From: Acidobacteriota bacterium
GTDB taxonomy: Bacteria; Acidobacteriota; Holophagae; Holophagales; Holophagaceae
Assembly: GCA_016213735.1 (NCBI GenBank)
Contig: JACQZU010000021.1
Span: 124,001 to 188,000 of the forward strand
Direction: 5' to 3'
DNA length: 64,000 bases
Each line of letters begins with the position of its first letter. Position 1 is the first letter of the stretch. The translations under genes and the position numbers were made by a program. This document shows, in pieces, positions 1-64,000 of the stretch. The notes below the pieces were generated by a model. It saw only the letters and a list, made by a program, of their open reading frames with translations. It made no database searches and had not been told where the DNA came from.

Positions 1-2163
1 CTGAACCGCCCCGACGGCGTGGTTCTGGAGGTCCAGGGGGCCGCCCCCGAGGTGGCCGCGTTCCTCCGCGCCCTGGCCTCCGAGGCCCCGTCCCCGGCCC
101 GGGTGGAGGCCCTGGAGAGCCGGGAGATCCCGGAGCTCCACGGGGAGGCGTCCTTCGAGATCCGCCCGAGCGGAGCCTCCAGGGCCACCCGCCCGGTGGT
201 CCCCCCGGACCTGGCCGTGTGCGAGGCCTGCGCGGCCGAAATGGACGGTCCCGGGGAGCGGCGGTACCGCTACCCCTTCACCAATTGCACCTCTTGCGGC
301 CCTCGGTACAGCATCATCGAGTCCCTGCCCTACGACCGCCCCGGAACCTCCATGAAGGGATTCACCCTCTGCCCGGACTGCGAGGGAGAGTACCGGAATC
401 CCGCCGACCGGCGCTTCCATGCCCAGCCCGTGGCGTGCCCCGCCTGCGGTCCCCGGCTTCAGCTCCTCAGTCCCTCCGGAGCGGAGCGGGCCCGGGAGGA
501 GGCCGCCCTGCGGGGCGCGGTCCAGTCCCTCCTCCGGGGAGAGGTTCTGGCCCTCAAGGGGCTGGGGGGCTACCAGCTCCTGGTGGATGCGGCTTCGGCC
601 GGGGCCATCGCGCGCCTGAGAGAACGGAAGCGGCGGGAAGACAAACCCTTCGCCGTGATGTTTCCGGACCTGGAGACCCTGGCCCAGGTCTGCGAGGTTC
701 CCGCCGAGACCCTCGCGTTCCTGCGTTCCCCCGCCTCCCCCATCCTTCTCCTCCGACGCAGGCGCGACCCCACGGAACCCTCCCGGGTCGACCCTTCCGT
801 CGCCCCGGGCAACCCTCGCATCGGCGCCTTCCTCCCCACCACCCCGCTGCACCGGCTTCTCCTGGGCGAACTCCGCCGTCCCGTGGTCTGCACCTCGGGG
901 AACCTGAGCGAGGAACCCATGGCCTTCCAGGATCAGGAGGCCCTCGCGCGCCTGGGCGGCCTGGCCGATGCCTTCCTCGTCCACGACCGTCCCATCGTCC
1001 GGCCCGTGGACGATTCCGTGCTTCGCCTGGACTCGGGGGGTCCCACCCTGCTTCGGCGGGCCCGGGGCTTCGCCCCCCTGGCCCAACCAGTGGCCCTGGC
1101 GGGCCCCCCGGTCCTGGCCCTCGGGGCCCACCAGAAGAACACCGTGGCCCTGCTCTTCGACAGCCAGGCCCTCCTCAGCCAGCACCTGGGAGATCTGGGA
1201 AGTGTCGCGGGGGCGGCCCTGCTGGAGCGCACAGTGCGGGACCTGCTGGCCTTCTTCCGGGTGAGGCCCGAGGCGCTGGCCTGCGACCTGCACCCGGACT
1301 ACGCCTCCACGCGCCTGGCGGAGCGCCTCGCCGCGGAGTGGTCCCTGCCCCTGCACCGGGTCCAGCACCACCACGCCCACGGGGCCGCCTGCGCCGCCGA
1401 ACACGGCCTCCAGGGTCCGCTCCTCGCCCTGGCCTGGGACGGGGCGGGGCTGGGCAGCGACGGCACCACCTGGGGCGGGGAGGCCCTCCTGATCGAGGGC
1501 GGGGCCTTCCGGCGCGTGGGGCACCTGAAACCTTTCCCGCTGCCGGGCGGCGACCGGGCGGCTAAGGAACCCCGCCGGAGCGCCTGCGGAGTGGCCTGGG
1601 CGGCCACCGGCGCCCTCCCCCGGGAGGCGCGTTCCTGGTTCCCGGAAGCGGAGCTGGACCTGCTCGAAGGGATGCTGCGGCGGGGCGTCCACTGTCCCCC
1701 GGCCACGAGCATGGGGCGCCTCTTCGACGCCGTCGCGGCCTTGGCCGGGGTTCGATGGCAGCGGGGCTTCGAAGGCCAGGCCGCCATGGCCCTGGAATTC
1801 GCGGCGGAGGGGAACGGAGCGGCCCCCCCCTACGGCTGGAACTTCAACGGCGGCCCCGTCCTGGTGGCGGACCCCGCTCCCCTCCTGGCCGCCCTGCCCG
1901 AGGAGCGCCGGGGCGGGACGGACCCGGGCCGGATCGCTGCCCGCTTCCACGCCTCCCTGGCGGACCTGGCCCTGGCATGGGCGCGTCACGCCGGGGTCCG
2001 GGACATCCTGCTCAGCGGCGGCTGTTTCCAGAATGCCCTGCTGGCGGACCTGACCTCGCGGCGCCTGGAAGGTGACGGCTTCCGGGTCCACCGCCACCGG
2101 GCCTTCCCGCCCAACGACGGCTCCATATCCCTGGGCCAGGCCGCGGTGGCGGCGTGCAGGTGA
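1..2163 (+). CDS. hypF: Carbamoyltransferase HypF, 5'-truncated by window edge
   Basis: HypF makes the thiocarbamate group on HypE that becomes the CN ligand of [NiFe] hydrogenase. The reading frame is open to base 1 and the first residues (LNRPDGVVLEVQG) match the end of the acylphosphatase domain, so the true start lies upstream and the GTG at 19 is not the real start. Next come two C-x2-C-x18-C-x2-C zinc fingers (first Cys pair near residues 68/71 counted from 19), a YrdC-like domain (about 160-340) and a Kae1-like C-terminal domain with the HHHAHGAA metal site and a DGAGLGSDG loop. About 720 codons are present against a usual length near 760, so only the N-terminal part of the acylphosphatase domain is missing. 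It fits with the hybA/hybB genes at the far end of the window, although they are 60 kb away. Confidence 0.96.
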   Translation: MNRPDGVVLEVQGAAPEVAAFLRALASEAPSPARVEALESREIPELHGEASFEIRPSGASRATRPVVPPDLAVCEACAAEMDGPGERRYRYPFTNCTSCGPRYSIIESLPYDRPGTSMKGFTLCPDCEGEYRNPADRRFHAQPVACPACGPRLQLLSPSGAERAREEAALRGAVQSLLRGEVLALKGLGGYQLLVDAASAGAIARLRERKRREDKPFAVMFPDLETLAQVCEVPAETLAFLRSPASPILLLRRRRDPTEPSRVDPSVAPGNPRIGAFLPTTPLHRLLLGELRRPVVCTSGNLSEEPMAFQDQEALARLGGLADAFLVHDRPIVRPVDDSVLRLDSGGPTLLRRARGFAPLAQPVALAGPPVLALGAHQKNTVALLFDSQALLSQHLGDLGSVAGAALLERTVRDLLAFFRVRPEALACDLHPDYASTRLAERLAAEWSLPLHRVQHHHAHGAACAAEHGLQGPLLALAWDGAGLGSDGTTWGGEALLIEGGAFRRVGHLKPFPLPGGDRAAKEPRRSACGVAWAATGALPREARSWFPEAELDLLEGMLRRGVHCPPATSMGRLFDAVAALAGVRWQRGFEGQAAMALEFAAEGNGAAPPYGWNFNGGPVLVADPAPLLAALPEERRGGTDPGRIAARFHASLADLALAWARHAGVRDILLSGGCFQNALLADLTSRRLEGDGFRVHRHRAFPPNDGSISLGQAAVAACR

Positions 2164-2164
2164 C

Positions 2165-2189
2165 GATGGGCGCGAACGCCGCGCCCATC
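2165..2189 (+). terminator. Hairpin after hypF
   Basis: A perfect 10-bp inverted repeat (GATGGGCGCG / CGCGCCCATC) with a 5-nt loop begins 2 nt after the hypF stop. No T-tract follows, so it could be a factor-dependent terminator or an mRNA 3'-end stabiliser. A second, weaker inverted repeat (CCTGAGGT at 2211, ACCTCAGG at 2230) overlaps the stop of the convergent gene. Confidence 0.5.
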
Positions 2190-2232
2190 CCCGTGACTGC
2201 TGGACGGACCCCTGAGGTGCGGTGGCCCGACC

Positions 2233-2727
2233 TCAGGTCCGATCCTTCCCGGTCTTGGTCAACACGGCTTCGATGTGCCGGGTGATTCCGGGGACCTTGT
2301 CGGTGGCCATCTCGATCGAATATTCCAGGACGTCGTCGTGGATCGAAAAGGTCCTGAGGGATTGCTGAATGCGCTGGTCGTTTCCCATCCACCGGCCGTG
2401 GAACCGGATGGCCAGGGTCCTGTGCTCGCGGTCCAGTTCGATCAGCTCCCCGGTGAGCACCTCGACGCGTCCGCCGTTCTGGCAATTCGACATCTCCAGG
2501 CTCCGGGCCTCATTGAAGCGGAGGAATCCGGATTCCCAGTGGGAAGGGGTGCTCCTTTCTCCCTTCAACCAGGTTCTCTGGACATAGTGGATCAGGGGTT
2601 CATCCCCCCTCTGCTCGAATTCGAGCTCTTCCCGGAACCGGAAGGATTCCACCGTCGGAAAGCTGCCGCGCCCTTCTCCGCTCCACCGCCCCTGGAAGAG
2701 GGCCAGGTCCTGCTCAGACAGCTCCAC
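2233..2727 (-). CDS. Nitrobindin-like heme-binding beta-barrel protein (THAP4/DUF1794 family)
   Basis: A 164-residue protein matching the small FABP-like beta-barrel family that includes nitrobindin and the C-terminal domain of THAP4. Family hallmarks are visible in order: an FQGRWSGEGRGSFPT opening, HYVQRTW, HWESGFLRF, and a closing LEYSIEMAT...HIEAVLTK strand containing the expected heme-proximal His. Known members bind ferric heme and react with NO or peroxynitrite. That role is inferred here. The start chosen is a GTG with AAGGGAGG 4 nt upstream. An in-frame ATG seven codons earlier (2748) has a poorer ribosome site and would give 171 residues. The gene converges on hypF and diverges from the BNR protein gene. 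Confidence 0.85.
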   Translation of the reverse strand: MELSEQDLALFQGRWSGEGRGSFPTVESFRFREELEFEQRGDEPLIHYVQRTWLKGERSTPSHWESGFLRFNEARSLEMSNCQNGGRVEVLTGELIELDREHRTLAIRFHGRWMGNDQRIQQSLRTFSIHDDVLEYSIEMATDKVPGITRHIEAVLTKTGKDRT

Positions 2728-2974
2728 GGTGCCTCCCTTTCCAGTCATGACGGGGCCGGGCTCCATTCCACGCGTGCCTGGGAGGGCCTTCAACCCTGGA
2801 CCGGCCAGGGGAGCCCAGGGCGCCCGCGCACGGCGTCTTCCCGGTCCCGAATGGACGCCCTGGAACTGGCGCGCGTGGCAGGAGGAGGCCGGGCCGCAAG
2901 AAAGGAGGCGGAGCGAAGGCCGTATCATCGAGTTCTCCGCCGCCCCTCCGGGGAGGCGCCGCCCTGGAGCCGTC

Positions 2975-5900
2975 ATGCGCCGCTTTCCGACCCTCCTGCT
3001 CGCGGGCCTGCTCGGTCCCGCCCTCTCCGTCCCTGCCCAGACCGCGAAGCCCCCGGAGGGGAAGGTCCCCGCCTCCTTCTCCAGCGAAGCCTTCTCCGGT
3101 CTCAAGCTCCGCGCCCTGGGGCCGGCGGTCACCTCCGGACGCGTGGTGGACATCGCCGTGGTGCCCTCCCGCCCCGCCACCTGGTACGTGGCCGTGGCCT
3201 CCGGCGGGCTGTTCCGGACCGACAACGCAGGCACCACCTGGACGCCCCTCTTCGACGAGCAGGCATCCTACTCGGTGGGCTGCGTGGCCGTGGATCCCAC
3301 GAACCCCAGCGTGGTGTGGGCGGGCTCGGGGGAGAACAACTCCCAGCGGAGCGTGGGCTACGGGGACGGGGTGTACAAGTCCTTGGACGGTGGACAGACC
3401 TGGAAGAACGTGGGCCTCAAGGGCTCGGAGCACATCGGGAAGATCGTCATCGATCCGAAGCACCCTGACACCGTCTTCGTGGCGGCCCAGGGCCCTCTCT
3501 GGGCTCCCGGAGGGGAGCGGGGGCTCTACAAGACGACGGACGGCGGCAAGACCTGGAAGGCCGTCCTCGCGATCTCCGAGCACACGGGCGTTTCCGATGT
3601 CTGGATGGACCCCCGGGACCCTTCCCGCCTCTACGCGGCCTCCTACCAGCGCCGGCGGCACGTCTGGGGCATGGTGCACGGGGGCCCGGAATCCGCCATC
3701 CACAAGTCCACGGACGGGGGAGCCACCTGGCGGAGGCTGGAGAAGGGACTGCCCAAGGCGGACCTGGGCCGCATCGGCCTGGCGGTGTCCCCCGCCGATC
3801 CCGACGTGGTCTACGCCCTGATCGAAGCCACCGATCCCAAGGACCGTGGCTGCTACCGCTCCACCGACCGAGGCGAAAGCTGGACCCGGCGGAGCGGCTA
3901 CAACCCCGGCGGACCCCAGTACTACCAGGAGCTCATCCCGGACCCCCGGAAGGCCGACCGCGTGTACTCCATGGACATGTACAACCAGGTCACCGAGGAC
4001 GGCGGCGTGACCTGGAAGCGCCTCGGAGAGAAATCCAAGCATGTGGACAACCACGCGCTCTGGATCGACCCCAGGAACACGGAGCACCTCCTCAACGGCA
4101 ATGACGGGGGAGTGTACGAGACCTGGGACCGGGGCCAGACCTGGTCCTTCAAGGCCAACCTGCCGGTGACCCAGTTCTACCGGGTGGCCGTGGACGATTC
4201 CCGGCCCTTCTATTTCGTGTACGGGGGCACCCAGGACAACGCCACCCTGGGGGGACCCTCCCGCACGGCCACCGCCCACGGCATCGTGAACTCCGACTGG
4301 TTCGTCACCACCTTCGGGGACGGATTCTTCTCTGCGGTGGATCCGAAGGATCCCCACATCGTGTATTCCGAATCCCAGTACGCGGGCCTGGTCCGCTTTG
4401 ACCGCCGCACCGGTGAGGAGGTGGACATCCAGCCCCAGGCCGCCCCCGGCGAGCCGCCCCTGCGCTGGAACTGGGATTCGCCGCTGATCATCAGCCCCCA
4501 CGCCGGGACCAGGCTCTACTTCGGGGCCCAGAAGGTCTTCCGCAGCGACGACCGGGGGGACAACTGGCGGTCCGTGAGTCCCGACCTCACGCGTCAGGTG
4601 GACCGGAACCGCCTGAAGATCATGGGACGCGTCTGGAGCGTGGACGCCGTGGCCAAGAACACCTCCACTTCCTTCTACGGCAACATCGTCTCCCTGGCGG
4701 AATCGCCGCGGAAGGAGGGCCTGCTCTACGCCGGAACGGACGACGGCCTGATCCAGGTGAGCGAGGACGGAGGGCAGAACTGGCGGAGGTCCGAGACCGT
4801 TCCCGGCGTGCCGGCAGACACCTACGTCTCCTGCCTGGCCCCCTCGCCCCACGCGGAGGGGACCGTGTTCGCCGCCTTCGACAACCACAAGATGGGGGAC
4901 TTCAGGCCCTACCTCGCCAAGAGCGTGGACCGGGGCCGCACCTGGACTTCCATCGCAGGGGACCTCCCCGCCCGGGGCACCGTGTACACGGTGATCGAGG
5001 ACCCGGCGAAGGCGGGGCTGCTCTACTGCGGCACGGAGTTCGGCCTCTACTTCTCCCCGGACGGTGGTCGCCGCTGGGTCCAGCTGAAGGGGGGCCTGCC
5101 CACCATCGCGGTCCGGGACCTGAAGATCCAGGAACGGGAGGGAGACCTGGTGGCCGCCACCTTTGGCCGGGGATTCTTCGTCCTGGACGACCTCACCCCG
5201 ATCCGGAAGGCCACGGAGGATCTTCTTGCGCGGGAGGCGGCGCTCTTCCCCGTGAAGAAGGCCTGGATGTTCATCCCCTCCAGGCCCCTGGGGCTCAGGG
5301 GCAAGGCCTTCCAGGGGGAGTCGTTCTTCGCGGCCCCCAACCCCCCCTTCGGGGCCGTCTTCACCTACCACCTCAAGGAAGACCTGAAGTCCAGGAAACA
5401 GGCCCGCCAGGAGGCGGAAAGGAAGGTGGCCGAGAAGGGCGGCGACGTGTTCTATCCGGCGTGGGAGGCCCTGCGGGCCGAGGAACTTGAGGAGGAGCCC
5501 AGCATCCTGATCACCGTCACGGACGCCGAGGGGAAGGTGCTGCGCCGCCTCAAGGGCCCCGCCAAGGCCGGCTTCCACCGGGTGGCCTGGGACCTGAGGT
5601 GGCCCGCCCCCAACCCGCCCGCGGCGAAGGGCGAGGAGGAAGAGGACATGTTCAGCGGCCCCGAGCAGGGTCCCCTGGCCATGCCCGGCTCCTACCTGGT
5701 TTCCCTCGCCCGCCGCGTGGACGGGGTGGTGACCCCCTTGGCCGGGCCCGAACCCTTCACTGCCGAACTCCTGGGCACGGCGTCCATCCCCGCGGGCGAC
5801 CGGGAGGCCGTCACCCGTTTCCAGCAGAAGACGGCCCGCCTCCAGCGCGCCGTGCTGGGTGCGGTGGAGGCCGCCCGGGAGGCCCAGCGGCACCTCGACG

Positions 5901-6274
5901 CCCTCAAGAAGGTTCTCTTCGAGGCCCCGGCGGCCGATCCCTCACTGGCCGCCCGCGCCCGGGAGCTGGAGCGCCGTCTGAAGGAGATCCAGACGGCCCT
6001 CAGCGGCGACCGGATCCTGGCCCGGGCCCAGGAGCCCGCCCCGCCTTCCATCGCCGAGCGGGTCGCCCGCGTCGTGGAGAGCCACTGGTCCTCCACCGGC
6101 GCTCCCACGGGCACCCAGGTGCAGGCCTGCGAAGCGGCAGGGAAGGCCTTCGCTCCAGTCCTGGATCAGCTTCGAAGCCTTGTGGAGGGGGACTTGAGGT
6201 CCCTGGAGATCCAGGCCGAGCAGGCGGGCGCGCCCTGGACCCCGGGCCGCATTCCTTCCTGGAAACCCGAGTAG
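2975..6274 (+). CDS. Exported BNR-repeat beta-propeller protein (sortilin/VPS10-like, 'glycosyl hydrolase' family)
   Basis: A 1099-residue protein. The ATG with GGAG 6 nt upstream begins a signal peptide (hydrophobic core LLLAGLLGPALS, cleavage near VPAQ). The body carries at least eleven Asp-box/BNR motifs of the S-x-D-x-G-x-T-W type (for example SLDGGQTW, TTDGGKTW, STDGGATW, SEDGGQNW), typical of multi-bladed propellers of the VPS10/sialidase-like superfamily. The last roughly 300 residues contain a sandwich-like region and a charged helical tail. Such proteins are commonly labelled glycosyl hydrolase, but no glycosidase active-site residues can be pointed to, so binding or enzymatic activity is unknown. 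It is monocistronic and its sequence differs from the two Ig-tailed BNR proteins at 52-59 kb. Confidence 0.88.
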   Translation: MRRFPTLLLAGLLGPALSVPAQTAKPPEGKVPASFSSEAFSGLKLRALGPAVTSGRVVDIAVVPSRPATWYVAVASGGLFRTDNAGTTWTPLFDEQASYSVGCVAVDPTNPSVVWAGSGENNSQRSVGYGDGVYKSLDGGQTWKNVGLKGSEHIGKIVIDPKHPDTVFVAAQGPLWAPGGERGLYKTTDGGKTWKAVLAISEHTGVSDVWMDPRDPSRLYAASYQRRRHVWGMVHGGPESAIHKSTDGGATWRRLEKGLPKADLGRIGLAVSPADPDVVYALIEATDPKDRGCYRSTDRGESWTRRSGYNPGGPQYYQELIPDPRKADRVYSMDMYNQVTEDGGVTWKRLGEKSKHVDNHALWIDPRNTEHLLNGNDGGVYETWDRGQTWSFKANLPVTQFYRVAVDDSRPFYFVYGGTQDNATLGGPSRTATAHGIVNSDWFVTTFGDGFFSAVDPKDPHIVYSESQYAGLVRFDRRTGEEVDIQPQAAPGEPPLRWNWDSPLIISPHAGTRLYFGAQKVFRSDDRGDNWRSVSPDLTRQVDRNRLKIMGRVWSVDAVAKNTSTSFYGNIVSLAESPRKEGLLYAGTDDGLIQVSEDGGQNWRRSETVPGVPADTYVSCLAPSPHAEGTVFAAFDNHKMGDFRPYLAKSVDRGRTWTSIAGDLPARGTVYTVIEDPAKAGLLYCGTEFGLYFSPDGGRRWVQLKGGLPTIAVRDLKIQEREGDLVAATFGRGFFVLDDLTPIRKATEDLLAREAALFPVKKAWMFIPSRPLGLRGKAFQGESFFAAPNPPFGAVFTYHLKEDLKSRKQARQEAERKVAEKGGDVFYPAWEALRAEELEEEPSILITVTDAEGKVLRRLKGPAKAGFHRVAWDLRWPAPNPPAAKGEEEEDMFSGPEQGPLAMPGSYLVSLARRVDGVVTPLAGPEPFTAELLGTASIPAGDREAVTRFQQKTARLQRAVLGAVEAAREAQRHLDALKKVLFEAPAADPSLAARARELERRLKEIQTALSGDRILARAQEPAPPSIAERVARVVESHWSSTGAPTGTQVQACEAAGKAFAPVLDQLRSLVEGDLRSLEIQAEQAGAPWTPGRIPSWKPE

Positions 6275-6282
6275 GTCCCCGT

Positions 6283-6318
6283 CCTGCCGTCCCGGGGCTT
6301 CAATCCCGGGGCGGCAGG
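6283..6318. terminator. Bidirectional terminator-like hairpin between convergent genes
   Basis: A 14-bp stem (CCTGCCGTCCCGGG against CCCGGGGCGGCAGG, with one G-U type mismatch) and an 8-nt loop lie just after the BNR gene stop. The stop codon of the convergent DUF169 gene sits in the loop. There is no T-tract, so efficiency as an intrinsic terminator is uncertain. Confidence 0.5.
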
Positions 6319-7076
6319 GGCTTGAGGACGCCCTGGTACTGCGGGGGGAATTCCGCCGTGTAGCGGAGGAAGGCCGGGATGGGGTAGCGCACGCCTCCCT
6401 TGTGGGTGCCCTGCAGTCCCTCGGCCACCGCCTCGAGGCGGGAGGCGGGGATGGCGAAGGCCATCTCGTGGTCCTGGGCCTGGGCGAAGATGCGGTCCCC
6501 GTAGCAGGGCAGCACCACCTGGCACTCCCCGCTCTGCAGGGTCTCGATGATCCCGTCGCTGCAGTCCAGGCGCCCCGAGAAGCTGGAGCGGATCCGCCCG
6601 CCCTCCTTCCACAGGGCGGCGGTGACCAGGCGCATCACCTGGGCGGGCGTCGCGTACACCAGCACCACGTCCGCCTCGAAGTCGGCCCGGGCCACCGGGG
6701 CCACCACCAGGGCCGCGTAGGCGCCCGGCTCGAACCGGGCCACCTGGGCTTCCGTCGCGGCCCCGGCCTGGGGACTGGCGGTGTAGAGACCGGCGCAGGC
6801 GTGCCCCTCGAGGTAGAAGTCGTTGGGGGGAACGAAGCCGAACACCGCCTGGGCCAGGGGACAACTGAGGTCCTCCTTCTCCAGGGCCAGGGTCCAGCCA
6901 TAGTTCCTGGCCAGGGCCACGGCCTGGCAGATGGCCGCCTGGAAGCCCAGGTCCCGGGCGGGCCGTTTGGCCTTGGGGGGCACCTCCCCCGTGTCCCGGC
7001 ACATGCGGATGGCCACGGGCAGGCTCTGGGGCCGCACGTGCTGGTCCAGCAGGACTCCGAAGGCGGAGAGTTCCAT
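6300..7076 (-). CDS. DUF169 family protein
   Basis: A 258-residue soluble protein with the features of the DUF169 family: an N-terminal LPVAIRMC segment, the GHACAGLYTA and CSDGIIETL...ECQVVLPCYGDR regions with conserved cysteines and glycines, and a C-terminal EAVAEGLQGTHKGGVRYP segment. The family has no established biochemical role; its conserved cysteines suggest metal or redox binding, which is speculation. The ATG has GGGAG 7 nt upstream. It is divergent from the DUF3667 gene, with 78 bp between the starts. Confidence 0.85.
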   Translation of the reverse strand: MELSAFGVLLDQHVRPQSLPVAIRMCRDTGEVPPKAKRPARDLGFQAAICQAVALARNYGWTLALEKEDLSCPLAQAVFGFVPPNDFYLEGHACAGLYTASPQAGAATEAQVARFEPGAYAALVVAPVARADFEADVVLVYATPAQVMRLVTAALWKEGGRIRSSFSGRLDCSDGIIETLQSGECQVVLPCYGDRIFAQAQDHEMAFAIPASRLEAVAEGLQGTHKGGVRYPIPAFLRYTAEFPPQYQGVLKPLPPRD

Positions 7077-7154
7077 GGCATCTCCCGGGGTGTGGCGGCC
7101 ATTCTACTCCCCGGGATGGGGGCGGCGGTGGCCCCGCCGGATAACCTGGAATCC

Positions 7155-7970
7155 ATGGAACCCCTGAACGGACCTGCACGATGCCCGAACTGCGAGGCCC
7201 CGCTTTCCGGGCCCTACTGCGCCTCCTGCGGCCAGAAGGACGAGCACCGCATCCTTCCGCTGAAGCACCTCCTCCACGAGGTCTTCCACGACATCGCGCA
7301 CCTGGACGCGCGCTTCCTCCGCACGCTGGGGCGGCTGATGGTCCCCGGGGCCCTGACCCTGGAGTACATCCAGGGGCGGCGGGTGCGCTGGTTTCCTCCC
7401 TTCCGCCTCTACCTCATGGCGAGCCTGGCCTTCTTCGCCCTGGCGGCCCTGGGGCCGACTTCCAAGGATTTCCGCCTCAAGGTGAACCGACCCGCCCAGG
7501 TCATCGCCCTGGACGGGACGCCGGTGCCCGACGAGGGGGGAGTCGCCCGCCTGGCGAAGCGGGCCGAGGAGATCAACAAGGACCCGGGCGCCTTCGTGGC
7601 CAGGCTCATGTCCTGGCTTCCCAGGGTCTTCTTCGTCCTCCTGCCCTTCTTCGCCCTCCTGTTGAAACTGGCCTACCTCCGCACCCGGACCCTCTACGCC
7701 GTGCACGCGATCTTCTCCCTCCACGAGCACGCCTTCCTGTTCCTCACCCTGGCCCTCGTGAAGCTTCTGGGGTGGATCCCCTACGTCCGGGGCGTCCGGG
7801 GCCTGCTCTTCCTGGCGCTGCCCCTGCACCTCGTGCTGGGCTTGAAGCGAGTCTATGGCCAGGGGTGGACCCTCACGATTCTCAAGGCCGGGGCCATCGC
7901 CGTCCTGCACGGGATCGCGGTCATGGCCGTCCTGGTGCTGACCACCCTGGGGCTGATGCTGGCCAGCTAG
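7155..7970 (+). CDS. DUF3667 zinc-ribbon membrane protein
   Basis: A 271-residue protein with an N-terminal zinc ribbon (Cys 10, 13, 22, 25 in CPNC and CASC) followed by about five hydrophobic spans: around LYLMASLAFFALAAL, FFVLLPFFALLLKLAYL, HEHAFLFLTLALVKLLG, LFLALPLHLVLGL, and a C-terminal VLHGIAVMAVLVLTTLGLML. This is the layout of DUF3667 inner-membrane proteins of unknown function. The ATG at 7155 was chosen because it immediately precedes the ribbon; an in-frame ATG further upstream (7116) would add a poorly conserved leader. Its stop overlaps the stop of the convergent TPR-methyltransferase gene by 4 bp. Confidence 0.85.
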   Translation: MEPLNGPARCPNCEAPLSGPYCASCGQKDEHRILPLKHLLHEVFHDIAHLDARFLRTLGRLMVPGALTLEYIQGRRVRWFPPFRLYLMASLAFFALAALGPTSKDFRLKVNRPAQVIALDGTPVPDEGGVARLAKRAEEINKDPGAFVARLMSWLPRVFFVLLPFFALLLKLAYLRTRTLYAVHAIFSLHEHAFLFLTLALVKLLGWIPYVRGVRGLLFLALPLHLVLGLKRVYGQGWTLTILKAGAIAVLHGIAVMAVLVLTTLGLMLAS

Positions 7971-9175
7971 GAACTTCCATCCCGGGGGGCGGGGGCCACC
8001 CGCTCGAAGGCCCCCATCCAGCCCTGGATCCAGGACTCCCCGTGCCGCCGGAGGGGAAAGGCCCGGTCCGCGAGGGCCTTCAACCCGCAAGCCGAGGCGA
8101 GGTCGCGGAGGGCCTGGGGATCGTGGGCGTAGCGGCCCGAGGGCAACAGGCGGTACAGCTCCCCGGTCAGGGATTCCACCGTCAGCACCAGGAGGCCGCC
8201 GGGCGCCAGGGCGGCGGCGCAGCGGCGCAGCAGACCCCCGGGGTCCCCGACGTAGACCAGCACGTCCAGGGCGAGCACCAGGTCCAGGGTGGCGGGGCGG
8301 GATTTGGCGAGCCAGGCCTCGGCATCGCCTTCCTCCAGGGAATCGTAGATCCCCTTGGCCCGGGCCGCCTCCAGCATGCGGGGCGCCAGGTCCACGCCCT
8401 GAAGGTGGCCCACCCGGTCGCGAAGGGCGGCCCCGGAGAGGCCCGTGCCGCACCCCAGGTCGGCGGCGCGGGCCAGGACCCCCGGCCGCAGTTCCGCCAC
8501 GAGCGCCCCCGCGAGTTCCGGGGCGCCATAGCCCAGGTCCTCGACCAGGTGGCGGTCGAAGTTCTCCGCGTAGCCGTCGAAAACCCGGCGGACGTAGGCA
8601 TCCGGGGGCCGGGCAGGGTTCCGTCCCTCCATGGCGTCCAGGAAGTGCCGAGCCTCCGCGGCGAGGGGGCTCCCCTGGAAGCCTGCCACGGCCAGGAATT
8701 GGATCCGCGCCTCCTCGGCCTGCCCGCGGTCCAGGAGCAGGGAGCCCAGCAGGTTTCGGGCGAGCAGGAAGTTGCCTTCCAGCTCCACCGCGGTGCGCAG
8801 GTGGGTTTCGGCCTCGGCGAGCTCCCCCACCTGGAGGGCGGTCCGCCCGAGGTTGTAGCGCGCCTGGGGGAGCCGGGGATCCAGGTCCACCGCCCGCCGA
8901 TACCGGGTCAGGGCACCGGGGAGGTCCCCGGCCAGGTGGAGGACGTTTCCCAGGTTGTTCTGCACCTGGGCCGAGCGTGGATCCAAGGCCTCCGCGCGGG
9001 CGAAGGCCTCGGCGGCGGGACCCAGGCGGCCCCGTTCCGCCTCCGCGGTGCCCAGCAGGTACCACGCATCCAAGTCCCCGGGGGCGTCCTTCGCCACCTT
9101 CCTGTAGAGCAGGCAGGCGGCCGCCAGGTCTCCCGACTCGTGGGCCCGCCGGGCCTTCTTCATCCGCTTGTCCAT
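7967..9175 (-). CDS. TPR-repeat protein with C-terminal SAM-dependent methyltransferase domain
   Basis: A 402-residue two-domain protein. Residues 1-190 form about five tetratricopeptide repeats (for example the stretch ending ALDPRSAQVQNNLGNVLHLA). The remainder is a class I methyltransferase with motif I as DLGCGTGLSGAAL, an acidic residue at GVDLAPRML, and a post-motif LDLVLALDVLVYVGD. Such TPR-methyltransferase fusions usually modify a protein or small acceptor recognised by the TPR part; the substrate here is unknown. It is the last gene of a probable minus-strand operon: thioredoxin-like protein, quinone oxidoreductase (ending 22 bp upstream), then this gene. Confidence 0.9.
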   Translation of the reverse strand: MDKRMKKARRAHESGDLAAACLLYRKVAKDAPGDLDAWYLLGTAEAERGRLGPAAEAFARAEALDPRSAQVQNNLGNVLHLAGDLPGALTRYRRAVDLDPRLPQARYNLGRTALQVGELAEAETHLRTAVELEGNFLLARNLLGSLLLDRGQAEEARIQFLAVAGFQGSPLAAEARHFLDAMEGRNPARPPDAYVRRVFDGYAENFDRHLVEDLGYGAPELAGALVAELRPGVLARAADLGCGTGLSGAALRDRVGHLQGVDLAPRMLEAARAKGIYDSLEEGDAEAWLAKSRPATLDLVLALDVLVYVGDPGGLLRRCAAALAPGGLLVLTVESLTGELYRLLPSGRYAHDPQALRDLASACGLKALADRAFPLRRHGESWIQGWMGAFERVAPAPRDGSS

Positions 9176-9197
9176 CGGGGCCCTCCCTGGCCGGGGC

Positions 9198-10178
9198 TCA
9201 GCCCGGGATCAGCACCGAGGCGCCGGTGGTGCGCCGGGCCTCCAGGTCCCGGTGGGCCTGGGGCGCGTCAGCCAGGGCGTAGCGCTGGCGCACGGGGACC
9301 TTCACCGCCCCCGCGGCCACCACCCCGAAGAGTTCCTTCGCGCCGGCCAGGAGATCCGGGCGTCTCGCCACGTAGGCGAAGAGGCTGGGACGGGTGAGGA
9401 AGAGGCTGCCCTTGGCGGCGAGAACCCCCACGTCCAGCGGAGGCGGGGAGCCGGAGGACTGTCCGAAGCTCACCATCATTCCCAGGGGGCTCAGGCAGTC
9501 GAGGGAGGCCATGAAAGTGTCCCGGCCCACGGAGTCGTAGACCACGGGAACCCCGGCGCCGCCGGTGAGCTCCTTCACGCGGGCGGGCAGGGTGGCGGGG
9601 TCCAGGATCAGGGGGTGGTGGCAGCCGTGTTCCGCGGCCAGCGCGGCCTTCGCCTCCGATCCCACCGTGCCGATGACCCTCGCGCCCAGGTGCCGCGCCC
9701 ATTGGCAGAGGAGGAGCCCCGTGCCTCCCGCCGCCGCGTGGACCAGGATGGTCTCCCCGGCCTGGACCGGCCGGGTGCGCCGCAGGAGGTACCAGGCCGT
9801 GAGGCCCTTGAGCATCATCGCGGCCGCGGTTTCGTCGGAGATGCCCTCGGGCACCGCCACGAGCCGGTCCGCAGGGTAGTTCCGGGCCTCCGCGTAGGCG
9901 TTCAGCCCCCCTCCGCCGCAGGTGGCGACGCGGTCCCCCGCCTTGAACCCGTCGACCCCCGGCCCCACCTCCTCCACCACGCCCGCGGACTCCTGCCCGA
10001 TGCCGGAGGGCAGGGCCAGCTTGTAGTGCCCGCTGCGGTGGTACACATCGATGAAGTTGAGCCCTACGGCCGTGTTCCGCATCCGCACCTCGCCGGGCCC
10101 GGGGGGCGGCAATGGCACCTCCTCCCAGCGGAGGACCTCGGGGCCCCCCTGTTCGTGGATGCGGAAGGCCATGGTCAT
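9198..10178 (-). CDS. NADPH:quinone oxidoreductase (zeta-crystallin-like MDR family)
   Basis: A 326-residue medium-chain reductase. Visible family signatures are the N-terminal GPGEVRMRNTAVGLNFIDVY, the GQESAGVVEEVGPGV turn, and the NADP-binding AAAGGTGLLLCQWARHLGARVIG Rossmann segment. It lacks the structural zinc cysteines of alcohol dehydrogenases, as expected for the quinone reductase branch. It would reduce quinones or enones with NADPH in the cytoplasm. The start ATG overlaps the stop of the upstream thioredoxin-like gene (ATGA), so translation is probably coupled. A second in-frame ATG lies two codons in. Confidence 0.9.
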   Translation of the reverse strand: MTMAFRIHEQGGPEVLRWEEVPLPPPGPGEVRMRNTAVGLNFIDVYHRSGHYKLALPSGIGQESAGVVEEVGPGVDGFKAGDRVATCGGGGLNAYAEARNYPADRLVAVPEGISDETAAAMMLKGLTAWYLLRRTRPVQAGETILVHAAAGGTGLLLCQWARHLGARVIGTVGSEAKAALAAEHGCHHPLILDPATLPARVKELTGGAGVPVVYDSVGRDTFMASLDCLSPLGMMVSFGQSSGSPPPLDVGVLAAKGSLFLTRPSLFAYVARRPDLLAGAKELFGVVAAGAVKVPVRQRYALADAPQAHRDLEARRTTGASVLIPG

Positions 10179-10639
10179 CGGAGGGCCCCCGAGTTGCCCC
10201 CCTTCTCCAGCTGGGCCATGTAGGCCGCCAGGCCCAGGCCCTTCTCGTAGCCCACCCGGCGGCCCGTCTCGGTGCCGGAGGGGCTGAGCAGGATCGTGGT
10301 CGGGAAGCCCGGCACGGCGTACTGCTGCTTGATCTCCATGAGCTTCGCGAGGGCGGGGTTGGCCTTCACCTTGGCCTCGGCGCGCTCGGAGAGGGGCGGA
10401 TAGTCCAGTTTCACGAGCACGTACTTCTTCGCCACCTCCGCGAAGGCCGGGGTGGCCAGCGCCTCGGCGTGGAGCAGCTTGCAGGGGGGGCACCAGGCCG
10501 AGCCCGTGAAGTGCAGGAGGAGGGGCCGCTGCTCCTTGGCCGCGGCCTGCTTGGCGGCGGCCAGGTCCGTGAGCCAGGCCGGCTCGGAGGCCACTGCGGA
10601 GAGGGCGCCGGCCAGGAAAATGGGAATGAGGGCACGCAT
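10175..10639 (-). CDS. Exported thioredoxin-fold protein
   Basis: A 154-residue protein with a signal peptide (MRALIPIFLAGALSAVASE) and a thioredoxin fold carrying a C-P-P-C active site (SAWCPPCKLLHAE) and the cis-proline loop VPGFPTTILLS. These features suggest a periplasmic thiol-disulfide reductase or DsbD-gamma/thioredoxin-7-like protein. The ATG has a GGAGG sequence 8 nt upstream. It heads an operon with a quinone oxidoreductase, consistent with a redox theme. The upstream 229 bp to gap contain only GC-rich imperfect palindromes. Confidence 0.88.
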   Translation of the reverse strand: MRALIPIFLAGALSAVASEPAWLTDLAAAKQAAAKEQRPLLLHFTGSAWCPPCKLLHAEALATPAFAEVAKKYVLVKLDYPPLSERAEAKVKANPALAKLMEIKQQYAVPGFPTTILLSPSGTETGRRVGYEKGLGLAAYMAQLEKGGNSGALR

Positions 10640-10844
10640 GTCAGGTTCCTCCGGACGGGGCCGCGGGCCCGCGCTGGGCCCATTCTCGAGTCCCCCGGAG
10701 ACCCTGTCCACCGCCAGCGGTCTCCGGTCCCGGGCGCCGCGAAGGTCCCGAGGTCCGGCCCGCTCCTGAACGCAGACCGGCCGGGGGCTTCCCGGGGCCC
10801 GGCCCCTTCCCCTGTCCGGCCCCCGGGGGCTATGTTCAGAGTAG

Positions 10845-11864
<1,020 letters not shown>

Positions 11865-11880
11865 TCCCGACCCCAAGCCC

Positions 11881-13278
11881 GTGAGAAGCCTGGTCTGGTT
11901 CCGGGGCAAGGACCTGCGGGTCTCGGACCACGGGCCGCTGGCGGAGGGCGCCAAGGGCGAGCTCATCCCCCTCTTCGTCCTGGACCCCCGCTTCTTTGCG
12001 CCCGAACGGGCCCGGGAACTGCCTCACCGGATGCAGTTCCTCCTGGGGTCCCTGGAAGAACTCGGGGCCCGGATCGCCGGCCTGGGTTCCCGCCTGGTCA
12101 TCGCCGAGGGCCGGAGCGTCGAGGTGGTGCCCCGCCTTGCCGCGCTCTGGAAGGTGGACCAGGTGCTCGCCCACCGCTGGACCGAGCCCTTCGGGCGGGA
12201 GCGGGACCGGCGGGTGGCCCAGGGCCTGGCCGGAAGGGGGATCCCCCTGCGCCTCTTCGAGGGCGAAACCCTGCTGCCTCCGGGCAGCGTGCGCACCGCC
12301 CAGGGTGGGATGTTCCGGGTCTTCACCCCCTTCGCACGGGCCTGCGCGCTCCGCCTTGCTCCGTCTTCTCCGGTGCCCGCCCCGGGGTCCCTCCCCCCCC
12401 TGCCCTCCGGGGTGGGGACCGAGGGGATCCCCATCCCCAGCCTGGAGGCCCTGGGCCTGGCGCCCAACCCCCGGGTGCAATCCGGGGGCGAGGCCGCCGC
12501 CCAGGCCCGGCTGCGGGCCTTCCTGGCGGGCCCCCTGGCCCGCTACGCCGAGGAGCGGGATCGCATGGACCTGGAAGGGACTTCCAGGCTCAGCGCCGAC
12601 CTCAAGTTCGGGACCTGCTCCATCCGGCAGGCGTGGGCCGCGGCCTCCGGGTCGGAAGGGGCCGGCCCCTTCCTGAATGAGCTGCTCTGGCGGGAGTTCA
12701 GCCACCACCTGCTCTGGGAATGGCCCGAGCTGCTGCAGAAACCTTTCCGGGCCGATTTCCAGGGCTTTCCCTGGAGGAAGGACGAGGCGGCCTGGAAGGC
12801 CTGGGTGGCGGGGCGCACGGGCTACCCCGTGGTGGACGCCGCGGCCCGGCAGCTCCTGGCCGAGGGCTTCGTGCACAACCGCGCCCGGATGGTGGCGGCC
12901 AGCTTCCTGGCCAAGCATCTGCTCCTGGACTTCCGCCTCGGGGAGGCGCACTACCTGAAGTGGCTCACCGACGGGGACTGGGCCCAGAACGACGCCGGCT
13001 GGCAGTGGAGCGCCGGCTGCGGCTGCGACGCCCAGCCCTGGTTCCGGATCTTCAACCCCGTGGCCCAGGGCCGGCGCTTCGACCCCCGGGGGGACTACGT
13101 GCGGCGCTGGGTGCCCGAGCTGGCGGGACTTCCCCCGGATGGGATCCACGAACCGTGGAGGGCGCCGGAGCACCAGCGCGCCCGGCTGGACTACCCGGAC
13201 CCCGTCGTGGACCACGCCTTCGCCCGGGAGCGCTTCCTTGCCGCCGCCAAGGGTCACCTCCGAAAGGAATCCCCGTGA
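11881..13278 (+). CDS. phr: Deoxyribodipyrimidine photolyase (class I)
   Basis: A 465-residue cryptochrome/photolyase family protein that repairs cyclobutane pyrimidine dimers with light. The N-terminal Rossmann-like antenna domain opens SLVWFRGKDLRVSDH. The C-terminal FAD domain contains the LLWREFSHHLL segment and the diagnostic GWQWSAGCGCDAQPWFRIFNP region (family consensus has GTGTDAQP). The start is a GTG 16 bp after the gap stop. Its stop overlaps the GTG start of the SRPBCC gene by 4 bp. Confidence 0.93.
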   Translation: MRSLVWFRGKDLRVSDHGPLAEGAKGELIPLFVLDPRFFAPERARELPHRMQFLLGSLEELGARIAGLGSRLVIAEGRSVEVVPRLAALWKVDQVLAHRWTEPFGRERDRRVAQGLAGRGIPLRLFEGETLLPPGSVRTAQGGMFRVFTPFARACALRLAPSSPVPAPGSLPPLPSGVGTEGIPIPSLEALGLAPNPRVQSGGEAAAQARLRAFLAGPLARYAEERDRMDLEGTSRLSADLKFGTCSIRQAWAAASGSEGAGPFLNELLWREFSHHLLWEWPELLQKPFRADFQGFPWRKDEAAWKAWVAGRTGYPVVDAAARQLLAEGFVHNRARMVAASFLAKHLLLDFRLGEAHYLKWLTDGDWAQNDAGWQWSAGCGCDAQPWFRIFNPVAQGRRFDPRGDYVRRWVPELAGLPPDGIHEPWRAPEHQRARLDYPDPVVDHAFARERFLAAAKGHLRKESP

Positions 13279-13763
13279 AGGAGTCCGTCTTCATCACCGT
13301 GGTGGACCTTCCCGCGCCCCGGGAGGAGGTCTTCTCCTTCTTCGCGGATCCCGAGAACCTCGAGCGCCTCACCCCGCCGTGGATGAAGTTCGAGGTCCTC
13401 ACGCCGAAGCCCCTGCCCCGGGGAGAGGGGGCCCTCTTCGACTACCGCCTCCGCGTTCACGGTCTTCCGCTCCGCTGGAGGACGCTCATCGACGGTTTCG
13501 TTCCCGGGGAGCGTTTCAGCGACCGGCAGGTCTCCGGGCCTTATGCCCTCTGGCACCACACCCACCGCTTCGAGGCCCTGCCTCCCTCGAGCGCCATGCC
13601 CCGGGGCGGGACACGGATGACCGACCTCGTCCGGTACCGGGTGGGATGGGGCCTGCTCGGCCGCCTCGTCGACGCCTGCTGGGTCCGCCACGACATCGCC
13701 AGGATCTTCCGGTTCCGGAAGGAGATCCTGGAGCAGCGGTTCGGGGGCGGCCCCGGGGCCTGA
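13275..13763 (+). CDS. SRPBCC family (START-like ligand-binding) protein
   Basis: A 162-residue protein of the SRPBCC fold, resembling the family annotated as CDP-paratose 2-epimerase-like or cell-division-inhibitor-like proteins that are often found beside photolyases. Signatures: an N-terminal DLPAPREEVFSFFADPENLERLTPPWM strand-helix, a central WRTLIDGFVPGERFSDRQ, and LWHHTHRFE near the C-terminal third. The ligand is unknown. The GTG start overlaps the photolyase stop (GTGA) with AAAGGA upstream, which indicates translational coupling and a shared role, perhaps in light or DNA-damage response. The stop is 1 bp from the convergent rhlE stop. Confidence 0.85.
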   Translation: MKESVFITVVDLPAPREEVFSFFADPENLERLTPPWMKFEVLTPKPLPRGEGALFDYRLRVHGLPLRWRTLIDGFVPGERFSDRQVSGPYALWHHTHRFEALPPSSAMPRGGTRMTDLVRYRVGWGLLGRLVDACWVRHDIARIFRFRKEILEQRFGGGPGA

Positions 13764-13764
13764 G

Positions 13765-15033
13765 TCAGGCCCTGGAACCCCGGGAGGAGCCCCGCCGGGG
13801 TCCGCCGCCGTGGACCGAGGGCGCCCCCGGCCGGCGGCCGCCCCCTCCGCGGGCTCCGCCCTGCAGGATGGGCTGGGGGGCGATGGAGGGATCGGGCGCG
13901 AAACCCTGCACCACCTCGCTGGGCAGCTTGCGCTTGAGCAGCCGCTCGATCTCCCGGAGCAGCTTGTGCTCGTCGACGCAGACCAGGCTGATGGCCTCGC
14001 CCTCCAGGCCCGCCCGGCCCGTGCGCCCGATGCGGTGGACGTAGTCCTCCGCCACGTGGGGCAGCTCGTAGTTCACCACGTGGGGCAGCTGGTCGATGTC
14101 CAGCCCCCGGCTGGCGATGTCCGTGGCCACCAGCACCGAAATCTCGCCCCGCTTGAAGTCCTCCAGGGCCTTCACCCGCTGGGGCTGGCTCTTGTTGCCG
14201 TGGATGGCGGCGGCCGCGATGCCGTCCTTCTCCAGCTGTTCGGAAAGGCGGCTGGCGCCGTGCTTGGTGCGCGTGAAGACCAGCACCTGGTCCAGCTTGC
14301 GGGTGCGGATCAGGTGGGAGAGGAGGGCCCGCTTGCGCTCCCGGTCCACGGGATGGACCACCTGCTGCACCAGGTCCGCCGCGGCGTTGCGCGGGGCCAC
14401 GTCCACGAAGGCCGGGTCGTGGAGCAGGCCCGAGGCCAGCTGGCGGATCTCGTCGCTGAAGGTGGCCGAGAACAGGAGGTTCTGGCGGCGGGGGGGGAGC
14501 AGGGCCAGGATCTTGCGGATGTCGCGGATGAAGCCCATGTCGAGCATGCGGTCCGCCTCGTCCAGCACCAGGATCTCCAGGTGGCCAAAGTGCAGGGTCC
14601 CCTGCTGGTGGTGGTCCAGCAGGCGGCCCGGGGTGGCCACCAGGATCTCCACGCCCCTCCGGAGCGCAGCGATCTGGGGGTTGATGTTCACGCCTCCGAA
14701 GATGGTGGTGCTCCGCAGGGGGAGGTGCCGGCCGTAGGTCCGGATGGCCTCCTCGACCTGCATGGCCAGCTCCCGGGTGGGGGTCAGCACGAGGGCGCGG
14801 ATGGGGTGGCGGGCGGGGGAGGCGCTGTGGCTGGCCTGGGGGGCCAGGAGCTGCAGCATGGGCCAGGTGAAGGCGGCGGTCTTGCCGGTGCCCGTCTGGG
14901 CGCCGGCCAGGAGGTCCCGCCCCGAGAGGACGATGGGAACGGCCTGGGCCTGGACGGGGGTGGGGGTTTCGTAGCCCTCCTCGCGCACGGCGCGGAGGAG
15001 CTCGGGCAGGAGGCCCAAGGAATCGAAGGACAT
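13765..15033 (-). CDS. rhlE: DEAD-box ATP-dependent RNA helicase RhlE
   Basis: A 422-residue helicase with all motifs in order: Q motif ([14 protein letters not shown]), I (AQTGTGKT), Ia (PTRELAMQV), TPGRLLD, II (DEAD), III (SAT), IV (VLVFTRTK), V ([11 protein letters not shown]) and VI ([10 protein letters not shown]). The last 35 residues form a Gly/Arg-rich tail suitable for RNA binding, typical of the RhlE group. It unwinds RNA in ribosome assembly or mRNA turnover. It lies downstream of the cold-shock gene on the same strand, a pairing consistent with low-temperature RNA remodelling. GGAG lies 5 nt before the ATG. Confidence 0.95.
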
Positions 15034-15207
15034 GGTTGCTCCGGTGGGGGCCCGCCCGCGCGGGTCACTCCCGGCGCAGGCCCCGGTCCGGGCGTTGGGG
15101 GATTCGTACCGAGAACTTCACAGCTGGGGCGCAGACCGGAGCGCCTTCCAAGCACGAGCGCTCAGTATAACCCCTCCTGCCGCCCTGCGCCAGCAGGGGC
15201 CTCCCTG

Positions 15208-15264
15208 GCCGGCGCGCAGCGCCGGCTGCCCCAGCGTGCCGGCGACCGATGGGCGGGTCGCCGG
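15208..15264 (-). terminator. Two tandem hairpins downstream of the cold-shock gene
   Basis: Reading in the direction of the cold-shock gene, a perfect 9-bp stem (CCGGCGACC / GGTCGCCGG, 8-nt loop, 15239-15264) is followed by a perfect 8-bp stem (GCCGGCGC / GCGCCGGC, 3-nt loop, 15208-15226). Neither has a T-tract. They lie before the rhlE start and may attenuate read-through or stabilise the short mRNA. Confidence 0.45.
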
Positions 15265-15272
15265 GGAGAGCG

Positions 15273-15476
15273 CTAGACCTTGGTGACGTTCGAGGCCTGG
15301 GGCCCCTTGGGGCCCTGGGTGACTTCGAAGTTCACCTTCTGGTTCTCGTCCAGTTTCCGGAAGCCCTTCTCCTGGATGGCGGTGTGATGGACGAAGAGGT
15401 CCTGGCCCCCGTCGTCCGGGGTGATGAAGCCGTAGCCCTTCTCGGCGTTGAACCACTTGACGGTGCCTTGAGGCAT
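15273..15476 (-). CDS. Cold-shock domain protein (CspA family)
   Basis: A 67-residue single cold-shock domain protein with RNP1 (KGYGFITPD) and RNP2 (DLFVHHTAI) nucleic-acid binding motifs. It begins [10 protein letters not shown] and has the usual CSP length. It acts as an RNA chaperone. The ATG was chosen over a GTG two codons upstream because AAGGAAG sits at correct spacing for the ATG and would overlap the GTG. The leader is long, as is common for cold-shock genes. Confidence 0.95.
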
Positions 15477-15639
15477 GTTCACTTCCTTCGGGTGATGCGC
15501 CGGCCAACGGGGCCGGGGTTGAGGACAAGCACCGCGCTGGCCAGGCCAGGACGGCTGGATCGGGAACGCTGAGAACGGACCGGGGATCGTGGGTCCTATT
15601 GGAACGCTCCCCCCTCGGAGCGGTCAAGGCCCCTCCGGC

Positions 15640-16932
15640 TCAGCCCGCCAGGGACGCGCCCAGGGCCAGCGCGAGGGAGAGTCCCAGGAGGAGGGTCAGG
15701 CGCCGGCCGAAGGCCGAGCCCCCGTTGATCCACGCCAGGGCGGCCTTGGACACCGTGTTGGCGCTGATGGCCGCCACGATGGCCACCCCCGCGGTGGCCG
15801 CGGGCAGCCCGGTCTCCCGCACCTGGTGGCTCACGGCGAGGGTCAGGGGGTCCACGTCCGCGAACCCGGAGATCAGGGCCGTGACCATGAGGCCCCGGTC
15901 TCCGAACCAGGCCCGGGCCGCCGCGCTGGCCACCAGCACCAGGGCCAGGGCGGCGCCCCAGGCGAGGGCCCGCTTGAGGTGGAAGGGGTTTCTCATGGGT
16001 ACTTCGTCCGGCCGGCCCCCGTGGGGCCGGCGGGCGATCCACCACGAGGCCCCCAGGAGGAAGGCCACCATCAGAGCCATGGCCGGGGCCAGTCGGGACG
16101 CCAGCTCCGCCCCGCCCAGGAGGGCCACCAGGGCGTAGACGCGGGCCCCCATCACCGAACAGGCCAGGAGCACGGCCACCGTGGCGGGATCCCGCATGGC
16201 GGCTTCCTGGGCCACCTGCCGGGCCATGCCGAGGGTCACCGCGGTGCTGCTCACCAGCCCCCCGACGACGCCGGTGAGCACGGCCCCCCGCTGGGCCCCG
16301 AGGGCCCGGTTGAGGGCGTAGCCGGCGAAGTCCGCCCCGGCGATGAGGGCCACCATCCATCCCAGCTTCCTCGGGCTGAGCACGTGCCAGGGGTCCAGGG
16401 TCTTGACCGGCAGGAGCGGCAGGGCCACGGCGAAGACGATGAGGAGCTGGACCGCCGCGGTGAGGTCCTCCCGGTGGAGCTTGGGGATCCAGCCCCGGAA
16501 CCAGGGCTTGCTCAGGAGCAGGAGGGTCACGATCACCCCCAGGGCCACGGCCAGCAGCATGTCCTGGCGGATGAGCATGCCCAGCACCGGCGCCGAGAGG
16601 GCCGCGATCTCCGTGGTGATGCCCCGGTCCTTTCCGCCCGTGTGGTGGTAGTGCAGGCCCAGGAGGACGGCGGTGAAACCCAGCGTCGCCACGGGGAGCC
16701 AGGGTCCTCCGGCCAGCGTGGACATCCACCCCAGGAGGGCCAGCAGGGCGAAGCTGCGGGCCCCGACCCCCCCGCCGAAGAGCGCCTCCGCGTCCTGCGC
16801 CCGCCGCTTGGGGTGGGCCTCCAGCCAGTCCTGCTCCTTCTCGAAGCCCGCGTGCTCCCGCTCCAGGCCCATCATCAGCCCGATGGCCACCGCCACGGCG
16901 GCCTCCTTCAGGGTCGCGAGCTCAAGCAGCAC
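15640..16932 (-). CDS. MgtC/SapB family membrane protein with DUF4010 domain
   Basis: A 430-residue, strongly hydrophobic protein with about twelve spans. The N-terminal part (VAVAIGLMMGLEREH) matches the MgtC/SapB fold. The C-terminal half matches DUF4010, ending in a glycine/alanine-rich helix pair. The family is linked to Mg2+ or membrane-energy homeostasis, but transport has not been shown. A GTG start is used, with GGGGAGG 5 nt upstream. A short hypothetical gene precedes it on the same strand (45-bp gap). Confidence 0.88.
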   Translation of the reverse strand: MLLELATLKEAAVAVAIGLMMGLEREHAGFEKEQDWLEAHPKRRAQDAEALFGGGVGARSFALLALLGWMSTLAGGPWLPVATLGFTAVLLGLHYHHTGGKDRGITTEIAALSAPVLGMLIRQDMLLAVALGVIVTLLLLSKPWFRGWIPKLHREDLTAAVQLLIVFAVALPLLPVKTLDPWHVLSPRKLGWMVALIAGADFAGYALNRALGAQRGAVLTGVVGGLVSSTAVTLGMARQVAQEAAMRDPATVAVLLACSVMGARVYALVALLGGAELASRLAPAMALMVAFLLGASWWIARRPHGGRPDEVPMRNPFHLKRALAWGAALALVLVASAAARAWFGDRGLMVTALISGFADVDPLTLAVSHQVRETGLPAATAGVAIVAAISANTVSKAALAWINGGSAFGRRLTLLLGLSLALALGASLAG

Positions 16933-16977
16933 GGTGCCTCCCCGACGGGACCAGCATAGGCCCCCGGGATCTCCCCG

Positions 16978-17442
16978 TCAGTCCGAGATCCTCCAGCCTC
17001 CGATTCCCGTGAGGCGTGCGAGGGCCCCGGCCCCCAGGGTCCCCGACCAGGGGCCGTGGCCTCGCCGCCGCGCCGCGCCGGGTCCCTGCACCGCGAGGCC
17101 GTGGACCCCGCAGCCCGGACCGAAGTCCGGATGCCCCCGGAGCACCTGCGCCAGCCCGGCGAGGTCCAGGGAATCCAGCCAGCCGGGAGGCAGGGGGTCC
17201 ATCCGCGCCCCAGGGACCAGGGCCCCCAGCTCCCTCGCCTGGAGGAGCATCAGCTGGACCCGCGGCCCCTCCCTTCCCCGCCAGCACAGGACGGAGGGCA
17301 GCGCCCCCAGGACGAGCCCGTTGCCCCGCACCTGCGGGACCGGCGGTTCCAGGGGCCCTTCGCGGTCCTCGGCCTCCAGGACGAGGCGCATCCAGGCGGC
17401 CGCATCCGGCGGAATCCAGGGGCCCAGCGCATCTCCGTCCAT
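16978..17442 (-). CDS. Hypothetical protein
   Basis: A 154-residue frame with the strong third-position G+C bias of its neighbours, on the same strand as, and 45 bp upstream of, the MgtC/DUF4010 gene. No family is recognised. It is rich in Gly, Pro, Leu and Arg, has no signal peptide or membrane span, and ends GIGGWRISD. The ribosome site is weak. It could be a small gene co-transcribed with the MgtC-like gene. Codon bias supports it as real, but no conserved motif confirms this. Confidence 0.55.
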   Translation of the reverse strand: MDGDALGPWIPPDAAAWMRLVLEAEDREGPLEPPVPQVRGNGLVLGALPSVLCWRGREGPRVQLMLLQARELGALVPGARMDPLPPGWLDSLDLAGLAQVLRGHPDFGPGCGVHGLAVQGPGAARRRGHGPWSGTLGAGALARLTGIGGWRISD

Positions 17443-17522
17443 GCCCCAGTGTGCCCCCCGGGGTTCCGGCTCCGTCGAAATTCGGAAACCGAAAATGGAA
17501 ACTCTGAGGCTAGGCTGACGGC

Positions 17523-18704
17523 ATGGAGCGTGACCGTCCCCTCGTCGCCACGGGCCAGCAGATCGGCGCGGGCTGGAGTCCGGCTCTCTCCGTGGTGAAG
17601 GCCCTGTCGGCCCTGGTCCTGGCCCGGAAGCTCGGCGGGGAGGCGGTGTACTGGATGGCGGACGAGGACCACGACCGCCTGGAGGTGGCCAGCGTGGTGG
17701 GGCTGGAGGCCGGCCGCCTGCGCCGCCACCGCTTCCATTTCGAGGCCCCGGAGGGCACCGCGGCCGGCTGGCTGCCCTGGACGGCCGCGCACCAGGCGGA
17801 GGCCGCGGACCTCTGGGGGGCCCTCCCCGAAGCCGTCGAAACCACCCTGCGGGGCCACGCCCTGGCCCTGGGGGCGCCGCTCTGGCGGCGGGGCTTGCGG
17901 CCCTTCAGTCCCACCGATCCCGCAGTGCGCGCGCCCATCCAGGACACCCTGGCCCGCTGGCGGGAGCTGCCCCTGGAGGCCGCCCTGCTCCGCCAGGCCC
18001 AGCGGCTCCGGAACGAGGGCGCCCCCCTGCCCCTGGACCCCTCGGCCCAGGCCGCCTGGTTCTCCCTGGACCCGGATCGGGGCCGGCGGCGCCGCCTGGA
18101 GCCGGGCCAGCCGCTTGCCCAGGGCCACTGGCTCAGCCCCGGGGCCGTGCTGCGGCCGCTGATGCAGAGCCTCCTCCTGCCCGTCACCCACGCGGTGCTG
18201 GGTCCCGCGGAGCGGGCCTACTGGCGCCTGGCGGAGCCCCTCTGGGAGGCCGTGGGCCTGGCGCCGCCCGTCATCGTCCCGCGGCCCACGGTGTACGTCC
18301 TGCCCCCGGGGGCGCGCCTGGAGGCGGAGCAGGTCCCGGCCCTCCGGGACGGCCTCTGGGAAGCCTTCGCCCCGGACCTTCCCCTCCGTCCCAGCGCGGC
18401 CCTGGGCCAGCCCCAGCCCCTCCCCGAATGGTCCCCGGCCCTGAGGATCCGCTTCACCGCGGAGGTGGCGCGCCTGCGCCAGCGCCTGCTCCGCCTGGAC
18501 CGCCGCCTGGCCCGGGGCCAGGCCGAGGCTTCCCTGGGGATGGACCCCGAGCGCCTCCGCCAAGCGCTGTTCCCTCTGGGGAAGGCCCAGGAACGGGTGC
18601 TGCCGGGCTGCCTGTGGCTGCGGGACGAGGTCCTCCTGGACCGGATCGCCAGGGCCCTCGAGGGCCCCGATCCCCTGCTCCTGGTGCCGGGGACGGGACC
18701 CTGA
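17523..18704 (+). CDS. bshC: Bacillithiol biosynthesis cysteine-adding enzyme BshC
   Basis: A 393-residue protein recognised as BshC, which adds cysteine to glucosaminyl-malate in the last step of bacillithiol synthesis. Signatures are the N-terminal VATGQQIGAGWSPALSVVKAL nucleotide-fold segment, VYWMADEDHDRLEVASV, and a C-terminal helical region ending DEVLLDRI. It is shorter than Bacillus BshC (about 540) because of a reduced coiled-coil part. It is followed by bshB1, which confirms the assignment by context. The short leader contains an A/T-rich stretch at 17491-17514. Confidence 0.88.
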   Translation: MERDRPLVATGQQIGAGWSPALSVVKALSALVLARKLGGEAVYWMADEDHDRLEVASVVGLEAGRLRRHRFHFEAPEGTAAGWLPWTAAHQAEAADLWGALPEAVETTLRGHALALGAPLWRRGLRPFSPTDPAVRAPIQDTLARWRELPLEAALLRQAQRLRNEGAPLPLDPSAQAAWFSLDPDRGRRRRLEPGQPLAQGHWLSPGAVLRPLMQSLLLPVTHAVLGPAERAYWRLAEPLWEAVGLAPPVIVPRPTVYVLPPGARLEAEQVPALRDGLWEAFAPDLPLRPSAALGQPQPLPEWSPALRIRFTAEVARLRQRLLRLDRRLARGQAEASLGMDPERLRQALFPLGKAQERVLPGCLWLRDEVLLDRIARALEGPDPLLLVPGTGP

Positions 18705-18729
18705 GAGGATGCTTTTCCGGAGGCGGCAC

Positions 18730-19446
18730 ATGGCGGACGGCGGGCTGGATCTCCTGGTCATCGGCGCCCACCCCGACGACGCCGAGGTGCACGCGGGGGG
18801 CCTGCTGGCCCTGGCGGCGAAGCGCGGCCTGGCCGCCTGCATCCTGGACCTCACGAGCGGCGACCTGGGCACCCGGGGCACGCCGGAGACCCGCCGGAAG
18901 GAGGCCATGCGCGCGGCGGAGCTCCTGGGCGTGGAACGCATCATCCTGGACTTCCCCGACGCCCGCTTCGACGATTCCGAGCGTTACCGCCTGGCCATCA
19001 TGGACGTGCTGCGCAGCACCCGGCCCCAGGTCATCGTGCTGCCCCACCCGGAGGACCACCACCCGGACCACCGCCGCACCTTCCACCTGGGCCGGGAGGC
19101 CGCCTACTACGCCGGGCTGCGCAACTACCCCTGCGAGGGCCAGCCCTGGCGGCCAAGGGCCGTGGCCTGGGTGGGGGGCGTGAACCCCCCCACGCCGCCC
19201 GACCTGGTGGTGGACGTCTCCGAGGTGTGGGAGCAGCGCATGGCCGCCTTCGACGCCTTCGGCAGCCAGTTTTCCCACGACCCCTCCGCGCCGCCCACCC
19301 GCATCGCGGACCCCAGCTTCCGAGGAGGCATCGTGGGCCGCGCCATGCACTGGGGCAGCCTCATCCTGGCGAGCCACGCCGAGGGCCTCTGGTGCGAGAA
19401 GCCCGTGACGCCCGCGCTGCTGGAGCTGGTGGGGCGGCTCGCCTAA
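18730..19446 (+). CDS. bshB1: Bacillithiol biosynthesis deacetylase BshB1
   Basis: A 238-residue PIG-L/LmbE-family zinc deacetylase that removes acetyl from GlcNAc-malate to give GlcN-malate. The zinc site is visible as AHPDDAE with HPEDHHPDH downstream, and the GDLGTRGTPETRRKEA motif is characteristic of BshB1. The ATG at 18730 was chosen because GGAGG lies 6 nt upstream; the in-frame ATG at 18709 has no usable ribosome site. It forms an operon with bshC (25-bp gap). The glycosyltransferase bshA is not in this window. Confidence 0.9.
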   Translation: MADGGLDLLVIGAHPDDAEVHAGGLLALAAKRGLAACILDLTSGDLGTRGTPETRRKEAMRAAELLGVERIILDFPDARFDDSERYRLAIMDVLRSTRPQVIVLPHPEDHHPDHRRTFHLGREAAYYAGLRNYPCEGQPWRPRAVAWVGGVNPPTPPDLVVDVSEVWEQRMAAFDAFGSQFSHDPSAPPTRIADPSFRGGIVGRAMHWGSLILASHAEGLWCEKPVTPALLELVGRLA

Positions 19447-19510
19447 CCCCGGACCTGCCGGAACGAAACCCCTTCCATTGCGCATCTACGAAGCCAGAGA
19501 GGGGTCCCGG

Positions 19511-21556
19511 GTGAGTTGGAAGGCGCTGTTCCCTTGGCTTCTGGCGTGTTCCTGCCTCGCCCAGGAGGGGGCCCGGGGCCTGGAACTCTATGGCCTTGGC
19601 CGGTGGACAGGACAGGGTTGGGGCGTCGTCGTCGCCATCTCAGGGCCCGAGGTCCTCGGGCTCCGGGATCCCCGCTGGCTGCGCCTGGCCGCGGCCGGCG
19701 TCTCCTGGCGGCCCAGCACCCCAGCGCGCATTCGGGAGGAACTGTCCCGGGAAGGTGTGGAGGCTCCCCTGGCGCGGTGGCTCCTCAAGGATCCCGCAGG
19801 CCATCTGCAGACGCACGGAGACGGAAGCCTGGACACCGAAGGCATCGAAGGCGCCATTCGCAGGGTGCAAGGGAAGTTGCCCTGGGATCACTTGGATGCG
19901 GTGCTGCGGGGGCATCCGGGACACGGGGAAGCCCAGCTGGCCCGCCTTGAGTGGGCCCTGGCCATGGCCTTCGTTCCGGCGGACCCTGGCACGCCGAGCC
20001 CACCCGCCTTCCCCTCCAGGGCCGGGCTTGCTTACGTGAGGGAATGTTTCGGGGACTTCCTCAAGGTCCCGGGATGGCCCGCCCAGGTGAACCTGTCCCG
20101 GGGAGCCCTGAAGGATTTGGGGACGGCGGTGGACACAGGAAGGGACTCCCTCGTCGCCCGTCACCTTCTGGAGGCCCTGGCACAGGACCCCGGGGACCCC
20201 CTCGTACAGGACAACCTGGCTTGGTTGCTCAACCGGACCGGACCTTCCGACCTCGACGCCCTGGCGAAGGACTGGCTGGAGGTGGAGCCTCTTCCCGGCC
20301 AGGCCTGGCCCCCCCTGCCCCTTCTCCGGGCTCACCTCGACCGACTCCTCGGCCTGCGCCGGCACGGAGACGTGATCGCCCTCGCCCGGAGCTGGTCCCG
20401 CCCTCCGGGGCGCCTCTTTCTCACCGACGAAGCGTGGGAAGCCCACGTGCACCGCGAGGCCCTGCTCGTGGCCTACCTGTGCATCGCTGAGACCCCGGGG
20501 GACCCCCCGCCCTCGCGGATCCGGGAGGGGCTGGATCGCATCCGGGAAGTTGCCGGGAAGCATGCCCGCCAGCTTGGCCGATTCTTTCTGAGCAGGATCC
20601 GTCTTCCCGAAGATCCTGGGTTCCGGGCCCAGATCCCCGACCTGCTCCGGAGACCCGACCTGCCGCCGCCTCCGCGGCCGGCCCCGATCCCGACCTGGCG
20701 GATTTCGGCCGCATCACGGGAGTCCCTCGAGACCGTCCGGGCCCACTTGGATGAAGACCCCGACCTGATTCTCTGGCTTCCCCTGGAGCGGGGCCTGAAC
20801 CTCGCACCAGGACAACCATCCTCCGTTTCCCTTTGGCTTGGACCTGATCCGGTCCCGGGACCCGAAAATCCCGGCCCAGCCTGGCTGGCGGACTCCATGG
20901 CCCGGGGCCGCCCAGGCCGCCTCCGCGAGGCCATGGCCCACGCGGCCGCGGCACCGGAGCGGGAGGGGCGCCGGCGCTTCCGGATTCCCCTCCTGCTCGA
21001 ACGAATGCCCGCGAGGCACCTGGAAAACGTGTTGGCGGAGGACCTCCGCCGGGTCCGGGGGGCCGCCGACCTCGGGGACATCGGGGCCGACCCCAACCTC
21101 TGGTGGGCCGAGGCCCAGCGAGCCCTCCCGGAGATCGAGGAGGGTCTGCGGCACTGGCCCCTGGACGCCGATCGCTGGGAGGCCATGGCCTTCTGGTCCG
21201 GCTTCGTTCCCAGGCATCCCGGCCCCGCAGCCCTCGCCTCGGAGCTTCCCCCCTGGCAGCCCCGCCTTCCCTTCCGCCTCGCCCTGCCCGCAGGGACCCA
21301 CGGCCGGGTGGCCCGGCAACTTGCCCGCCAGAAGGCCTGGGGGCAGCTGCTGGCCTGGGCCGAGGCGCCCATGGAGGATCTCGGAAAGCTGCGCCCCGAG
21401 GATTTCCGGACCTGGCCATGGCTCGAGGCCACGGCCGGCGCCCTCCGCGGCGCCCTCGACCGGGCCTACGAGGCCTTGGGACGGCAGGGAGACCGCCGCG
21501 CCCTTCAGGAACGATTCCTGGCTCTGCCCTTTCCCCGGGAGACCCGGGTGCGCTGA
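19511..21556 (+). CDS. Exported hypothetical protein, 681 aa
   Basis: No family is recognised. A GTG start with GAGAGGGG upstream gives a signal peptide (WKALFPWLLACSCLAQEG) that contains Cys but no clear lipobox. The remainder is rich in helical Leu/Ala/Arg segments and Trp/Pro pairs, with internal similarity to TPR-like solenoids (for example VARHLLEALAQDPGDPLVQDNLAWLLNRTG). An alternative TTG start lies 11 codons upstream. It stands alone between bshB1 and the marR gene. The codon bias is normal for the window, so it looks native. Confidence 0.75.
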   Translation: MSWKALFPWLLACSCLAQEGARGLELYGLGRWTGQGWGVVVAISGPEVLGLRDPRWLRLAAAGVSWRPSTPARIREELSREGVEAPLARWLLKDPAGHLQTHGDGSLDTEGIEGAIRRVQGKLPWDHLDAVLRGHPGHGEAQLARLEWALAMAFVPADPGTPSPPAFPSRAGLAYVRECFGDFLKVPGWPAQVNLSRGALKDLGTAVDTGRDSLVARHLLEALAQDPGDPLVQDNLAWLLNRTGPSDLDALAKDWLEVEPLPGQAWPPLPLLRAHLDRLLGLRRHGDVIALARSWSRPPGRLFLTDEAWEAHVHREALLVAYLCIAETPGDPPPSRIREGLDRIREVAGKHARQLGRFFLSRIRLPEDPGFRAQIPDLLRRPDLPPPPRPAPIPTWRISAASRESLETVRAHLDEDPDLILWLPLERGLNLAPGQPSSVSLWLGPDPVPGPENPGPAWLADSMARGRPGRLREAMAHAAAAPEREGRRRFRIPLLLERMPARHLENVLAEDLRRVRGAADLGDIGADPNLWWAEAQRALPEIEEGLRHWPLDADRWEAMAFWSGFVPRHPGPAALASELPPWQPRLPFRLALPAGTHGRVARQLARQKAWGQLLAWAEAPMEDLGKLRPEDFRTWPWLEATAGALRGALDRAYEALGRQGDRRALQERFLALPFPRETRVR

Positions 21557-21628
21557 GGATTCCGGGCCGCCTGGTCACGCTTCTGAGCGGAGGGTGGAAC
21601 GGCCGAGGAGGGACGCAACCGTGTTCAT

Positions 21629-21667
21629 TATTGACAATGGTATTGTCAATAGGACAACATTATTGTC
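21629..21667 (+). promoter_or_regulatory. Twin palindromic operators overlapping the marR promoter and start
   Basis: Two 15-bp sites of the form GACAA-N5-TTGTC lie at 21633-21647 and 21653-21667, exactly 20 bp (two helical turns) apart. The first is the centre of a perfect 10-bp-arm palindrome with a 3-bp spacer (21629-21651). TTGACA at 21631 could be the -35 box, with a weak CAACAT -10 at 21655. The second operator ends at the base before the marR ATG. The layout fits MarR autorepression with leaderless or near-leaderless translation. A/T content is far above the surroundings. Confidence 0.8.
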
Positions 21668-22099
21668 ATGTCAGAACCCCTCCTTTCCCTCCTCGACGAA
21701 GTCAGGCGCTGCTGGCACGTGCTCCTCGCCGCGGGCGAGCGTCTGCATGCGGAAGAGCCCGTGACCATGGGCATGCGCGCGGTGCTGGAGCAGCTCTCCC
21801 GCTTCGGCCCCGCCACGGTGCCCTCCGTCGCCCGCGCACGGGGCGTGAGCCGCCAGCATGTCCAGACCTTGGTGAACCCTTTGGCGGCGCTGGGGCTGGT
21901 TCGCTTCGAGGACAATCCCGCCAGCCGCCGCTCACCCTTGGTCGCACTCACCCGCGAGGGGCGCCTGATGTTTCGCCGGATGAAGCGCGCGGAGGCGGGG
22001 CTCCTCATGCCGGTCGCGAAGGCCTGCCCCGCATCCGAGTGGCGCCAGGCAGCCGCCACCCTCAGGAAGCTGCGCCTGTCCCTGGAGGCCCGCCCATGA
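21668..22099 (+). CDS. MarR family transcriptional regulator
   Basis: A 143-residue winged-helix protein of MarR type: dimerisation helices at both ends, recognition helix in VPSVARARGVSRQHVQTLVNPLAALGLV, and a beta wing FEDNPASRRSPLVALTREG. It probably represses itself and the downstream methyltransferase through the twin GACAA-N5-TTGTC sites that abut its start. The effector is unknown; many MarR proteins sense phenolics or oxidants. The ATG has no evident Shine-Dalgarno sequence. Its stop overlaps the ATG of the methyltransferase (ATGA). Confidence 0.92.
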   Translation: MSEPLLSLLDEVRRCWHVLLAAGERLHAEEPVTMGMRAVLEQLSRFGPATVPSVARARGVSRQHVQTLVNPLAALGLVRFEDNPASRRSPLVALTREGRLMFRRMKRAEAGLLMPVAKACPASEWRQAAATLRKLRLSLEARP

Positions 22100-22716
22100 A
22101 CCTCCTCCGGAAATGCCTGGTGGATCAGTTCGGAAATCCCAGCGGGCCTCTGGGATGGCTCGCCGGGCAGATCATGCGATGGCGGCCCTCGAACCTGGAG
22201 CGGAGCCGCCTCGGCGCTTCCGCCCTGGGCGTCCTTCCGGGAGAAAGGGTGCTGGAAATCGGCTTTGGCCCGGGGCTCGCGATCCGCGAAATCCTGCGAT
22301 TGGAGGAGAAGTGCCGGGTGGTCGGGATTGATCGCTCCCCCCTCATGCTGGCCCAGGCCAAGCGCTTGAACTGGAACGCCGTCTCCGCGGGCCAGGTGGA
22401 ACTGCTGCGGGCCGAGGCGGAGGCCTTGCCGGACTTCTCCCACCCTTTCGACAAGGTCCTGGCCATCAACGTGTTCATGTTCTGGAAGGATCCTGGGACG
22501 GTGTTGCGCGGCATCCGCCGGGTAATGTCACCGGGCGGAAGCCTGGTTCTCGTCGTGCAGCCGCGTTCCGCGAGGGCAGGAGAGACCGAGACACGGGAGG
22601 CCGGGGTCCGGATGCAGCGGGCCCTCTCCGAGGCAGGCTACTCGGCCATCGAGTTCGGCTACCTGGACCTGACTCCCGTGCGAGCGGCCTGCGTGCGGGG
22701 CCGGGCGGAGTCCTGA
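22096..22716 (+). CDS. Class I SAM-dependent methyltransferase
   Basis: A 206-residue methyltransferase with motif I as VLEIGFGPGLAIREIL, the acidic end of strand 2 in VVGIDRSPLML, and FDKVLAINVFMFWKDPGTVLRGIRRVMSPGGSLVLV for motifs II and III. It resembles UbiE/phospholipid N-methyltransferase-like enzymes; the substrate is not predictable. It is coupled to marR through a 4-bp overlap, so its expression should follow the MarR effector, possibly as a detoxification step. It converges on the lipoprotein gene with a 20-bp gap. Confidence 0.9.
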   Translation: MNLLRKCLVDQFGNPSGPLGWLAGQIMRWRPSNLERSRLGASALGVLPGERVLEIGFGPGLAIREILRLEEKCRVVGIDRSPLMLAQAKRLNWNAVSAGQVELLRAEAEALPDFSHPFDKVLAINVFMFWKDPGTVLRGIRRVMSPGGSLVLVVQPRSARAGETETREAGVRMQRALSEAGYSAIEFGYLDLTPVRAACVRGRAES

Positions 22717-22736
22717 GAGGGACCAGGGAGCCCCCA

Positions 22737-23576
22737 CTAGGGCTTGACCAGCACCTTCTCCGGGGCCGACAGGGTGAAGGCCAGGCGGGCGTCGGCCTTG
22801 ATGCGGATCACGGTGTCCGCCGTGGCCGCCGCCGCCGCGGTGCCCACCGCCGCGCCCACGGCTGCTCCGCCCAGGGCATGGTCCCCCTGGTTCTTCCGGT
22901 CGCTGAGGATGCCCACCAGGGCGCCCAGGGCCGCTCCGCCGCCGATGAACTTGGCGTTGCGCTCCCCCGTGGCGCCGCCGCTCACGGAGAAGGTGTCGGT
23001 CTCGATGCCCTCGCCGCCCACCTCGGTGAGCTTCACGGCCAGCACCCCCTTGCCCGAGGCCAGGCGGCTCGCGGGGACGCTCTGAGTGACGACGCCGCGG
23101 ACGGGGCTCCCCGCAGGCCAGACCGTCCTCCCGCCCGCCACCACGGGCTCCGCGAGGACGCCCTCGAAGGGGTCCCCGGCGTGGGCCTGCCCCGTGTTCA
23201 GTTCCCGGGCGAGGCTCACCTCGAGGCGCGTGCCCGCGGGAACCTCCACCAGAAGGGGCTTGGGCGCCTCCGGCGGGGCCGGGGCCTTGGCGATGGCCTC
23301 GGCTTCCTTTTTCTTCGCCTCGGCCCGGCGCTTGGCGTCCGAGAGCTGCCGCTCCAGGGCCTTCACCTGGCCCTTCCCGAGGTGTTCGTGGACCTCCGCG
23401 TCCGAGCCCGCGGGCTTGACGCCCTTGGCCTGGTCCAGGCGCTGCTGCAGCTCGGCCACCTTGGCCTCCGCCAGCCGGGCGGACTCCTCGGCGGCCACCT
23501 GGGCCTCGGACTTGCGCTGGCAGGCGGAGCCCGCCAGCAGGGCGGCGATCAGAAAGGGGAATGCCAGGCGGTTCAT
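22737..23576 (-). CDS. Lipoprotein with coiled coil and glycine-zipper tail
   Basis: A 279-residue protein. The signal peptide ends in a lipobox (LLAGSAC, Cys 19). A long charged coiled coil (about residues 22-100, rich in Glu/Ala/Lys) follows, then a beta region (VPAGTRLEVSLARELNTGQAHAGDPFEGVL) seen in TrbI-like or outer-membrane scaffold proteins, then a glycine-zipper segment (GGGAALGALVGILS and GGAAVGAAVGTAAAAA). It is probably envelope-anchored. GGAGG lies 8 nt before the ATG. The function is unknown. Confidence 0.82.
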   Translation of the reverse strand: MNRLAFPFLIAALLAGSACQRKSEAQVAAEESARLAEAKVAELQQRLDQAKGVKPAGSDAEVHEHLGKGQVKALERQLSDAKRRAEAKKKEAEAIAKAPAPPEAPKPLLVEVPAGTRLEVSLARELNTGQAHAGDPFEGVLAEPVVAGGRTVWPAGSPVRGVVTQSVPASRLASGKGVLAVKLTEVGGEGIETDTFSVSGGATGERNAKFIGGGAALGALVGILSDRKNQGDHALGGAAVGAAVGTAAAAATADTVIRIKADARLAFTLSAPEKVLVKP

Positions 23577-23730
23577 GGGGGGCCCTCCGGACGGAATCCC
23601 AGGGTATACCCCCCGGAGGCTTTCCGGCCCGGGCCCTCCTCCGAAGGCGCGCCCCGGCCCCCCGACCGGGCCGAAGGACTGGCCCGCCGGAGGCCGCCCC
23701 ACCCGGCATCCGTGATTTGATGTCGGGGAG

Positions 23731-24735
23731 ATGAACCGTTTCGAATCCGATTGGCTCGGGCAGCTGCGCCGCCGCGGCGACGGGGTGCGGGACTGCCGGG
23801 TGCTGGTGGCCTGCAGCGGCGGGGGGGACAGCGTGGCCCTGCTGGCCTTCCTTCACGGCGTCCGGCGCAGCCTGGGCCTGGACCTGGCGGTGGCCCACGC
23901 GGACCACGGCCTGCGCCCGGAGGCCGGACAGGACGCCGCCCTGGTGGAGTCCCTTTGCCGCAGCTTCGACCTGGACCTGGTGGAGGCCCGCCTCGAGGTG
24001 CGCGGGCGGGCCGCGGCGGAGGGCCAGGGCCTGGAAACCGCCGCGCGGGACCTGCGCTGGGCCTGGCTGAGGGCGGAGGCGGAGTCCCTGGGCGCCGCCT
24101 GGATCGCCACGGGGCACAGCCTGGACGACCACACGGAGACCGTGCTGCTGCGCCTGGCCCGGGGCGGCGGCCTGGGGGCCCTGACGCCCCTGCCCGCGGT
24201 GCAGGCGCCCCGCTGGTCGCCCCTCATCGAGGCGCGGCGGGAGGACCTCCGGACCTACCTGCAGGACCGGCGCATCCCCTGGCGGGAGGACGCCACCAAC
24301 ACCCTGGACATCACGGCGCGGAACCGCGTCCGCAAACTGCTCCCCGCCCAGCGGGCGGAGGCCCCGGCCCTGGACGCGCACCTCTGGGAGACCCACCGGC
24401 AGGCCCGGGAGCTGGAGCAGTGGCGGGACGAACAGGTGCGGGCCTGGAATCCGGGGCGCTGGTTCCTCGAAGCCGGGGCCCTGGGACTCCGGGGTGCCTG
24501 GAGCGAACTGGAACTGCGCTGGGTGCTGGAGGCCGCCCTGCCCCGGCTGGGGATCGCTCCCTCGGCCAGCCTGCTGCGGGACCTGGCGGCCTGGGCCGCG
24601 GGCCGGATGGGCCGCCGCCATCCCCGCCGCGCGGCCTGGGGCGCCTGGGCCCTGGTGCCCTCCCAGGGAACCTGGCGGCTGGTGCCCTGCCCGGGCCCCG
24701 CGGCCGCCCCGGGTCTTCAGCCCATGAAGGGGTAG
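23731..24735 (+). CDS. tilS: tRNA(Ile)-lysidine synthase TilS
   Basis: A 334-residue PP-loop ATPase that converts C34 of tRNA-Ile(CAU) to lysidine. The P-loop is S29-GGGDS and the downstream DHGLRPEA, ATGHSLDDHTETVLLRL and W-R-E-DATNTL motifs are canonical. It is about 100 residues shorter than E. coli TilS and appears to have only a reduced C-terminal part after the central domain. The last 19 bp overlap the convergent pruA gene. Confidence 0.92.
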   Translation: MNRFESDWLGQLRRRGDGVRDCRVLVACSGGGDSVALLAFLHGVRRSLGLDLAVAHADHGLRPEAGQDAALVESLCRSFDLDLVEARLEVRGRAAAEGQGLETAARDLRWAWLRAEAESLGAAWIATGHSLDDHTETVLLRLARGGGLGALTPLPAVQAPRWSPLIEARREDLRTYLQDRRIPWREDATNTLDITARNRVRKLLPAQRAEAPALDAHLWETHRQARELEQWRDEQVRAWNPGRWFLEAGALGLRGAWSELELRWVLEAALPRLGIAPSASLLRDLAAWAAGRMGRRHPRRAAWGAWALVPSQGTWRLVPCPGPAAAPGLQPMKG

Positions 24736-26342
24736 CGGTACTCCGTGGGGGGCACGAAGGTCTCCTTGATGGCCCGGGGGCTGATCCACCGCATGAGGTT
24801 CAGCAGGGAGCCGGCCTTGTCGTTGGTGCCGCTCATGCGGGCGCCGCCGAAGGGCTGCTGGCCCACCACGGCCCCCGTGGGCTTGTCGTTGATGTAGAAG
24901 TTGCCCGCGGCGTTGCGCAGGCGGGCGAAGCAGGTCTGCAGGGCCAGGCGGTCCTGGCAGAACACCGCGCCGGTGAGGGCGTAGGGGCTGGTGGCGTCCA
25001 CCAGGTCCAGGGTCTCCTCCCACCGCGCCTCGTCGTAGACGAACAGGGTGAGCACGGGCCCGAAGAGTTCCACGCTCAGGGTGCGGAAGGCGGGATCCTT
25101 GGCCAGGATCAGCGTGGGCCGCACGAAGTACCCCTGGGAGTCGTCGCACGCGCCGCCCGCCAGGACCTCGGCGGCGGGGCTGGCCTGGGCCTCCTCGATG
25201 GCCTCCTTCTGGTCCTTGAAGGAGCCGGCGTCGATGACGGCGCCCATGAAGTTGGAGAAGTCCTGGACGTCGCCCATCTTGATGGACTCCACCTGGGCCA
25301 CCAGGGCGTCCTTGATCTTGGCCCAGAGGTTGTCGGGCACGTAGACGCGGCTGGCGGCGCTGCACTTCTGGCCCTGGTACTCGAAGGCGCCCCGCACGAT
25401 GGCGGTGACCAGGGCGGCGGGGTCCGCGCTGGGGTGGGCGAAGATGAAGTCCTTCCCGCCAGTCTCCCCCACGAGGCGGGGGTAGGCCTTGTAGCCCTCC
25501 AGGTTCTGGCCCACGGTGCGCCACATGCCGTTGAAGACGCCGGTGGAACCCGTGAAGTGGATGCCGGCCAGGTCCCGGGAGGCCAGCACGGGGTTCCCGA
25601 TGGCGGCGCCGCTGCCCGGCAGGAAGTTGATGACGCCCGGGGGCAGGCCTGCGGCCTCCCAGAGCTTCATCAGGTAGTAGCCGCTGAGCAGGGCGGTGCT
25701 GGCGGGCTTCCAGACCACGGTATTGCCCACCAGGGCCGGGCTGGTGGGGAGGTTGCCCGCGATGGAGGTGAAGTTGAAGGGCGTCACCGCGAAGACGAAG
25801 CCCTCCAGCGGACGGTGCTCCAGGCGGTTCCACATCCCGGGGGCGCTCTGGGGCTGCTCGGCGAGGATCTGGCGGTAGAAGGCCGCGTTGAAGCGGTAGA
25901 AGTCCACCAGCTCGCAGGCGGAATCGATCTCCGCCTGGTGGCAGGTCTTGCTCTGGCCCAGCATGGTGGCGGCGTTGAGGGTGTCCCGCCAGGGCCCCGC
26001 CAGGAGCTCCGCGGCGCGGAGGAAGATGGCCACCCGCTCCTCCCAGGGCAGGGCGGCCCAGGCGGCCTTGGCCTCCCCGGCGGCGGCGACGGCCCGCCGG
26101 GCCTCGGCCTCGCCGCCCAGGTGCACGTCGGCCAGGACGTGGCCGTGGGCGTGGGGCATGACAGCCCGGGCCAGCTTGCCGGTGCGGACTTCCTTCCCGC
26201 CGATGATGAGCGGGATCTCCAGGCGCTGGCCCGCCATCTCCTTCAGCTTCGCCTGGAGCGAGGCCCGCTCGGGGCTCCCCGGGGCGAAGCCCTTGACGGG
26301 CTCGTTCACCGGCGTGGGGACGTTGAAGATTCCCAGGGACAT
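24717..26342 (-). CDS. pruA: L-glutamate gamma-semialdehyde (1-pyrroline-5-carboxylate) dehydrogenase
   Basis: A 541-residue aldehyde dehydrogenase of the P5C dehydrogenase group; it oxidises glutamate semialdehyde to glutamate in proline or arginine breakdown. The catalytic Glu is in LVGETGGKDFIFAH and the catalytic Cys in YQGQKCSAASRVYV. The SKTCHQAEIDSACELVDFYRFN and TPFNFTSIAGNLP segments are typical of this branch. GGGAGG lies 6 nt before the ATG. No proline dehydrogenase domain is fused, and no separate one is seen here. It lies downstream of the ALDH7 gene on the same strand, separated by 161 bp that hold a repeat. Confidence 0.93.
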   Translation of the reverse strand: MSLGIFNVPTPVNEPVKGFAPGSPERASLQAKLKEMAGQRLEIPLIIGGKEVRTGKLARAVMPHAHGHVLADVHLGGEAEARRAVAAAGEAKAAWAALPWEERVAIFLRAAELLAGPWRDTLNAATMLGQSKTCHQAEIDSACELVDFYRFNAAFYRQILAEQPQSAPGMWNRLEHRPLEGFVFAVTPFNFTSIAGNLPTSPALVGNTVVWKPASTALLSGYYLMKLWEAAGLPPGVINFLPGSGAAIGNPVLASRDLAGIHFTGSTGVFNGMWRTVGQNLEGYKAYPRLVGETGGKDFIFAHPSADPAALVTAIVRGAFEYQGQKCSAASRVYVPDNLWAKIKDALVAQVESIKMGDVQDFSNFMGAVIDAGSFKDQKEAIEEAQASPAAEVLAGGACDDSQGYFVRPTLILAKDPAFRTLSVELFGPVLTLFVYDEARWEETLDLVDATSPYALTGAVFCQDRLALQTCFARLRNAAGNFYINDKPTGAVVGQQPFGGARMSGTNDKAGSLLNLMRWISPRAIKETFVPPTEYRYPFMG

Positions 26343-26430
26343 GGATGCCTCCCGATTTCCGGATCAAGGGCGCGAGGCGCGAGCGGCGCCGTCAGCGAAG
26401 GATTTGTGGAGAAACAGAAAAAGGAATGTT

Positions 26431-26462
26431 CACCGCCAGGACGCCAAGGCCGCCAGGAAAGG
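26431..26462 (+). repeat. Solo copy of the CACCGCCAAGACGCC-type repeat
   Basis: A 32-bp copy (preceded by TT) that differs at 4 of 32 positions from the copy at 35480-35511. It lies in the 161-bp gap between the two aldehyde dehydrogenase genes. The surrounding bases (26393-26430) are unusually A-rich for this genome. Confidence 0.75.
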
Positions 26463-26503
26463 CGAGGGGGTGGGAGCCCCGGGACGAGGCCCCCCGCGCC
26501 CTC

Positions 26504-28042
26504 CTAGATGTCCAGGGTGATGCCCTGGGCCAGCTCGATGCCGCCGCTGAAGTTCAGGGCGTTGGTCTGGCGGCGCATGTAGGCCTTCCAGGCGTCCGAG
26601 CCGCTCTCGCGCCCGCCGCCGGTCTCCTTCTCGCCCCCGAAGGCCCCGCCGATCTCGGCGCCGCTGGTGCCCGTGTTCACGTTGGCGATGCCGCAGTCGC
26701 TGCCCTCCACGGACAGGAAGAGCTCGCTCTCCGCCTGGTCGTTGGTGATGATGGCGCTGCTGAGGCCCTGGGGCACGCCGTTCTGGATGGCGATGGCCTC
26801 CTCCAGGGTGCGGTAGCGGATGAGGTAGAGCACCGGGGCGAAGGTCTCCTCGGCCACGATGGGCATCTCGCTGTTGGCCTCCATGAGGCAGGGGGTCACG
26901 TAGCAGCCCCCGGGCAGGTCCACCTTCTCGCCGCCGCAGACCACCTTGCCTCCCTGCTCCTTGGCGGTCTCGATGGCCGCCAGCATGGTCTTCACGGCCT
27001 CCTGGTCCACCAGGGGGCCCATGAGGTTGGCGGGGTCCAGGGGGTCGCCCAGGGTGGTCTTGGCGTAGAGCGCCGTCAGCTGGGCCACGAAGGCCTCGTA
27101 CACGGAGGTGTGGACGATCACCCGGCGGGTGGAGGTGCAGCGCTGCCCCGAGGTGCCGATGGCGCCGAAGTAGATGGCCCGCAGCGCGATGTCCAGGTCC
27201 CCCTTGTCGCTCACGATGACGGCGTTGTTGCCGCCCAGCTCCAGGATCAGGCGCCCGAAGCGCTCCTGGACGAGCTTGCCGACGTGGCGGCCGCCGGGCA
27301 CGGAGCCCGTGTAGGAGACCAGGGCCACCCGGGGGTCGGTGTTGATGAGGTCGCCGATGTCGCTGCCCCGGCCGATGCTGAGGCTGCAGATGGCGGGGTC
27401 GAAGCCGTGGCGCGCCAGCACCCGCTGGGCGATGCGGGTCACCGCCAGGGCCGTGAGGGGCGTCTTGCTGGAGGGCTTCCAGAGCAGGGTGTCGCCGCAG
27501 ACCAGGGCCAGGGCGGCGTTCCAGCTCCAGACGGCCACGGGGAAGTTGAAGGCCGTGATGACGCCCACCACGCCCAGGGGGTGCCACTGCTCCTGCAGGC
27601 GGTGGCGGCGGCGCTCGCTGGGCATGGTGAGCCCGTAGAGCTGGCGGCTGAGGCCCACCGCGAAGTCGCAGATGTCGATCATCTCCTGGACCTCGCCCAG
27701 GCCCTCCCGCAGGCACTTGCCCATCTCCAGGCTCACCAGGCGGCCCAGGGCCTCCTTGTGCTCCCGCAGTTCGTTGCCGAGGTCCTTCACCACCTCGCCG
27801 CGCTTGGGGGCGGGCACCAGGCGCCAGGACTTCCAGGCCTCGTGGCAGCGCCCCAGGATGGCGTCGAACTCGTCCTTGGTGACGTTCACCACCGTGGCCA
27901 GTTCCTCGCCGTCCACGGGGGAGATCACCGGCTGCACCTTGCCGCTGCCCATCCACTCGCCGGCGAAGCCGCCCAGGTTCCGGGCCTCGATGCCCAGGGG
28001 GCGCAGCACATCCTCGTGTTTCCGATCCGTCATCGTGGCCAT
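26504..28042 (-). CDS. amaB: Aldehyde dehydrogenase, ALDH7/AmaB type (L-piperidine-6-carboxylate / alpha-aminoadipate semialdehyde dehydrogenase)
   Basis: A 512-residue enzyme closely matching the antiquitin/AmaB group, which oxidises alpha-aminoadipate semialdehyde in lysine catabolism. Signatures are TAFNFPVAVWSWNAALAL, the catalytic Glu in LELGGNNA, the catalytic Cys in GTSGQRCTSTRRVI, and the diagnostic tail FGGEKETGGGRESGSDAWKAY. GGAGG lies 8-10 nt before the ATG. It diverges from a LysR regulator across an 88-bp gap with a palindrome, so it is the likely regulated target. Broader aldehyde detoxification is a possible alternative role. Confidence 0.9.
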   Translation of the reverse strand: MATMTDRKHEDVLRPLGIEARNLGGFAGEWMGSGKVQPVISPVDGEELATVVNVTKDEFDAILGRCHEAWKSWRLVPAPKRGEVVKDLGNELREHKEALGRLVSLEMGKCLREGLGEVQEMIDICDFAVGLSRQLYGLTMPSERRRHRLQEQWHPLGVVGVITAFNFPVAVWSWNAALALVCGDTLLWKPSSKTPLTALAVTRIAQRVLARHGFDPAICSLSIGRGSDIGDLINTDPRVALVSYTGSVPGGRHVGKLVQERFGRLILELGGNNAVIVSDKGDLDIALRAIYFGAIGTSGQRCTSTRRVIVHTSVYEAFVAQLTALYAKTTLGDPLDPANLMGPLVDQEAVKTMLAAIETAKEQGGKVVCGGEKVDLPGGCYVTPCLMEANSEMPIVAEETFAPVLYLIRYRTLEEAIAIQNGVPQGLSSAIITNDQAESELFLSVEGSDCGIANVNTGTSGAEIGGAFGGEKETGGGRESGSDAWKAYMRRQTNALNFSGGIELAQGITLDI

Positions 28043-28100
28043 GGCATCGTCCTCCAGAACCCTTTATAGTCGGGGAAGAAGGATTAACGAAATTCATTGT

Positions 28101-28119
28101 TTTCATGATTCTCATGAAA
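28101..28119. promoter_or_regulatory. Palindromic candidate LysR-type operator
   Basis: A perfect inverted repeat TTTCATGA-TTC-TCATGAAA in the gap between amaB and the divergent lysR gene. The surrounding 80 bp are A/T-rich and contain two further ATTCAT half-sites (near 28092 and 28122). It overlaps the leader of lysR, fitting autoregulation plus activation of amaB. Confidence 0.65.
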
Positions 28120-28130
28120 GGAATTCATAG

Positions 28131-29039
28131 ATGTCCGAGCCCACCCTCGACCTCCAGCAGCTGCGGGCCTTCTACGCCGTGCTCCAGGCCGGCGGCTTCT
28201 CCGCCGCGGCCCACCGCCTGGGCCGCACCCAGAGCGCCGTGAGCCACGCCGTGCGCAAGCTGGAGGACAGCGCGGGGCTGCGCCTCCTGGACCGCCGGGG
28301 CCGGGACCTTCGGCCCACGGAGGCCGGGGAGCGGCTCCACCGGGCCTGCGAGGCGGTCTTCTCCACCCTGGACTCGGCCCAGGAGGAGCTGCAGCGGGGC
28401 CGGGCCCGGGCCCAGGGGCGCATCCGCCTGGGGGCCACGGTGGAGTTCGGCTGCAGCGTGCTCATGCAGCACATCCGCCCCTTCCTGGAGGCCCACCCGG
28501 GCATCGAGATGGACTTCCACCTGAGCCACGACCTGCTCACGCCCCTGCTGCGGGAGGACATCGACCTGGCCATCGACTGCGTGGAGCACCCCGTGCCGGG
28601 CCTGGACCGCACGCCCCTGTTCCGGGAGGCCTACATGGTGGCCTGCGCCCCGGGCTACCTGGCGGAGCGGGGCCTCCAGGAACCCGCGGACCTGGCCCGC
28701 TGCACCGTGCTGTCCATCGACAAGGCCTGCACCTGGTGGGAGCGCTTCCTGGTGGCGGTGCCCCGGAAGCGGCGGCCCGCCTTCGGCCGCGTGGTGGCCA
28801 TCGACCACATCCGGGGCCTGATCAACGCCGCCGTGAACGGCCTGGGCGTGCTCCTGGCCCCCAGCTACAGCCTGCAGGGCGAGCTGGCCCGGGGCGCCCT
28901 GGTGCCCCTCTTCCCCAGGATCCGCCCCCTGGAGGACCGCTTCGCCCTCTACCAGAAGGCCGGCAAGGCCCGCCTGGCCAAGCACCGCCTCCTGAAGGCC
29001 TACCTGGTGGACCTGAACCCCGAGGAGTTCGGCGCCTAG
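28131..29039 (+). CDS. LysR family transcriptional regulator
   Basis: A 302-residue LysR-type regulator. The N-terminal winged helix reads LDLQQLRAFYAVLQAGGFSAAAHRLGRTQSAVSHAVRKLEDSAGLRLLDRRGR. The remaining residues form a two-lobed effector domain (IRLGATVEFGCSVL at its start). AAAGGA lies upstream of the ATG. Its position, divergent from amaB, suggests it responds to a lysine-, pipecolate- or proline-derived metabolite. This is inference from context. Confidence 0.93.
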   Translation: MSEPTLDLQQLRAFYAVLQAGGFSAAAHRLGRTQSAVSHAVRKLEDSAGLRLLDRRGRDLRPTEAGERLHRACEAVFSTLDSAQEELQRGRARAQGRIRLGATVEFGCSVLMQHIRPFLEAHPGIEMDFHLSHDLLTPLLREDIDLAIDCVEHPVPGLDRTPLFREAYMVACAPGYLAERGLQEPADLARCTVLSIDKACTWWERFLVAVPRKRRPAFGRVVAIDHIRGLINAAVNGLGVLLAPSYSLQGELARGALVPLFPRIRPLEDRFALYQKAGKARLAKHRLLKAYLVDLNPEEFGA

Positions 29040-29161
29040 TCGTCCGGCTCACGGCGGGGCCGATGACCTTCCATCGGGGGGTGGTCGAAACAACCCATCC
29101 CTTTCGCCTTCTATTCTCTTGAGCCACCCACTTCATCCACCCCGCCCCGGCTTCGCCCGCC

Positions 29162-30268
29162 TCATTCCCCCCGCGCGCCGCCGCCCGGGGCGGGGGCCAG
29201 GGCCAGTTCCAGGTTGGAGCTGCGGCCGCGGTGCTTGTAGCCCATGCCGAAGTCCAGGGCCCGGACCTTCCGGCCCTGGAAGCGGTCGGCGAGGTCCTTC
29301 TGGGTGAATTCCCGGAACAGGGGGATGGGCTCGTCGTAGCGGCCGTAGAAGCGCACGGGCCAGCGGGCCTCGTCGAAGCTGCGCTGGGGGATGCCCGAGT
29401 CGTCCTGGAGGATGGAGGACGAGGTCTGCAGCAGGAAGGCGCGGAAGGTGGTGAAGCTGGGGCGGTGGAGGAGGTAGCTGGCGCTCTTGAGAAAAGTGTG
29501 GGGGCGGCCCAGGGAGGCGGCGAAGGCCAGGATGCGCCGGTCCCGGTGCAGGGCGCCGTTGCTGAGGTCGGCCCGGAGGTACCACAGCTCCCGCTCCGGG
29601 CCTCCCCCCGCGGCGCGGAAGCGGATCCGCAGCGCCGTGGGCTTGCCCTGGGCGGGCCGCGGCCGCCCCTCGGGGTCCAGCTCCAGCAGGGCCAGGTCCC
29701 GGATCTCGCCCTCCAGGCGCGGCAGGAAGGCCAGCAGCAGGGGGAGGACGCCCCGCAGCTCGGGGTGCTTGAGGTCCCGCTCCATGTCCTTGGTGATGAA
29801 GAAGCTGCTCAGGAGGGCGGTGCGCAGGGTGGTCCGGAGGTGGGCCAGGTCCCGGCGGATGGCCAGGCGCCCCAGCTCGGGCAGGCTGCCCACGGGCTCC
29901 AGGCCCACCAGCACGAAGCGCTGGGCCCAGGGGTGCAGCACCTGGACGTGGAGGTGGTCGGGCCCCCCGAAGGGGTAGAAGACCGTGGCGCTGCCCCGCA
30001 GGTCCCCCAGCTCCCGGGCGGACCAGGCCCGCATGGGGGCGAGGCGCTCCTTCTCCAGCGCCGCCCAGGCCCGGTCCATGGCCACGGCGTGGGCGGCCCA
30101 GCCCGGGTCGTGCACGAAGCCCTCCATGCCCGGGAAGGAGGGCGTGGGCAGGCCCGCCAGGAAGCGGGCGGTGGCGTTCAGGCGGGCGGCGTCGGCGGCC
30201 GGGGCGGCCGGGGCGGCGAGGGCGAGGACGCCGGCCGCCGCGAGCGCCGGGATCCGGGGGATCCTCAC
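29162..30268 (-). CDS. Exported hypothetical protein, 368 aa
   Basis: No family is recognised. The GTG start gives a signal peptide ([22 protein letters not shown]). The mature part has charged helices and a few aromatic motifs ([49 protein letters not shown]) that look like a conserved globular exoprotein. The C-terminal third contains [21 protein letters not shown]. The start overlaps the stop of the upstream 182-aa gene (GTGA), so the two are translationally coupled and probably work together. Confidence 0.8.
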
Positions 30269-30813
30269 GGGACCTTCATCACCACCACGCCGTTCCACTC
30301 GCAGACGAAGGCCACCCACTTCTGGTCCGGGGAGAGGACCAGGGAGTGGCAGTCCTCCGCCTCGGTCTTCCAGAGGACCCTGGGCTGCCCCCCGGGCACG
30401 TGGACCCGCAGGGAGACGCCCTTGGTGGCCTCCTCCAGGGTGATGATGGTTCCGCTCTTGGTCTTCACCTGGCGGCCGTCCTCGGGGTTCCGGGCGGCCC
30501 AGTTCAGGGCGGTGGCCTCGCTGATGGCGCCCTTGTCGGGGAGCCGGGTGGGCACCGCCAGGGGCAGGCCCCCGCGCCAGGCCATCGTCTTGAGGGGCAG
30601 CTTGTCCAGCTCGGCCACCCACCACTCGCCGTTGGCCCGCACCGCCACGGCCTTGCCCTCGGGGCTCCACACCGGGCGCACTTCCACGGCGTTGGAGCGG
30701 AAGATCAGGGCCGTGTCGCACTGGAGGTTCGCCATGGTCTGCTCGAAGCTCAGGCCCGTGACCTGCGCGAAGGCGGCCACCGACAGGCCCAGCATGCAGA
30801 GAAATCGTTTCAT
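30265..30813 (-). CDS. Exported small beta-propeller-like (PD40/TolB-like) protein
   Basis: A 182-residue protein with a signal peptide ([17 protein letters not shown]). It contains two TolB-like strand motifs, [18 protein letters not shown] and [19 protein letters not shown], of the PD40 type found in WD40-like propellers. It is too short for a full propeller, so it may oligomerise or be a partial descendant. GGAGCGAC precedes the ATG. It lies 48 bp after transketolase and overlaps the next gene, suggesting a minus-strand operon: outer-membrane protein, tkt, this gene, 368-aa protein. Confidence 0.75.
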
Positions 30814-30861
30814 TCGTCGCTCCAGGTTCCTAGGATACCGCGTCCCGGGCGGGCCCCGGCC

Positions 30862-32862
30862 TCAGGGGACCAGGGCGCGGGCCCGCGCCGCGATGTGCTC
30901 GGCGGAGAAGCCGAATTTCTCGAACAGCGTCTCCGCGGGGGCGGAGGCGCCGAAGCGGTCCAGGCCCACGACCGCGCCGTGGTCGCCGGTGACGCGCTCC
31001 CAGCCCAGGGAGACGCCGGCCTCCACGGCGAGGCGGGCTTTCACGGCCGGGGGCAGCACCGCGTCCCGGTAGACCTGGGGCTGGGAGAGGAAGAGCTCCA
31101 GGCTGGGCATGGAGACCACCCGGGCGGGCAGGCCCTCGGCGTCCAGGCGCGCCTTGGCGGCCAGGGCCAGGTGGCCCTCGGACCCCGAGGCCACGAGGAC
31201 GAGCTTCGGATCGGGGGCATCGGCCAGCACGTAGCCGCCCCGGGCGAGACCCGCGGCGGGGCCCAGGGCGGCTCGGTCCAGCACGGGCAGCTTCTGGCGG
31301 GTGAGGGCCAGCACCGTGGGGCCGTCCCGGCGCTCCAGGGCCAGGCGCCAGGCCTCCACGGTCTCGGTGGCGTCCGCGGGCCGCAGGACCCGCAGGTTGG
31401 GGATCAGGCGCAGGCTCATCACCTGCTCAACGGGCTGGTGGGTGGGGCCGTCCTCGCCCACGCCGATGCTGTCGTGGGTGAACACGTACACCACGGGCAG
31501 GCCCATGAGGGCCGCCAGGCGGATGCTGGGGCGCATGTAGTCGCTGAAGATCAGGAAGGTGGCGCCGAAGGGCCGCAGGCCGCCGTGGAGGGCCATGCCG
31601 TTGAGGCACGCCCCCATGGCGTGCTCCCGGATGCCCCAGTGGAAGTTGCGGCCCGCCTCGTGTCTGGAGAAATCTCCCCCGCCCTTCAGCAGGGTGTTGT
31701 TGGAGGGCGCCAGGTCGGCGCTGCCGCCCAGGAGGTTGGGCAGGAGCGGGGCCACGGCGTTGAGGGCCTTGCCGCTGGCCTCGCGGGTGGCCAGCTTGCC
31801 GTCGGCGGGGGTGAAGGCCGGCAGGGCCTCCTCCCAGCCCGGGGCGCTGCGCCCCTCCATGAAGGACTCCAGCTCGGCGGCGGGCTCGGGGAAGGCCTGG
31901 CGGTAGGCCTGGAAGGTCTTCTGCCAGTCCCGCTCGCGCTCCGCCCCCCGGGCGCGGCACCCGCGCCACGCCTCCAGGGCCGCGGGGGGCACGAAGAAGC
32001 GCTGCTCCGGGTCCCAGCCCAGGATCTCCTTGGTGGCCCGGATCTCCGCCTCGCCCAGGGGCGCGCCGTGGGCCTCGTGGCTGCCCTGCTTGTGGGGCGC
32101 GGGGTAGCCGATGACGGTCCGGCAGACGATGAGGGTGGGCTTGCCGCAGGGGGCGCAGGCCTCCCGGAAGGCGCGCTCCAACCCGGCCAGGTCCTCGCCG
32201 TCGGCGTGAAGCACGCGCCAGCCCAGGGCCTCGAAGCGTCGGGGCACCTCCTCGGAGAAGGCCAGGTCCGTGGCGCCCTCGATGGTGATCCGGTTGTCAT
32301 CGTAGAGCGCCACCAGCTTCTCCAGGCCCAGGTGCCCCGCCAGGGAGGCCGCCTCCTGGGCCACCCCCTCCATGAGGTCGCCGTCCCCGGCGAATGCGAA
32401 GGTGCGGTGGTCCACGACGGCGTGGCCGGGGCGGTTGAAGCGGGCGGCCAGCCAGCGCTCCGCGATGGCCATGCCCACGGCGTTGCCCAGGCCCTGGCCC
32501 AGGGGGCCCGTGGTGGTCTCCACGCCGGCGGTGTGGCCGAACTCGGGGTGGCCCGGGGTGCGCGAGCCCCACTGGCGGAAGTTGCGGATGTCCTCCAGGG
32601 AAAGCTCGTAGCCCGAGAGGTGCAGCAGGCTGTAGAGCAGGGTGGAGGCGTGGCCGCAGGAGAGCACGAAGCGGTCCCGGTCCCACCAGACGGGGTTGGC
32701 GGGGTTGTGCTTGAGGAAGCGCGTCCAGAGCACGAAGGCCGCGGGGGCCTGGGCCATGGGGGTGCCCGGGTGGCCGGAGTTGGCCTGCTGCACGGCGTCC
32801 ATGGCCAGGCAGCGGACGGTGTCGATGCACAGCTTGTCCAGGGGGTCGGCGGCGGGGCTCAT
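30862..32862 (-). CDS. tkt: Transketolase
   Basis: A 666-residue thiamine-diphosphate enzyme that moves two-carbon units between sugar phosphates in the pentose-phosphate pathway. It has the N-terminal [14 protein letters not shown], the [13 protein letters not shown] and [14 protein letters not shown] motifs, the ThDP motif GDGDLMEGV...NRITIEG, and the catalytic His region [18 protein letters not shown]. Its length is standard. GAGGA precedes the ATG by 5 nt. It begins 8 bp after the stop of the outer-membrane-protein gene. Confidence 0.96.
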
Positions 32863-32870
32863 GGGGGTCC

Positions 32871-33470
32871 TCAGAAGCGGATGCCGGCGAAGGCGCCGAA
32901 CTCGCGGTTGGGGTTGGGTCCGTCCTCGGCCGCGGCCCCCGCCTGGACGCCGAAGACCGGCCGCAGCTTCCGCCCCGTGGGGGGCGCGTAGGCCAGGTTC
33001 AGCAGCCCCCAGAGGCGGGTGGCGCCCTTGTTGTAGCCGCTCAGGAGGGTGCCGCTCTGGGCCGTGGCGGTGGCCCCCTCGGAGTTCTTGTTGGTGGAGA
33101 GCCGGGCCTCCACCCGCCCGCCGAAGCTGAAGTCGCCCCGGGAGGCGAGGCCCAGGCCCACGGCCACGTAGGGCCCGGGCTTGAAGGCCGCGGAGACCAT
33201 GCCCCCGGCGGGGGTCCCGGTCTGGTAGCGGGCCTCCCCGGAGGAGGCCCAGGAGCCCCCGAAGCTGAGCTGGAGGCGGGGGAAGTCGGGGCCCGCCGGG
33301 AAGTCCAGCAGGAGGGTGGCCTCTCCGTGGCGGTAGCTGGTGGCCGGCAGGCCGGCGTAGCCGGGTCCCTGCTGGGTGGCGAAGCCCAGGCGGAACTCGC
33401 GGGTCTGGGCGCCGAGCAGGGTGGACGCCGCCAGCAGCGCGGCCAGCGGGAGTCGAGGGGTCAGGGTCAT
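32871..33470 (-). CDS. Outer-membrane beta-barrel-like exported protein
   Basis: A 199-residue protein with a signal peptide ([17 protein letters not shown]) and alternating aromatic/hydrophobic strands (for example [45 protein letters not shown]) ending [11 protein letters not shown], whose terminal Phe is typical of barrel outer-membrane proteins. No named family. Its gene leads the operon that contains tkt. Its start is preceded by a purine-rich tract and then the repeat element at 33520-33787. Confidence 0.78.
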
Positions 33471-33519
33471 GGGAGGTCCCGGGGAGAAGGAAGGGAAGGA
33501 AGGGAAGGAAGAAGGGATT

Positions 33520-33556
33520 GAATCAACGCAAAGGCGCAAAGGCGCGAAGAAAGGAA
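33520..33556 (+). repeat. Left inverted repeat of the 33.5-kb element
   Basis: Contains the tandem AACGCAAAGGCGCAAAGGCG motif followed by a GAAGAAAGGAAAAAA tail. It is preceded by a GGAAGGGAAGGAAGGGAAGG purine tract (33487-33512). Confidence 0.7.
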
Positions 33557-33750
33557 AAAATGGTGCCCCCTGATGGAGGGGCGGCACCCATGCAGCCGCG
33601 CGGGACCCTCCCACCCGTCCACTGGCCACCCCACCGGCGGAAGCGGCCGGGCCCCCCGCGCCCGGTGAGGGGAGTCCTGGATGGAATGTGCCCTGGGTTC
33701 AGCATCGCTCGGGGCCCTGCGGTTCTCGTTGTCCTGCGTTGGTTTCCTGT

Positions 33751-33787
33751 TTCTTTCCTTCGCGCCTTTGCGTCTTTGCGTTGATTG
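33751..33787 (-). repeat. Right inverted repeat of the 33.5-kb element
   Basis: Inverted copy of the left repeat with four mismatches (core AACGCAAAGACGCAAAGGCG on the minus strand). It lies 44 bp downstream of the pyrG stop in pyrG orientation. Confidence 0.7.
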
Positions 33788-33831
33788 ATCTCTTCCTGCC
33801 GATCGTGCCCCCGTGGCGGTTCTTTCCCTCT

Positions 33832-35457
33832 TCACAGCCCCGCGCTGGCCTTCACGAAGGCCGTGAAGAGCGGGTGCGGGGCCAGGGGCTTGGACTTGAA
33901 CTCGGGGTGGAACTGGCAGCCCAGGAAGAAGGGGTGGTCCGGGATCTCCACGATCTCCACGAAGGTGCCGTCGGGGCTGAGGCCCGTGAAGGCCAGGCCC
34001 GCCTCCTCCAGCCGGGGCCGGTACTCGGCCTGGTTGAACTCGTAGCGGTGGCGGTGGCGCTCGCTGATCTCGGTGCTGCCGTAGGCGCGGTGCGCGAAGC
34101 TGTCCTCCTCCAGGAGGCAGGGGTAGGCCCCCAGGCGCATGGTGCCGCCCAGCTCCTCCACGTCCACCAGCTCCCGGAGCTTGAAGATCACGCGGTGCCG
34201 GGGGTTGTCGTCGAACTCCGTGCTGTCCGCGCCCTCCAGAAGGGCCACGTTGCGGGCGAACTCCACGCTGGCCATCTGCATGCCGAGGCAGATGCCGAAG
34301 AAGGGGACCTTCTTCTCCCGGGCGTGGCGGATGGACTCGATCATGCCCCGGGTGCCCCGCACGCCGAAGCCGCCGGGCACCAGGATCCCCTGGCAGTCCG
34401 CCAGCTGGGCCGCGGTGCCCTCCCCGTGCTCCAGCTCCTCCGCCTCCACCCACTTGAGGTCCACCGAGACGCCCAGGCCGTAGCCCGCGTGGTGCAGGGC
34501 CTCCGTGAGGCTCTTGTAGCTCTCCTTGAACTCCACGTACTTGCCCACGATGGCGATGCGCACGCTGCCCTTGGGGTTGCGGATGCGGTCCAGGAGGGCG
34601 TGCCACTTGGAGAGGTCGGGGCCGTCGTCCACCAGGTTCAGCAGGCGCGCCACCTTGGCGTCCAGGCCCTCGGCGTGGAGCTTGAGGGGCACCTCGTAGA
34701 TGGAGCGGGCGTCCTCCCCTGCGAAGACCGCGTCCGGGGTCACGGAGCAGAAGAGGGCGATCTTGTCCTTGAGGTCCCGGGGGATCTCCCGTTCCGCCCG
34801 GCAGAGCAGCACGTCGGGATGCAGGCCCAGGGCCCGCAGCTCCTTGACGCTGTGCTGGGTGGGCTTGGACTTCAACTCGCCGGCGGCCTTGATGAAGGGC
34901 ACGTAGGTGAGGTGCATGTTGACGGCGTTGCCCGCGCCCACCTCGAGCTTGAACTGCCGGATGGCCTCCAGGAAGGGCTGGCTCTCGATGTCGCCCACGG
35001 TGCCGCCGATTTCCACGATCACCACGTCCATGTCCTTGGCGACCTTCTTGATCGTGGACTTGATCTCGTCGGTGATGTGGGGGATCACCTGGACGGTCTT
35101 GCCCAGGTAGTCGCCCCGCCGCTCCTTCTGGATCACGGTGTTGTAGACCTTGCCGGTGGTGATGGTGTGGTTCTGGGTGGTGGGCACGCTGGTGAAGCGC
35201 TCGTAGTGGCCCAGGTCCAGGTCCGTCTCCGCGCCGTCGTCGGTGACGAAGACCTCCCCGTGCTGGAAGGGCGACATGGTGCCCGGGTCCACGTTGAGGT
35301 AGGGGTCCATCTTCATCAGGGTGACCTTGAGGCCCCGGGCCTCCAGCAGCGCCCCCAGGGAGGCCGCCGCGATGCCCTTGCCCAGGCTGGAGAGCACCCC
35401 CCCCGTCACGAAGACGAACTTCGTCGAGCCCAGGTCCATCGTGGTCGCGCGCGTCAT
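33832..35457 (-). CDS. pyrG: CTP synthase
   Basis: A 541-residue glutamine-dependent CTP synthase that aminates UTP. The synthase domain opens [17 protein letters not shown] (P-loop), with [21 protein letters not shown] next. The C-terminal class I glutaminase domain has the nucleophile Cys in FGICLGMQ and the catalytic His/Glu in [10 protein letters not shown]. The first ATG was used; an alternative ATG six codons later (35439) directly precedes the conserved start. The upstream gap holds repeat copy B of the GxxExxY element. Confidence 0.97.
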
Positions 35458-35477
35458 GGGAGCACCCGGATAATAAA

Positions 35478-35511
35478 TTCACCGCCAAGACGCCAAGGGC
35501 GCCAAGAAAAG
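35478..35511 (+). repeat. CACCGCCAAGACGCC repeat, copy B
   Basis: Full-length copy with three CGCCAAG-type units followed by an A-rich tail (GAAAAAAAACAAAC to 35524). It lies between the 3' end of the GxxExxY gene and the pyrG start. Confidence 0.75.
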
Positions 35512-35533
35512 AAAAAAAACAAACTTGATCGGG

Positions 35534-36025
35534 TCAAAGCCTCGGCTCCATCCCTCGTTCGAGGATTCTTCGGGAAATTCCGTCCTTCATGAGCTTCACA
35601 TTGAAGTTCAGCAGGAATCCGAGCCGGATCCCGGAGAGTTTCAGGTAGGTGATGATCTGGGCCTCGTGGACCGGAAGCGCGGATTCCACGGCCTTGAGTT
35701 CGATGATGGCCAGGCCATCGACGACCATGTCGAGCCTCAAACCTGCATCCAGGGCAATCCCTTCGTAGTGAATCGGGATCCCCACTTGGGTTTCCACTCG
35801 GTGGCCACGGATTTCGAGTTCATGGGCGAGGCAAAGCTCATAGACCCGTTCCAGCAATCCAGGCCCCAAATGGGAGTGCACCTTCACCGCCGCATCCACG
35901 ATCGCCGAAGCCACCGCCTCTTCCTCCGGCAACAGGTCCTTTCTTGGCGTCTTCTCGGTATCGGCCTTGCCGATACGCGAGGCAAAATGAAATATGGCGT
36001 CTTGGCGGTGAAATCTTTTTTCCAT
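35534..36025 (-). CDS. GxxExxY protein (PD-(D/E)xK nuclease superfamily, PDDEXK_3)
   Basis: A 163-residue protein with the family signature G56-LL-E59-RV-Y62 and a nuclease-like core: D99 (LRLDM), then E109-L-K111 (AIIELKAVE), then EAQIITYLKL. This arrangement of D...ExK fits the PD-(D/E)xK fold; activity is unproven and the family's role is unknown. The first ten codons (MEKRFHRQDA) are read from the inverted repeat itself. The ATG overlaps the argS stop (TGATG) with GGAGGAG just upstream, so it is translationally coupled to argS. Its codon use (ATA, TTT, GAA) is less G+C-biased than the neighbours, suggesting acquisition. Confidence 0.88.
   Translation of the reverse strand: MEKRFHRQDAIFHFASRIGKADTEKTPRKDLLPEEEAVASAIVDAAVKVHSHLGPGLLERVYELCLAHELEIRGHRVETQVGIPIHYEGIALDAGLRLDMVVDGLAIIELKAVESALPVHEAQIITYLKLSGIRLGFLLNFNVKLMKDGISRRILERGMEPRL
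35941..36012 (-). repeat. CACCGCCAAGACGCC repeat, copy C, split by a hairpin insertion
   Basis: On the minus strand the repeat begins TTTCACCGCCAAGACGCCA and then resumes as AAGACGCCAAGAA after about 41 bp (35954-35994). The insertion holds a perfect 8-bp hairpin, GTATCGGC-CTT-GCCGATAC (35958-35976). The whole region is translated as residues 5-29 of the GxxExxY protein. Confidence 0.65.
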
Positions 36026-37833
36026 CACATCTCCTCCGGAGCCTGGATGCCCATGAGGTAGAGGCCCTGGCGCAGGGCCCGGGCGGTGGCGAGGCAGAGG
36101 GCGAGGCGGCTCTCCCGCACGGCGGCGGGGTTCTCCGCGGCCAGGACGGGGCAGAGGGTGTAGAAGCCGCTGAAGGCCCGGGCCACCGCCAGGAGCTGGC
36201 GGGCCAGGGCCGTGGCCATGCCCTCCCGGGCGGCGCTGCGCACGGCCTCGGGGAGCCCCCCGAGCTGGAAGAGCAGCTCCTGGGCGGCGGGATCCTCCAG
36301 GCCGGCCAGGTCCTGGGGAGCCTCGACGGGGAGGTAGTCCACCCCCGCGGACTCCGGGCAGGGCTCCGTGGACGGCCGCGCACGCGCGGCCCAGTCCCCC
36401 CCGGCCTTGCGGAGCACGGAGCAGATGCGGGCGTGGGCGTACTGCACGTAGGGCCCGGTGTCCCCGTCCAGGGCCACGGCCCGCTCCCAGGTGAAGGTGA
36501 TGGACTTCACGCGGTCGTTGATGGCGTTGAAGAAGAGCACGGCCCCCAGGCCGAGCATCTCGGCCACCCGCTCCTTGTCCGGCAGCTCGGGATTCTTCTC
36601 CTCGATCACGGCCCGCACCCGCTGCGCGGCCTCGTCCAGCACGTCCTCCAGGAAGATCACGTTGCCCTTGCGGGTGCTCATCTTTCCCTCGGGCAGCTGG
36701 ATGAGGCCGAAGGGCGTGTGCTTCAGGCGACCCTTGAACCAGGGGTCCAGCTTCTCGAGCACCGCGAAGACCTGCTGGAAGTGGAGCACCTGCTCGCCCC
36801 CCACCACGTAGAGGCAGCGGTCGAAGGCGTAAGTCCGCTGGCGGTAGAGGCCCGCCGCGATGTCGCGGGTGGCGTAGATGCTGGTGCCGTCGGCCTTCTG
36901 GAGGAGGCAGGGGGCCTGGATGCCCACGTCCTCCAGGTGGACGATGCGGGCCCCGTTCTCCCCTTCGACGAGGTGCCCCGAGGCCTCCAGCCGCTGGAGC
37001 GTGGCCGCGATCTGGTCCTCGTAGAAGGCCTCGCCCATCTCCAGGCTGTCGAAGGCCACGCCCAGGCGCTGATAGATGCGCTGGAACTCCCGCAGGCTGA
37101 TCTCGCGGAACCAGGACCAGAGGCGCCGGGCCTCGGGGTCCCCGGCCTCCAGGCGGCGGAACCAGTCCCGGGCCTCGTCCCGCATGGCGGGGTCCTTCTC
37201 CTCCTCGGCGTGGAAACGCACGTAGAGCTGGAAGAGGCGGAAGAGGGGGCTGCGCCGGGCCCCGGGGATCTCCTCGGCCCAGGGGAAGTCCCGGGAGAGC
37301 TCCGGGTTCTCCGCCTCCGCCCAGCGCTTGTAGGCCGCCAGCAGGGTGCCGAACTGGGTGCCCCAGTCCCCCAGGTGGTTCAGGCGCACCACCCGGGCCC
37401 CCAGGAAGCGGTGCACCTGCACCAGGGCGTGGCCGATCATGGTGGAGCGCAGGTGGCCGATGGTGAAGAGCTTGGCGATGTTCGGGGAGCTGTACTCCAC
37501 GATCACGACCTCGCCGTGGGGCTCGCCGCTGCCGTAGGGGCGAGCGGGCTCCGCCTGGAGGATCGCCTCCAGCAGCACCCGGGCCCGGTCCAGGGGGGCG
37601 AGCCTGAGGTTCAGGTAGGGGCCGGCGGCCACCAGGGCCGCCCCCTCCACGTTCAGTTCCGCCGCCAGGCGCCTGGCCAGCTCCGCGGGGTTGCCGCCCA
37701 GGGCCTTGGCGGCCCGGAAGCAGGGGAAGGCCAGGTCGCCGTGCTCGCCGGCCTTGGGACGCTCCAGGACGATGTCCTGCCCGGGCAACGCCGCCGCCAA
37801 GGCTCTTGAAAAGGCATCCTTCAGTCGCTCCAT
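36025..37833 (-). CDS. argS: Arginyl-tRNA synthetase
   Basis: A 602-residue class I synthetase that charges tRNA-Arg. It shows the N-terminal Add1 domain, the HIGH variant GHLRST after YSSPNIAKLFTI, the KMSTRKGN signature loop, and a C-terminal DALR anticodon-binding domain ending LYLMGIQAPEEM. Slightly longer than E. coli ArgS (577). Its stop codon overlaps the start of the GxxExxY gene. Confidence 0.97.
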   Translation of the reverse strand: MERLKDAFSRALAAALPGQDIVLERPKAGEHGDLAFPCFRAAKALGGNPAELARRLAAELNVEGAALVAAGPYLNLRLAPLDRARVLLEAILQAEPARPYGSGEPHGEVVIVEYSSPNIAKLFTIGHLRSTMIGHALVQVHRFLGARVVRLNHLGDWGTQFGTLLAAYKRWAEAENPELSRDFPWAEEIPGARRSPLFRLFQLYVRFHAEEEKDPAMRDEARDWFRRLEAGDPEARRLWSWFREISLREFQRIYQRLGVAFDSLEMGEAFYEDQIAATLQRLEASGHLVEGENGARIVHLEDVGIQAPCLLQKADGTSIYATRDIAAGLYRQRTYAFDRCLYVVGGEQVLHFQQVFAVLEKLDPWFKGRLKHTPFGLIQLPEGKMSTRKGNVIFLEDVLDEAAQRVRAVIEEKNPELPDKERVAEMLGLGAVLFFNAINDRVKSITFTWERAVALDGDTGPYVQYAHARICSVLRKAGGDWAARARPSTEPCPESAGVDYLPVEAPQDLAGLEDPAAQELLFQLGGLPEAVRSAAREGMATALARQLLAVARAFSGFYTLCPVLAAENPAAVRESRLALCLATARALRQGLYLMGIQAPEEM

Positions 37834-37988
37834 CGCCGTCCCGCTTCCGGGGACCAGGGGCCTCCCTCAGAATGGCCGATCTGGGGGGCCGGGTCCAGGG
37901 GACAGGGATTCGGGATTTTCAGATTTCGATTTTCCGTTTTCCGTCAGGGATCCCGCGGCCCCCGGGGCCTGGGCCGCCGCATTTGGCC

Positions 37989-38016
37989 TTGACGGACGGG
38001 GCTTTTTCGATAAGCT
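37989..38016 (+). promoter_or_regulatory. Probable rpsT promoter
   Basis: TTGACG (37989) and TAAGCT (38011) are separated by 16 bp in the leader 40 bp before rpsT. Upstream at 37910-37940 lies an A/T-rich stretch (GATTTTCAGATTTCGATTTT) that could act as an UP-like element. The -10 box is only a partial match. Confidence 0.5.
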
Positions 38017-38055
38017 GGTCCTTCGCGCTTCCCGCCGGGAAGCAGGAGCGTCCGC

Positions 38056-38319
38056 ATGGCCAACCACAAGTCCGCCGCCAAGAAGGCCCGCCGCGATGCC
38101 GAGGCCCGCCTCCGCAACCGCGCCAACCGGTCCGCCATGAAGACCGCCGTGAAGAAGTTCCTGGCCGTGGTGGCCACCGGCAAGAAGGCCGAGGCCCAGG
38201 CCGCCCTCCCCGCCGTGCTGGGCGTGGTGGACCGCGCCGAGCGGAAGGGCGTGCTCCACAAGAACGCCGCCAACCGTCACAAGTCCAGGTTCACCCTGAA
38301 GGTGAACGCCCTGGGGTAA
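38056..38319 (+). CDS. rpsT: 30S ribosomal protein S20
   Basis: An 87-residue, Lys/Arg/Ala-rich protein with the S20 signature MANHKSAAKKARRD at its start, helical repeats and a C-terminal NAANRHKSRFTLKVNALG. It binds 16S rRNA early in 30S assembly. The leader contains a likely sigma-70-type promoter and AGGAG about 8 nt before the ATG. A strong rho-independent terminator follows within 25 bp, so it is monocistronic. Confidence 0.97.
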   Translation: MANHKSAAKKARRDAEARLRNRANRSAMKTAVKKFLAVVATGKKAEAQAALPAVLGVVDRAERKGVLHKNAANRHKSRFTLKVNALG

Positions 38320-38338
38320 CGGCCATCGAAGCCGCCGC

Positions 38339-38368
38339 AAGGACCCGGAGAGCCGGGTCCTTTGTTTT
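38339..38368 (+). terminator. Rho-independent terminator of rpsT
   Basis: A 10-bp stem including flanking AA/TT (AAGGACCCGG / CCGGGTCCTT), AGAG loop, followed by TTGTTTT. It is the clearest intrinsic terminator in the window. Confidence 0.92.
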
Positions 38369-38379
38369 GGAGGTCTCGC

Positions 38380-38396
38380 GCATCCCGAAGGGATGC
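38380..38396. repeat. Short hairpin between two terminators
   Basis: Perfect 7-bp inverted repeat GCATCCC-GAA-GGGATGC. It lies just before a 16-bp direct repeat of the rpsT 3' end. Confidence 0.5.
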
Positions 38397-38400
38397 CGAG

Positions 38401-38416
38401 AAGGTGAACGCCCTGG
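38401..38416 (+). repeat. Direct repeat of the rpsT 3'-coding end
   Basis: AAGGTGAACGCCCTGG here repeats 38299-38314 exactly, 102 bp downstream of the copy that encodes the last residues of S20. It may be a remnant of a short duplication. Confidence 0.6.
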
Positions 38417-38443
38417 CCTGAATCGCGGGCACCCCCCGGATCC

Positions 38444-38467
38444 AAGCCCGGCCTCGTCCGGGCTTTT
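38444..38467 (+). terminator. Second terminator-type hairpin after rpsT
   Basis: AAGCCCGG, 6-nt loop, CCGGGCTT, then TT. It lies 25 bp from the stop of the convergent lipoprotein gene and may work for either strand, although the T-tract favours the plus strand. Confidence 0.75.
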
Positions 38468-38491
38468 CCGTGCCGGGCCCGAGAGCGCCCC

Positions 38492-39244
38492 TCAGCGGGT
38501 GAACAGGGCGCAGAACTCCTGGCTGGAGGAGGAGCACTGGACCAGGAATCCCGCGCTGGTGAAACAGGCGAGCCCGTTGTAGGTCACGGTGGCGCCCCCG
38601 GCGTTGAAGCGGTAGGTCAGGGTCACCCGGTAGAGGTTCTGGGCCGGGTTCACCTGGGACAGGCTCCCGGTGATCGTCCCGAAGGCGTCGCTTCCCGTGA
38701 AGGTTCCGGAGGAACTGAGGCTGGCCGTCGTGGGGTAGCCCGTGCTGCAGTTGTAGGACAGGGCCGCCCAGGCCCCGGCCATGTTGGCCAGGGGCGGGGG
38801 CGCGTCGAAATCGGCCTGGTAGAGGAAGCTGAGGGTGCCGGTGTCGCCCCCTCCGGTGTAGGTCCCCGTGAACTGGGACTTGGCGGAGATCTGGCCGCCG
38901 CTCATGGTGACCGTCGCGGTCTGGGCCCCCCCTGGGAAGGTGAACCCCGGAGGCCCGAACATGGTCCCGGATCCCGAGGCCGAGGCGCCGGAGACGCTCA
39001 GGCTCCCCACCGCCTGCACCCAGTTGGAAGCTACGTAGCGGAACTCCCCGGTACTCACCACCAGGGCCTCCGCGCTCAGGGTCTGGCCCGTGGTCACGGA
39101 ATGGACCGTGCCCCGCCAGTGGCCTGCCGGGTTCTGGTTGGGCACCGGGGTCCCTCCGCCGCCGCCCGTGCTCCCGCCGCCGCCCCCGCCGCATCCCAGG
39201 CACAGGACGAGTCCAACCAGCAGGCCCTCGCAGCGACCACCCAT
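38492..39244 (-). CDS. Lipoprotein of unknown function, 250 aa
   Basis: The signal peptide MGGRCEGLLVGLVLCLGCG holds a probable lipobox Cys, followed by a long Gly-rich linker (GGGGGGSTGGGGGT). The rest is beta-rich, with Ser/Thr/Gly strands and four or more cysteines near the C-terminus (NCSTGYPTT, LACFTS, VQCSSSS, EFCALFTR), which could form disulfides. It resembles the small secreted lipoproteins common in Acidobacteria; no family is recognised. Confidence 0.75.
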   Translation of the reverse strand: MGGRCEGLLVGLVLCLGCGGGGGGSTGGGGGTPVPNQNPAGHWRGTVHSVTTGQTLSAEALVVSTGEFRYVASNWVQAVGSLSVSGASASGSGTMFGPPGFTFPGGAQTATVTMSGGQISAKSQFTGTYTGGGDTGTLSFLYQADFDAPPPLANMAGAWAALSYNCSTGYPTTASLSSSGTFTGSDAFGTITGSLSQVNPAQNLYRVTLTYRFNAGGATVTYNGLACFTSAGFLVQCSSSSQEFCALFTR

Positions 39245-39356
39245 GACTCACCTCCCCCGGGGGCAGGAATCAGGAACGCTCCGGTGCTTCCTTGTCAGCG
39301 CTTCGTCCGCCACTATGATGAATCCCGGCCCAACCTTCAAGATGAACGAGTCCACC

Positions 39357-39896
39357 ATGACCCTCGCCCCCCTCCTGCTCCTCGCCTCCGTCCTGGCCTC
39401 TTCCCCGGCGCCCAAGGCTTCCATTCCGGTCCCCGTGGTGGCGCCCCGGCCGGAGGACGTGGGCAGCCTCGACGGCATGATGAAGGCCTGGTACGAGATC
39501 GTCTCGGGGCCTCCGGGGCAGCCCCGGGACTGGGGCCGGGACCGCAGCCTCTACGTGCCGGGCGTGCGCTTCGTGAGCACGGCCTTCAAGGACGGAAGGC
39601 CCACGGCCCGGGTGATGGACCACCAGGCCTACGTGGACGCCAACCACGAGGCCTTGATCAAGAAGGGCTTCTTCGAGACGGAGATCCACCGCGTGACGCG
39701 GCGCTACGGCAACATCGCCCACGTGTGGAGCACCTACGAGAGCCGCGCCACCGAGAAGGGCCCCCTCATCGCCCGGGGCATCAACTCCATCGAGCTCTAC
39801 TGGGACGGCGCCCGCTGGTGGATCGCCGGCGCCGTGTGGTTCGAGGAGAGCCCGGAGCATCCCATCCCGGCGGAGTACCTGCCCAAGGGCAGGTAG
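39357..39896 (+). CDS. Exported NTF2/SnoaL-like protein
   Basis: A 179-residue protein: signal peptide MTLAPLLLLASVLASSPA, then a cone-like alpha+beta fold suggested by DVGSLDGMMKAWYEIVSG, RVMDHQAYVDANHEALIKKGFFETEIHRVTRRYGNIAHVWSTYESR and INSIELYWDGARWWIAGAVWFEE. These resemble SnoaL/NTF2-like proteins. The catalytic role is unknown. Upstream in-frame ATGs at 39342 and 39318 are possible, but the chosen ATG gives a compact signal peptide. Confidence 0.75.
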   Translation: MTLAPLLLLASVLASSPAPKASIPVPVVAPRPEDVGSLDGMMKAWYEIVSGPPGQPRDWGRDRSLYVPGVRFVSTAFKDGRPTARVMDHQAYVDANHEALIKKGFFETEIHRVTRRYGNIAHVWSTYESRATEKGPLIARGINSIELYWDGARWWIAGAVWFEESPEHPIPAEYLPKGR

Positions 39897-39897
39897 C

Positions 39898-40155
39898 CTA
39901 GGCTCCCCGCCCGGCGATCCAGGCGAGCTTCCCCGCCCGGGTGAGGCGCTTGAAGCGCAGCTCCGCCCGCAGGGCCTCGGCCTTGGTGCCGGCGGGCTCC
40001 TGATGCAGCAGCTCCAGGGGTCCCCGGCCCCGGGTGTAGCGGGCGCCGCGCCCTTCCCGGTGGGCCGCCAGGCGGGCCTCCACGTCCAGGGCGATGCCCG
40101 CGTAGAAGCTGCCGTCCCCGCAGCGCAGGACGTAGAGGTGCCAGGGTCCGGGCAC
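39898..40155 (-). CDS. GIY-YIG domain nuclease family protein (UPF0213-like)
   Basis: An 85-residue single-domain protein with the GIY-YIG layout: HLYVLRCGDGSFYAGIALDVEARLAAHREGRGARYTRGRGPLEL. The two Tyr and the Arg of the family are present, and the C-terminal EALRAELRFKRLTRAGK helix with the catalytic Glu is retained. Such UvrC-like minimal proteins may act in DNA repair, but this is unproven. It lies 8 bp after the KAS III gene, on the same strand. Confidence 0.88.
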   Translation of the reverse strand: MPGPWHLYVLRCGDGSFYAGIALDVEARLAAHREGRGARYTRGRGPLELLHQEPAGTKAEALRAELRFKRLTRAGKLAWIAGRGA

Positions 40156-40163
40156 CGGAAGGC

Positions 40164-41309
40164 TCAGGGCTCGGCCGGGACGGCCGTCCCCCGGGTCTCG
40201 GCGTAGGCCCAGGGCGCCAGGCCCTCCCGGGAGCGCCCGTGGGGATCCTGGTCGCCGCGGATGGCGTTCACCAGCTCCAGGGCGGTCCGGTCACAGGGGG
40301 GCAACTCGCGGCCGCTGGCGGCCAGGGGCGCCACGCGGGAGCCCCAGCGCAGCAGGTGGGCGCACCAGGTGAGGCCTCCCCCGAAGGCGGGCATGAGGAC
40401 GAGGCTCCCGGCCTGGATGCGTCCGGACTCCACCGCCTCCACCAGGGCCACGGGCACGGTGGCGGCGCTCATGTTGCCGTACTTCTGGACGGTGAGGAAC
40501 ACCTTCTCCATGGGCACCCGGGCGTACTTCGCCACCGCCTCGATGATGCGGAGGTTGGCCTGGTGGGGCACCACGAGGTCCACCTGCTCCGGGGCGACGC
40601 CGCAGCGGGCCAGCACCTCCACGGAGGCGGCGCTCATGGCCTTCACGGCGCGCTTGAAGATCTCCTGGCCGTCGAAGTCCCAGAGGGTGTCCCCCAGGGG
40701 GATCCCCCGGTGGGCCCAGCCGCAGCCCAGGCCCCGCACCCGCAGGATGCCCCGGGCTTCCGCGTCGCAGCCCAGCACGCTGCCCAGCAGGCCCTCCTCC
40801 TGGTCCGAGGCCTGGAGCACCACCGCGGCGGCCCCGTCCCCGAAGAGCACGGCCACGTTGCGGTTGCTCCAGTCCATGCCCAGGGAGATGACCTCCACCC
40901 CCACCACCAGGGCGTTCCGGATGGTGCCGCTGCGGATCATCCCCGCCGCCGAGGTGAGGCCGTAGAGGAAGCTGGTGCAGGCGGTGTTCACGTCCATGGC
41001 CCCGGCCCGGCGGGCGCCCAGGGCCACCTGGACGCCGGAGGCGCTGTTGGGGATCTGCTCCTCCCCGCTGCAGCTGCCGTACACGATGAGGTCCACCTCC
41101 CCGGGATCCAGGCCAGCGCAGGCCAGGGCCCGGGCCGAGGCCACCGTGGCCAGCTCGATGCTCCCCACGTGGGAGATGCGCCGTGCCTTCATCCCGGTGC
41201 GGGTGGAGATCCACTCGTCCGTGGTGTCCAGGAAGGTGCTGAGGTCGTCGTTGCTCAGGATCGCAGGGGGCAGGCACTTCCCCCAGCCCGTGAGGGCGGC
41301 GTAGGTCAT
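40164..41309 (-). CDS. 3-oxoacyl-ACP synthase III family protein
   Basis: A 381-residue thiolase-fold enzyme of the FabH group, condensing acyl-CoA with malonyl-ACP. The triad is visible: C111 (NTACTSFLYGL), H249 (VPHQANLRI), N279 (QKYGNMSAATVP). The N-terminal DDLSTFLDTTDEWISTRTGMKARRIS is typical. It carries about 50 extra residues at the C-terminus (after LTWCAHLLRWG) compared with E. coli FabH, so it may belong to a specialised KAS III branch rather than the housekeeping FabH. Confidence 0.88.
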   Translation of the reverse strand: MTYAALTGWGKCLPPAILSNDDLSTFLDTTDEWISTRTGMKARRISHVGSIELATVASARALACAGLDPGEVDLIVYGSCSGEEQIPNSASGVQVALGARRAGAMDVNTACTSFLYGLTSAAGMIRSGTIRNALVVGVEVISLGMDWSNRNVAVLFGDGAAAVVLQASDQEEGLLGSVLGCDAEARGILRVRGLGCGWAHRGIPLGDTLWDFDGQEIFKRAVKAMSAASVEVLARCGVAPEQVDLVVPHQANLRIIEAVAKYARVPMEKVFLTVQKYGNMSAATVPVALVEAVESGRIQAGSLVLMPAFGGGLTWCAHLLRWGSRVAPLAASGRELPPCDRTALELVNAIRGDQDPHGRSREGLAPWAYAETRGTAVPAEP

Positions 41310-41414
41310 GGGAGCGTTCCGGGTACCGGGGTTCAGGGTGCGCCCCGGGGGAGGCCGGGACAGGGGCCGATCGGGGCCTTCCGAGGGGCAAAACGGGGTC
41401 GAGTGTACCCGGGG

Positions 41415-43031
41415 TCAGGGGCCTGGGGCGAGGGGCAGGCGCAGCCGGAAGGAGAACCGGCTGCCCTCGCCGGAGCGGCTCTGGACCTCCAGGCGTCCCC
41501 CCATGGCCTCCAGGAGGGCCCGGCAGATCGCCAGGCCCAGGCCGGTCCCGCCATGGCGCCGGGCGGTGGAGTCCTCCCCCTGGGCGAAGGGGTCGAAGAT
41601 CCTCTCCAACTGTTCCTCGCTCATGCCCACGCCGGTGTCGGTGACCGCGAAGGCCAGTTCCGCCGCCTCGCCGGGGAGGCCGGCCAGGGCCGCGGAAACC
41701 CGGACTTCCCCCCGCTCCGTGAATTTCACGGCGTTTCCCACGAGGTTCACCAGGACCTGCCCGATCCGAAGCGGGTCCCCCACGAGGCAGTCCGGGATCC
41801 CGGGATCCCAGTCCAGGGCCAGGGCCAGGCCCTTCCGGGCGGCCTCCACCTCGAAGAGCCCCAAGGCGCCCTGGACGGGTTCGCGGGTGGCGAAGGGGAT
41901 GGACTCCAGTCGGAGCTTCCCCGCCTCGGCCTTGGAGAAATCCAGGAAGTCGTTCAGGAGGCCCCGCAGGGCCAGTCCCACCTGCTCGATCCTGTGCAGG
42001 TAGCGCCGGGCATCCTCGGGCAGGTCCTCCTGAAGGGCCAGTTCCGTGTAGCCCAGGAGGGCCGAAAGGGGATTCCTTATCTCGTGGCTGAGTTCCGCCA
42101 GCAGGAGGGTCCGGGCCCGGGTCTTCCGCTCCAGGTCCTGGAGCTGGCGCTCCAGCTCGCCCTTCCGGCGAAGTTCGCCGGCCCGCCGTTCGTACACCGC
42201 CTTGGCCGCCGCCAGGTTGCAAAGGGAGGCAGTCAGGCTGAGGTCGCCCGCGTCGAAGGGACGCTCCCCCTCCTCGAAACTGGCCAGTCCCAGAAGTTCG
42301 CCGTCGTATTCCAGGGGGACGTTCATCACCGAGAGGGTGGTGTCCCCGTCCCCGGCCGCCTTCTCCTGGGAGATCTCGACCACCTGGGCCTCCCGCAGTT
42401 CCAGGGCCTGGGCCGCGGCGGGACCGACGCCCATGTGGCCCGTGGTGGTCCCCCCGTCCTGGGGGGGGTCCAGGGCGGGGCGAAGGAGTCCCTGCCCGTC
42501 GAGGAGCAGGATCGTGCCCCGGGACGCGCCGAGGAACTGGAGCAGACGGTCCATCACCAGGCGGAAGAGTCTTTCGGAGGCCCGTTCCTTGACCATCTCC
42601 AGGCTGAGCGCGTGGAGCGTTTCAAGGAGAAGGCCCTCCTGTCCGGCGCCGAGCCCCGCGCGCGGGCCCTGGATCCGCAAACCGTGAAGGGGCACCGCGA
42701 GGGCCACGGTGTCCCCCCCGGAAGAGGGCTCCGGGGCAGGCGCAGGCGCCATGTGCAGCTCCACGGTCCCCACCCGGATCCGGTCCCCGGGGCTGATGGG
42801 GGTGGGCTTCCGGATGCGCCGGCCGTTCACCTCGCAGCCGTGCCGGGAGGCCAGATCCTCGATGACCACCTCCTGGCCCTTCCAGAACACACGGGCGTGC
42901 CGCCGGGACACCGCCGGGTCCTCGAGCACGAGGTCGTTCCCGGGCATCCGTCCGATCAGAAGCTCCCCCGGGGCCTCCTTCAGGCTGGCTTGTCCATGGC
43001 CTTGGGCCAGGATCCGGAATCGCTCCTTCAT
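41415..43031 (-). CDS. FHA-GAF sensor histidine kinase
   Basis: A 538-residue soluble kinase. An FHA domain (about residues 24-92; LIGRMPGNDLVLEDPAVSRRHARV) should bind phosphothreonine. A GAF domain follows (about 145-285), then a dimerisation helix with phospho-acceptor H316 (AELSHEIRNPLSALLGY) and an ATPase domain with N433 (NLVGNAVKFTE), DTGVGM and GGTGLGLAI boxes. It has no membrane span or receiver domain. It is divergent from a Ser/Thr kinase gene with only 83 bp between starts, which suggests that the FHA domain reads that kinase's phosphorylation. Confidence 0.93.
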   Translation of the reverse strand: MKERFRILAQGHGQASLKEAPGELLIGRMPGNDLVLEDPAVSRRHARVFWKGQEVVIEDLASRHGCEVNGRRIRKPTPISPGDRIRVGTVELHMAPAPAPEPSSGGDTVALAVPLHGLRIQGPRAGLGAGQEGLLLETLHALSLEMVKERASERLFRLVMDRLLQFLGASRGTILLLDGQGLLRPALDPPQDGGTTTGHMGVGPAAAQALELREAQVVEISQEKAAGDGDTTLSVMNVPLEYDGELLGLASFEEGERPFDAGDLSLTASLCNLAAAKAVYERRAGELRRKGELERQLQDLERKTRARTLLLAELSHEIRNPLSALLGYTELALQEDLPEDARRYLHRIEQVGLALRGLLNDFLDFSKAEAGKLRLESIPFATREPVQGALGLFEVEAARKGLALALDWDPGIPDCLVGDPLRIGQVLVNLVGNAVKFTERGEVRVSAALAGLPGEAAELAFAVTDTGVGMSEEQLERIFDPFAQGEDSTARRHGGTGLGLAICRALLEAMGGRLEVQSRSGEGSRFSFRLRLPLAPGP

Positions 43032-43114
43032 GGTTCCCGCCGGGTAGGGCCCATTGTGGGCGCAGGGGGCCCCCGGTGGAAGGGCCGATACAATCCAGGG
43101 AAGGACCCGCCGAC

Positions 43115-44620
43115 GTGGAAGTCTTCCCCCAATCCGACGAACGCCTGGCCAGGCTCCGGGCACGCCTGGCCGACCGGTTCGAGTTCCTCGCCCTGCTCGG
43201 GCAGGGGGGGGGCGGGGCGGTCTTCGAGGTCCGGAACCTCCGGCTGGACCGCATCGAGGGACTCAAGGTGCTGGCCAACGCCCTGGAGGAACTGGGGGCC
43301 CAGCGCTTCGAGCACGAAGCACGCATCCTGGCCTCCCTGGACCACCCCCGGATCGTGAAGGTCTACGAGTTCGGCCAGGACGCCGGCCTGCCCTGGTACT
43401 CCATGCAGTACGTGGACGGCCCCAGCCTGGGGGCCCTCATGGACGCCGGGTTCCCCCTGGACCTGCCCCAGGTCGCGGGGATCGTGATGCCCATCCTGGA
43501 CGCCCTGGCCTACAGCCACGCCAAGGGGGTGGTCCACCGGGACATCAAGCCCGCCAACATCCTCCTGAACCGCGAGGGCCGCCCCTTCCTGTCGGATTTC
43601 GGCATCGCCAAGAGCCGGGAGAGCGTCCACCAGACGCGCACGGGCCAACTCCTCGGGACCCCCGCCTACGTGGCCCCGGAGCAGGCCCTGGGAGAACCCG
43701 TGGACGCCCGGGTGGACCAGTACTCCCTCGCCATCACCATCTACCGCATCCTGGCCGGCCGCCTGCCCTTCAGCTCGGACAACGTTCTCCAGACGGTCGT
43801 GCAGCGCCTCAAGGAGGCCCCCGCGCCCATCCAGTCCCACCGCCGGGAGCTTCCCGACGAGGTCGCGGCGGTGGTCATGCGCGGCCTCGAGATCGACCGG
43901 AACCGTCGCTGGCCCGACATCCTGGCGATGCGGGAGGCCTTCAGCCAGGCCTTCCAGGAGGCCGGGGTGACCTGGCACGAGCCCCTCGCTGGCCTCGGCG
44001 ACTTCCCCCTCGCCCGCCGGCCTCTGGACCCCTCCTCCCTGCCCCAGCTGGAATCCCAGCCCCCGGGAGACCATGCCGGATTCGCCCAGACGGTGGATCT
44101 GCCTACCCGGCGGCGAACGAGGCGACGGAAACAGGCGGCCGCCCTGGTGGGGGTCGCCCTGGCCCTGGGGGCCGGAGGCCTGGCCTGGAGGGTCTCGCGC
44201 CCCGCCGCCCAGGTCCTCCCCGCCTCTCCGGACAAGCCCGCGGAGACTCCCCGGGCTCCCGCACCTTCCACGGACCCGGACCGTGCCCCGCGCCCGTCGG
44301 CCGGGCCTCGGGGCCAGGAAGCTCCGCCTCCCGCGACTCCCCCTCCCCGGCGGCCCGTCACCTACCCGGAACAGGTGGGCGGGCCCGGGCCCGTCCAGTC
44401 CCCCGTGGGTTGCGGAGGACTCTCCGCGCCGGTCTCCCTTCTCGTGGGCGAGGACGGCAGGGTGAAAAGCTGCCGGATTCTCAAGGAGGTCCCGGCGGCC
44501 TGCCGAAAAGCGGTCGAGGAATTGGCCATGAGCCTCACCTTCCGCCCGGCCCTGGACGACAAGGGTCAACCGGTTCAGGCAACCGTGGGCATCGCCGTCA
44601 CCCTTCCGGAGGCGCCATGA
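43115..44620 (+). CDS. Membrane Ser/Thr protein kinase with TonB-C-like extracytoplasmic tail
   Basis: A 501-residue PknB-like kinase: Gly loop (LGQGGGGAVF), Lys51 (GLKVL), HRD 141-143 (VVHRDIKPANILL), DFG 161-163, APE-type VAPEQ. After the kinase domain comes one membrane span (about 341-360), a Pro-rich linker, and a C-terminal 75-residue domain (SAPVSLLVGEDGRVKSCRILKEV...LTFRPALDDKGQPVQATVGIAVTL) that reads as a TonB C-terminal/energy-transducer fold. That domain is unusual on a kinase. A GTG with AGGGAAGGA upstream was chosen; a GTG at 43076 is an alternative. It is coupled to the OmpA lipoprotein gene by ATGA. Confidence 0.9.
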   Translation: MEVFPQSDERLARLRARLADRFEFLALLGQGGGGAVFEVRNLRLDRIEGLKVLANALEELGAQRFEHEARILASLDHPRIVKVYEFGQDAGLPWYSMQYVDGPSLGALMDAGFPLDLPQVAGIVMPILDALAYSHAKGVVHRDIKPANILLNREGRPFLSDFGIAKSRESVHQTRTGQLLGTPAYVAPEQALGEPVDARVDQYSLAITIYRILAGRLPFSSDNVLQTVVQRLKEAPAPIQSHRRELPDEVAAVVMRGLEIDRNRRWPDILAMREAFSQAFQEAGVTWHEPLAGLGDFPLARRPLDPSSLPQLESQPPGDHAGFAQTVDLPTRRRTRRRKQAAALVGVALALGAGGLAWRVSRPAAQVLPASPDKPAETPRAPAPSTDPDRAPRPSAGPRGQEAPPPATPPPRRPVTYPEQVGGPGPVQSPVGCGGLSAPVSLLVGEDGRVKSCRILKEVPAACRKAVEELAMSLTFRPALDDKGQPVQATVGIAVTLPEAP

Positions 44621-45303
44621 GCGTTTCGAGGATCATCCCCGCCTGCATCGCCTGCCTGCTGGTCCTCGCCTGCGCCAAGCCCCCGGAGCCGGCCCCGCCG
44701 AAACCCTCCCTGACGGTGGACGTGCGCTCGGATCCGGAAAAGGCCCTTCTGGCCCTGGACGGGAAACCCCTCGGCGAGGCGCCGCGCGTGCTCGGAATGT
44801 ACAAGGAGGAGGATCTGCTGAACCTCCAGGCCACCCTCCAAGGGCAGGAAATGGTGGAGAAGCGGATCCGGTTCATCTCCCTGGAACGGGCGGAGATCAC
44901 CTTCGTGTTCGGGAAGGGCCGGTCCATGATGGGCAAGGCCCTGGGCCTTCCCCGGATCCTGGTCTTCGATTACGGCGCGGGCGTCACCTTCGACCTGAAC
45001 CGCTCCGTCCTCAAGCCCGAGTTCCTGCCCCTCCTGGACCGCCAGTCCAGCATGCTCAAGGCGAGCTTCGCGGGTCTGGACGTCTTCGTGTGCGGGCACA
45101 CGGACAACCTCGGGACGGCCGAGCGGAACCTGGCCTTGTCCCTGGAACGGGCCGAGGCCGTCGCGACCCACCTGGCTGCCCATGGGGTTCCGAAGGAGCG
45201 CCTGAAGGTCCAGGGATTCGCCAGCCAGTACCCCGTCGCCGACAACGGCAGCGACGCGGGACGGGCCCTGAACCGGCGCACGGAGCTCGTCCTTCCCCAG
45301 TGA
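44617..45303 (+). CDS. OmpA-family lipoprotein
   Basis: A 228-residue lipoprotein. The signal peptide ends with lipobox LVLAC, Cys 19. An N-terminal PEGA-like beta segment (SLTVDVRSDPEKALLALDGKPLGEAP) precedes the OmpA/MotB peptidoglycan-binding domain with VTFDLNRSVLKPEF, HTDNLGTAERNLALSLERAEAVATHL and ALNRRTELVL. Its ATG overlaps the kinase stop and has GGAGG just upstream. The pair probably forms an outer-membrane/peptidoglycan sensing system. Confidence 0.92.
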   Translation: MSVSRIIPACIACLLVLACAKPPEPAPPKPSLTVDVRSDPEKALLALDGKPLGEAPRVLGMYKEEDLLNLQATLQGQEMVEKRIRFISLERAEITFVFGKGRSMMGKALGLPRILVFDYGAGVTFDLNRSVLKPEFLPLLDRQSSMLKASFAGLDVFVCGHTDNLGTAERNLALSLERAEAVATHLAAHGVPKERLKVQGFASQYPVADNGSDAGRALNRRTELVLPQ

Positions 45304-45363
45304 AGGACGGGCCCTCCCGGGAGGGTCGCCGGAAGGCTCAGGCGCACCAGGCCGCGGGCAGGC

Positions 45364-45377
45364 CCCCCCGCGGGGGG
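45364..45377. terminator. GC palindrome in the convergent gap
   Basis: A 14-bp self-complementary sequence (CCCCCC-GC-GGGGGG) in the 238-bp gene-free gap between the OmpA lipoprotein gene and the convergent SMP-30-like gene. It has no T-tract. Nothing else is recognised in this gap. Confidence 0.3.
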
Positions 45378-45541
45378 AGTGTTGCGAGCCTGTTGAAGGC
45401 CCACCCCGGGTCCTCCACGACGCAGGGTCCTGGCCTCTTCCTGGCACATTGGCAGCCCGAAAATAATCCGTTCTCGAAAATTCCGGGACCCTCGCTGCGG
45501 GAGGCAGCCGGGAGGTGGGGACAGGCGGAAGGGTCCCCGCC

Positions 45542-46573
45542 CTACTTGCAGACCTCCACCTTCTGCACCGTGGGATAGCCCCATTCCGAGGCCCAGAAGT
45601 TGGCGAGGAACAGGCTGGGCTGGGCCGACGGGGCCCGGGCGAAATCCAGGCTGGCGGCTCCGCTGATGCCCCCCGGAACCACCACCTCCCAGGAGCCGTC
45701 GTCGCGGACGCGGATGACCTGCCAATCCTCCCAGCCGCCGATCAGGAAGAGGTCTCCCCGGGGGCCCACGGCAACCCCGTCGGGCCAGCCGAAGCCGGAG
45801 GCGTGGATCGCCGGGGCTCCGGCGCTCCCGTCCGGAAGGATGGGGATCCGGACGAGGGTGACCTGGTCGGTGTTCGCCACATAGATCGCGCCACCCTTGA
45901 AGGCGATGCCGTTGGCGCCGAAGCCGCCTTCGGGAAGGGGCGCGAGGAGTTCGTGGTCCGCCCAGGGAACCGCCGTCCGGCTGCCCCGGGGCACCTTCCA
46001 GACGCCGCCCTTCCAGGACTCCGAGAAGTACAGGTTGCCCTGGGAATCGAAGGTCAGGCCGTTGGGGAATGGGGCCATGGTCGGGTCCAGGGGCACGGCC
46101 AGCTCCGCCTGCCCATCGCGCCCCACCCGCCAGATCCCGTGCTTGGCCCGGTCCCTGGAGATGGGGTTGGGGTGGCAGGCCCATAGCTCCCCGTCGACCG
46201 AGAAGCCCAGGCCCTTGACGCCATCGAAGTACCAGCCGGGATTGGCGGGATCGTAGGGCGTGCCGGAGCCGAGGCTGGCGTGCAGGGTGACCTGCCCCCA
46301 AGGGCTGACGCGGTAGATGGCGTTGGTGGTCAAGTCCCCGGTGAACACATCCCCGTTGGGGGCAACGGCCAGCCCTTCGCACTTGGCCCCTGGCAGGGTC
46401 ACCACCCCGTAGACGGGGCCGGGCTGGCATTCCCACAGGCGCTTGGGCCCCCCCCAGGGAGCCACCGCGGCCTGGAGCCTGCGAACAAAGGCGGTGCGGG
46501 GTTCCGGCGCCTGGGCCCGAAGGAATGGACCGGCCACCAGTCCGATGAAGAGGATTGACAGGGGACGCTTCAT
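45542..46573 (-). CDS. Exported SMP-30/gluconolactonase-like beta-propeller protein
   Basis: A 343-residue protein: signal peptide MKRPLSILFIGLVAGPFLRAQ, then six-bladed-propeller strands of the SMP-30/strictosidine-synthase type (CEGLAVAPNGDVFTGDLTTNAIYRV, PNGLTFDSQGNLYFSES, WPDGVAVGPRGDLFLIGG). Metal-site residues of gluconolactonases cannot be assigned with certainty, so lactonase activity is a guess. The ATG has GGAGG 5 nt upstream; an open frame continues upstream but lacks support. Confidence 0.83.
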   Translation of the reverse strand: MKRPLSILFIGLVAGPFLRAQAPEPRTAFVRRLQAAVAPWGGPKRLWECQPGPVYGVVTLPGAKCEGLAVAPNGDVFTGDLTTNAIYRVSPWGQVTLHASLGSGTPYDPANPGWYFDGVKGLGFSVDGELWACHPNPISRDRAKHGIWRVGRDGQAELAVPLDPTMAPFPNGLTFDSQGNLYFSESWKGGVWKVPRGSRTAVPWADHELLAPLPEGGFGANGIAFKGGAIYVANTDQVTLVRIPILPDGSAGAPAIHASGFGWPDGVAVGPRGDLFLIGGWEDWQVIRVRDDGSWEVVVPGGISGAASLDFARAPSAQPSLFLANFWASEWGYPTVQKVEVCK

Positions 46574-46735
46574 GGCAGCCTCCATGGGACGGCGAGTAGA
46601 TCCGGCCTGTGGCCGCCCGCCGTGCCTCCACGGAAGCTGGGTCCGGCGGGAGGTGGCCGCGACCGGAACGGTCCTGAACTCCGCCTGGACCCGACCTGGA
46701 CCGGGCGGCTGGAAAAAATCCAAGCCCTGCCTTCA

Positions 46736-46764
46736 TTGTGGTTAATGATTCGACGCTCTACAAT
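46736..46764 (+). promoter_or_regulatory. Sigma-70-type promoter of the winged-helix/PD40 gene
   Basis: TTGTGG and TACAAT are separated by exactly 17 bp and match the bacterial consensus at 4 and 5 of 6 positions. The expected start of transcription is about 5 nt before the ATG, so the mRNA may be leaderless. Confidence 0.7.
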
Positions 46765-46775
46765 CGGCCAGCCCC

Positions 46776-48833
46776 ATGCTTTCGTCCCTGGATTCCCCTG
46801 CCCTTCGCCTCCGCTTCGGACCCTTCCTGGCCGATCTGCGGACCGGGGAGCTCTGGAGGGAGGGGATGGCCATCCGGATCCAGGAGCTTCCCTTCCGCTT
46901 CCTGGCGGCCCTGCTGGAGCGGCCGGGGGAACTGATCACCCGGGAAGAGCTCCGGGCCCGGATGTGGCCCCCGGGTCTTCACCTGGATTTCGAGAGCGCC
47001 GTAGACACCGCCGCGCGGAAGGCCCGGCGGGCCCTGGGGGATTCCCCCCGGGCGCCCCGCTACATCCAGACCCTTCCGGGCCGGGGCTACCGCTTCCTGG
47101 CTCCGGTGGCGGTGGAGCACCCCGAAGACCCTCCTGCCCCCGGGCCGCCGGGCCCAGGCGTTCGGGCCTCCGCTTGGACCCGGGCGACGCGCTGGGCCCT
47201 GCCGGGGCTCCTCTTCGCGGGAATCCTGGGCTTCGCGGCCTGGCGGAAGGCCATGCCCGCCGCCGCCGCGCCCCACCCGCCCCATTTCACGCGCCTCACC
47301 TCGGGCGAGGTGGAGATCTTCGGAGCGCGGCTGGCGGCGGACGGCCGGGAGGTCCTGGTGGGCGGCGCCTGGGACGGCGGCCCATGCCGGCTGACCCGCG
47401 TGGATCCGGTCAGCATGGCCACCAAGGAGATGGACCGCGAGGGATTTCCGCTCGCTGCCGGTGCCGGCGGCGCCTGGGCCCTGGCCCTGCGTCCCACCCG
47501 CCTGGACGACAGCACCGGCACCTTCCTGGGCACCCTGGCGGTGGGGGGCCTCGACACTACACCGAAGGAAGTGATGGCCGACGTCCTGTTCGCGGACCTC
47601 GACCGGGCCGGGAACATGGCCCTGGTGCGCCGGGTGGAGGATGGCTTCCGCCTGGAATGCCCCGCGGGGACCCTGCGGGTGGAATCCTGGGATCTCGTGG
47701 GCCAGCCTCGTTTCTCGCCGGACGGAGCCTTCCTCGCCTTCCTGCAGCACCGGAACCTGTTCGGGTGGGTCGCGCTGCTCGACCTGCGGACCGGGGCCAT
47801 CCGGCGCCTGACCGCGCCCGTCCCCTACATCCGCGGCCTGGCGTGGCGGGGGGAGGAGGTCTGGTTCACCGCCGGAACGACCACCCAGGCGGACCTCCAC
47901 GCGGTGGACCTCCGGGGCGCCACGCGGGTGGTGTACAAGGGCACCAGCCGCTTCCTGCTTCACGACATCGGCCGGGACGGGCGGGTGCTGCTCAGCCACA
48001 ACGAAGTCCACCCGGAGGCCCTGGTCCTGCGCGAGGGGGAGCCGGCGCCGAAGGTGCTGCACTGGAAGGGGCACTTCTGGCTGGCGGACCTCGATGCCGG
48101 GGGAAGGAAGGCGGTGGGCTGGCACATGGATCCCCAGGGCCGGGGTCACGTGCTGGTGTTCGGCACGGATGGAGGAGAGCCCGTGGACCTGGGCCTCGGT
48201 GAGCCGGGGTCCATCTCCCTCGACGGAAGGTGGATCGCGGCGCCCGTACCCGTTCCCGAACCTGCCCTGCGTCTGCTTCCCCTGGGGCTGGGCCCCTCCC
48301 GCACCATTCCCCTTCCCGGGCTCGAGGGGATCGGTGACGTGCAGTGGATGCCCGATGGACGGAGCCTGCTGTTCCGGGGCGCCGAGTCAGGCCGGCCCGG
48401 GCGCCTCTTCCGGGTGGATGTCGCGGACGGAAGCTACCGTCCGCTGACGGCCGAGGGCACCGCGGGGAGGTTCCGGGTATCGCCCGATGGTCGGAGGATT
48501 TCCGTGGACACCAAACGGGGAGCTCTCCTGGTGGACCTCCAGGCGGATTCCCCTCGCGTGACCGGACTGCGCGGGATTCTGCCCGGGGAATGGGTGGCCG
48601 GTTGGACCCAGGATTCGCGGTCGCTGTTCATCCACAGGCCGGGGAGGCCTCCCCTGGCGTTGTGGCAGGTGGATCCGGACAGCGGACGCCGTCGGCTGTG
48701 GAAGACCCTTCCGCTGGCGGACCGGGCCGCCCGGATCGTTCGGCAGGTGCGGGTCGCACCCGACGGCCGGACGATCGCCGTGCAGACCTACCGCAACCCG
48801 GGGACCCTGTTCCTGGTGGAAGGTCTCCGGTAG
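46776..48833 (+). CDS. CadC/ToxR-like winged-helix regulator with PD40 propeller
   Basis: A 685-residue one-component regulator. Residues 10-110 are an OmpR-type winged helix (FGPFLADLRTGELWREG, LPFRFLAALLERPGELITREEL, YIQTLPGRGYRFLAPV). A single membrane span lies at about 138-156, followed by an extracytoplasmic WD40/PD40 propeller (for example PRFSPDGAFLAFLQHRN, VQWMPDGRSLLFRGAESG, RVSPDGRRISVDTKRG). The layout is frequent in Acidobacteria. The start gives little room for a ribosome site, agreeing with the leaderless promoter at 46736. Ligand and target genes are unknown. Confidence 0.9.
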   Translation: MLSSLDSPALRLRFGPFLADLRTGELWREGMAIRIQELPFRFLAALLERPGELITREELRARMWPPGLHLDFESAVDTAARKARRALGDSPRAPRYIQTLPGRGYRFLAPVAVEHPEDPPAPGPPGPGVRASAWTRATRWALPGLLFAGILGFAAWRKAMPAAAAPHPPHFTRLTSGEVEIFGARLAADGREVLVGGAWDGGPCRLTRVDPVSMATKEMDREGFPLAAGAGGAWALALRPTRLDDSTGTFLGTLAVGGLDTTPKEVMADVLFADLDRAGNMALVRRVEDGFRLECPAGTLRVESWDLVGQPRFSPDGAFLAFLQHRNLFGWVALLDLRTGAIRRLTAPVPYIRGLAWRGEEVWFTAGTTTQADLHAVDLRGATRVVYKGTSRFLLHDIGRDGRVLLSHNEVHPEALVLREGEPAPKVLHWKGHFWLADLDAGGRKAVGWHMDPQGRGHVLVFGTDGGEPVDLGLGEPGSISLDGRWIAAPVPVPEPALRLLPLGLGPSRTIPLPGLEGIGDVQWMPDGRSLLFRGAESGRPGRLFRVDVADGSYRPLTAEGTAGRFRVSPDGRRISVDTKRGALLVDLQADSPRVTGLRGILPGEWVAGWTQDSRSLFIHRPGRPPLALWQVDPDSGRRRLWKTLPLADRAARIVRQVRVAPDGRTIAVQTYRNPGTLFLVEGLR

Positions 48834-48861
48834 CGGCGCTCCCCTTCAGAGGGTTCGCCGC
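48833..48861. terminator. Composite stem-loop between convergent genes
   Basis: GCGGCG and CGCCGC arms enclose an inner CCCT-TCAG-AGGG stem, immediately after the regulator stop and before the gluQRS stop. No T-tract is present. Confidence 0.4.
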
Positions 48862-48875
48862 CGGGTGCGGAGCCC

Positions 48876-49787
48876 TCAGCCTTCCCAGGCGCCCTGCTCC
48901 GGCGCCACCAGGCTCCCCCGAGGCACCCGGGTCCAGGCGAAGCGCGGTACCAGGTCTTCCGCTGCGCAGGGTTCCGGGCGCTCCTGGCAGCCCAGGCTCC
49001 AGCCGAGCCAGCCCACGATCTCGGGGACCGTCACGCCCTTCGCCTGCATCTCCGCCACCCCCAGCGCGCCCTCTCGCTTCCCGAGGCGAGAGCCGTCCGG
49101 CGCCGTGACCAGGCCCAGGTGCGCGTAGGCCGGACGCGGCAGGCCGAGGGCCTCCTGCAGGCGGATCTGGGTGGCGGTGACCGATCGGAGGTCCTCGCCC
49201 CGCACCACCTCGGAGACCTCCTGGAGGCCGTCGTCCACCACCACGGCGAGGTGGTAGGCGAAGACCCCGTCCCGGCGGAACAGCAGGGGATCGCCGGTGA
49301 GGGCCATGGGGTCGTCCTGCTGGGGGCCCAGGATCTGATCCTCCCAGACCACGAACCCCTCGGGCAGGCGCATGCGGAGCGCCGTGTCCAGGCCGGACCA
49401 GGGCTCCTCCCGGCAGCGGCCCCGGTAGGGCCGCAGGCCATCCTCGGCGTGGGGCGCGCTGGCCAGCAAGGACATGTCCCGGCGGGAGCAGCTGCAGGGG
49501 AACAGGAGGCCCTGGGCTCCCAGGCGTTCGAGGGTTTCCCGGTACTCCCCTGACCGTTCCGACTGCCAGAGCACGGGTCCGTCGCTCTCCAGGCCCAGGG
49601 CCGCCAGGTCCCGAAGCTGGCGCTCGCCGTGCTCCCGGCGGCAGCGGGGGCCGTCCACGTCCTCCATCCGGATGATCCAGCGGCCGCCCCTGGCTTTCGC
49701 GGAAAGCCAGGAGGCCAGGGCGGTGCGCAGGTTCCCCAGGTGGAGGACCCCGGTGGGGGATGGAGCGAAGCGGCCAGTGGGGCGCAT
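48876..49787 (-). CDS. gluQ: Glutamyl-Q tRNA(Asp) synthetase
   Basis: A 303-residue truncated GluRS paralogue that glutamylates queuosine of tRNA-Asp. It starts with the HIGH region RFAPSPTGVLHLGNLRTAL. The zinc ligands C98, C100, Y121 and C125 (CSCS...YRGRC) are all present, and the KMSKS equivalent is SRLGKREGA. There is no anticodon-binding domain, as expected. The ATG was chosen because the catalytic core follows directly; a clear ribosome site is not seen. Confidence 0.93.
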   Translation of the reverse strand: MRPTGRFAPSPTGVLHLGNLRTALASWLSAKARGGRWIIRMEDVDGPRCRREHGERQLRDLAALGLESDGPVLWQSERSGEYRETLERLGAQGLLFPCSCSRRDMSLLASAPHAEDGLRPYRGRCREEPWSGLDTALRMRLPEGFVVWEDQILGPQQDDPMALTGDPLLFRRDGVFAYHLAVVVDDGLQEVSEVVRGEDLRSVTATQIRLQEALGLPRPAYAHLGLVTAPDGSRLGKREGALGVAEMQAKGVTVPEIVGWLGWSLGCQERPEPCAAEDLVPRFAWTRVPRGSLVAPEQGAWEG

Positions 49788-49831
49788 GCAGGCATGATCC
49801 CAGGCCCGGGGCGGTGGTCCTAGGATGGGGC

Positions 49832-50587
49832 ATGCCGTCGAGGACCCATCGCCCCTGGCCGCCGCTTCTTCTGGCCGTGGCCTGCCAGGCCCTGGCCTTT
49901 CTGGGTCTCCTGGCGGCGGCCTGGGCTGGACTGCGCCTGCCCCCCTGGGGCTGGCTCGTGGCCCAGGCCGGACTTTCGGCAGCCCTGGGGCTGGCCTGGC
50001 GGCTGCCGGGCTGGTGGCTCCTCTGGCACCTGCTCCTCCCCCTGGCGGCGGGCTGGTCCCTGACGCGGGACCTGCCCGGCTGGGTCTTCGGCGGGGCCTT
50101 TTCCGCCCTGGCCCTGGTGTACGGCGGGGGGCTGCTGAGCAGGGTGCCGCTCTACAACGCCAGCCGGGATGCCCGGGAGAAACTGGCTGGACTGTTGCCG
50201 GGAACGCCGGGGCTGCGCGTGGTGGACCTGGGCTGCGGCCTGGGGGGACCCCTGGCCCATCTGGCAAGGCTTCGGGCGGACGCACGCCTCCTGGGGGTGG
50301 AGTCCTCCCTCCTGCCCTGCCTGGTGGCCTGGCTGAGGTGCCTGCCCCGCCGGAATGTCCGCATCCGCCTGGGCAGCCTCTGGTCCGTGCCCCTGCAGGA
50401 TTTCGACCTCGCCTACGCCTTCCTTTCCCCGGAGCCCATGCCTCGGCTCTGGGCCAAGGCCCGGTCGGAGATGCGCCCGGGCAGCCGTTTCGTGAGCCAC
50501 AGCTTCGAGGTGCCCGGCGAACCCCCCGGCCAGGTGATTCCCGTGGCCGGGCGGCCGGGGGCGCGGTTGATGGTCTGGGAGATGTGA
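49832..50587 (+). CDS. Membrane-anchored SAM-dependent methyltransferase
   Basis: A 251-residue protein. The N-terminal 100 residues hold three or four hydrophobic spans (LLLAVACQALAFLGLLAAAWAGL, LVAQAGLSAALGLAW, LLWHLLLPLAAGW, VFGGAFSALALVYGGGLL). The rest is a class I methyltransferase with motif I VVDLGCGLGGPLAHLA and acidic GVESSLLPCL. It may act on lipids or membrane proteins; substrate unknown. AGGATGGGG precedes the ATG. It diverges from gluQ with a 44-bp gap. Confidence 0.85.
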   Translation: MPSRTHRPWPPLLLAVACQALAFLGLLAAAWAGLRLPPWGWLVAQAGLSAALGLAWRLPGWWLLWHLLLPLAAGWSLTRDLPGWVFGGAFSALALVYGGGLLSRVPLYNASRDAREKLAGLLPGTPGLRVVDLGCGLGGPLAHLARLRADARLLGVESSLLPCLVAWLRCLPRRNVRIRLGSLWSVPLQDFDLAYAFLSPEPMPRLWAKARSEMRPGSRFVSHSFEVPGEPPGQVIPVAGRPGARLMVWEM

Positions 50588-50705
50588 ACCCCCCGTCCAC
50601 CCCTGGGATCCAGGGGATTCACCCCAGGGGAGAGCGCTCAGGCCCCAGGACGGTGGGCGGAGCGCTCGGGTGAGGCCAAGCTGGGCCGTCCCCTGGAGGC
50701 GTGCC

Positions 50706-51899
50706 ATGCTCCGCTGCCTGTTCACCTTGTTCCTCCTGCTCCTGGCCGCCGCCCTCCGGGGCGGGGAGCCCCTCGTGGTCGGCGAGGTGTTCCGCCTCCA
50801 GGCTCCCCAGCTGGGGGAGGAGCGGCCGGTGCTGCTGTCCCTGCCCCAAGGCTACGAAAACAGCCGGGAGCGCTACCCGGTCCTCGTGCTCCTGGACGGC
50901 AACGCCCACCTCCTGCACACCCGGGGCACGGTGGACTTCCTCGTGCGCAACGGCCTGATGCCGGACGTGATCCTGGTGGCCCTTCCCAACACCAACCGTA
51001 CCCGAGACCTCTCCCCCACCCCGGGCCGCCAGCGCCGCGAGGACGGCAGCTTCGCCACGCTGCCGGGCAGCGGCGGCGGGGAGGCCTTCCTGGATTTCAT
51101 CGAGAAGACCCTGCTCCCCGACATCGAGGGAAAGTACCGCACCCAGCCCTTCAGGCTCCTCGCGGGGCACTCGCTCGGAGGGCTTCTGGCCCTCCACACC
51201 CTGGCCACCCGGCCCCACCTCTTCCAGGGGATCATCGCCGCCAGCCCTGCCCTGGCCTGGGACGAGGAGCATCCCCTGCGGGCCCTGGAGGCCTTCTTCC
51301 GCGCCCGGCCGACGCTGCGGGCCACCCTCTTCGCCAGCATGGCGGACGAGGAGGCCGGGGACCCGCGGCCCAGCCGCTTCGAGCGGCTCCGGAGCCTGCT
51401 GAAGGACGCCAAGGCCGGGCCACACTTCGCCTGGGAAGCCCGGGGCTTCCCCGAGGAGGACCATGGCTCCGTCGTGCTCCGCAGCCACTACTGGGGCCTC
51501 CGGAAGATCTTCGAGGGATGGCGCCTGCCGGTGGACCCCCGCACCCGCCAGTTCGCGGGCGGCGTGAAGGAACTCCGCGCCCACTACGAGCGTTTGGCCC
51601 TCCGCCTGGGCTACCCGGTGCCCCCGCCTGAGCTGGTGGTCAACACCCTGGGCTACCAGGCCCTGGCCAGGAACAACGGTGGCCTCGCCCTGACCTTCTT
51701 CAGGCACAACGTCGAGCTTTACCCGGAATCCCCGAACGTCCATGACAGTCTGGGCGAGGCCCTGGAGAAGGAGGGTCAGGCGGGGGAGGCCGCCCGATGC
51801 TACGCCCGGGCCGTGGCGCTGGCGGAACAGGCCAAGGACCCCCGGCTGCCCGTGTACCAGAAGAACCGCCAGCGCCTGGCCAGCCCCCGCAAGGACTGA
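50706..51899 (+). CDS. Exported esterase (Esterase D/IroE-BesA-like) with C-terminal TPR segment
   Basis: A 397-residue protein: signal peptide MLRCLFTLFLLLLAAALRG, then an alpha/beta-hydrolase domain of the PF00756 type with nucleophile S156 (LAGHSLGGLLAL) and catalytic His253 (PEEDHGSVVL). The oxyanion region VALPNTNRTRDLSPT is typical of siderophore or S-formylglutathione-type esterases. The last ~60 residues are TPR-like (PNVHDSLGEALEKEGQAGEAARCYARAVALA). GGAGG is 7 nt before the ATG. The substrate is not known; trilactone siderophores are a possibility only. Confidence 0.87.
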   Translation: MLRCLFTLFLLLLAAALRGGEPLVVGEVFRLQAPQLGEERPVLLSLPQGYENSRERYPVLVLLDGNAHLLHTRGTVDFLVRNGLMPDVILVALPNTNRTRDLSPTPGRQRREDGSFATLPGSGGGEAFLDFIEKTLLPDIEGKYRTQPFRLLAGHSLGGLLALHTLATRPHLFQGIIAASPALAWDEEHPLRALEAFFRARPTLRATLFASMADEEAGDPRPSRFERLRSLLKDAKAGPHFAWEARGFPEEDHGSVVLRSHYWGLRKIFEGWRLPVDPRTRQFAGGVKELRAHYERLALRLGYPVPPPELVVNTLGYQALARNNGGLALTFFRHNVELYPESPNVHDSLGEALEKEGQAGEAARCYARAVALAEQAKDPRLPVYQKNRQRLASPRKD

Positions 51900-51910
51900 A
51901 CCCTGGAACG

Positions 51911-51947
51911 AAAAGGCCCCGCCGGTCCCTGAAGGGGAGGCGGGGCC
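51911..51947 (-). terminator. Rho-independent terminator of the 52-kb BNR-Ig gene
   Basis: On the minus strand: GGCCCCGCC, 15-nt loop, GGCGGGGCC, then TTTT. It lies 40 bp beyond the stop of the BNR-Ig gene and 12 bp beyond the stop of the convergent esterase gene. A perfect 20-bp GC palindrome (51963-51982) sits between the stop and this terminator. Confidence 0.85.
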
Positions 51948-51962
51948 AAAGGACGGCTCGGG

Positions 51963-51982
51963 GGGCCCGGCGCGCCGGGCCC
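51963..51982. repeat. Perfect 20-bp GC palindrome
   Basis: GGGCCCGGCG followed by its exact reverse complement with no spacer, 4 bp after the stop of the BNR-Ig gene. It could form a cruciform or extend the terminator. Confidence 0.6.
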
Positions 51983-51986
51983 TTCC

Positions 51987-54900
51987 TCAGGGGCAGGGAA
52001 CGGTCTTGGGAACCGTGGTGTCGCTGTCCGTCAGGAAGCTCATCGCCACGCCGTAGGTCAGCGAACCCCGGGCCCGCTTGAAGGCCGGCTCGTAGGTCAG
52101 GCTCAGCCTTGCGGAGGCCCCGGGGAGGGACGAGAGCAGGATGCCCAGGGCGGAGCTCTTGGTGATGGCCAGGCCCCAGAAGCTCCGGCCGGCGCCGGGC
52201 CCCGTCAACTCCGTCCAGATGTACCCGCCGGTGGTGGAGTTCAGGCACACCTTGGAACGGCCCAGGTCGTCCAGGAAGCTCAGGTCGAAGGTGGCCAGGA
52301 CGGTGAGCAGGGCTTCGCTGCTGGTCAGGGTCCCCGCGGCATTCTGGAGGACGACCCGGTAGCGGTTTCCGTTGTCGGGCAGGAACACCGGGGCCGTGGT
52401 GTAGGCGGCCGTGTTTCCGCCGGTCCCGCTGCCCACGTTGGCCCATGCGGCCGACCCCGCGGGCTTCACCTGCCACTGGTAGGTGGGGGCAGGATTGGCG
52501 TCCGCCACCACGGTGAAGGTGGCCATGGCTCCGAAGGGGACGCTCTGGTTGGCGGGCTGGGTGGTGATGGCGAGCCAGTACACCGTGAGCGTGGCTGCGC
52601 TGCTGGTGAGGGTGCCCGCGGTGTTCTGGAGCACGACCCGGTACTGACTCCCGTTGTCGCCCGGCACCGTGGCCGCCGTGGTGTAGCTGGCGGTGGTGCC
52701 TCCGCTTCCGGTGGTGACATTGGACCAGGTGGCACTGCCGGCGGGCTTGACCTGCCACTGGAACGTGGGGGCGGGGCTCGCATCCACGGTCACGCTGAAG
52801 GTCGCGGTGGCGCCCGCGTTCACGGCCTGGTTGGCCGGCCCGGAGGTCACGGAGAGCCAGACGACCGTGAGCGTGGCCGCGTTGGAGGTGGCCGGGGGGG
52901 CGGTGGCGCCCGAGGCCACCGCCCGGTACTGGTAGCCGTTCATCGCCTGGGTGGCCCCCGTGATGCTGAGGGTGGCGGCGGTGGCTCCGGAGTAGACCCC
53001 CCCGTTGGCCAGGTCGCTGAAGCCGGAGCCGGTGTTCACCTGCCACTGGTAGGAGGTGGCGTCGCTGGCGGCCACCGTGAAGCTGGTGTTGGCCCCGGCC
53101 ACCACGGTCGCGTTGGCGGGCTGCTGGGTGATCGCCGGCGGCGGGGTGGCGGGAATGCTCAGCTCCCAGACCCCGCGCCCGTGGGTGCCGATGCGGAGCA
53201 GCAGGCCGTCCGGCGAGATGTAGATGTCACGCACCGAGACCAGGGGAAGGCCCGAGCCGAAGCGGGTCCAGTTGCTCCCGCCGTCCGTGGAGCGGTAGAC
53301 CCCGAAGTCGGTGCAGGCATAGACCCGCAGGTGGTCCACGGGATCCACCTTCACCATGTGGACCGGAATCCCGACGGGGAACCCGTTGCTGCCCGTGTCC
53401 AGGGCGGTCCAACTGCCGCCGGAGTCCGTGGACTTCCAGAGGTGCTTGGCGGTGGCGCTGAAGGCCACGGAGGTGGCGTAGAGGGTGGTGGAGACCGTCG
53501 GATCGAAGCAGACGCTCGACATGATGCCGATCGCGCTGGTGGTTCCCGGGGGAAGGTAGCCCGGGGGAGTCCCGAAGCCCGTCCAGGTGCCACCGCCATC
53601 CGTGCTGAGGTAGCCCGGGGGATAGGCCACGGCGGCGTCGGTGGCGTTCACGGTGGCCACCGTGTTCGCGGCCGTGGGGCTGGCCGCGAGGCCTCGGATG
53701 TTGTACCCCGACTGGGTGTTCCCGAACTGGCTCCAGCTCTGGCCCCAGTTGGTGGTCCGGTAGACCTTCCAGTTGGTGTACGTGAACACCGTGTCGCCCG
53801 TGGAGTCGGTGGGGCCTGGATAGAGCCGGGTCAGGAAGGGGGCGTTGTTGGTGCCGGCCTCGGCGATGCCCGTGTTGACCTCGGTGAAGGTGGTCCCATC
53901 GGTGCAGCGGCGGACGCGGGTGTTGTAGGTGGTGGTCAGCAGCTTGTTCCCGTCGCTCGGGTGGATGAGGGTCCCGAAACCGTCCCCGGTGTTCACGAGG
54001 TTGTAGACGCCATCGGTGGGCGTGGAGGCCTTCCGGTAGCGGGAGCCCTGGTCCTGGAGGCCCACCGTGACGCGGTACTTGGCGTCGGCGGGGCTGGCGG
54101 CCGTGGTGGAGCCCAGGTGATAGATCAGGTGGGTGGCCAGGCCCCGGTTGCGCCGGGGGTCCACGAAGCTGAGATCGGAGGCCACGCCGCCGGATCCCGT
54201 GGGCACGCTGGCCCGGTAGGGGTCCCGCACCACGGCCAGGCCCCCATCGGTGCCGATGAAGAGGGTCGAGGACGCCCCCCAGCTGGCCGGAGCCCAGGCG
54301 CTCACATGGAAGTCCGCGTGGAGGTACACCCGGTCGCTCCCGTTCCAGCTCGTGAGCCGGGTCCAGGTGGCCCCGGAGTCGGTGCTGCGGTACAGGGAGA
54401 GGTTCGAGCCCGCGAAGATTTTCGCCGTGTCCCCGGGATCCACCGCGATCAGGTGGTTGTACCCGCCCTGGTCCCCGTCCCCCCCGAGGTTGAACAGCGT
54501 GGCCGCGGCGGTGTAGGCCCAGGTTCGCCCCCCGTTCGAGCTGGTGAGGAGACCCTTCTGGAGCGCGGCCCCAACATTCGTCAGGCCGTAGAGGACCGTG
54601 GAGGAGGCGGGGGTGGCTCCCAGGGCGATCCGCTGAGGCGTGAAGGGGACGGAGGCCCCGAAAGTGGCGGCGGTCCAGGAGGCGCCGGAATCCGTGGAAT
54701 AGGCGATGCTGCCGACCGCGGTGCTGGAATTCTGGGCGCTGAGGACCAGATCCCCATTGGACAGGGCCACGATGTCCCAGACCCATTGGGGGCTCGCGGG
54801 AAGGCTCATCTTGGTGAAGGAGGCTCCGCCGTTGGTGGAGCGCCAGAGTCCGTCGTTGCCCCCCACCAGGACGATGTTCCCCGCCAGGGCGAGGAGCGTC

Positions 54901-55610
54901 TTGACCCGGGTGGTGCTCCCCAGAGCCCCGCCGAGGGCCCAGGTGTTGCCCCCGTTGGTGCTGGTGTAGAAGCCGCGCCCTTCGGCCGTGCTGTCCGCCG
55001 ACCCGGGCTCCATGTCGCCCAGGGCCAGGTACAGGCTGTTCGGGTCCTCGGGCTTGAAGGCCAGACCGCCCACCGAGAGGTTGCCGGAGGCCGTCCCCGC
55101 GGGAAGTCCGTCGGTGATGGGCGTCCAGGTCCAGTCCCAATCCCCGGGGGCCGCCGGGTTGGCGTTGTCGCAGCGCCACACCCCGCCACCGGCCACGCCC
55201 ATGTAGAGGCGGTTGGCCACGGTGGGATGGGGCAGGATGACGGTGGGACGGCCCGAATCGGAGGTGGCCGCGTCGGTGGGCTGGATCACGCCCCCGCTGA
55301 CGGGCCCCTGGCCGCTGCCGCTGGTGGGGCCGATGTTGACCCAGGTGTTCGGGGGGGTCGCCAGGGGCCGCCGGTGCCAGGCCACGGTCCCGGGGATGAG
55401 GTGGCCCCAGCGCTCGACCTCGCGCAGGGCCATTCCCGCCTTGAAGTCCAGGTAGGCCGGGGTGGGCCGCCCTCCGAACCATTCCGTGAGCGCCGCGGCG
55501 CGGGCCAGGGCGTTGTCGGGTCCCTGGAGGTCCCGGGGGGCCACCTGGGCGGCCAGGGGCATGACCAGGCCGAGGCAGACCAGGAACAGTTTTCTCAGCG
55601 GACCTGACAT
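51987..55610 (-). CDS. Giant exported BNR-propeller protein with three Ig-like domains (paralogue A)
   Basis: A 1207-residue protein: signal peptide (LFLVCLGLVMPLAAQ), a WVNIGPT strand opening a VPS10/BNR double propeller with nine or more Asp-box motifs (STNGGNTW, STDSGASW, STDGGGTW, STDGGSNW), then three Ig-like/Big-type domains (about residues 815-1080; repeated YQWQVKPAGSATW and ANQAVNAGATATFSV), then a ~100-residue C-terminal module with KVCLNSTTGGYIW ending SFLTDSDTTVPKTVPCP. GGGAGG is 6 nt before the ATG. Probably secreted and attached to cell surface or matrix; ligand unknown. The neighbour is a tandem paralogue. Confidence 0.9.
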   Translation of the reverse strand: MSGPLRKLFLVCLGLVMPLAAQVAPRDLQGPDNALARAAALTEWFGGRPTPAYLDFKAGMALREVERWGHLIPGTVAWHRRPLATPPNTWVNIGPTSGSGQGPVSGGVIQPTDAATSDSGRPTVILPHPTVANRLYMGVAGGGVWRCDNANPAAPGDWDWTWTPITDGLPAGTASGNLSVGGLAFKPEDPNSLYLALGDMEPGSADSTAEGRGFYTSTNGGNTWALGGALGSTTRVKTLLALAGNIVLVGGNDGLWRSTNGGASFTKMSLPASPQWVWDIVALSNGDLVLSAQNSSTAVGSIAYSTDSGASWTAATFGASVPFTPQRIALGATPASSTVLYGLTNVGAALQKGLLTSSNGGRTWAYTAAATLFNLGGDGDQGGYNHLIAVDPGDTAKIFAGSNLSLYRSTDSGATWTRLTSWNGSDRVYLHADFHVSAWAPASWGASSTLFIGTDGGLAVVRDPYRASVPTGSGGVASDLSFVDPRRNRGLATHLIYHLGSTTAASPADAKYRVTVGLQDQGSRYRKASTPTDGVYNLVNTGDGFGTLIHPSDGNKLLTTTYNTRVRRCTDGTTFTEVNTGIAEAGTNNAPFLTRLYPGPTDSTGDTVFTYTNWKVYRTTNWGQSWSQFGNTQSGYNIRGLAASPTAANTVATVNATDAAVAYPPGYLSTDGGGTWTGFGTPPGYLPPGTTSAIGIMSSVCFDPTVSTTLYATSVAFSATAKHLWKSTDSGGSWTALDTGSNGFPVGIPVHMVKVDPVDHLRVYACTDFGVYRSTDGGSNWTRFGSGLPLVSVRDIYISPDGLLLRIGTHGRGVWELSIPATPPPAITQQPANATVVAGANTSFTVAASDATSYQWQVNTGSGFSDLANGGVYSGATAATLSITGATQAMNGYQYRAVASGATAPPATSNAATLTVVWLSVTSGPANQAVNAGATATFSVTVDASPAPTFQWQVKPAGSATWSNVTTGSGGTTASYTTAATVPGDNGSQYRVVLQNTAGTLTSSAATLTVYWLAITTQPANQSVPFGAMATFTVVADANPAPTYQWQVKPAGSAAWANVGSGTGGNTAAYTTAPVFLPDNGNRYRVVLQNAAGTLTSSEALLTVLATFDLSFLDDLGRSKVCLNSTTGGYIWTELTGPGAGRSFWGLAITKSSALGILLSSLPGASARLSLTYEPAFKRARGSLTYGVAMSFLTDSDTTVPKTVPCP

Positions 55611-55817
55611 GGATTCCTCCCTTTCCTGGCAGACCCCGGGGGCGGCCAAAAACGAACGGTATGTGGATGGGTTGGCTTGGATTCTAGATCATGGACTCCC
55701 CAAAGAAGGAGGTTTTTCCCAAAAAAGGTTGGGCCGGCCGGCCCCCAGGCCCCCCACCTGGGGCGAGGGGCTTCCTCCCGGCAGGACCCACGATGAGCAG
55801 GCATCCCTTCATGCAAA

Positions 55818-55845
55818 CGCGCCCCCGGCCGGGGCCAGGGGCGCG
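55818..55845 (-). terminator. Terminator of the 56-59-kb BNR-Ig gene
   Basis: On the minus strand: CGCGCCCC, a loop holding a GGCCCCGGCC segment, GGGGCGCG, then TTT. It follows the stop by 16 bp. It separates the two paralogues, so they have independent transcripts. Confidence 0.7.
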
Positions 55846-55861
55846 TGGACCGGAACTTGCC

Positions 55862-58800
55862 TCAGGGGCAGGGCACGGTCTTGGGAACGGTGGTATCGCT
55901 GTCCGTGAGGAAACTCATCACGCTGAGGCCGACGCTGCAGGATCCCCTTGCGCGCCGGAGGGCGGATTCGTAGTTGACGCTCAGGCGCACGGAAGACCCG
56001 GCGGGGGTGGTGAACAGAAGCCCGAAGGGCCCGCTCTGGACGATGGCGATGCCGCTGTAGGTGCGGCCGGCGTTGGGCCCGGTGAGATCCGTCCAGATGA
56101 ACTGGCCCGTGGTGGAGTTGAGGCAGACCTTGGAGCGGCCTGCGTCGTCCAGGAAGGCAAGGTTGAAGGTCGGAACGGACAGCACGGTGAGCAGGGCGGC
56201 CCCGCTGGTGGCGGTGCCGACGCTGTTCGTGGCCACCAGGCGGAACTGGCTTCCGTTGTCCGCGAGGGTGGTCGGGGGGGTGGTGTAGGCCGTGGTGTTC
56301 GCCCCGGTGCCTCCGACGACGTTGCCCCAGGCGCCGCCGCTGGGCAGCACCTGCCACTGGTAGGTGGCGGCGGGGTTGGCGCTGACGGTGGCGCTGAAGC
56401 CGGCGGTGGCGCCCGCCATGACCGTCAGGTTCGCGGGATTGGCGGTGATGGTGAGCCAGTTCACCGTGAGGGTGGCCGGCCCGGCGGTCAGGGACCCCGC
56501 CGCATTCTGGACGAGCACGCGGTACTGGTTGCCGTTGTTGGCGGGTACCGTCGCGGCGGTGGTGTAGGAGGCGGTGGTGCCGCCTGTCCCGGTGGTGACG
56601 TTGGCCCAGGAGCCGCCGCCCGAGGGAAGCACCTGCCACTGGTAGGTGGCGGCGGGGTTGGCGTCCACGACCACGCTGAAGGTGGCGGTGCTGCCTGCGT
56701 TCACCGTCTGGGACGCCGGAGGCGTGGTCAGGGTCAGCCAGGCCACGGTGAGGGTGGCGGCGTTGCTGGTGACCGAAGGGCCGGCCCCGGAGACCACGAC
56801 CCGGTACTGATAGCCGTTCATCCCGGTGGTGGCCCCGGTGATGCTGAGGGTCGCGGTGGTGGCTCCGGAATAGACGCCGCCGTTCGTGATGTCGGCGAAG
56901 GGGCCTCCGGTGCTCAGCTGCCACTGGTAGCCCGTGGCGCCGGTGGCCACGACGGTGAAGCTGGTGTTCCCGCCGGCGGCCACGGTGGCATTGCTGGGAT
57001 GGGTGACGATGGCGGGGCCCGAGACGCTGCCCAGGGAGACTTCCCAGACGCCGCGGCCGTGGGTTCCGACCCGGAGGAAGGTGGCGTCAGGGGCGACGTA
57101 GATGTCCCGGACCGAGACCAGGGGCAGGCCGGTGCCGTAGCGGGTCCAGTTGGCCCCGCCGTCGGTGGAACGGTACAGGCCCAGGTCGGTCCCCGCGAAC
57201 AGGTCGTTCCCGCTCAGGGGGTTCACCTTGACCATGTGCACCGGCACCCCGAAGGGGAAGCCGTTGGATGCGGAATCCAGGGCCGTCCAGCTCGTCCCGC
57301 CGTTCGTGCTCTTCCAGATGTGGTTGGCGGTGGTGCTGAAGGCCACGGAGGTCGCGTAGAGCACCTGGTCGTTCGTGGGATCGAAGGCGATGCTGCCCAT
57401 GTTCTGGGCATTGTTGGGGAAGCTCCCCACCTGGCCCCAGGAGCTGCCGCCGTTGTAGGTGACGTACCCCCGGCCGGCATTGGCCACGATGGCCACCGCA
57501 TTGGCGTTGGAGGGCGAGCTGACCACCCCGCGGATGTTGAAGCCGGAGGCGGGGAGCCCCGTGGTGCCCATGGCGGTCCAGGTTGCGGCCCAGTCGGTGC
57601 TCTTGTAGACCTTGGGGTTGGTGAAGGTGTAGAGGGTGTTGCCGGTGGGATCGGCCAGCCCGGGCGAAATGCGGGTGAGGAAGGGTGCGTTGCCCCCGGC
57701 TTCCGCGATCCCGGTGTAGGCGTAGTTCCAGGTCGACCCGTCCGTGGTGCGAAGGATCCAGGCGTAGTACAGCGAACCCACCATCTTGTTGCCGTCGGTG
57801 GGGTGGATCAGGGTGCCGAAACCGTCTCCGCCCACCACGAGGTTGTAGGCGGTGGTCGCGCTGCTGGATCGGTAGCGGGTCCCCATGTCCTGGAGGCCGA
57901 TGGTCACGCGGCCCACGGAGCCCGCCGGGGTGGTGGCGGTGGTGGAGCCCAGGTGATAGATGAGGTGCGTGGCCAGGCCGCGGTTCCGGCGGGGATCCAC
58001 GAAGGTCAGGACGGAGGGGACATAGCCGGAGCCCGTGGGCACGCTGGCCAGGTCGGGGTTCCGGACCACGGCGATGCCGCCGTCGTTGCCGATGTAGAGG
58101 GTCTTGGGTCCCGTCTTGGCCCAGGCGCTGACGTGGAAGTCGGCGTGGATGTACACCCGGTCCGTTCCCATCCACTGGCTGAGCCGGGTCCAGGTGGCGC
58201 CGCCGTCGGTGCTGCGGTAGAGGGAGAGGTTGGCCGCGGCGAAGATCGTCTGGGTGTTGTTCGGGTCCACCGTGATCAGCTGGTTGTACCAGCCCTGGCC
58301 TGCGTCATTGGCGTTGAAGAGGCTGGCCGCCGCCACGTAGGTCCAGGTGGCGCCGCCGTCGTTGGACTTGAGGAGGCCCTTGGCCAGGTCCCCCCCCCCG
58401 TTCGTGTCGGCGATCCCGACGACGGCGGTGGACTGGGAGGCGGCGGCGGCCACGGAGATGCGGTAGGAGGCGAGGGCGGTCACCGAGGCGTCCAGGGTGG
58501 CCGCGGTCCAGGTGGCCCCGCTGTCCGTGGACGTGAGGATCCGGGTGGGGTTGGTGGTGGTGGCCACCAGGTTGCCGTTCGCCAGCCGGAGCAGGTCCCA
58601 GACGGAGGACGGGTTGCTCGGCAGCGTAACCTGGGTGAAGTTCAATCCGGAGTCCACGGACCGCCAGAGGCCGTTGTTGCCGGCCACGAGGACGATGTTC
58701 CCGGGGATGCCCAGGAGGGTTTTCACCCGCGTGGTGGCGCCGAGGGTGCCTCCCCGGGCCCAGGTCGTGCCGGCGTCGGAGGAGATCCAGAATCCCCGTC

Positions 58801-59425
58801 CCTCGGCCGTGGAGTCGGCGGAACCCGGCTCCATGTCGCCCAGGGCCATGTAGAGGGTGTTGGAATCCTCGGGCTTGAAGGCGAGCCCTCCCACCGAGAG
58901 GTTGCCGGCCGGCGTTCCCGCGGGCAGGGCATCCGTGATGGGATACCAGGTCCAGTCCCCCGCCGCGGCCACGTCGGCGTTGTCGCAGCGCCAGACGCCT
59001 CCTCCCGAGATGCCCATGTAGAGGCGGGTGGCGATGGTGGGATGGGGAAGGATGACGGTGGGGCGCCCGGAGTCGGAGGTGTTGGGATCCGTCCCGGACG
59101 TCTGGCCCGTTCCGTCCGTGGGACCGATGTTGACCCAGGTGCCGGCCACGGCGGGAGCTCCTCCCGTGGCGCGGGCGGCCGCGGCCCGGTAGGCCGGGGT
59201 GCCCGGGATCTTGGCTTCCCAGCGGGCCAGTTCCCGCTCCGCCACCTGGGCCTTCCGGTCCAGGTATTCGGGGGAGGCGACCCCGCCGAACCATTCCAGG
59301 AGGGCCGCCGCCCGTCCGCGGGCGTCGTCGGGCCGGGGGGTCGGTTTCCCGACCTGGGCCGCCAGGGGCGCAGCCAGCCCCAGGGCCAGGCATGCGGCAA
59401 GGACGTTCAGGAACCGCTTTCTCAC
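55862..59425 (-). CDS. Giant exported BNR-propeller protein with three Ig-like domains (paralogue B)
   Basis: A 1187-residue protein, collinear with paralogue A: signal peptide (FLNVLAACLALGLAAPLAAQ), the same WVNIGPT, GRPTVILPHPT, NLSVGGLAFKPED and EPGSADSTAEGRGF blocks in the propeller, three Ig-like domains with YQWQVLPSGGGSW units, and the same C-terminal module with KVCLNSTTGQFIW and the same 17-residue end SFLTDSDTTVPKTVPCP. A GTG start with GGAGG 5 nt upstream is preferred over an ATG ten codons earlier. The shared tail suggests a common surface-targeting or secretion role. Confidence 0.9.
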   Translation of the reverse strand: MRKRFLNVLAACLALGLAAPLAAQVGKPTPRPDDARGRAAALLEWFGGVASPEYLDRKAQVAERELARWEAKIPGTPAYRAAAARATGGAPAVAGTWVNIGPTDGTGQTSGTDPNTSDSGRPTVILPHPTIATRLYMGISGGGVWRCDNADVAAAGDWTWYPITDALPAGTPAGNLSVGGLAFKPEDSNTLYMALGDMEPGSADSTAEGRGFWISSDAGTTWARGGTLGATTRVKTLLGIPGNIVLVAGNNGLWRSVDSGLNFTQVTLPSNPSSVWDLLRLANGNLVATTTNPTRILTSTDSGATWTAATLDASVTALASYRISVAAAASQSTAVVGIADTNGGGDLAKGLLKSNDGGATWTYVAAASLFNANDAGQGWYNQLITVDPNNTQTIFAAANLSLYRSTDGGATWTRLSQWMGTDRVYIHADFHVSAWAKTGPKTLYIGNDGGIAVVRNPDLASVPTGSGYVPSVLTFVDPRRNRGLATHLIYHLGSTTATTPAGSVGRVTIGLQDMGTRYRSSSATTAYNLVVGGDGFGTLIHPTDGNKMVGSLYYAWILRTTDGSTWNYAYTGIAEAGGNAPFLTRISPGLADPTGNTLYTFTNPKVYKSTDWAATWTAMGTTGLPASGFNIRGVVSSPSNANAVAIVANAGRGYVTYNGGSSWGQVGSFPNNAQNMGSIAFDPTNDQVLYATSVAFSTTANHIWKSTNGGTSWTALDSASNGFPFGVPVHMVKVNPLSGNDLFAGTDLGLYRSTDGGANWTRYGTGLPLVSVRDIYVAPDATFLRVGTHGRGVWEVSLGSVSGPAIVTHPSNATVAAGGNTSFTVVATGATGYQWQLSTGGPFADITNGGVYSGATTATLSITGATTGMNGYQYRVVVSGAGPSVTSNAATLTVAWLTLTTPPASQTVNAGSTATFSVVVDANPAATYQWQVLPSGGGSWANVTTGTGGTTASYTTAATVPANNGNQYRVLVQNAAGSLTAGPATLTVNWLTITANPANLTVMAGATAGFSATVSANPAATYQWQVLPSGGAWGNVVGGTGANTTAYTTPPTTLADNGSQFRLVATNSVGTATSGAALLTVLSVPTFNLAFLDDAGRSKVCLNSTTGQFIWTDLTGPNAGRTYSGIAIVQSGPFGLLFTTPAGSSVRLSVNYESALRRARGSCSVGLSVMSFLTDSDTTVPKTVPCP

Positions 59426-59603
59426 GCTTTCCTCCGATGGCGAGACGGGGTGCATCCCTCCGGACTGGGGCGGATGTCCCTCCGATAGGCGACAACAGTT
59501 TATGAAAGATGCCGGTATCCGGAATCTGTCATTTCCTTAACTTCCCTCCAGGCTGTGAATTCTCTGGGGGGAAGCAGCAAAATTCCTGTCCGGGAAGCCC
59601 GCC

Positions 59604-60785
59604 TCACCCCTCCTTGGGGGTCCCGCAGGGCCAGGTCCCGCGCCCCGCGGGCTCCCTCGCGGTGGTGGGCTGTCCGCTGAGGCGCCCCCGGGTCCGGTAC
59701 TGGGCCTTGAGCTGGTCCAGCAGTTCCACGCGCCGATCCGCCAGCCGCTTCATGGGCCGGCTGCCCACCCGGTCCAGGACATAGGCCGTCAGCAGGGGCA
59801 GGGCCAGGGTGCTGTCGGTGTAGCACACCACGGTGTCGGGCAGCTGGTCCGGGTCGATCTTGCCCCAGGAGACCGCCTCGGCCGGGGTGGCCCCGCTGAG
59901 GCCGCCGGTGTCGGGCCGGGCGTCCGTGATCTGGAGGAAGAAGTCGTGGCCCCGCTCGTCGATGCCCAGGACCTCCTGGATCTGGGGCTCGGTCTGGAGG
60001 ATGAAATTCTTGGGACTGCCCCCGCCCAGGATCCAGACGGCGCTCCGCCCTCCCCTGAGCTTGGCGTCCAGCACGATGGCCGCGCTCTCGTTGACGTCGG
60101 CGTTCACGTCGAACTGGAGGCCATTGCCCTCCAGGGCCATCGCGGCGACGTTCATGCCGATGCTGCTGTCCCCCGGGCTGCTGGTGTAGATGGGCACCCC
60201 CGCCAGGTAGGCGGCGCTGAGCATGGACACGGTCCCCAGGCCCAGGGCCTGCTCCCGTTCGTGGACCGCGCGGCCCGCCAGGGAGTGGAATTCCGCCGTG
60301 CTCATGGGGCGCTGGAAGGCGGGGGCCTTGATCAGCTCCCGGTAGAAGGCGTCGGTGTCCAAGAGCACGCGGTAGTCGAAAAGGATGTCGTAGATGCGAA
60401 CCACGCCCTCGTCCCGCAGGGTGGCGTCGGGCAGGCCGGGAGATCCGCGGTGCAAGGCCAGGTCCAGGGCGAAGTGGGTGTCGTGGTAGAGGTTCGCCCC
60501 GGTGCTCACGATCCAGTCCACCAGGCCGTGCTGGATGAGCGGAACCAGGCAGGAGCGCCCCAGGCCCGCGGGGGTGAGCGCACCGGTGAGGGTGAGTCCC
60601 ACCGTCACCTCCGGGCGCAGGACCTTCTGGGCCAGGAGCCTCGCTCCGTCGTGGAGCCGTCCGGCGTTGTAGGCCAGAAACGCCTCGTCCATCAGGTCCG
60701 AGGCCGTGATTCCCTTTCGCAGGGGGCCGGGAAGGATCCGGGGTCCGTTCAGGAAGGCGCTGGGGGATTCAGGATGCTCGGGCAT
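59604..60785 (-). CDS. Deoxyhypusine synthase-like protein (homospermidine biosynthesis type)
   Basis: A 393-residue enzyme of the deoxyhypusine synthase fold. The active-site Lys is K259 in [14 protein letters not shown], with [34 protein letters not shown] and [15 protein letters not shown] forming the NAD/spermidine pocket. Bacteria lack eIF5A, and bacterial members are thought to make homospermidine or related polyamines. The precise product here is inferred. It diverges from motA. Confidence 0.88.
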
Positions 60786-60890
60786 GGCCGCCTCCGGCCC
60801 GGAGGGGCCTCCGCCATTCTGCCACGGCCCTTTTGCAGCAATTCATGCCCAGGCCTCCCGGCACCGATCTAGCGGGGGGGAGTCCCTCGC

Positions 60891-61757
60891 ATGTTCGCCA
60901 TCATCGGAATCGTGGTCGTCTTCGCATCGGTCCTCGGGGGCTACCTGATGGAGGGCGGCAGCATCCCCGTCCTCCTGCACCCCCTGCCGGCGGAAGGCAC
61001 CATCCTGCTGGGCGCGGCCGTCGGCTCCTTCCTGGTCTCCAACCCCGCCCACGTGGTCAAGGCCGTGGCCAGGGACATCATGAAGCCCCTCAAGGGCAGT
61101 CCCTACACCAAGGCGGTGTACATGGAGGCCCTCATGATGCAGTACGAGGTCTACATCAACATCAAGAAGGGCGGCCTCCTGGCCCTGGAGCAGGACACCA
61201 ACGATCCCCACAATTCGGGGATCTTCAAGAAGTACGAGACCTTCCTGCACCACCACCACGCCCTGGACTTCTTCTGCGATTCCATGAAGCTGCTCATCAA
61301 CGGCAGCGCCAAGATCGACGAGATCGACCAGGTGATGGACATGGACCTCGAGGTCCATCACGCCGAAGGGGCCGCCCCGGGCGGGGCCGTGAACACCATG
61401 GGGGACTCCTTCCCCGCCTTCGGCATCGTGGCCTGCGTCATGGGGGTGGTCATCACCATGGGCTTCCTGGACCAGCCCCCCAACGTGATCGGCGCCAAGG
61501 TCGGCGCCGCCCTGGTGGGGACCTTCCTGGGCATCCTGCTCGGCTACGGGGTGGTGTCGCCGCTCGCGAAGAACATCGACCAGGTGAACGCCCACGAGCA
61601 CCACTACTTCAACATGCTCCGCGCGGGGCTGGTGGCCTTCGGCAATGGCGCGGCCCCCGTCACCGCCGTGGAGTTCGCCCGCCGCACCGTCCCCTCCCCC
61701 GAGCGCCCGGGTTCCCAGGAGCTCGAGGAAGTGGTCCGCCAGATCAAGCCGAGATGA
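60891..61757 (+). CDS. motA: Flagellar motor stator protein MotA
   Basis: A 288-residue stator subunit with four membrane spans: near the N-terminus (FAIIGIVVVFASVLGGYLMEGG), TILLGAAVGSFLVSN, AFGIVACVMGVVITMGFL and VGAALVGTFLGILLGYGVV. A long cytoplasmic loop lies between spans 2 and 3, with the charged region that contacts FliG. It forms the proton channel with MotB, 97 bp downstream. Confidence 0.95.
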   Translation: MFAIIGIVVVFASVLGGYLMEGGSIPVLLHPLPAEGTILLGAAVGSFLVSNPAHVVKAVARDIMKPLKGSPYTKAVYMEALMMQYEVYINIKKGGLLALEQDTNDPHNSGIFKKYETFLHHHHALDFFCDSMKLLINGSAKIDEIDQVMDMDLEVHHAEGAAPGGAVNTMGDSFPAFGIVACVMGVVITMGFLDQPPNVIGAKVGAALVGTFLGILLGYGVVSPLAKNIDQVNAHEHHYFNMLRAGLVAFGNGAAPVTAVEFARRTVPSPERPGSQELEEVVRQIKPR

Positions 61758-61854
61758 GACACCGCCCCGGAACCACGAGGGGCGCGGGGGCAAGGCCTTC
61801 ACCGGTTCCCCTCGTCGCCCGCCGCGCCTCTTCGGCAGGCCTTTCTGAGTTCCC

Positions 61855-62751
61855 ATGACCGAACAGCAACCCGAAGTCAAAATCAAGTTCATCAAGAAGA
61901 AGGGCGGTCACGGGGCGGCCCACGGCGGGGCCTGGAAGGTGGCCTATGCCGACCTGGTCACCGCGATGATGTCCTTCTTCCTGCTCATGTGGCTTCTCAA
62001 CAGCGCCAGCTCCAACACCAAGGCCGGCATCGCGGGAATGTTCCAGGACGCCAACTTCTTCAACACCGAGAAGGGCAAGCAGATTCTCGAGAACCACGGG
62101 AAGGGCATCCTGCCGGGCGGCCGGGGCATGGCGCCCATCGACGGCGGCGAGCAGGGGGGCGGCCAGCCCGAGAAGGAGACCGGGGCCCTGGAGGAGGAAC
62201 AGAAGAAAATGGAGGCCACCGCCGCCGCGATCGAGCAGGCCTTCAACTCCGACCAGTTGCTCCAGGCCTTCAAGGACCAGATCACCATGGACTTCACCGA
62301 CGAGGGTCTTCGCATCCAGATCGAGGACAAGGCCACCCAGGTGCTCTTCGATTCCGGCTCCGCCAAGATCAAGCCCCACACCCTGGCCATCCTCCGGGAA
62401 ATCGCCAAGGAGCTCGGCAAACTGCCCAACCACCTGGTCCTGGGGGGGCACACCGACAGCCAGCAGTACGCCTCCGGGGCGGCCTACACCAACTGGGAGT
62501 TGAGCGCGGACCGGGCCAATGCAGCCCGGCGGGCCATGGAGGCCTCAGGCCTCCGACCGAACCAGGTGAAGAAGGTCACGGGCTACGCTGACACCCGCGT
62601 CCTCGAGGGCGTGTCCCCCGACGACCCCCGCCAGCGCCGCATCTCGATCATCGTGCAGAGCAGCGCCACCGAGGCTGCGGAGGCCGAGCGCCAGAAAGTG
62701 AAGCCTCCCAGGGGCGAAGGGAAGGCCCGACCGAAGGCCGAGAAGGGCTGA
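61855..62751 (+). CDS. motB: Flagellar motor stator protein MotB
   Basis: A 298-residue stator subunit. The single N-terminal membrane span contains the essential proton-binding Asp (D33 in YADLVTAMMSFFLLMWLL). A flexible plug and linker precede the OmpA-like peptidoglycan-binding domain (VLFDSGSAKIKPH, GGHTDSQQYASG, LSADRANAARRAM). The C-terminus is a Lys/Pro/Ala-rich tail. No other flagellar gene is seen in the window. Confidence 0.95.
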   Translation: MTEQQPEVKIKFIKKKGGHGAAHGGAWKVAYADLVTAMMSFFLLMWLLNSASSNTKAGIAGMFQDANFFNTEKGKQILENHGKGILPGGRGMAPIDGGEQGGGQPEKETGALEEEQKKMEATAAAIEQAFNSDQLLQAFKDQITMDFTDEGLRIQIEDKATQVLFDSGSAKIKPHTLAILREIAKELGKLPNHLVLGGHTDSQQYASGAAYTNWELSADRANAARRAMEASGLRPNQVKKVTGYADTRVLEGVSPDDPRQRRISIIVQSSATEAAEAERQKVKPPRGEGKARPKAEKG

Positions 62752-62903
62752 GGGACTCGGGAAACAGGTGGGTCGGAGAGCTCCGGTGTGACCTCGGGCA
62801 CCTTTCTTGACCTACAGGTTGACCATGCTACCTCGTGAGGCAATGCTCTTGCCGAGGCGAGGACGGGATGGACTCGAGCCCGGCCCGCCGTGAAGGAGAA
62901 CCC

Positions 62904-63662
62904 ATGAGTGTGGGCCTTCTCTTCGATTCCACCCGCTGCGTCGCCTGCGGAGCCTGCAGCACCGCCTGCAAGGAGCAGAACAAGCTCCCCGGGCCGGTGG
63001 ATCCCGAACCCACGGCGCGCACCTGGACCACGGTCCAGACCCTGGAGGGCCAGAACGTGCGTCGCCTCTGCATGCACTGCCTGGTGCCCACCTGCGTCTC
63101 CGTGTGTCCCGTGGGGGCCCTCGCCCGGACGCCCGAGGGTCCGGTGGTCTACGACGGCGGGAAGTGCATGGGTTGTCGCTACTGCATGATGGCCTGTCCT
63201 TTCGGGGTGCCCAAGTACGAGTGGGACAAGCCGGTGCCCGTCGTCGGCAAGTGCATCCTCTGCACCAGCCGGGTGAAGGAGGGAAGGCCCACCGCCTGCG
63301 CGGAGGCCTGTCCTTACGGCGCGACGGTCTTCGGCACCCGGGAACAGCTTGCGAAGGAGGCGAGGAAGCGCATCCAGGAGAGTCCTTCCGCCTACCGGGA
63401 CCACATCTACGGCCTGGGCGAAGCCGGGGGCACGGGGGTCCTCATGATCGCCGCGGTGCCCTTCGAGAAACTGGGGCTGCGCACCGACGTGCCCAAGGAC
63501 CCGCCGGCCATGCGCACCTGGCAGGTGCTGGCCAACATCCCCGACTTCGTGGCCGTCTGGGGCTGCTTCCTCTACGGCGTCCACTGGATCACCGCCCGGC
63601 GCGAGGAGGTGGCCTCCGGGCCCGGGGCGGGGGGGCACGGCCCTGAAGGGAGGTCGTCATGA
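62904..63662 (+). CDS. hybA: HybA-like four-cluster Fe-S electron-transfer subunit
   Basis: A 252-residue ferredoxin-like protein with four cysteine groups for [4Fe-4S] clusters (CVACGACSTAC, CMHCLVPTCVSVC, CMGCRYCMMAC, CILC...CAEAC) and a C-terminal hydrophobic segment (VLANIPDFVAVWGCFLYGVHWI). This is the HybA/NrfC/DmsB family layout; the following hybB-like gene makes HybA most likely. The ATG has GAAGGAG 6 nt upstream. Unlike typical HybA, no twin-arginine signal peptide precedes the first cluster, and none is visible in the upstream frame. Confidence 0.88.
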   Translation: MSVGLLFDSTRCVACGACSTACKEQNKLPGPVDPEPTARTWTTVQTLEGQNVRRLCMHCLVPTCVSVCPVGALARTPEGPVVYDGGKCMGCRYCMMACPFGVPKYEWDKPVPVVGKCILCTSRVKEGRPTACAEACPYGATVFGTREQLAKEARKRIQESPSAYRDHIYGLGEAGGTGVLMIAAVPFEKLGLRTDVPKDPPAMRTWQVLANIPDFVAVWGCFLYGVHWITARREEVASGPGAGGHGPEGRSS

Positions 63663-64000
63663 ACGGCAGCACCGCCCTTCCCTCCCGCCGCCTCAACTGG
63701 GGCTTCTGGACCGTCGTCTTCTCCATCCTGGTGGTGGCCTTCCTCGGGGTCACCGTCCTGCGCTTCTCCAAGGGCCTGGGGGCGGTCACGCACCTCAACG
63801 ACACCTTCCCCTGGGGCATCTGGATCGGCTTCGACCTGCTGTGCGGCGTGGGCCTTGCGGCAGGCGCCTTCACCCTCACCGCGGTGGTCCACCTCTTCAA
63901 CCTGAAGCGCTTCGAGCCCATCGTGCGGCCCACCATCCTGACCGGCTTCCTGGGCTACACCTTCGTGATCCTCGCTCTGCTCTTCGACCTGGGGCAGCCC
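63659..64000 (+). CDS. hybB: HybB/NrfD-type quinone-linked membrane subunit (3'-truncated by window end)
   Basis: The first 114 codons of an integral membrane subunit. The ATG overlaps the hybA stop (ATGA) with AAGGGAGG 5 nt upstream. Two spans are visible (FWTVVFSILVVAFLGVTVL and IWIGFDLLCGVGLAAGAFTL). The LNDTFPWGIWIGFDLLCG stretch and RPTILTGFLGYTFVILALLFDLGQP closely fit HybB-type cytochrome b/NrfD proteins that pass electrons to the quinone pool. Its catalytic partners would lie beyond the window. Confidence 0.9.
   Translation, partial: MNGSTALPSRRLNWGFWTVVFSILVVAFLGVTVLRFSKGLGAVTHLNDTFPWGIWIGFDLLCGVGLAAGAFTLTAVVHLFNLKRFEPIVRPTILTGFLGYTFVILALLFDLGQP

Follow-up and report, generated by a model that had tools for sequence, protein, structure and literature searches.

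GxxExxY nuclease-fold genes and their inverted iteron arms look like an undescribed family of self-spreading DNA

On the whole, GxxExxY genes together with the inverted arms at their two ends look like an undescribed family of self-spreading DNA whose enzyme is unlike the known transposases, because the same arms also lie, without any gene, throughout the genomes that carry GxxExxY. The starting point was one gene in a stretch of 64,000 nucleotides from an Acidobacteriota genome (below, the window). We consider it probable that gene and arms make up one unit of about 0.5 kb, in which a single nuclease recognises and cuts its own arms and the arm pairs spread. The best reading is a dispersed palindrome system of the REPIN/RAYT kind, run by an unrelated nuclease.

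In the window, the GxxExxY/PDDEXK_3 gene is an open reading frame of 163 aa on the reverse strand (35534-36025, with its ATG at 36025). It lies between argS upstream (36025-37833) and pyrG downstream (33832-35457), both open reading frames on the same strand, and these two genes flank the insertion site; argS served to locate the junction in relatives, where the junctions with pyrG were compared. The protein matches TIGR04256 with E=3.5e-39 and 133.8 bits (curated cut-off 35) and PF13366 with E=7.4e-38 and 130 bits (curated cut-off 22), while nothing else in Pfam and NCBIfam exceeds its cut-off, known transposase and recombinase domains included. A previous reading of the sequence alone (the sequence-only reading) had placed the start of the gene inside the argS stop, after GGAGGAG, and had found it less G+C-rich than its neighbours. 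The coordinates agree with this: the A of the ATG is also part of the argS stop (TGATGG), with GGAGGAG lying upstream, and the gene has a G+C content of 56.5% against 71.9% in argS, 68.1% in pyrG and 71.0% in the whole window.

The same reading had pointed out a D99/E109-K111 motif, and D99 and E109-x-K111 are indeed the catalytic residues of the fold. They belong to a PD-(D/E)XK core domain (35570-35911, reverse strand) carrying G56xxE59xxY62, D99, E109-x-K111 and Q123xxxY127, which is supported by alignment, model and structure match. Among 81 sequences, E59, D99, E109 and K111 (E21, D61, E71 and K73 of the core) are invariant, and Q123 is kept in 80. The AlphaFold2 model of the window protein has a pLDDT of 96, and its best solved match by VIA-align is Cas4 SSO0001 (4ic1; Z 9.4, rmsd 3.3 A over 95 residues), followed by Hjc resolvases (Hjc Z 7.1), XisH, EcoRV and others at Z 6-8. 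Foldseek gives no match below E 0.001, so the assignment to Cas4/Hjc rests on the VIA-align Z scores and the motif. From this confident model, the window protein is predicted to have a Cas4/Hjc-like PD-(D/E)XK nuclease fold, and it is placed near the RecB/Cas4-like nucleases on account of the fold matches, the invariant residues and the QxxxY motif.

The gene is bracketed by an exact 18-bp inverted repeat, TTCACCGCCAAGACGCCA, at 35478-35495 and 35995-36012, just as the sequence-only reading had described, and its 16-mer CACCGCCAAGACGCCA has exact matches within the 64 kb at these two arm positions only. This repeat is part of longer arms, which carry three tandem iterons CRCNRAG, one every 8-11 bp. 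The 3' arm TTCACCGCCAAGACGCCAAGGGCGCCAAGAAAA, at about 35478-35510 on the forward strand, has three CGCCAAG iterons reading inward, an anatomy common to 71 of 80 GxxExxY loci. In the 5' arm, on the reverse strand, iterons 1 and 2 lie in TTCACCGCCAAGACGCCA (35995-36012), and the third, found by motif match, is displaced to 35943-35957 (CGAGAAGACGCCAAG) by an insert of about 37 bp with a TATCGGCAAGGCCGATA palindrome (35958-35994). Genome G013 lacks the insert in its own copy at the argS-pyrG junction, and a segment resembling it sits inside another solo element of the source genome (L056). A small nested palindromic segment, TTTTGCCTCGCGTATCGGCAAGG, and its relatives recur inside the arms of different elements and genomes (window 35958-35994, L056 near 1650, L225 near 800). 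It had also been proposed that the 5' arm encodes the N-terminus of the protein. This arm does read as FHRQDA there, however among the loci with a clear 5' arm such translation is unavoidable in only 10 of 59; we therefore reject it as a functional feature and treat it as incidental, a minor and lineage-specific by-product.

To see the arms beyond the window, 80 GxxExxY loci were collected, with an alignment of 37 relatives. These loci cover bacteria and some archaea, namely Acidobacteria, Bacteroidetes, Chloroflexi, Planctomycetes, Proteobacteria, Cyanobacteria, Verrucomicrobia, Gemmatimonadetes, Ignavibacteria, KSB1, Methanosarcinales and others. A flanking inverted repeat scoring above the 99th percentile of 3175 control intervals is present in 63 of 79 loci, and by either the inverted-repeat score or the motif, arms are recognised in 71 of 80, the other 9 having no clear arms. 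Both arms match within 2 mismatches in 55 of 80 loci, compared with 2 of 1157 control windows. Repeats thus flank GxxExxY genes far above chance in many phyla, and the observation is confirmed and reaches far beyond one window. The shared build is TTxACC followed by three CRCNRAG units with a period of 8-11; in the period-8 arms, the iteron hardly ever varies at its C, C, A and G, and any base may stand at its fourth position. Other arrangements are seen as well: in many arm pairs of genome G083 the arms, about 38 bp apart, point away from each other and not towards each other (e.g. C112:16295-16349), and at G073:C64:2944-3461 tandem arms stand every 167 bp.

The source genome itself has three GxxExxY genes, each tightly flanked by inverted repeats of its own sequence but of common build, with iterons CGCCAAG, CACGAAAAG and CGCAGAATG respectively. 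The pattern CGCNAAGRCGCNAAG, at no more than 1 mismatch, occurs at 106 sites of this 3.6-Mb genome, against 20 for the reversed pattern. Among the 100 sites listed, 18 convergent arm pairs are found within 5 kb. Of these, 17 are solo and measure 65-254 bp, and the single pair between 260 bp and 5 kb (475 bp) encloses the GxxExxY gene. Divergent pairs among the listed sites are absent below 300 bp, and none is closer than 1.5 kb. The window contains a second element of the same build, identified by its inverted repeat and four exact motif matches, which is gene-less and lies 1.7 kb from the first (33521-33786, no strand assigned); its 37-bp arms, with CGCAAAGG/CGCGAAGA iterons, are 92% complementary and 192 bp apart. 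The CGCAAAGG arm type occurs on none of the three GxxExxY genes of the source genome.

Gene-less arms are also abundant in the relatives. When ACCRCNRAGRCRCNRAG is counted in the 60 relatives searched for the GxxExxY gene, the 35 genomes with the gene contain 1045 sites and the 25 without it only 16, while the reversed control pattern gives 14 and 4 sites respectively (Mann-Whitney p=3e-9, Spearman 0.70). The repeats are thus not scattered independently of GxxExxY, the outcome by which the sequence-only reading had proposed that it could be overturned. In a multi-phylum set of 50 genomes, about 1290 motif sites stand against 13 control sites in sum. Two genomes, G021 and G036, have 6-7 motif sites each and no detected GxxExxY gene. 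In the flanks of the 80 loci, solo arms are more like the arms of the gene whose locus they share (0.67) than like the arms found at other loci (0.45; 0 of 5000 permutations). In genome G034, all 20 motif sites sampled are solo elements, nearly all of them recognisable hairpin pairs. Some contain the inner sequence CTTTTGCAGTTCTTGG, which is also present at the end of the gene-bearing element of that genome, as would be expected of internal-deletion derivatives. An Rfam search of the region gave no credible family. Among congeners, palindromic tandem-iteron repeats of a different type, CTGAAGACTGAAGACT and CAGCTGTCAGCTATCAG, are found in one intergenic region, the counterpart of L233 about 6000 (L237 and L238 in G003 and G021; L239 and L240 in G027 and G036).

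The states of single sites were compared between relatives. At the argS-pyrG junction, and within the family, genomes G000, G013, G017 and G034 have the gene with its arms, and G005 has a 5'-truncated GxxExxY gene between intact arms. Solo pairs of three iteron types occupy the junction in G002, G009 and G015, an arm relic is left in G006, and seven genomes are empty (G003, G004, G010, G012, G014, G021 and G022); the empty sites suggested as a check are thus found beside solo, truncated and gene-bearing states. In the tree, the argS-pyrG copies of G000, G013 and G034 fall in one clade with a copy of G029 (support 0.957), which points to an old insertion passed on mostly by vertical descent; other GxxExxY copies of those same genomes lie far apart. 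Congeners of G034 likewise show empty sites where that genome has solo elements. One site in Nostoc is occupied by two different cassettes of gene plus arms in different species and by nothing in G112 and G116, an absence that could reflect loss instead of the state before insertion; a second Nostoc query fell in a complex repeat region. In another Nostoc relative, G117 (L263), the site of the two cassettes is filled by a different palindrome with GGCAGGAGGCAGAGGGCAGAAGG arms and no gene of the GxxExxY family. At argS-pyrG, in the congeners of G034 and in Nostoc, no target-site duplication or excision product is seen, and the exact boundaries are unreadable since the genomes compared belong to different genera or species and are too diverged for exact ends. 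Phages give no GxxExxY match and plasmids give matches in 8 of 72,556 records, none typed as mobilisable; therefore phage or plasmid transfer is not the main route.

The arms match each other and go with the protein. The spacing of iterons is equal in both arms for 51 of 55 elements (shuffled mean 19.5, maximum 32), and the nine variable iteron positions show 0.81 identity within an element against 0.44 between elements. Arm similarity tracks protein similarity (Mantel rho 0.25, 0 of 2000 permutations, n=54). By our reading of the family-level set, the ES(A/V)YE subfamily has arms of CRCNRAG type and the EKVYEN subfamily arms of GAT type, e.g. CACCGATGAACACTGAT; as both iteron classes are present within the single genome G034, the difference goes with the protein and is not explained by the host. 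Arms thus agree within an element and vary between elements, and are of a type that follows the protein subfamily. Such covariation suggests that the GxxExxY protein may recognise the arms. In the Nostoc relative G110 (L259), the two GxxExxY arms contain the same additional segment, CGAAGCGGCTTCCCGCAGGGTAGG, as mirror images, which would fit the copying of one arm from the other.

As to binding, cutting, movement and the mode of spread, we infer the following course. The nuclease would recognise its own arms by their iterons, probably acting as a dimer on arms that are paired or extruded, and would cut there. Since a PD-(D/E)XK hydrolase alone cannot join ends, some activity of the host or of a partner must take part; the host may repair or copy the cut product and so give rise to arm pairs at new intergenic sites. 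Internal deletions of the element would produce the solo pairs, hairpins of about 60-250 bp, which the resident nuclease could then disperse in trans. The gene lineages would mainly be inherited vertically and would each keep an iteron type of their own, in the way of RAYT genes and their REPINs. Several observations speak against this course: no target-site duplication or excision product was seen among the diverged genomes compared, the argS-pyrG copy looks old and vertical, 9 loci have no clear arms, G021 and G036 have motif sites with no detected gene, and IS5-like units can carry the gene as a passenger. We lean, with some reserve, to the wider proposal that this is a pan-prokaryotic class of mobile DNA whose sole dedicated enzyme is a PD-(D/E)XK nuclease. 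This enzyme would read inverted arms of three iterons and scatter gene-less hairpins in trans, a solution separate from the HUH-based REPIN/RAYT system. The previous suggestion of a selfish or domesticated cassette is supported, since the two comparative checks that it named turned out in its favour; the association of gene with repeats and the presence or absence at sites stand as observed, while movement and repeat cleavage are probable steps of the proposed course.

Another enzyme, be it a chromosomal transposase or host recombination, might instead move the palindromes, with GxxExxY as cargo captured between the arms. PD-(D/E)XK enzymes are not known to join DNA, which favours this explanation, and so does the carriage of GxxExxY inside IS5-like units in G004, G022 and G014, by which the protein can evidently be a passenger. 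These units are multi-copy transposons with CTAG ends (L064-L082 in G004, L083-L092 in G022 and L099-L102 in G014). The 50 GxxExxY matches of G004 were accordingly rejected as a case of gene-driven amplification, and this copy number is not used as evidence, because the copies are passengers of the IS5-like transposon; many of them share one internal deletion, which keeps the first 53 profile positions. Against the cargo explanation, the arms covary with the GxxExxY protein, solo elements match the arms of the local gene, and in the source genome the sites listed enclose no further gene at distances up to 5 kb. It is further weakened by the 20 genomes having at least 10 motif sites, since all 20 have the GxxExxY gene while 12, namely the source genome and 11 other repeat-rich relatives, have no HUH Y1 transposase (PF01797). 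A RAYT/IS200 mover is rejected for the source genome, which has no PF01797 match. Overall, we regard capture as cargo as unlikely.

A homing or restriction-like role has also been considered, in which the nuclease would cut arm-less alleles or foreign DNA and the arms would mark self or serve as homology for repair or cassette exchange. Homing and restriction enzymes with the PD-(D/E)XK fold exist, and at the Nostoc site mentioned above two cassettes of arms plus gene replace each other. However, no family of the PADLOC anti-phage defence models matches, the sites are many and unrelated in sequence, and gene-less solo pairs far outnumber the genes, contrary to what homing predicts; such a role therefore seems improbable to us.

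The arms could alternatively be operators, with GxxExxY a DNA- or RNA-acting regulator of itself and of a regulon at the solo sites. Three tandem iterons do resemble a cooperative binding site, and the 5' arm overlaps the start of the gene. On the other hand, the arms are paired and inverted, the 3' arm stands after the gene, and the catalytic residues are invariant. The sampled solos of G034 also disfavour operators, because they sit at gene ends: when a simple ORF rule is used to call genes, 28 of the 36 gene ends that border them prove to be 3' ends, and 11 of 18 solos are between convergent genes and 1 of 18 between divergent ones. We give regulation very little credence. Finally, a single 18-bp repeat in one window might be coincidence, but a chance inverted repeat at one gene is refuted by the 55 of 80 loci against 2 of 1157 control windows and by the 1045 sites against 16, and can practically be dismissed.

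The dispersed palindromes run by the GxxExxY nuclease are best compared with REPIN/REP and RAYT (REPtron, TIRtron), which form short inverted extragenic pairs, folding as hairpins, in many copies, and in which a dedicated small enzyme gene is flanked by the same repeats and the repeat type follows the enzyme lineage (PMC3116915, PMC3733652). The likeness to REP-associated transposases, already drawn from the sequence, holds for the layout, in that inverted doublets are dispersed extragenically (the 17 solo pairs of the source genome, the G034 solos at gene ends). The enzyme class differs: the partner here is PD-(D/E)XK and not HUH/Y1, and the system occurs where no Y1_Tnp exists. The arms differ as well, with their TTxACC start and triple CRCNRAG iterons and without the GTAG tag at one palindrome end that is part of the REP definition (PMC3733652). 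Insertion sequences and MITEs resemble the elements in having inverted arms at both ends of one gene, plus gene-less derivatives in the same genomes. Unlike them, GxxExxY elements have no DDE, Ser, Tyr or HUH recombinase, and their arms are iteron arrays which vary between elements. No target duplication is found at the junctions compared across genera and species, which are too diverged for exact ends.

On the enzyme side, Cas4/RecB-like nucleases and Hjc share the fold and the E...D...ExK...QxxxY motif (Cas4 SSO0001 Z 9.4, Hjc Z 7.1). GxxExxY differs from Cas4 in being a minimal domain of about 115 residues, whose alignment has no invariant cysteines for an Fe-S cluster (Cas4 has four cysteines), and in that its gene is embedded in its own repeat and not in a CRISPR locus. 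XisH, the fdxN element excision controlling factor, works on a single element together with the recombinase XisF, and is not known to have iteron arms. It is likewise a small PD-(D/E)XK protein tied to programmed DNA excision (2okf and 2inb, Z 6.1-6.3). In the open-access literature, we found no account of GxxExxY with repeats nor any bacterial use of the repeat strings searched. Of the open papers, only two name GxxExxY, one in passing beside a reverse transcriptase and the other in work on an algal virus; a Cas4 phylogenomics paper does not mention the family.

The layout is of a known kind, while the enzyme and the repeats are new. If the reading of GxxExxY as the enzyme of its own dispersed arms is true, a large family of orphan nucleases would acquire a role, the palindromic repeat TTxACC-(CRCNRAG)3 that runs through many phyla would have a common origin, and dispersed hairpins with a dedicated enzyme would have evolved at least twice, with unrelated chemistry; if the nuclease is the mover, it would represent a new class of mobile-DNA enzyme.
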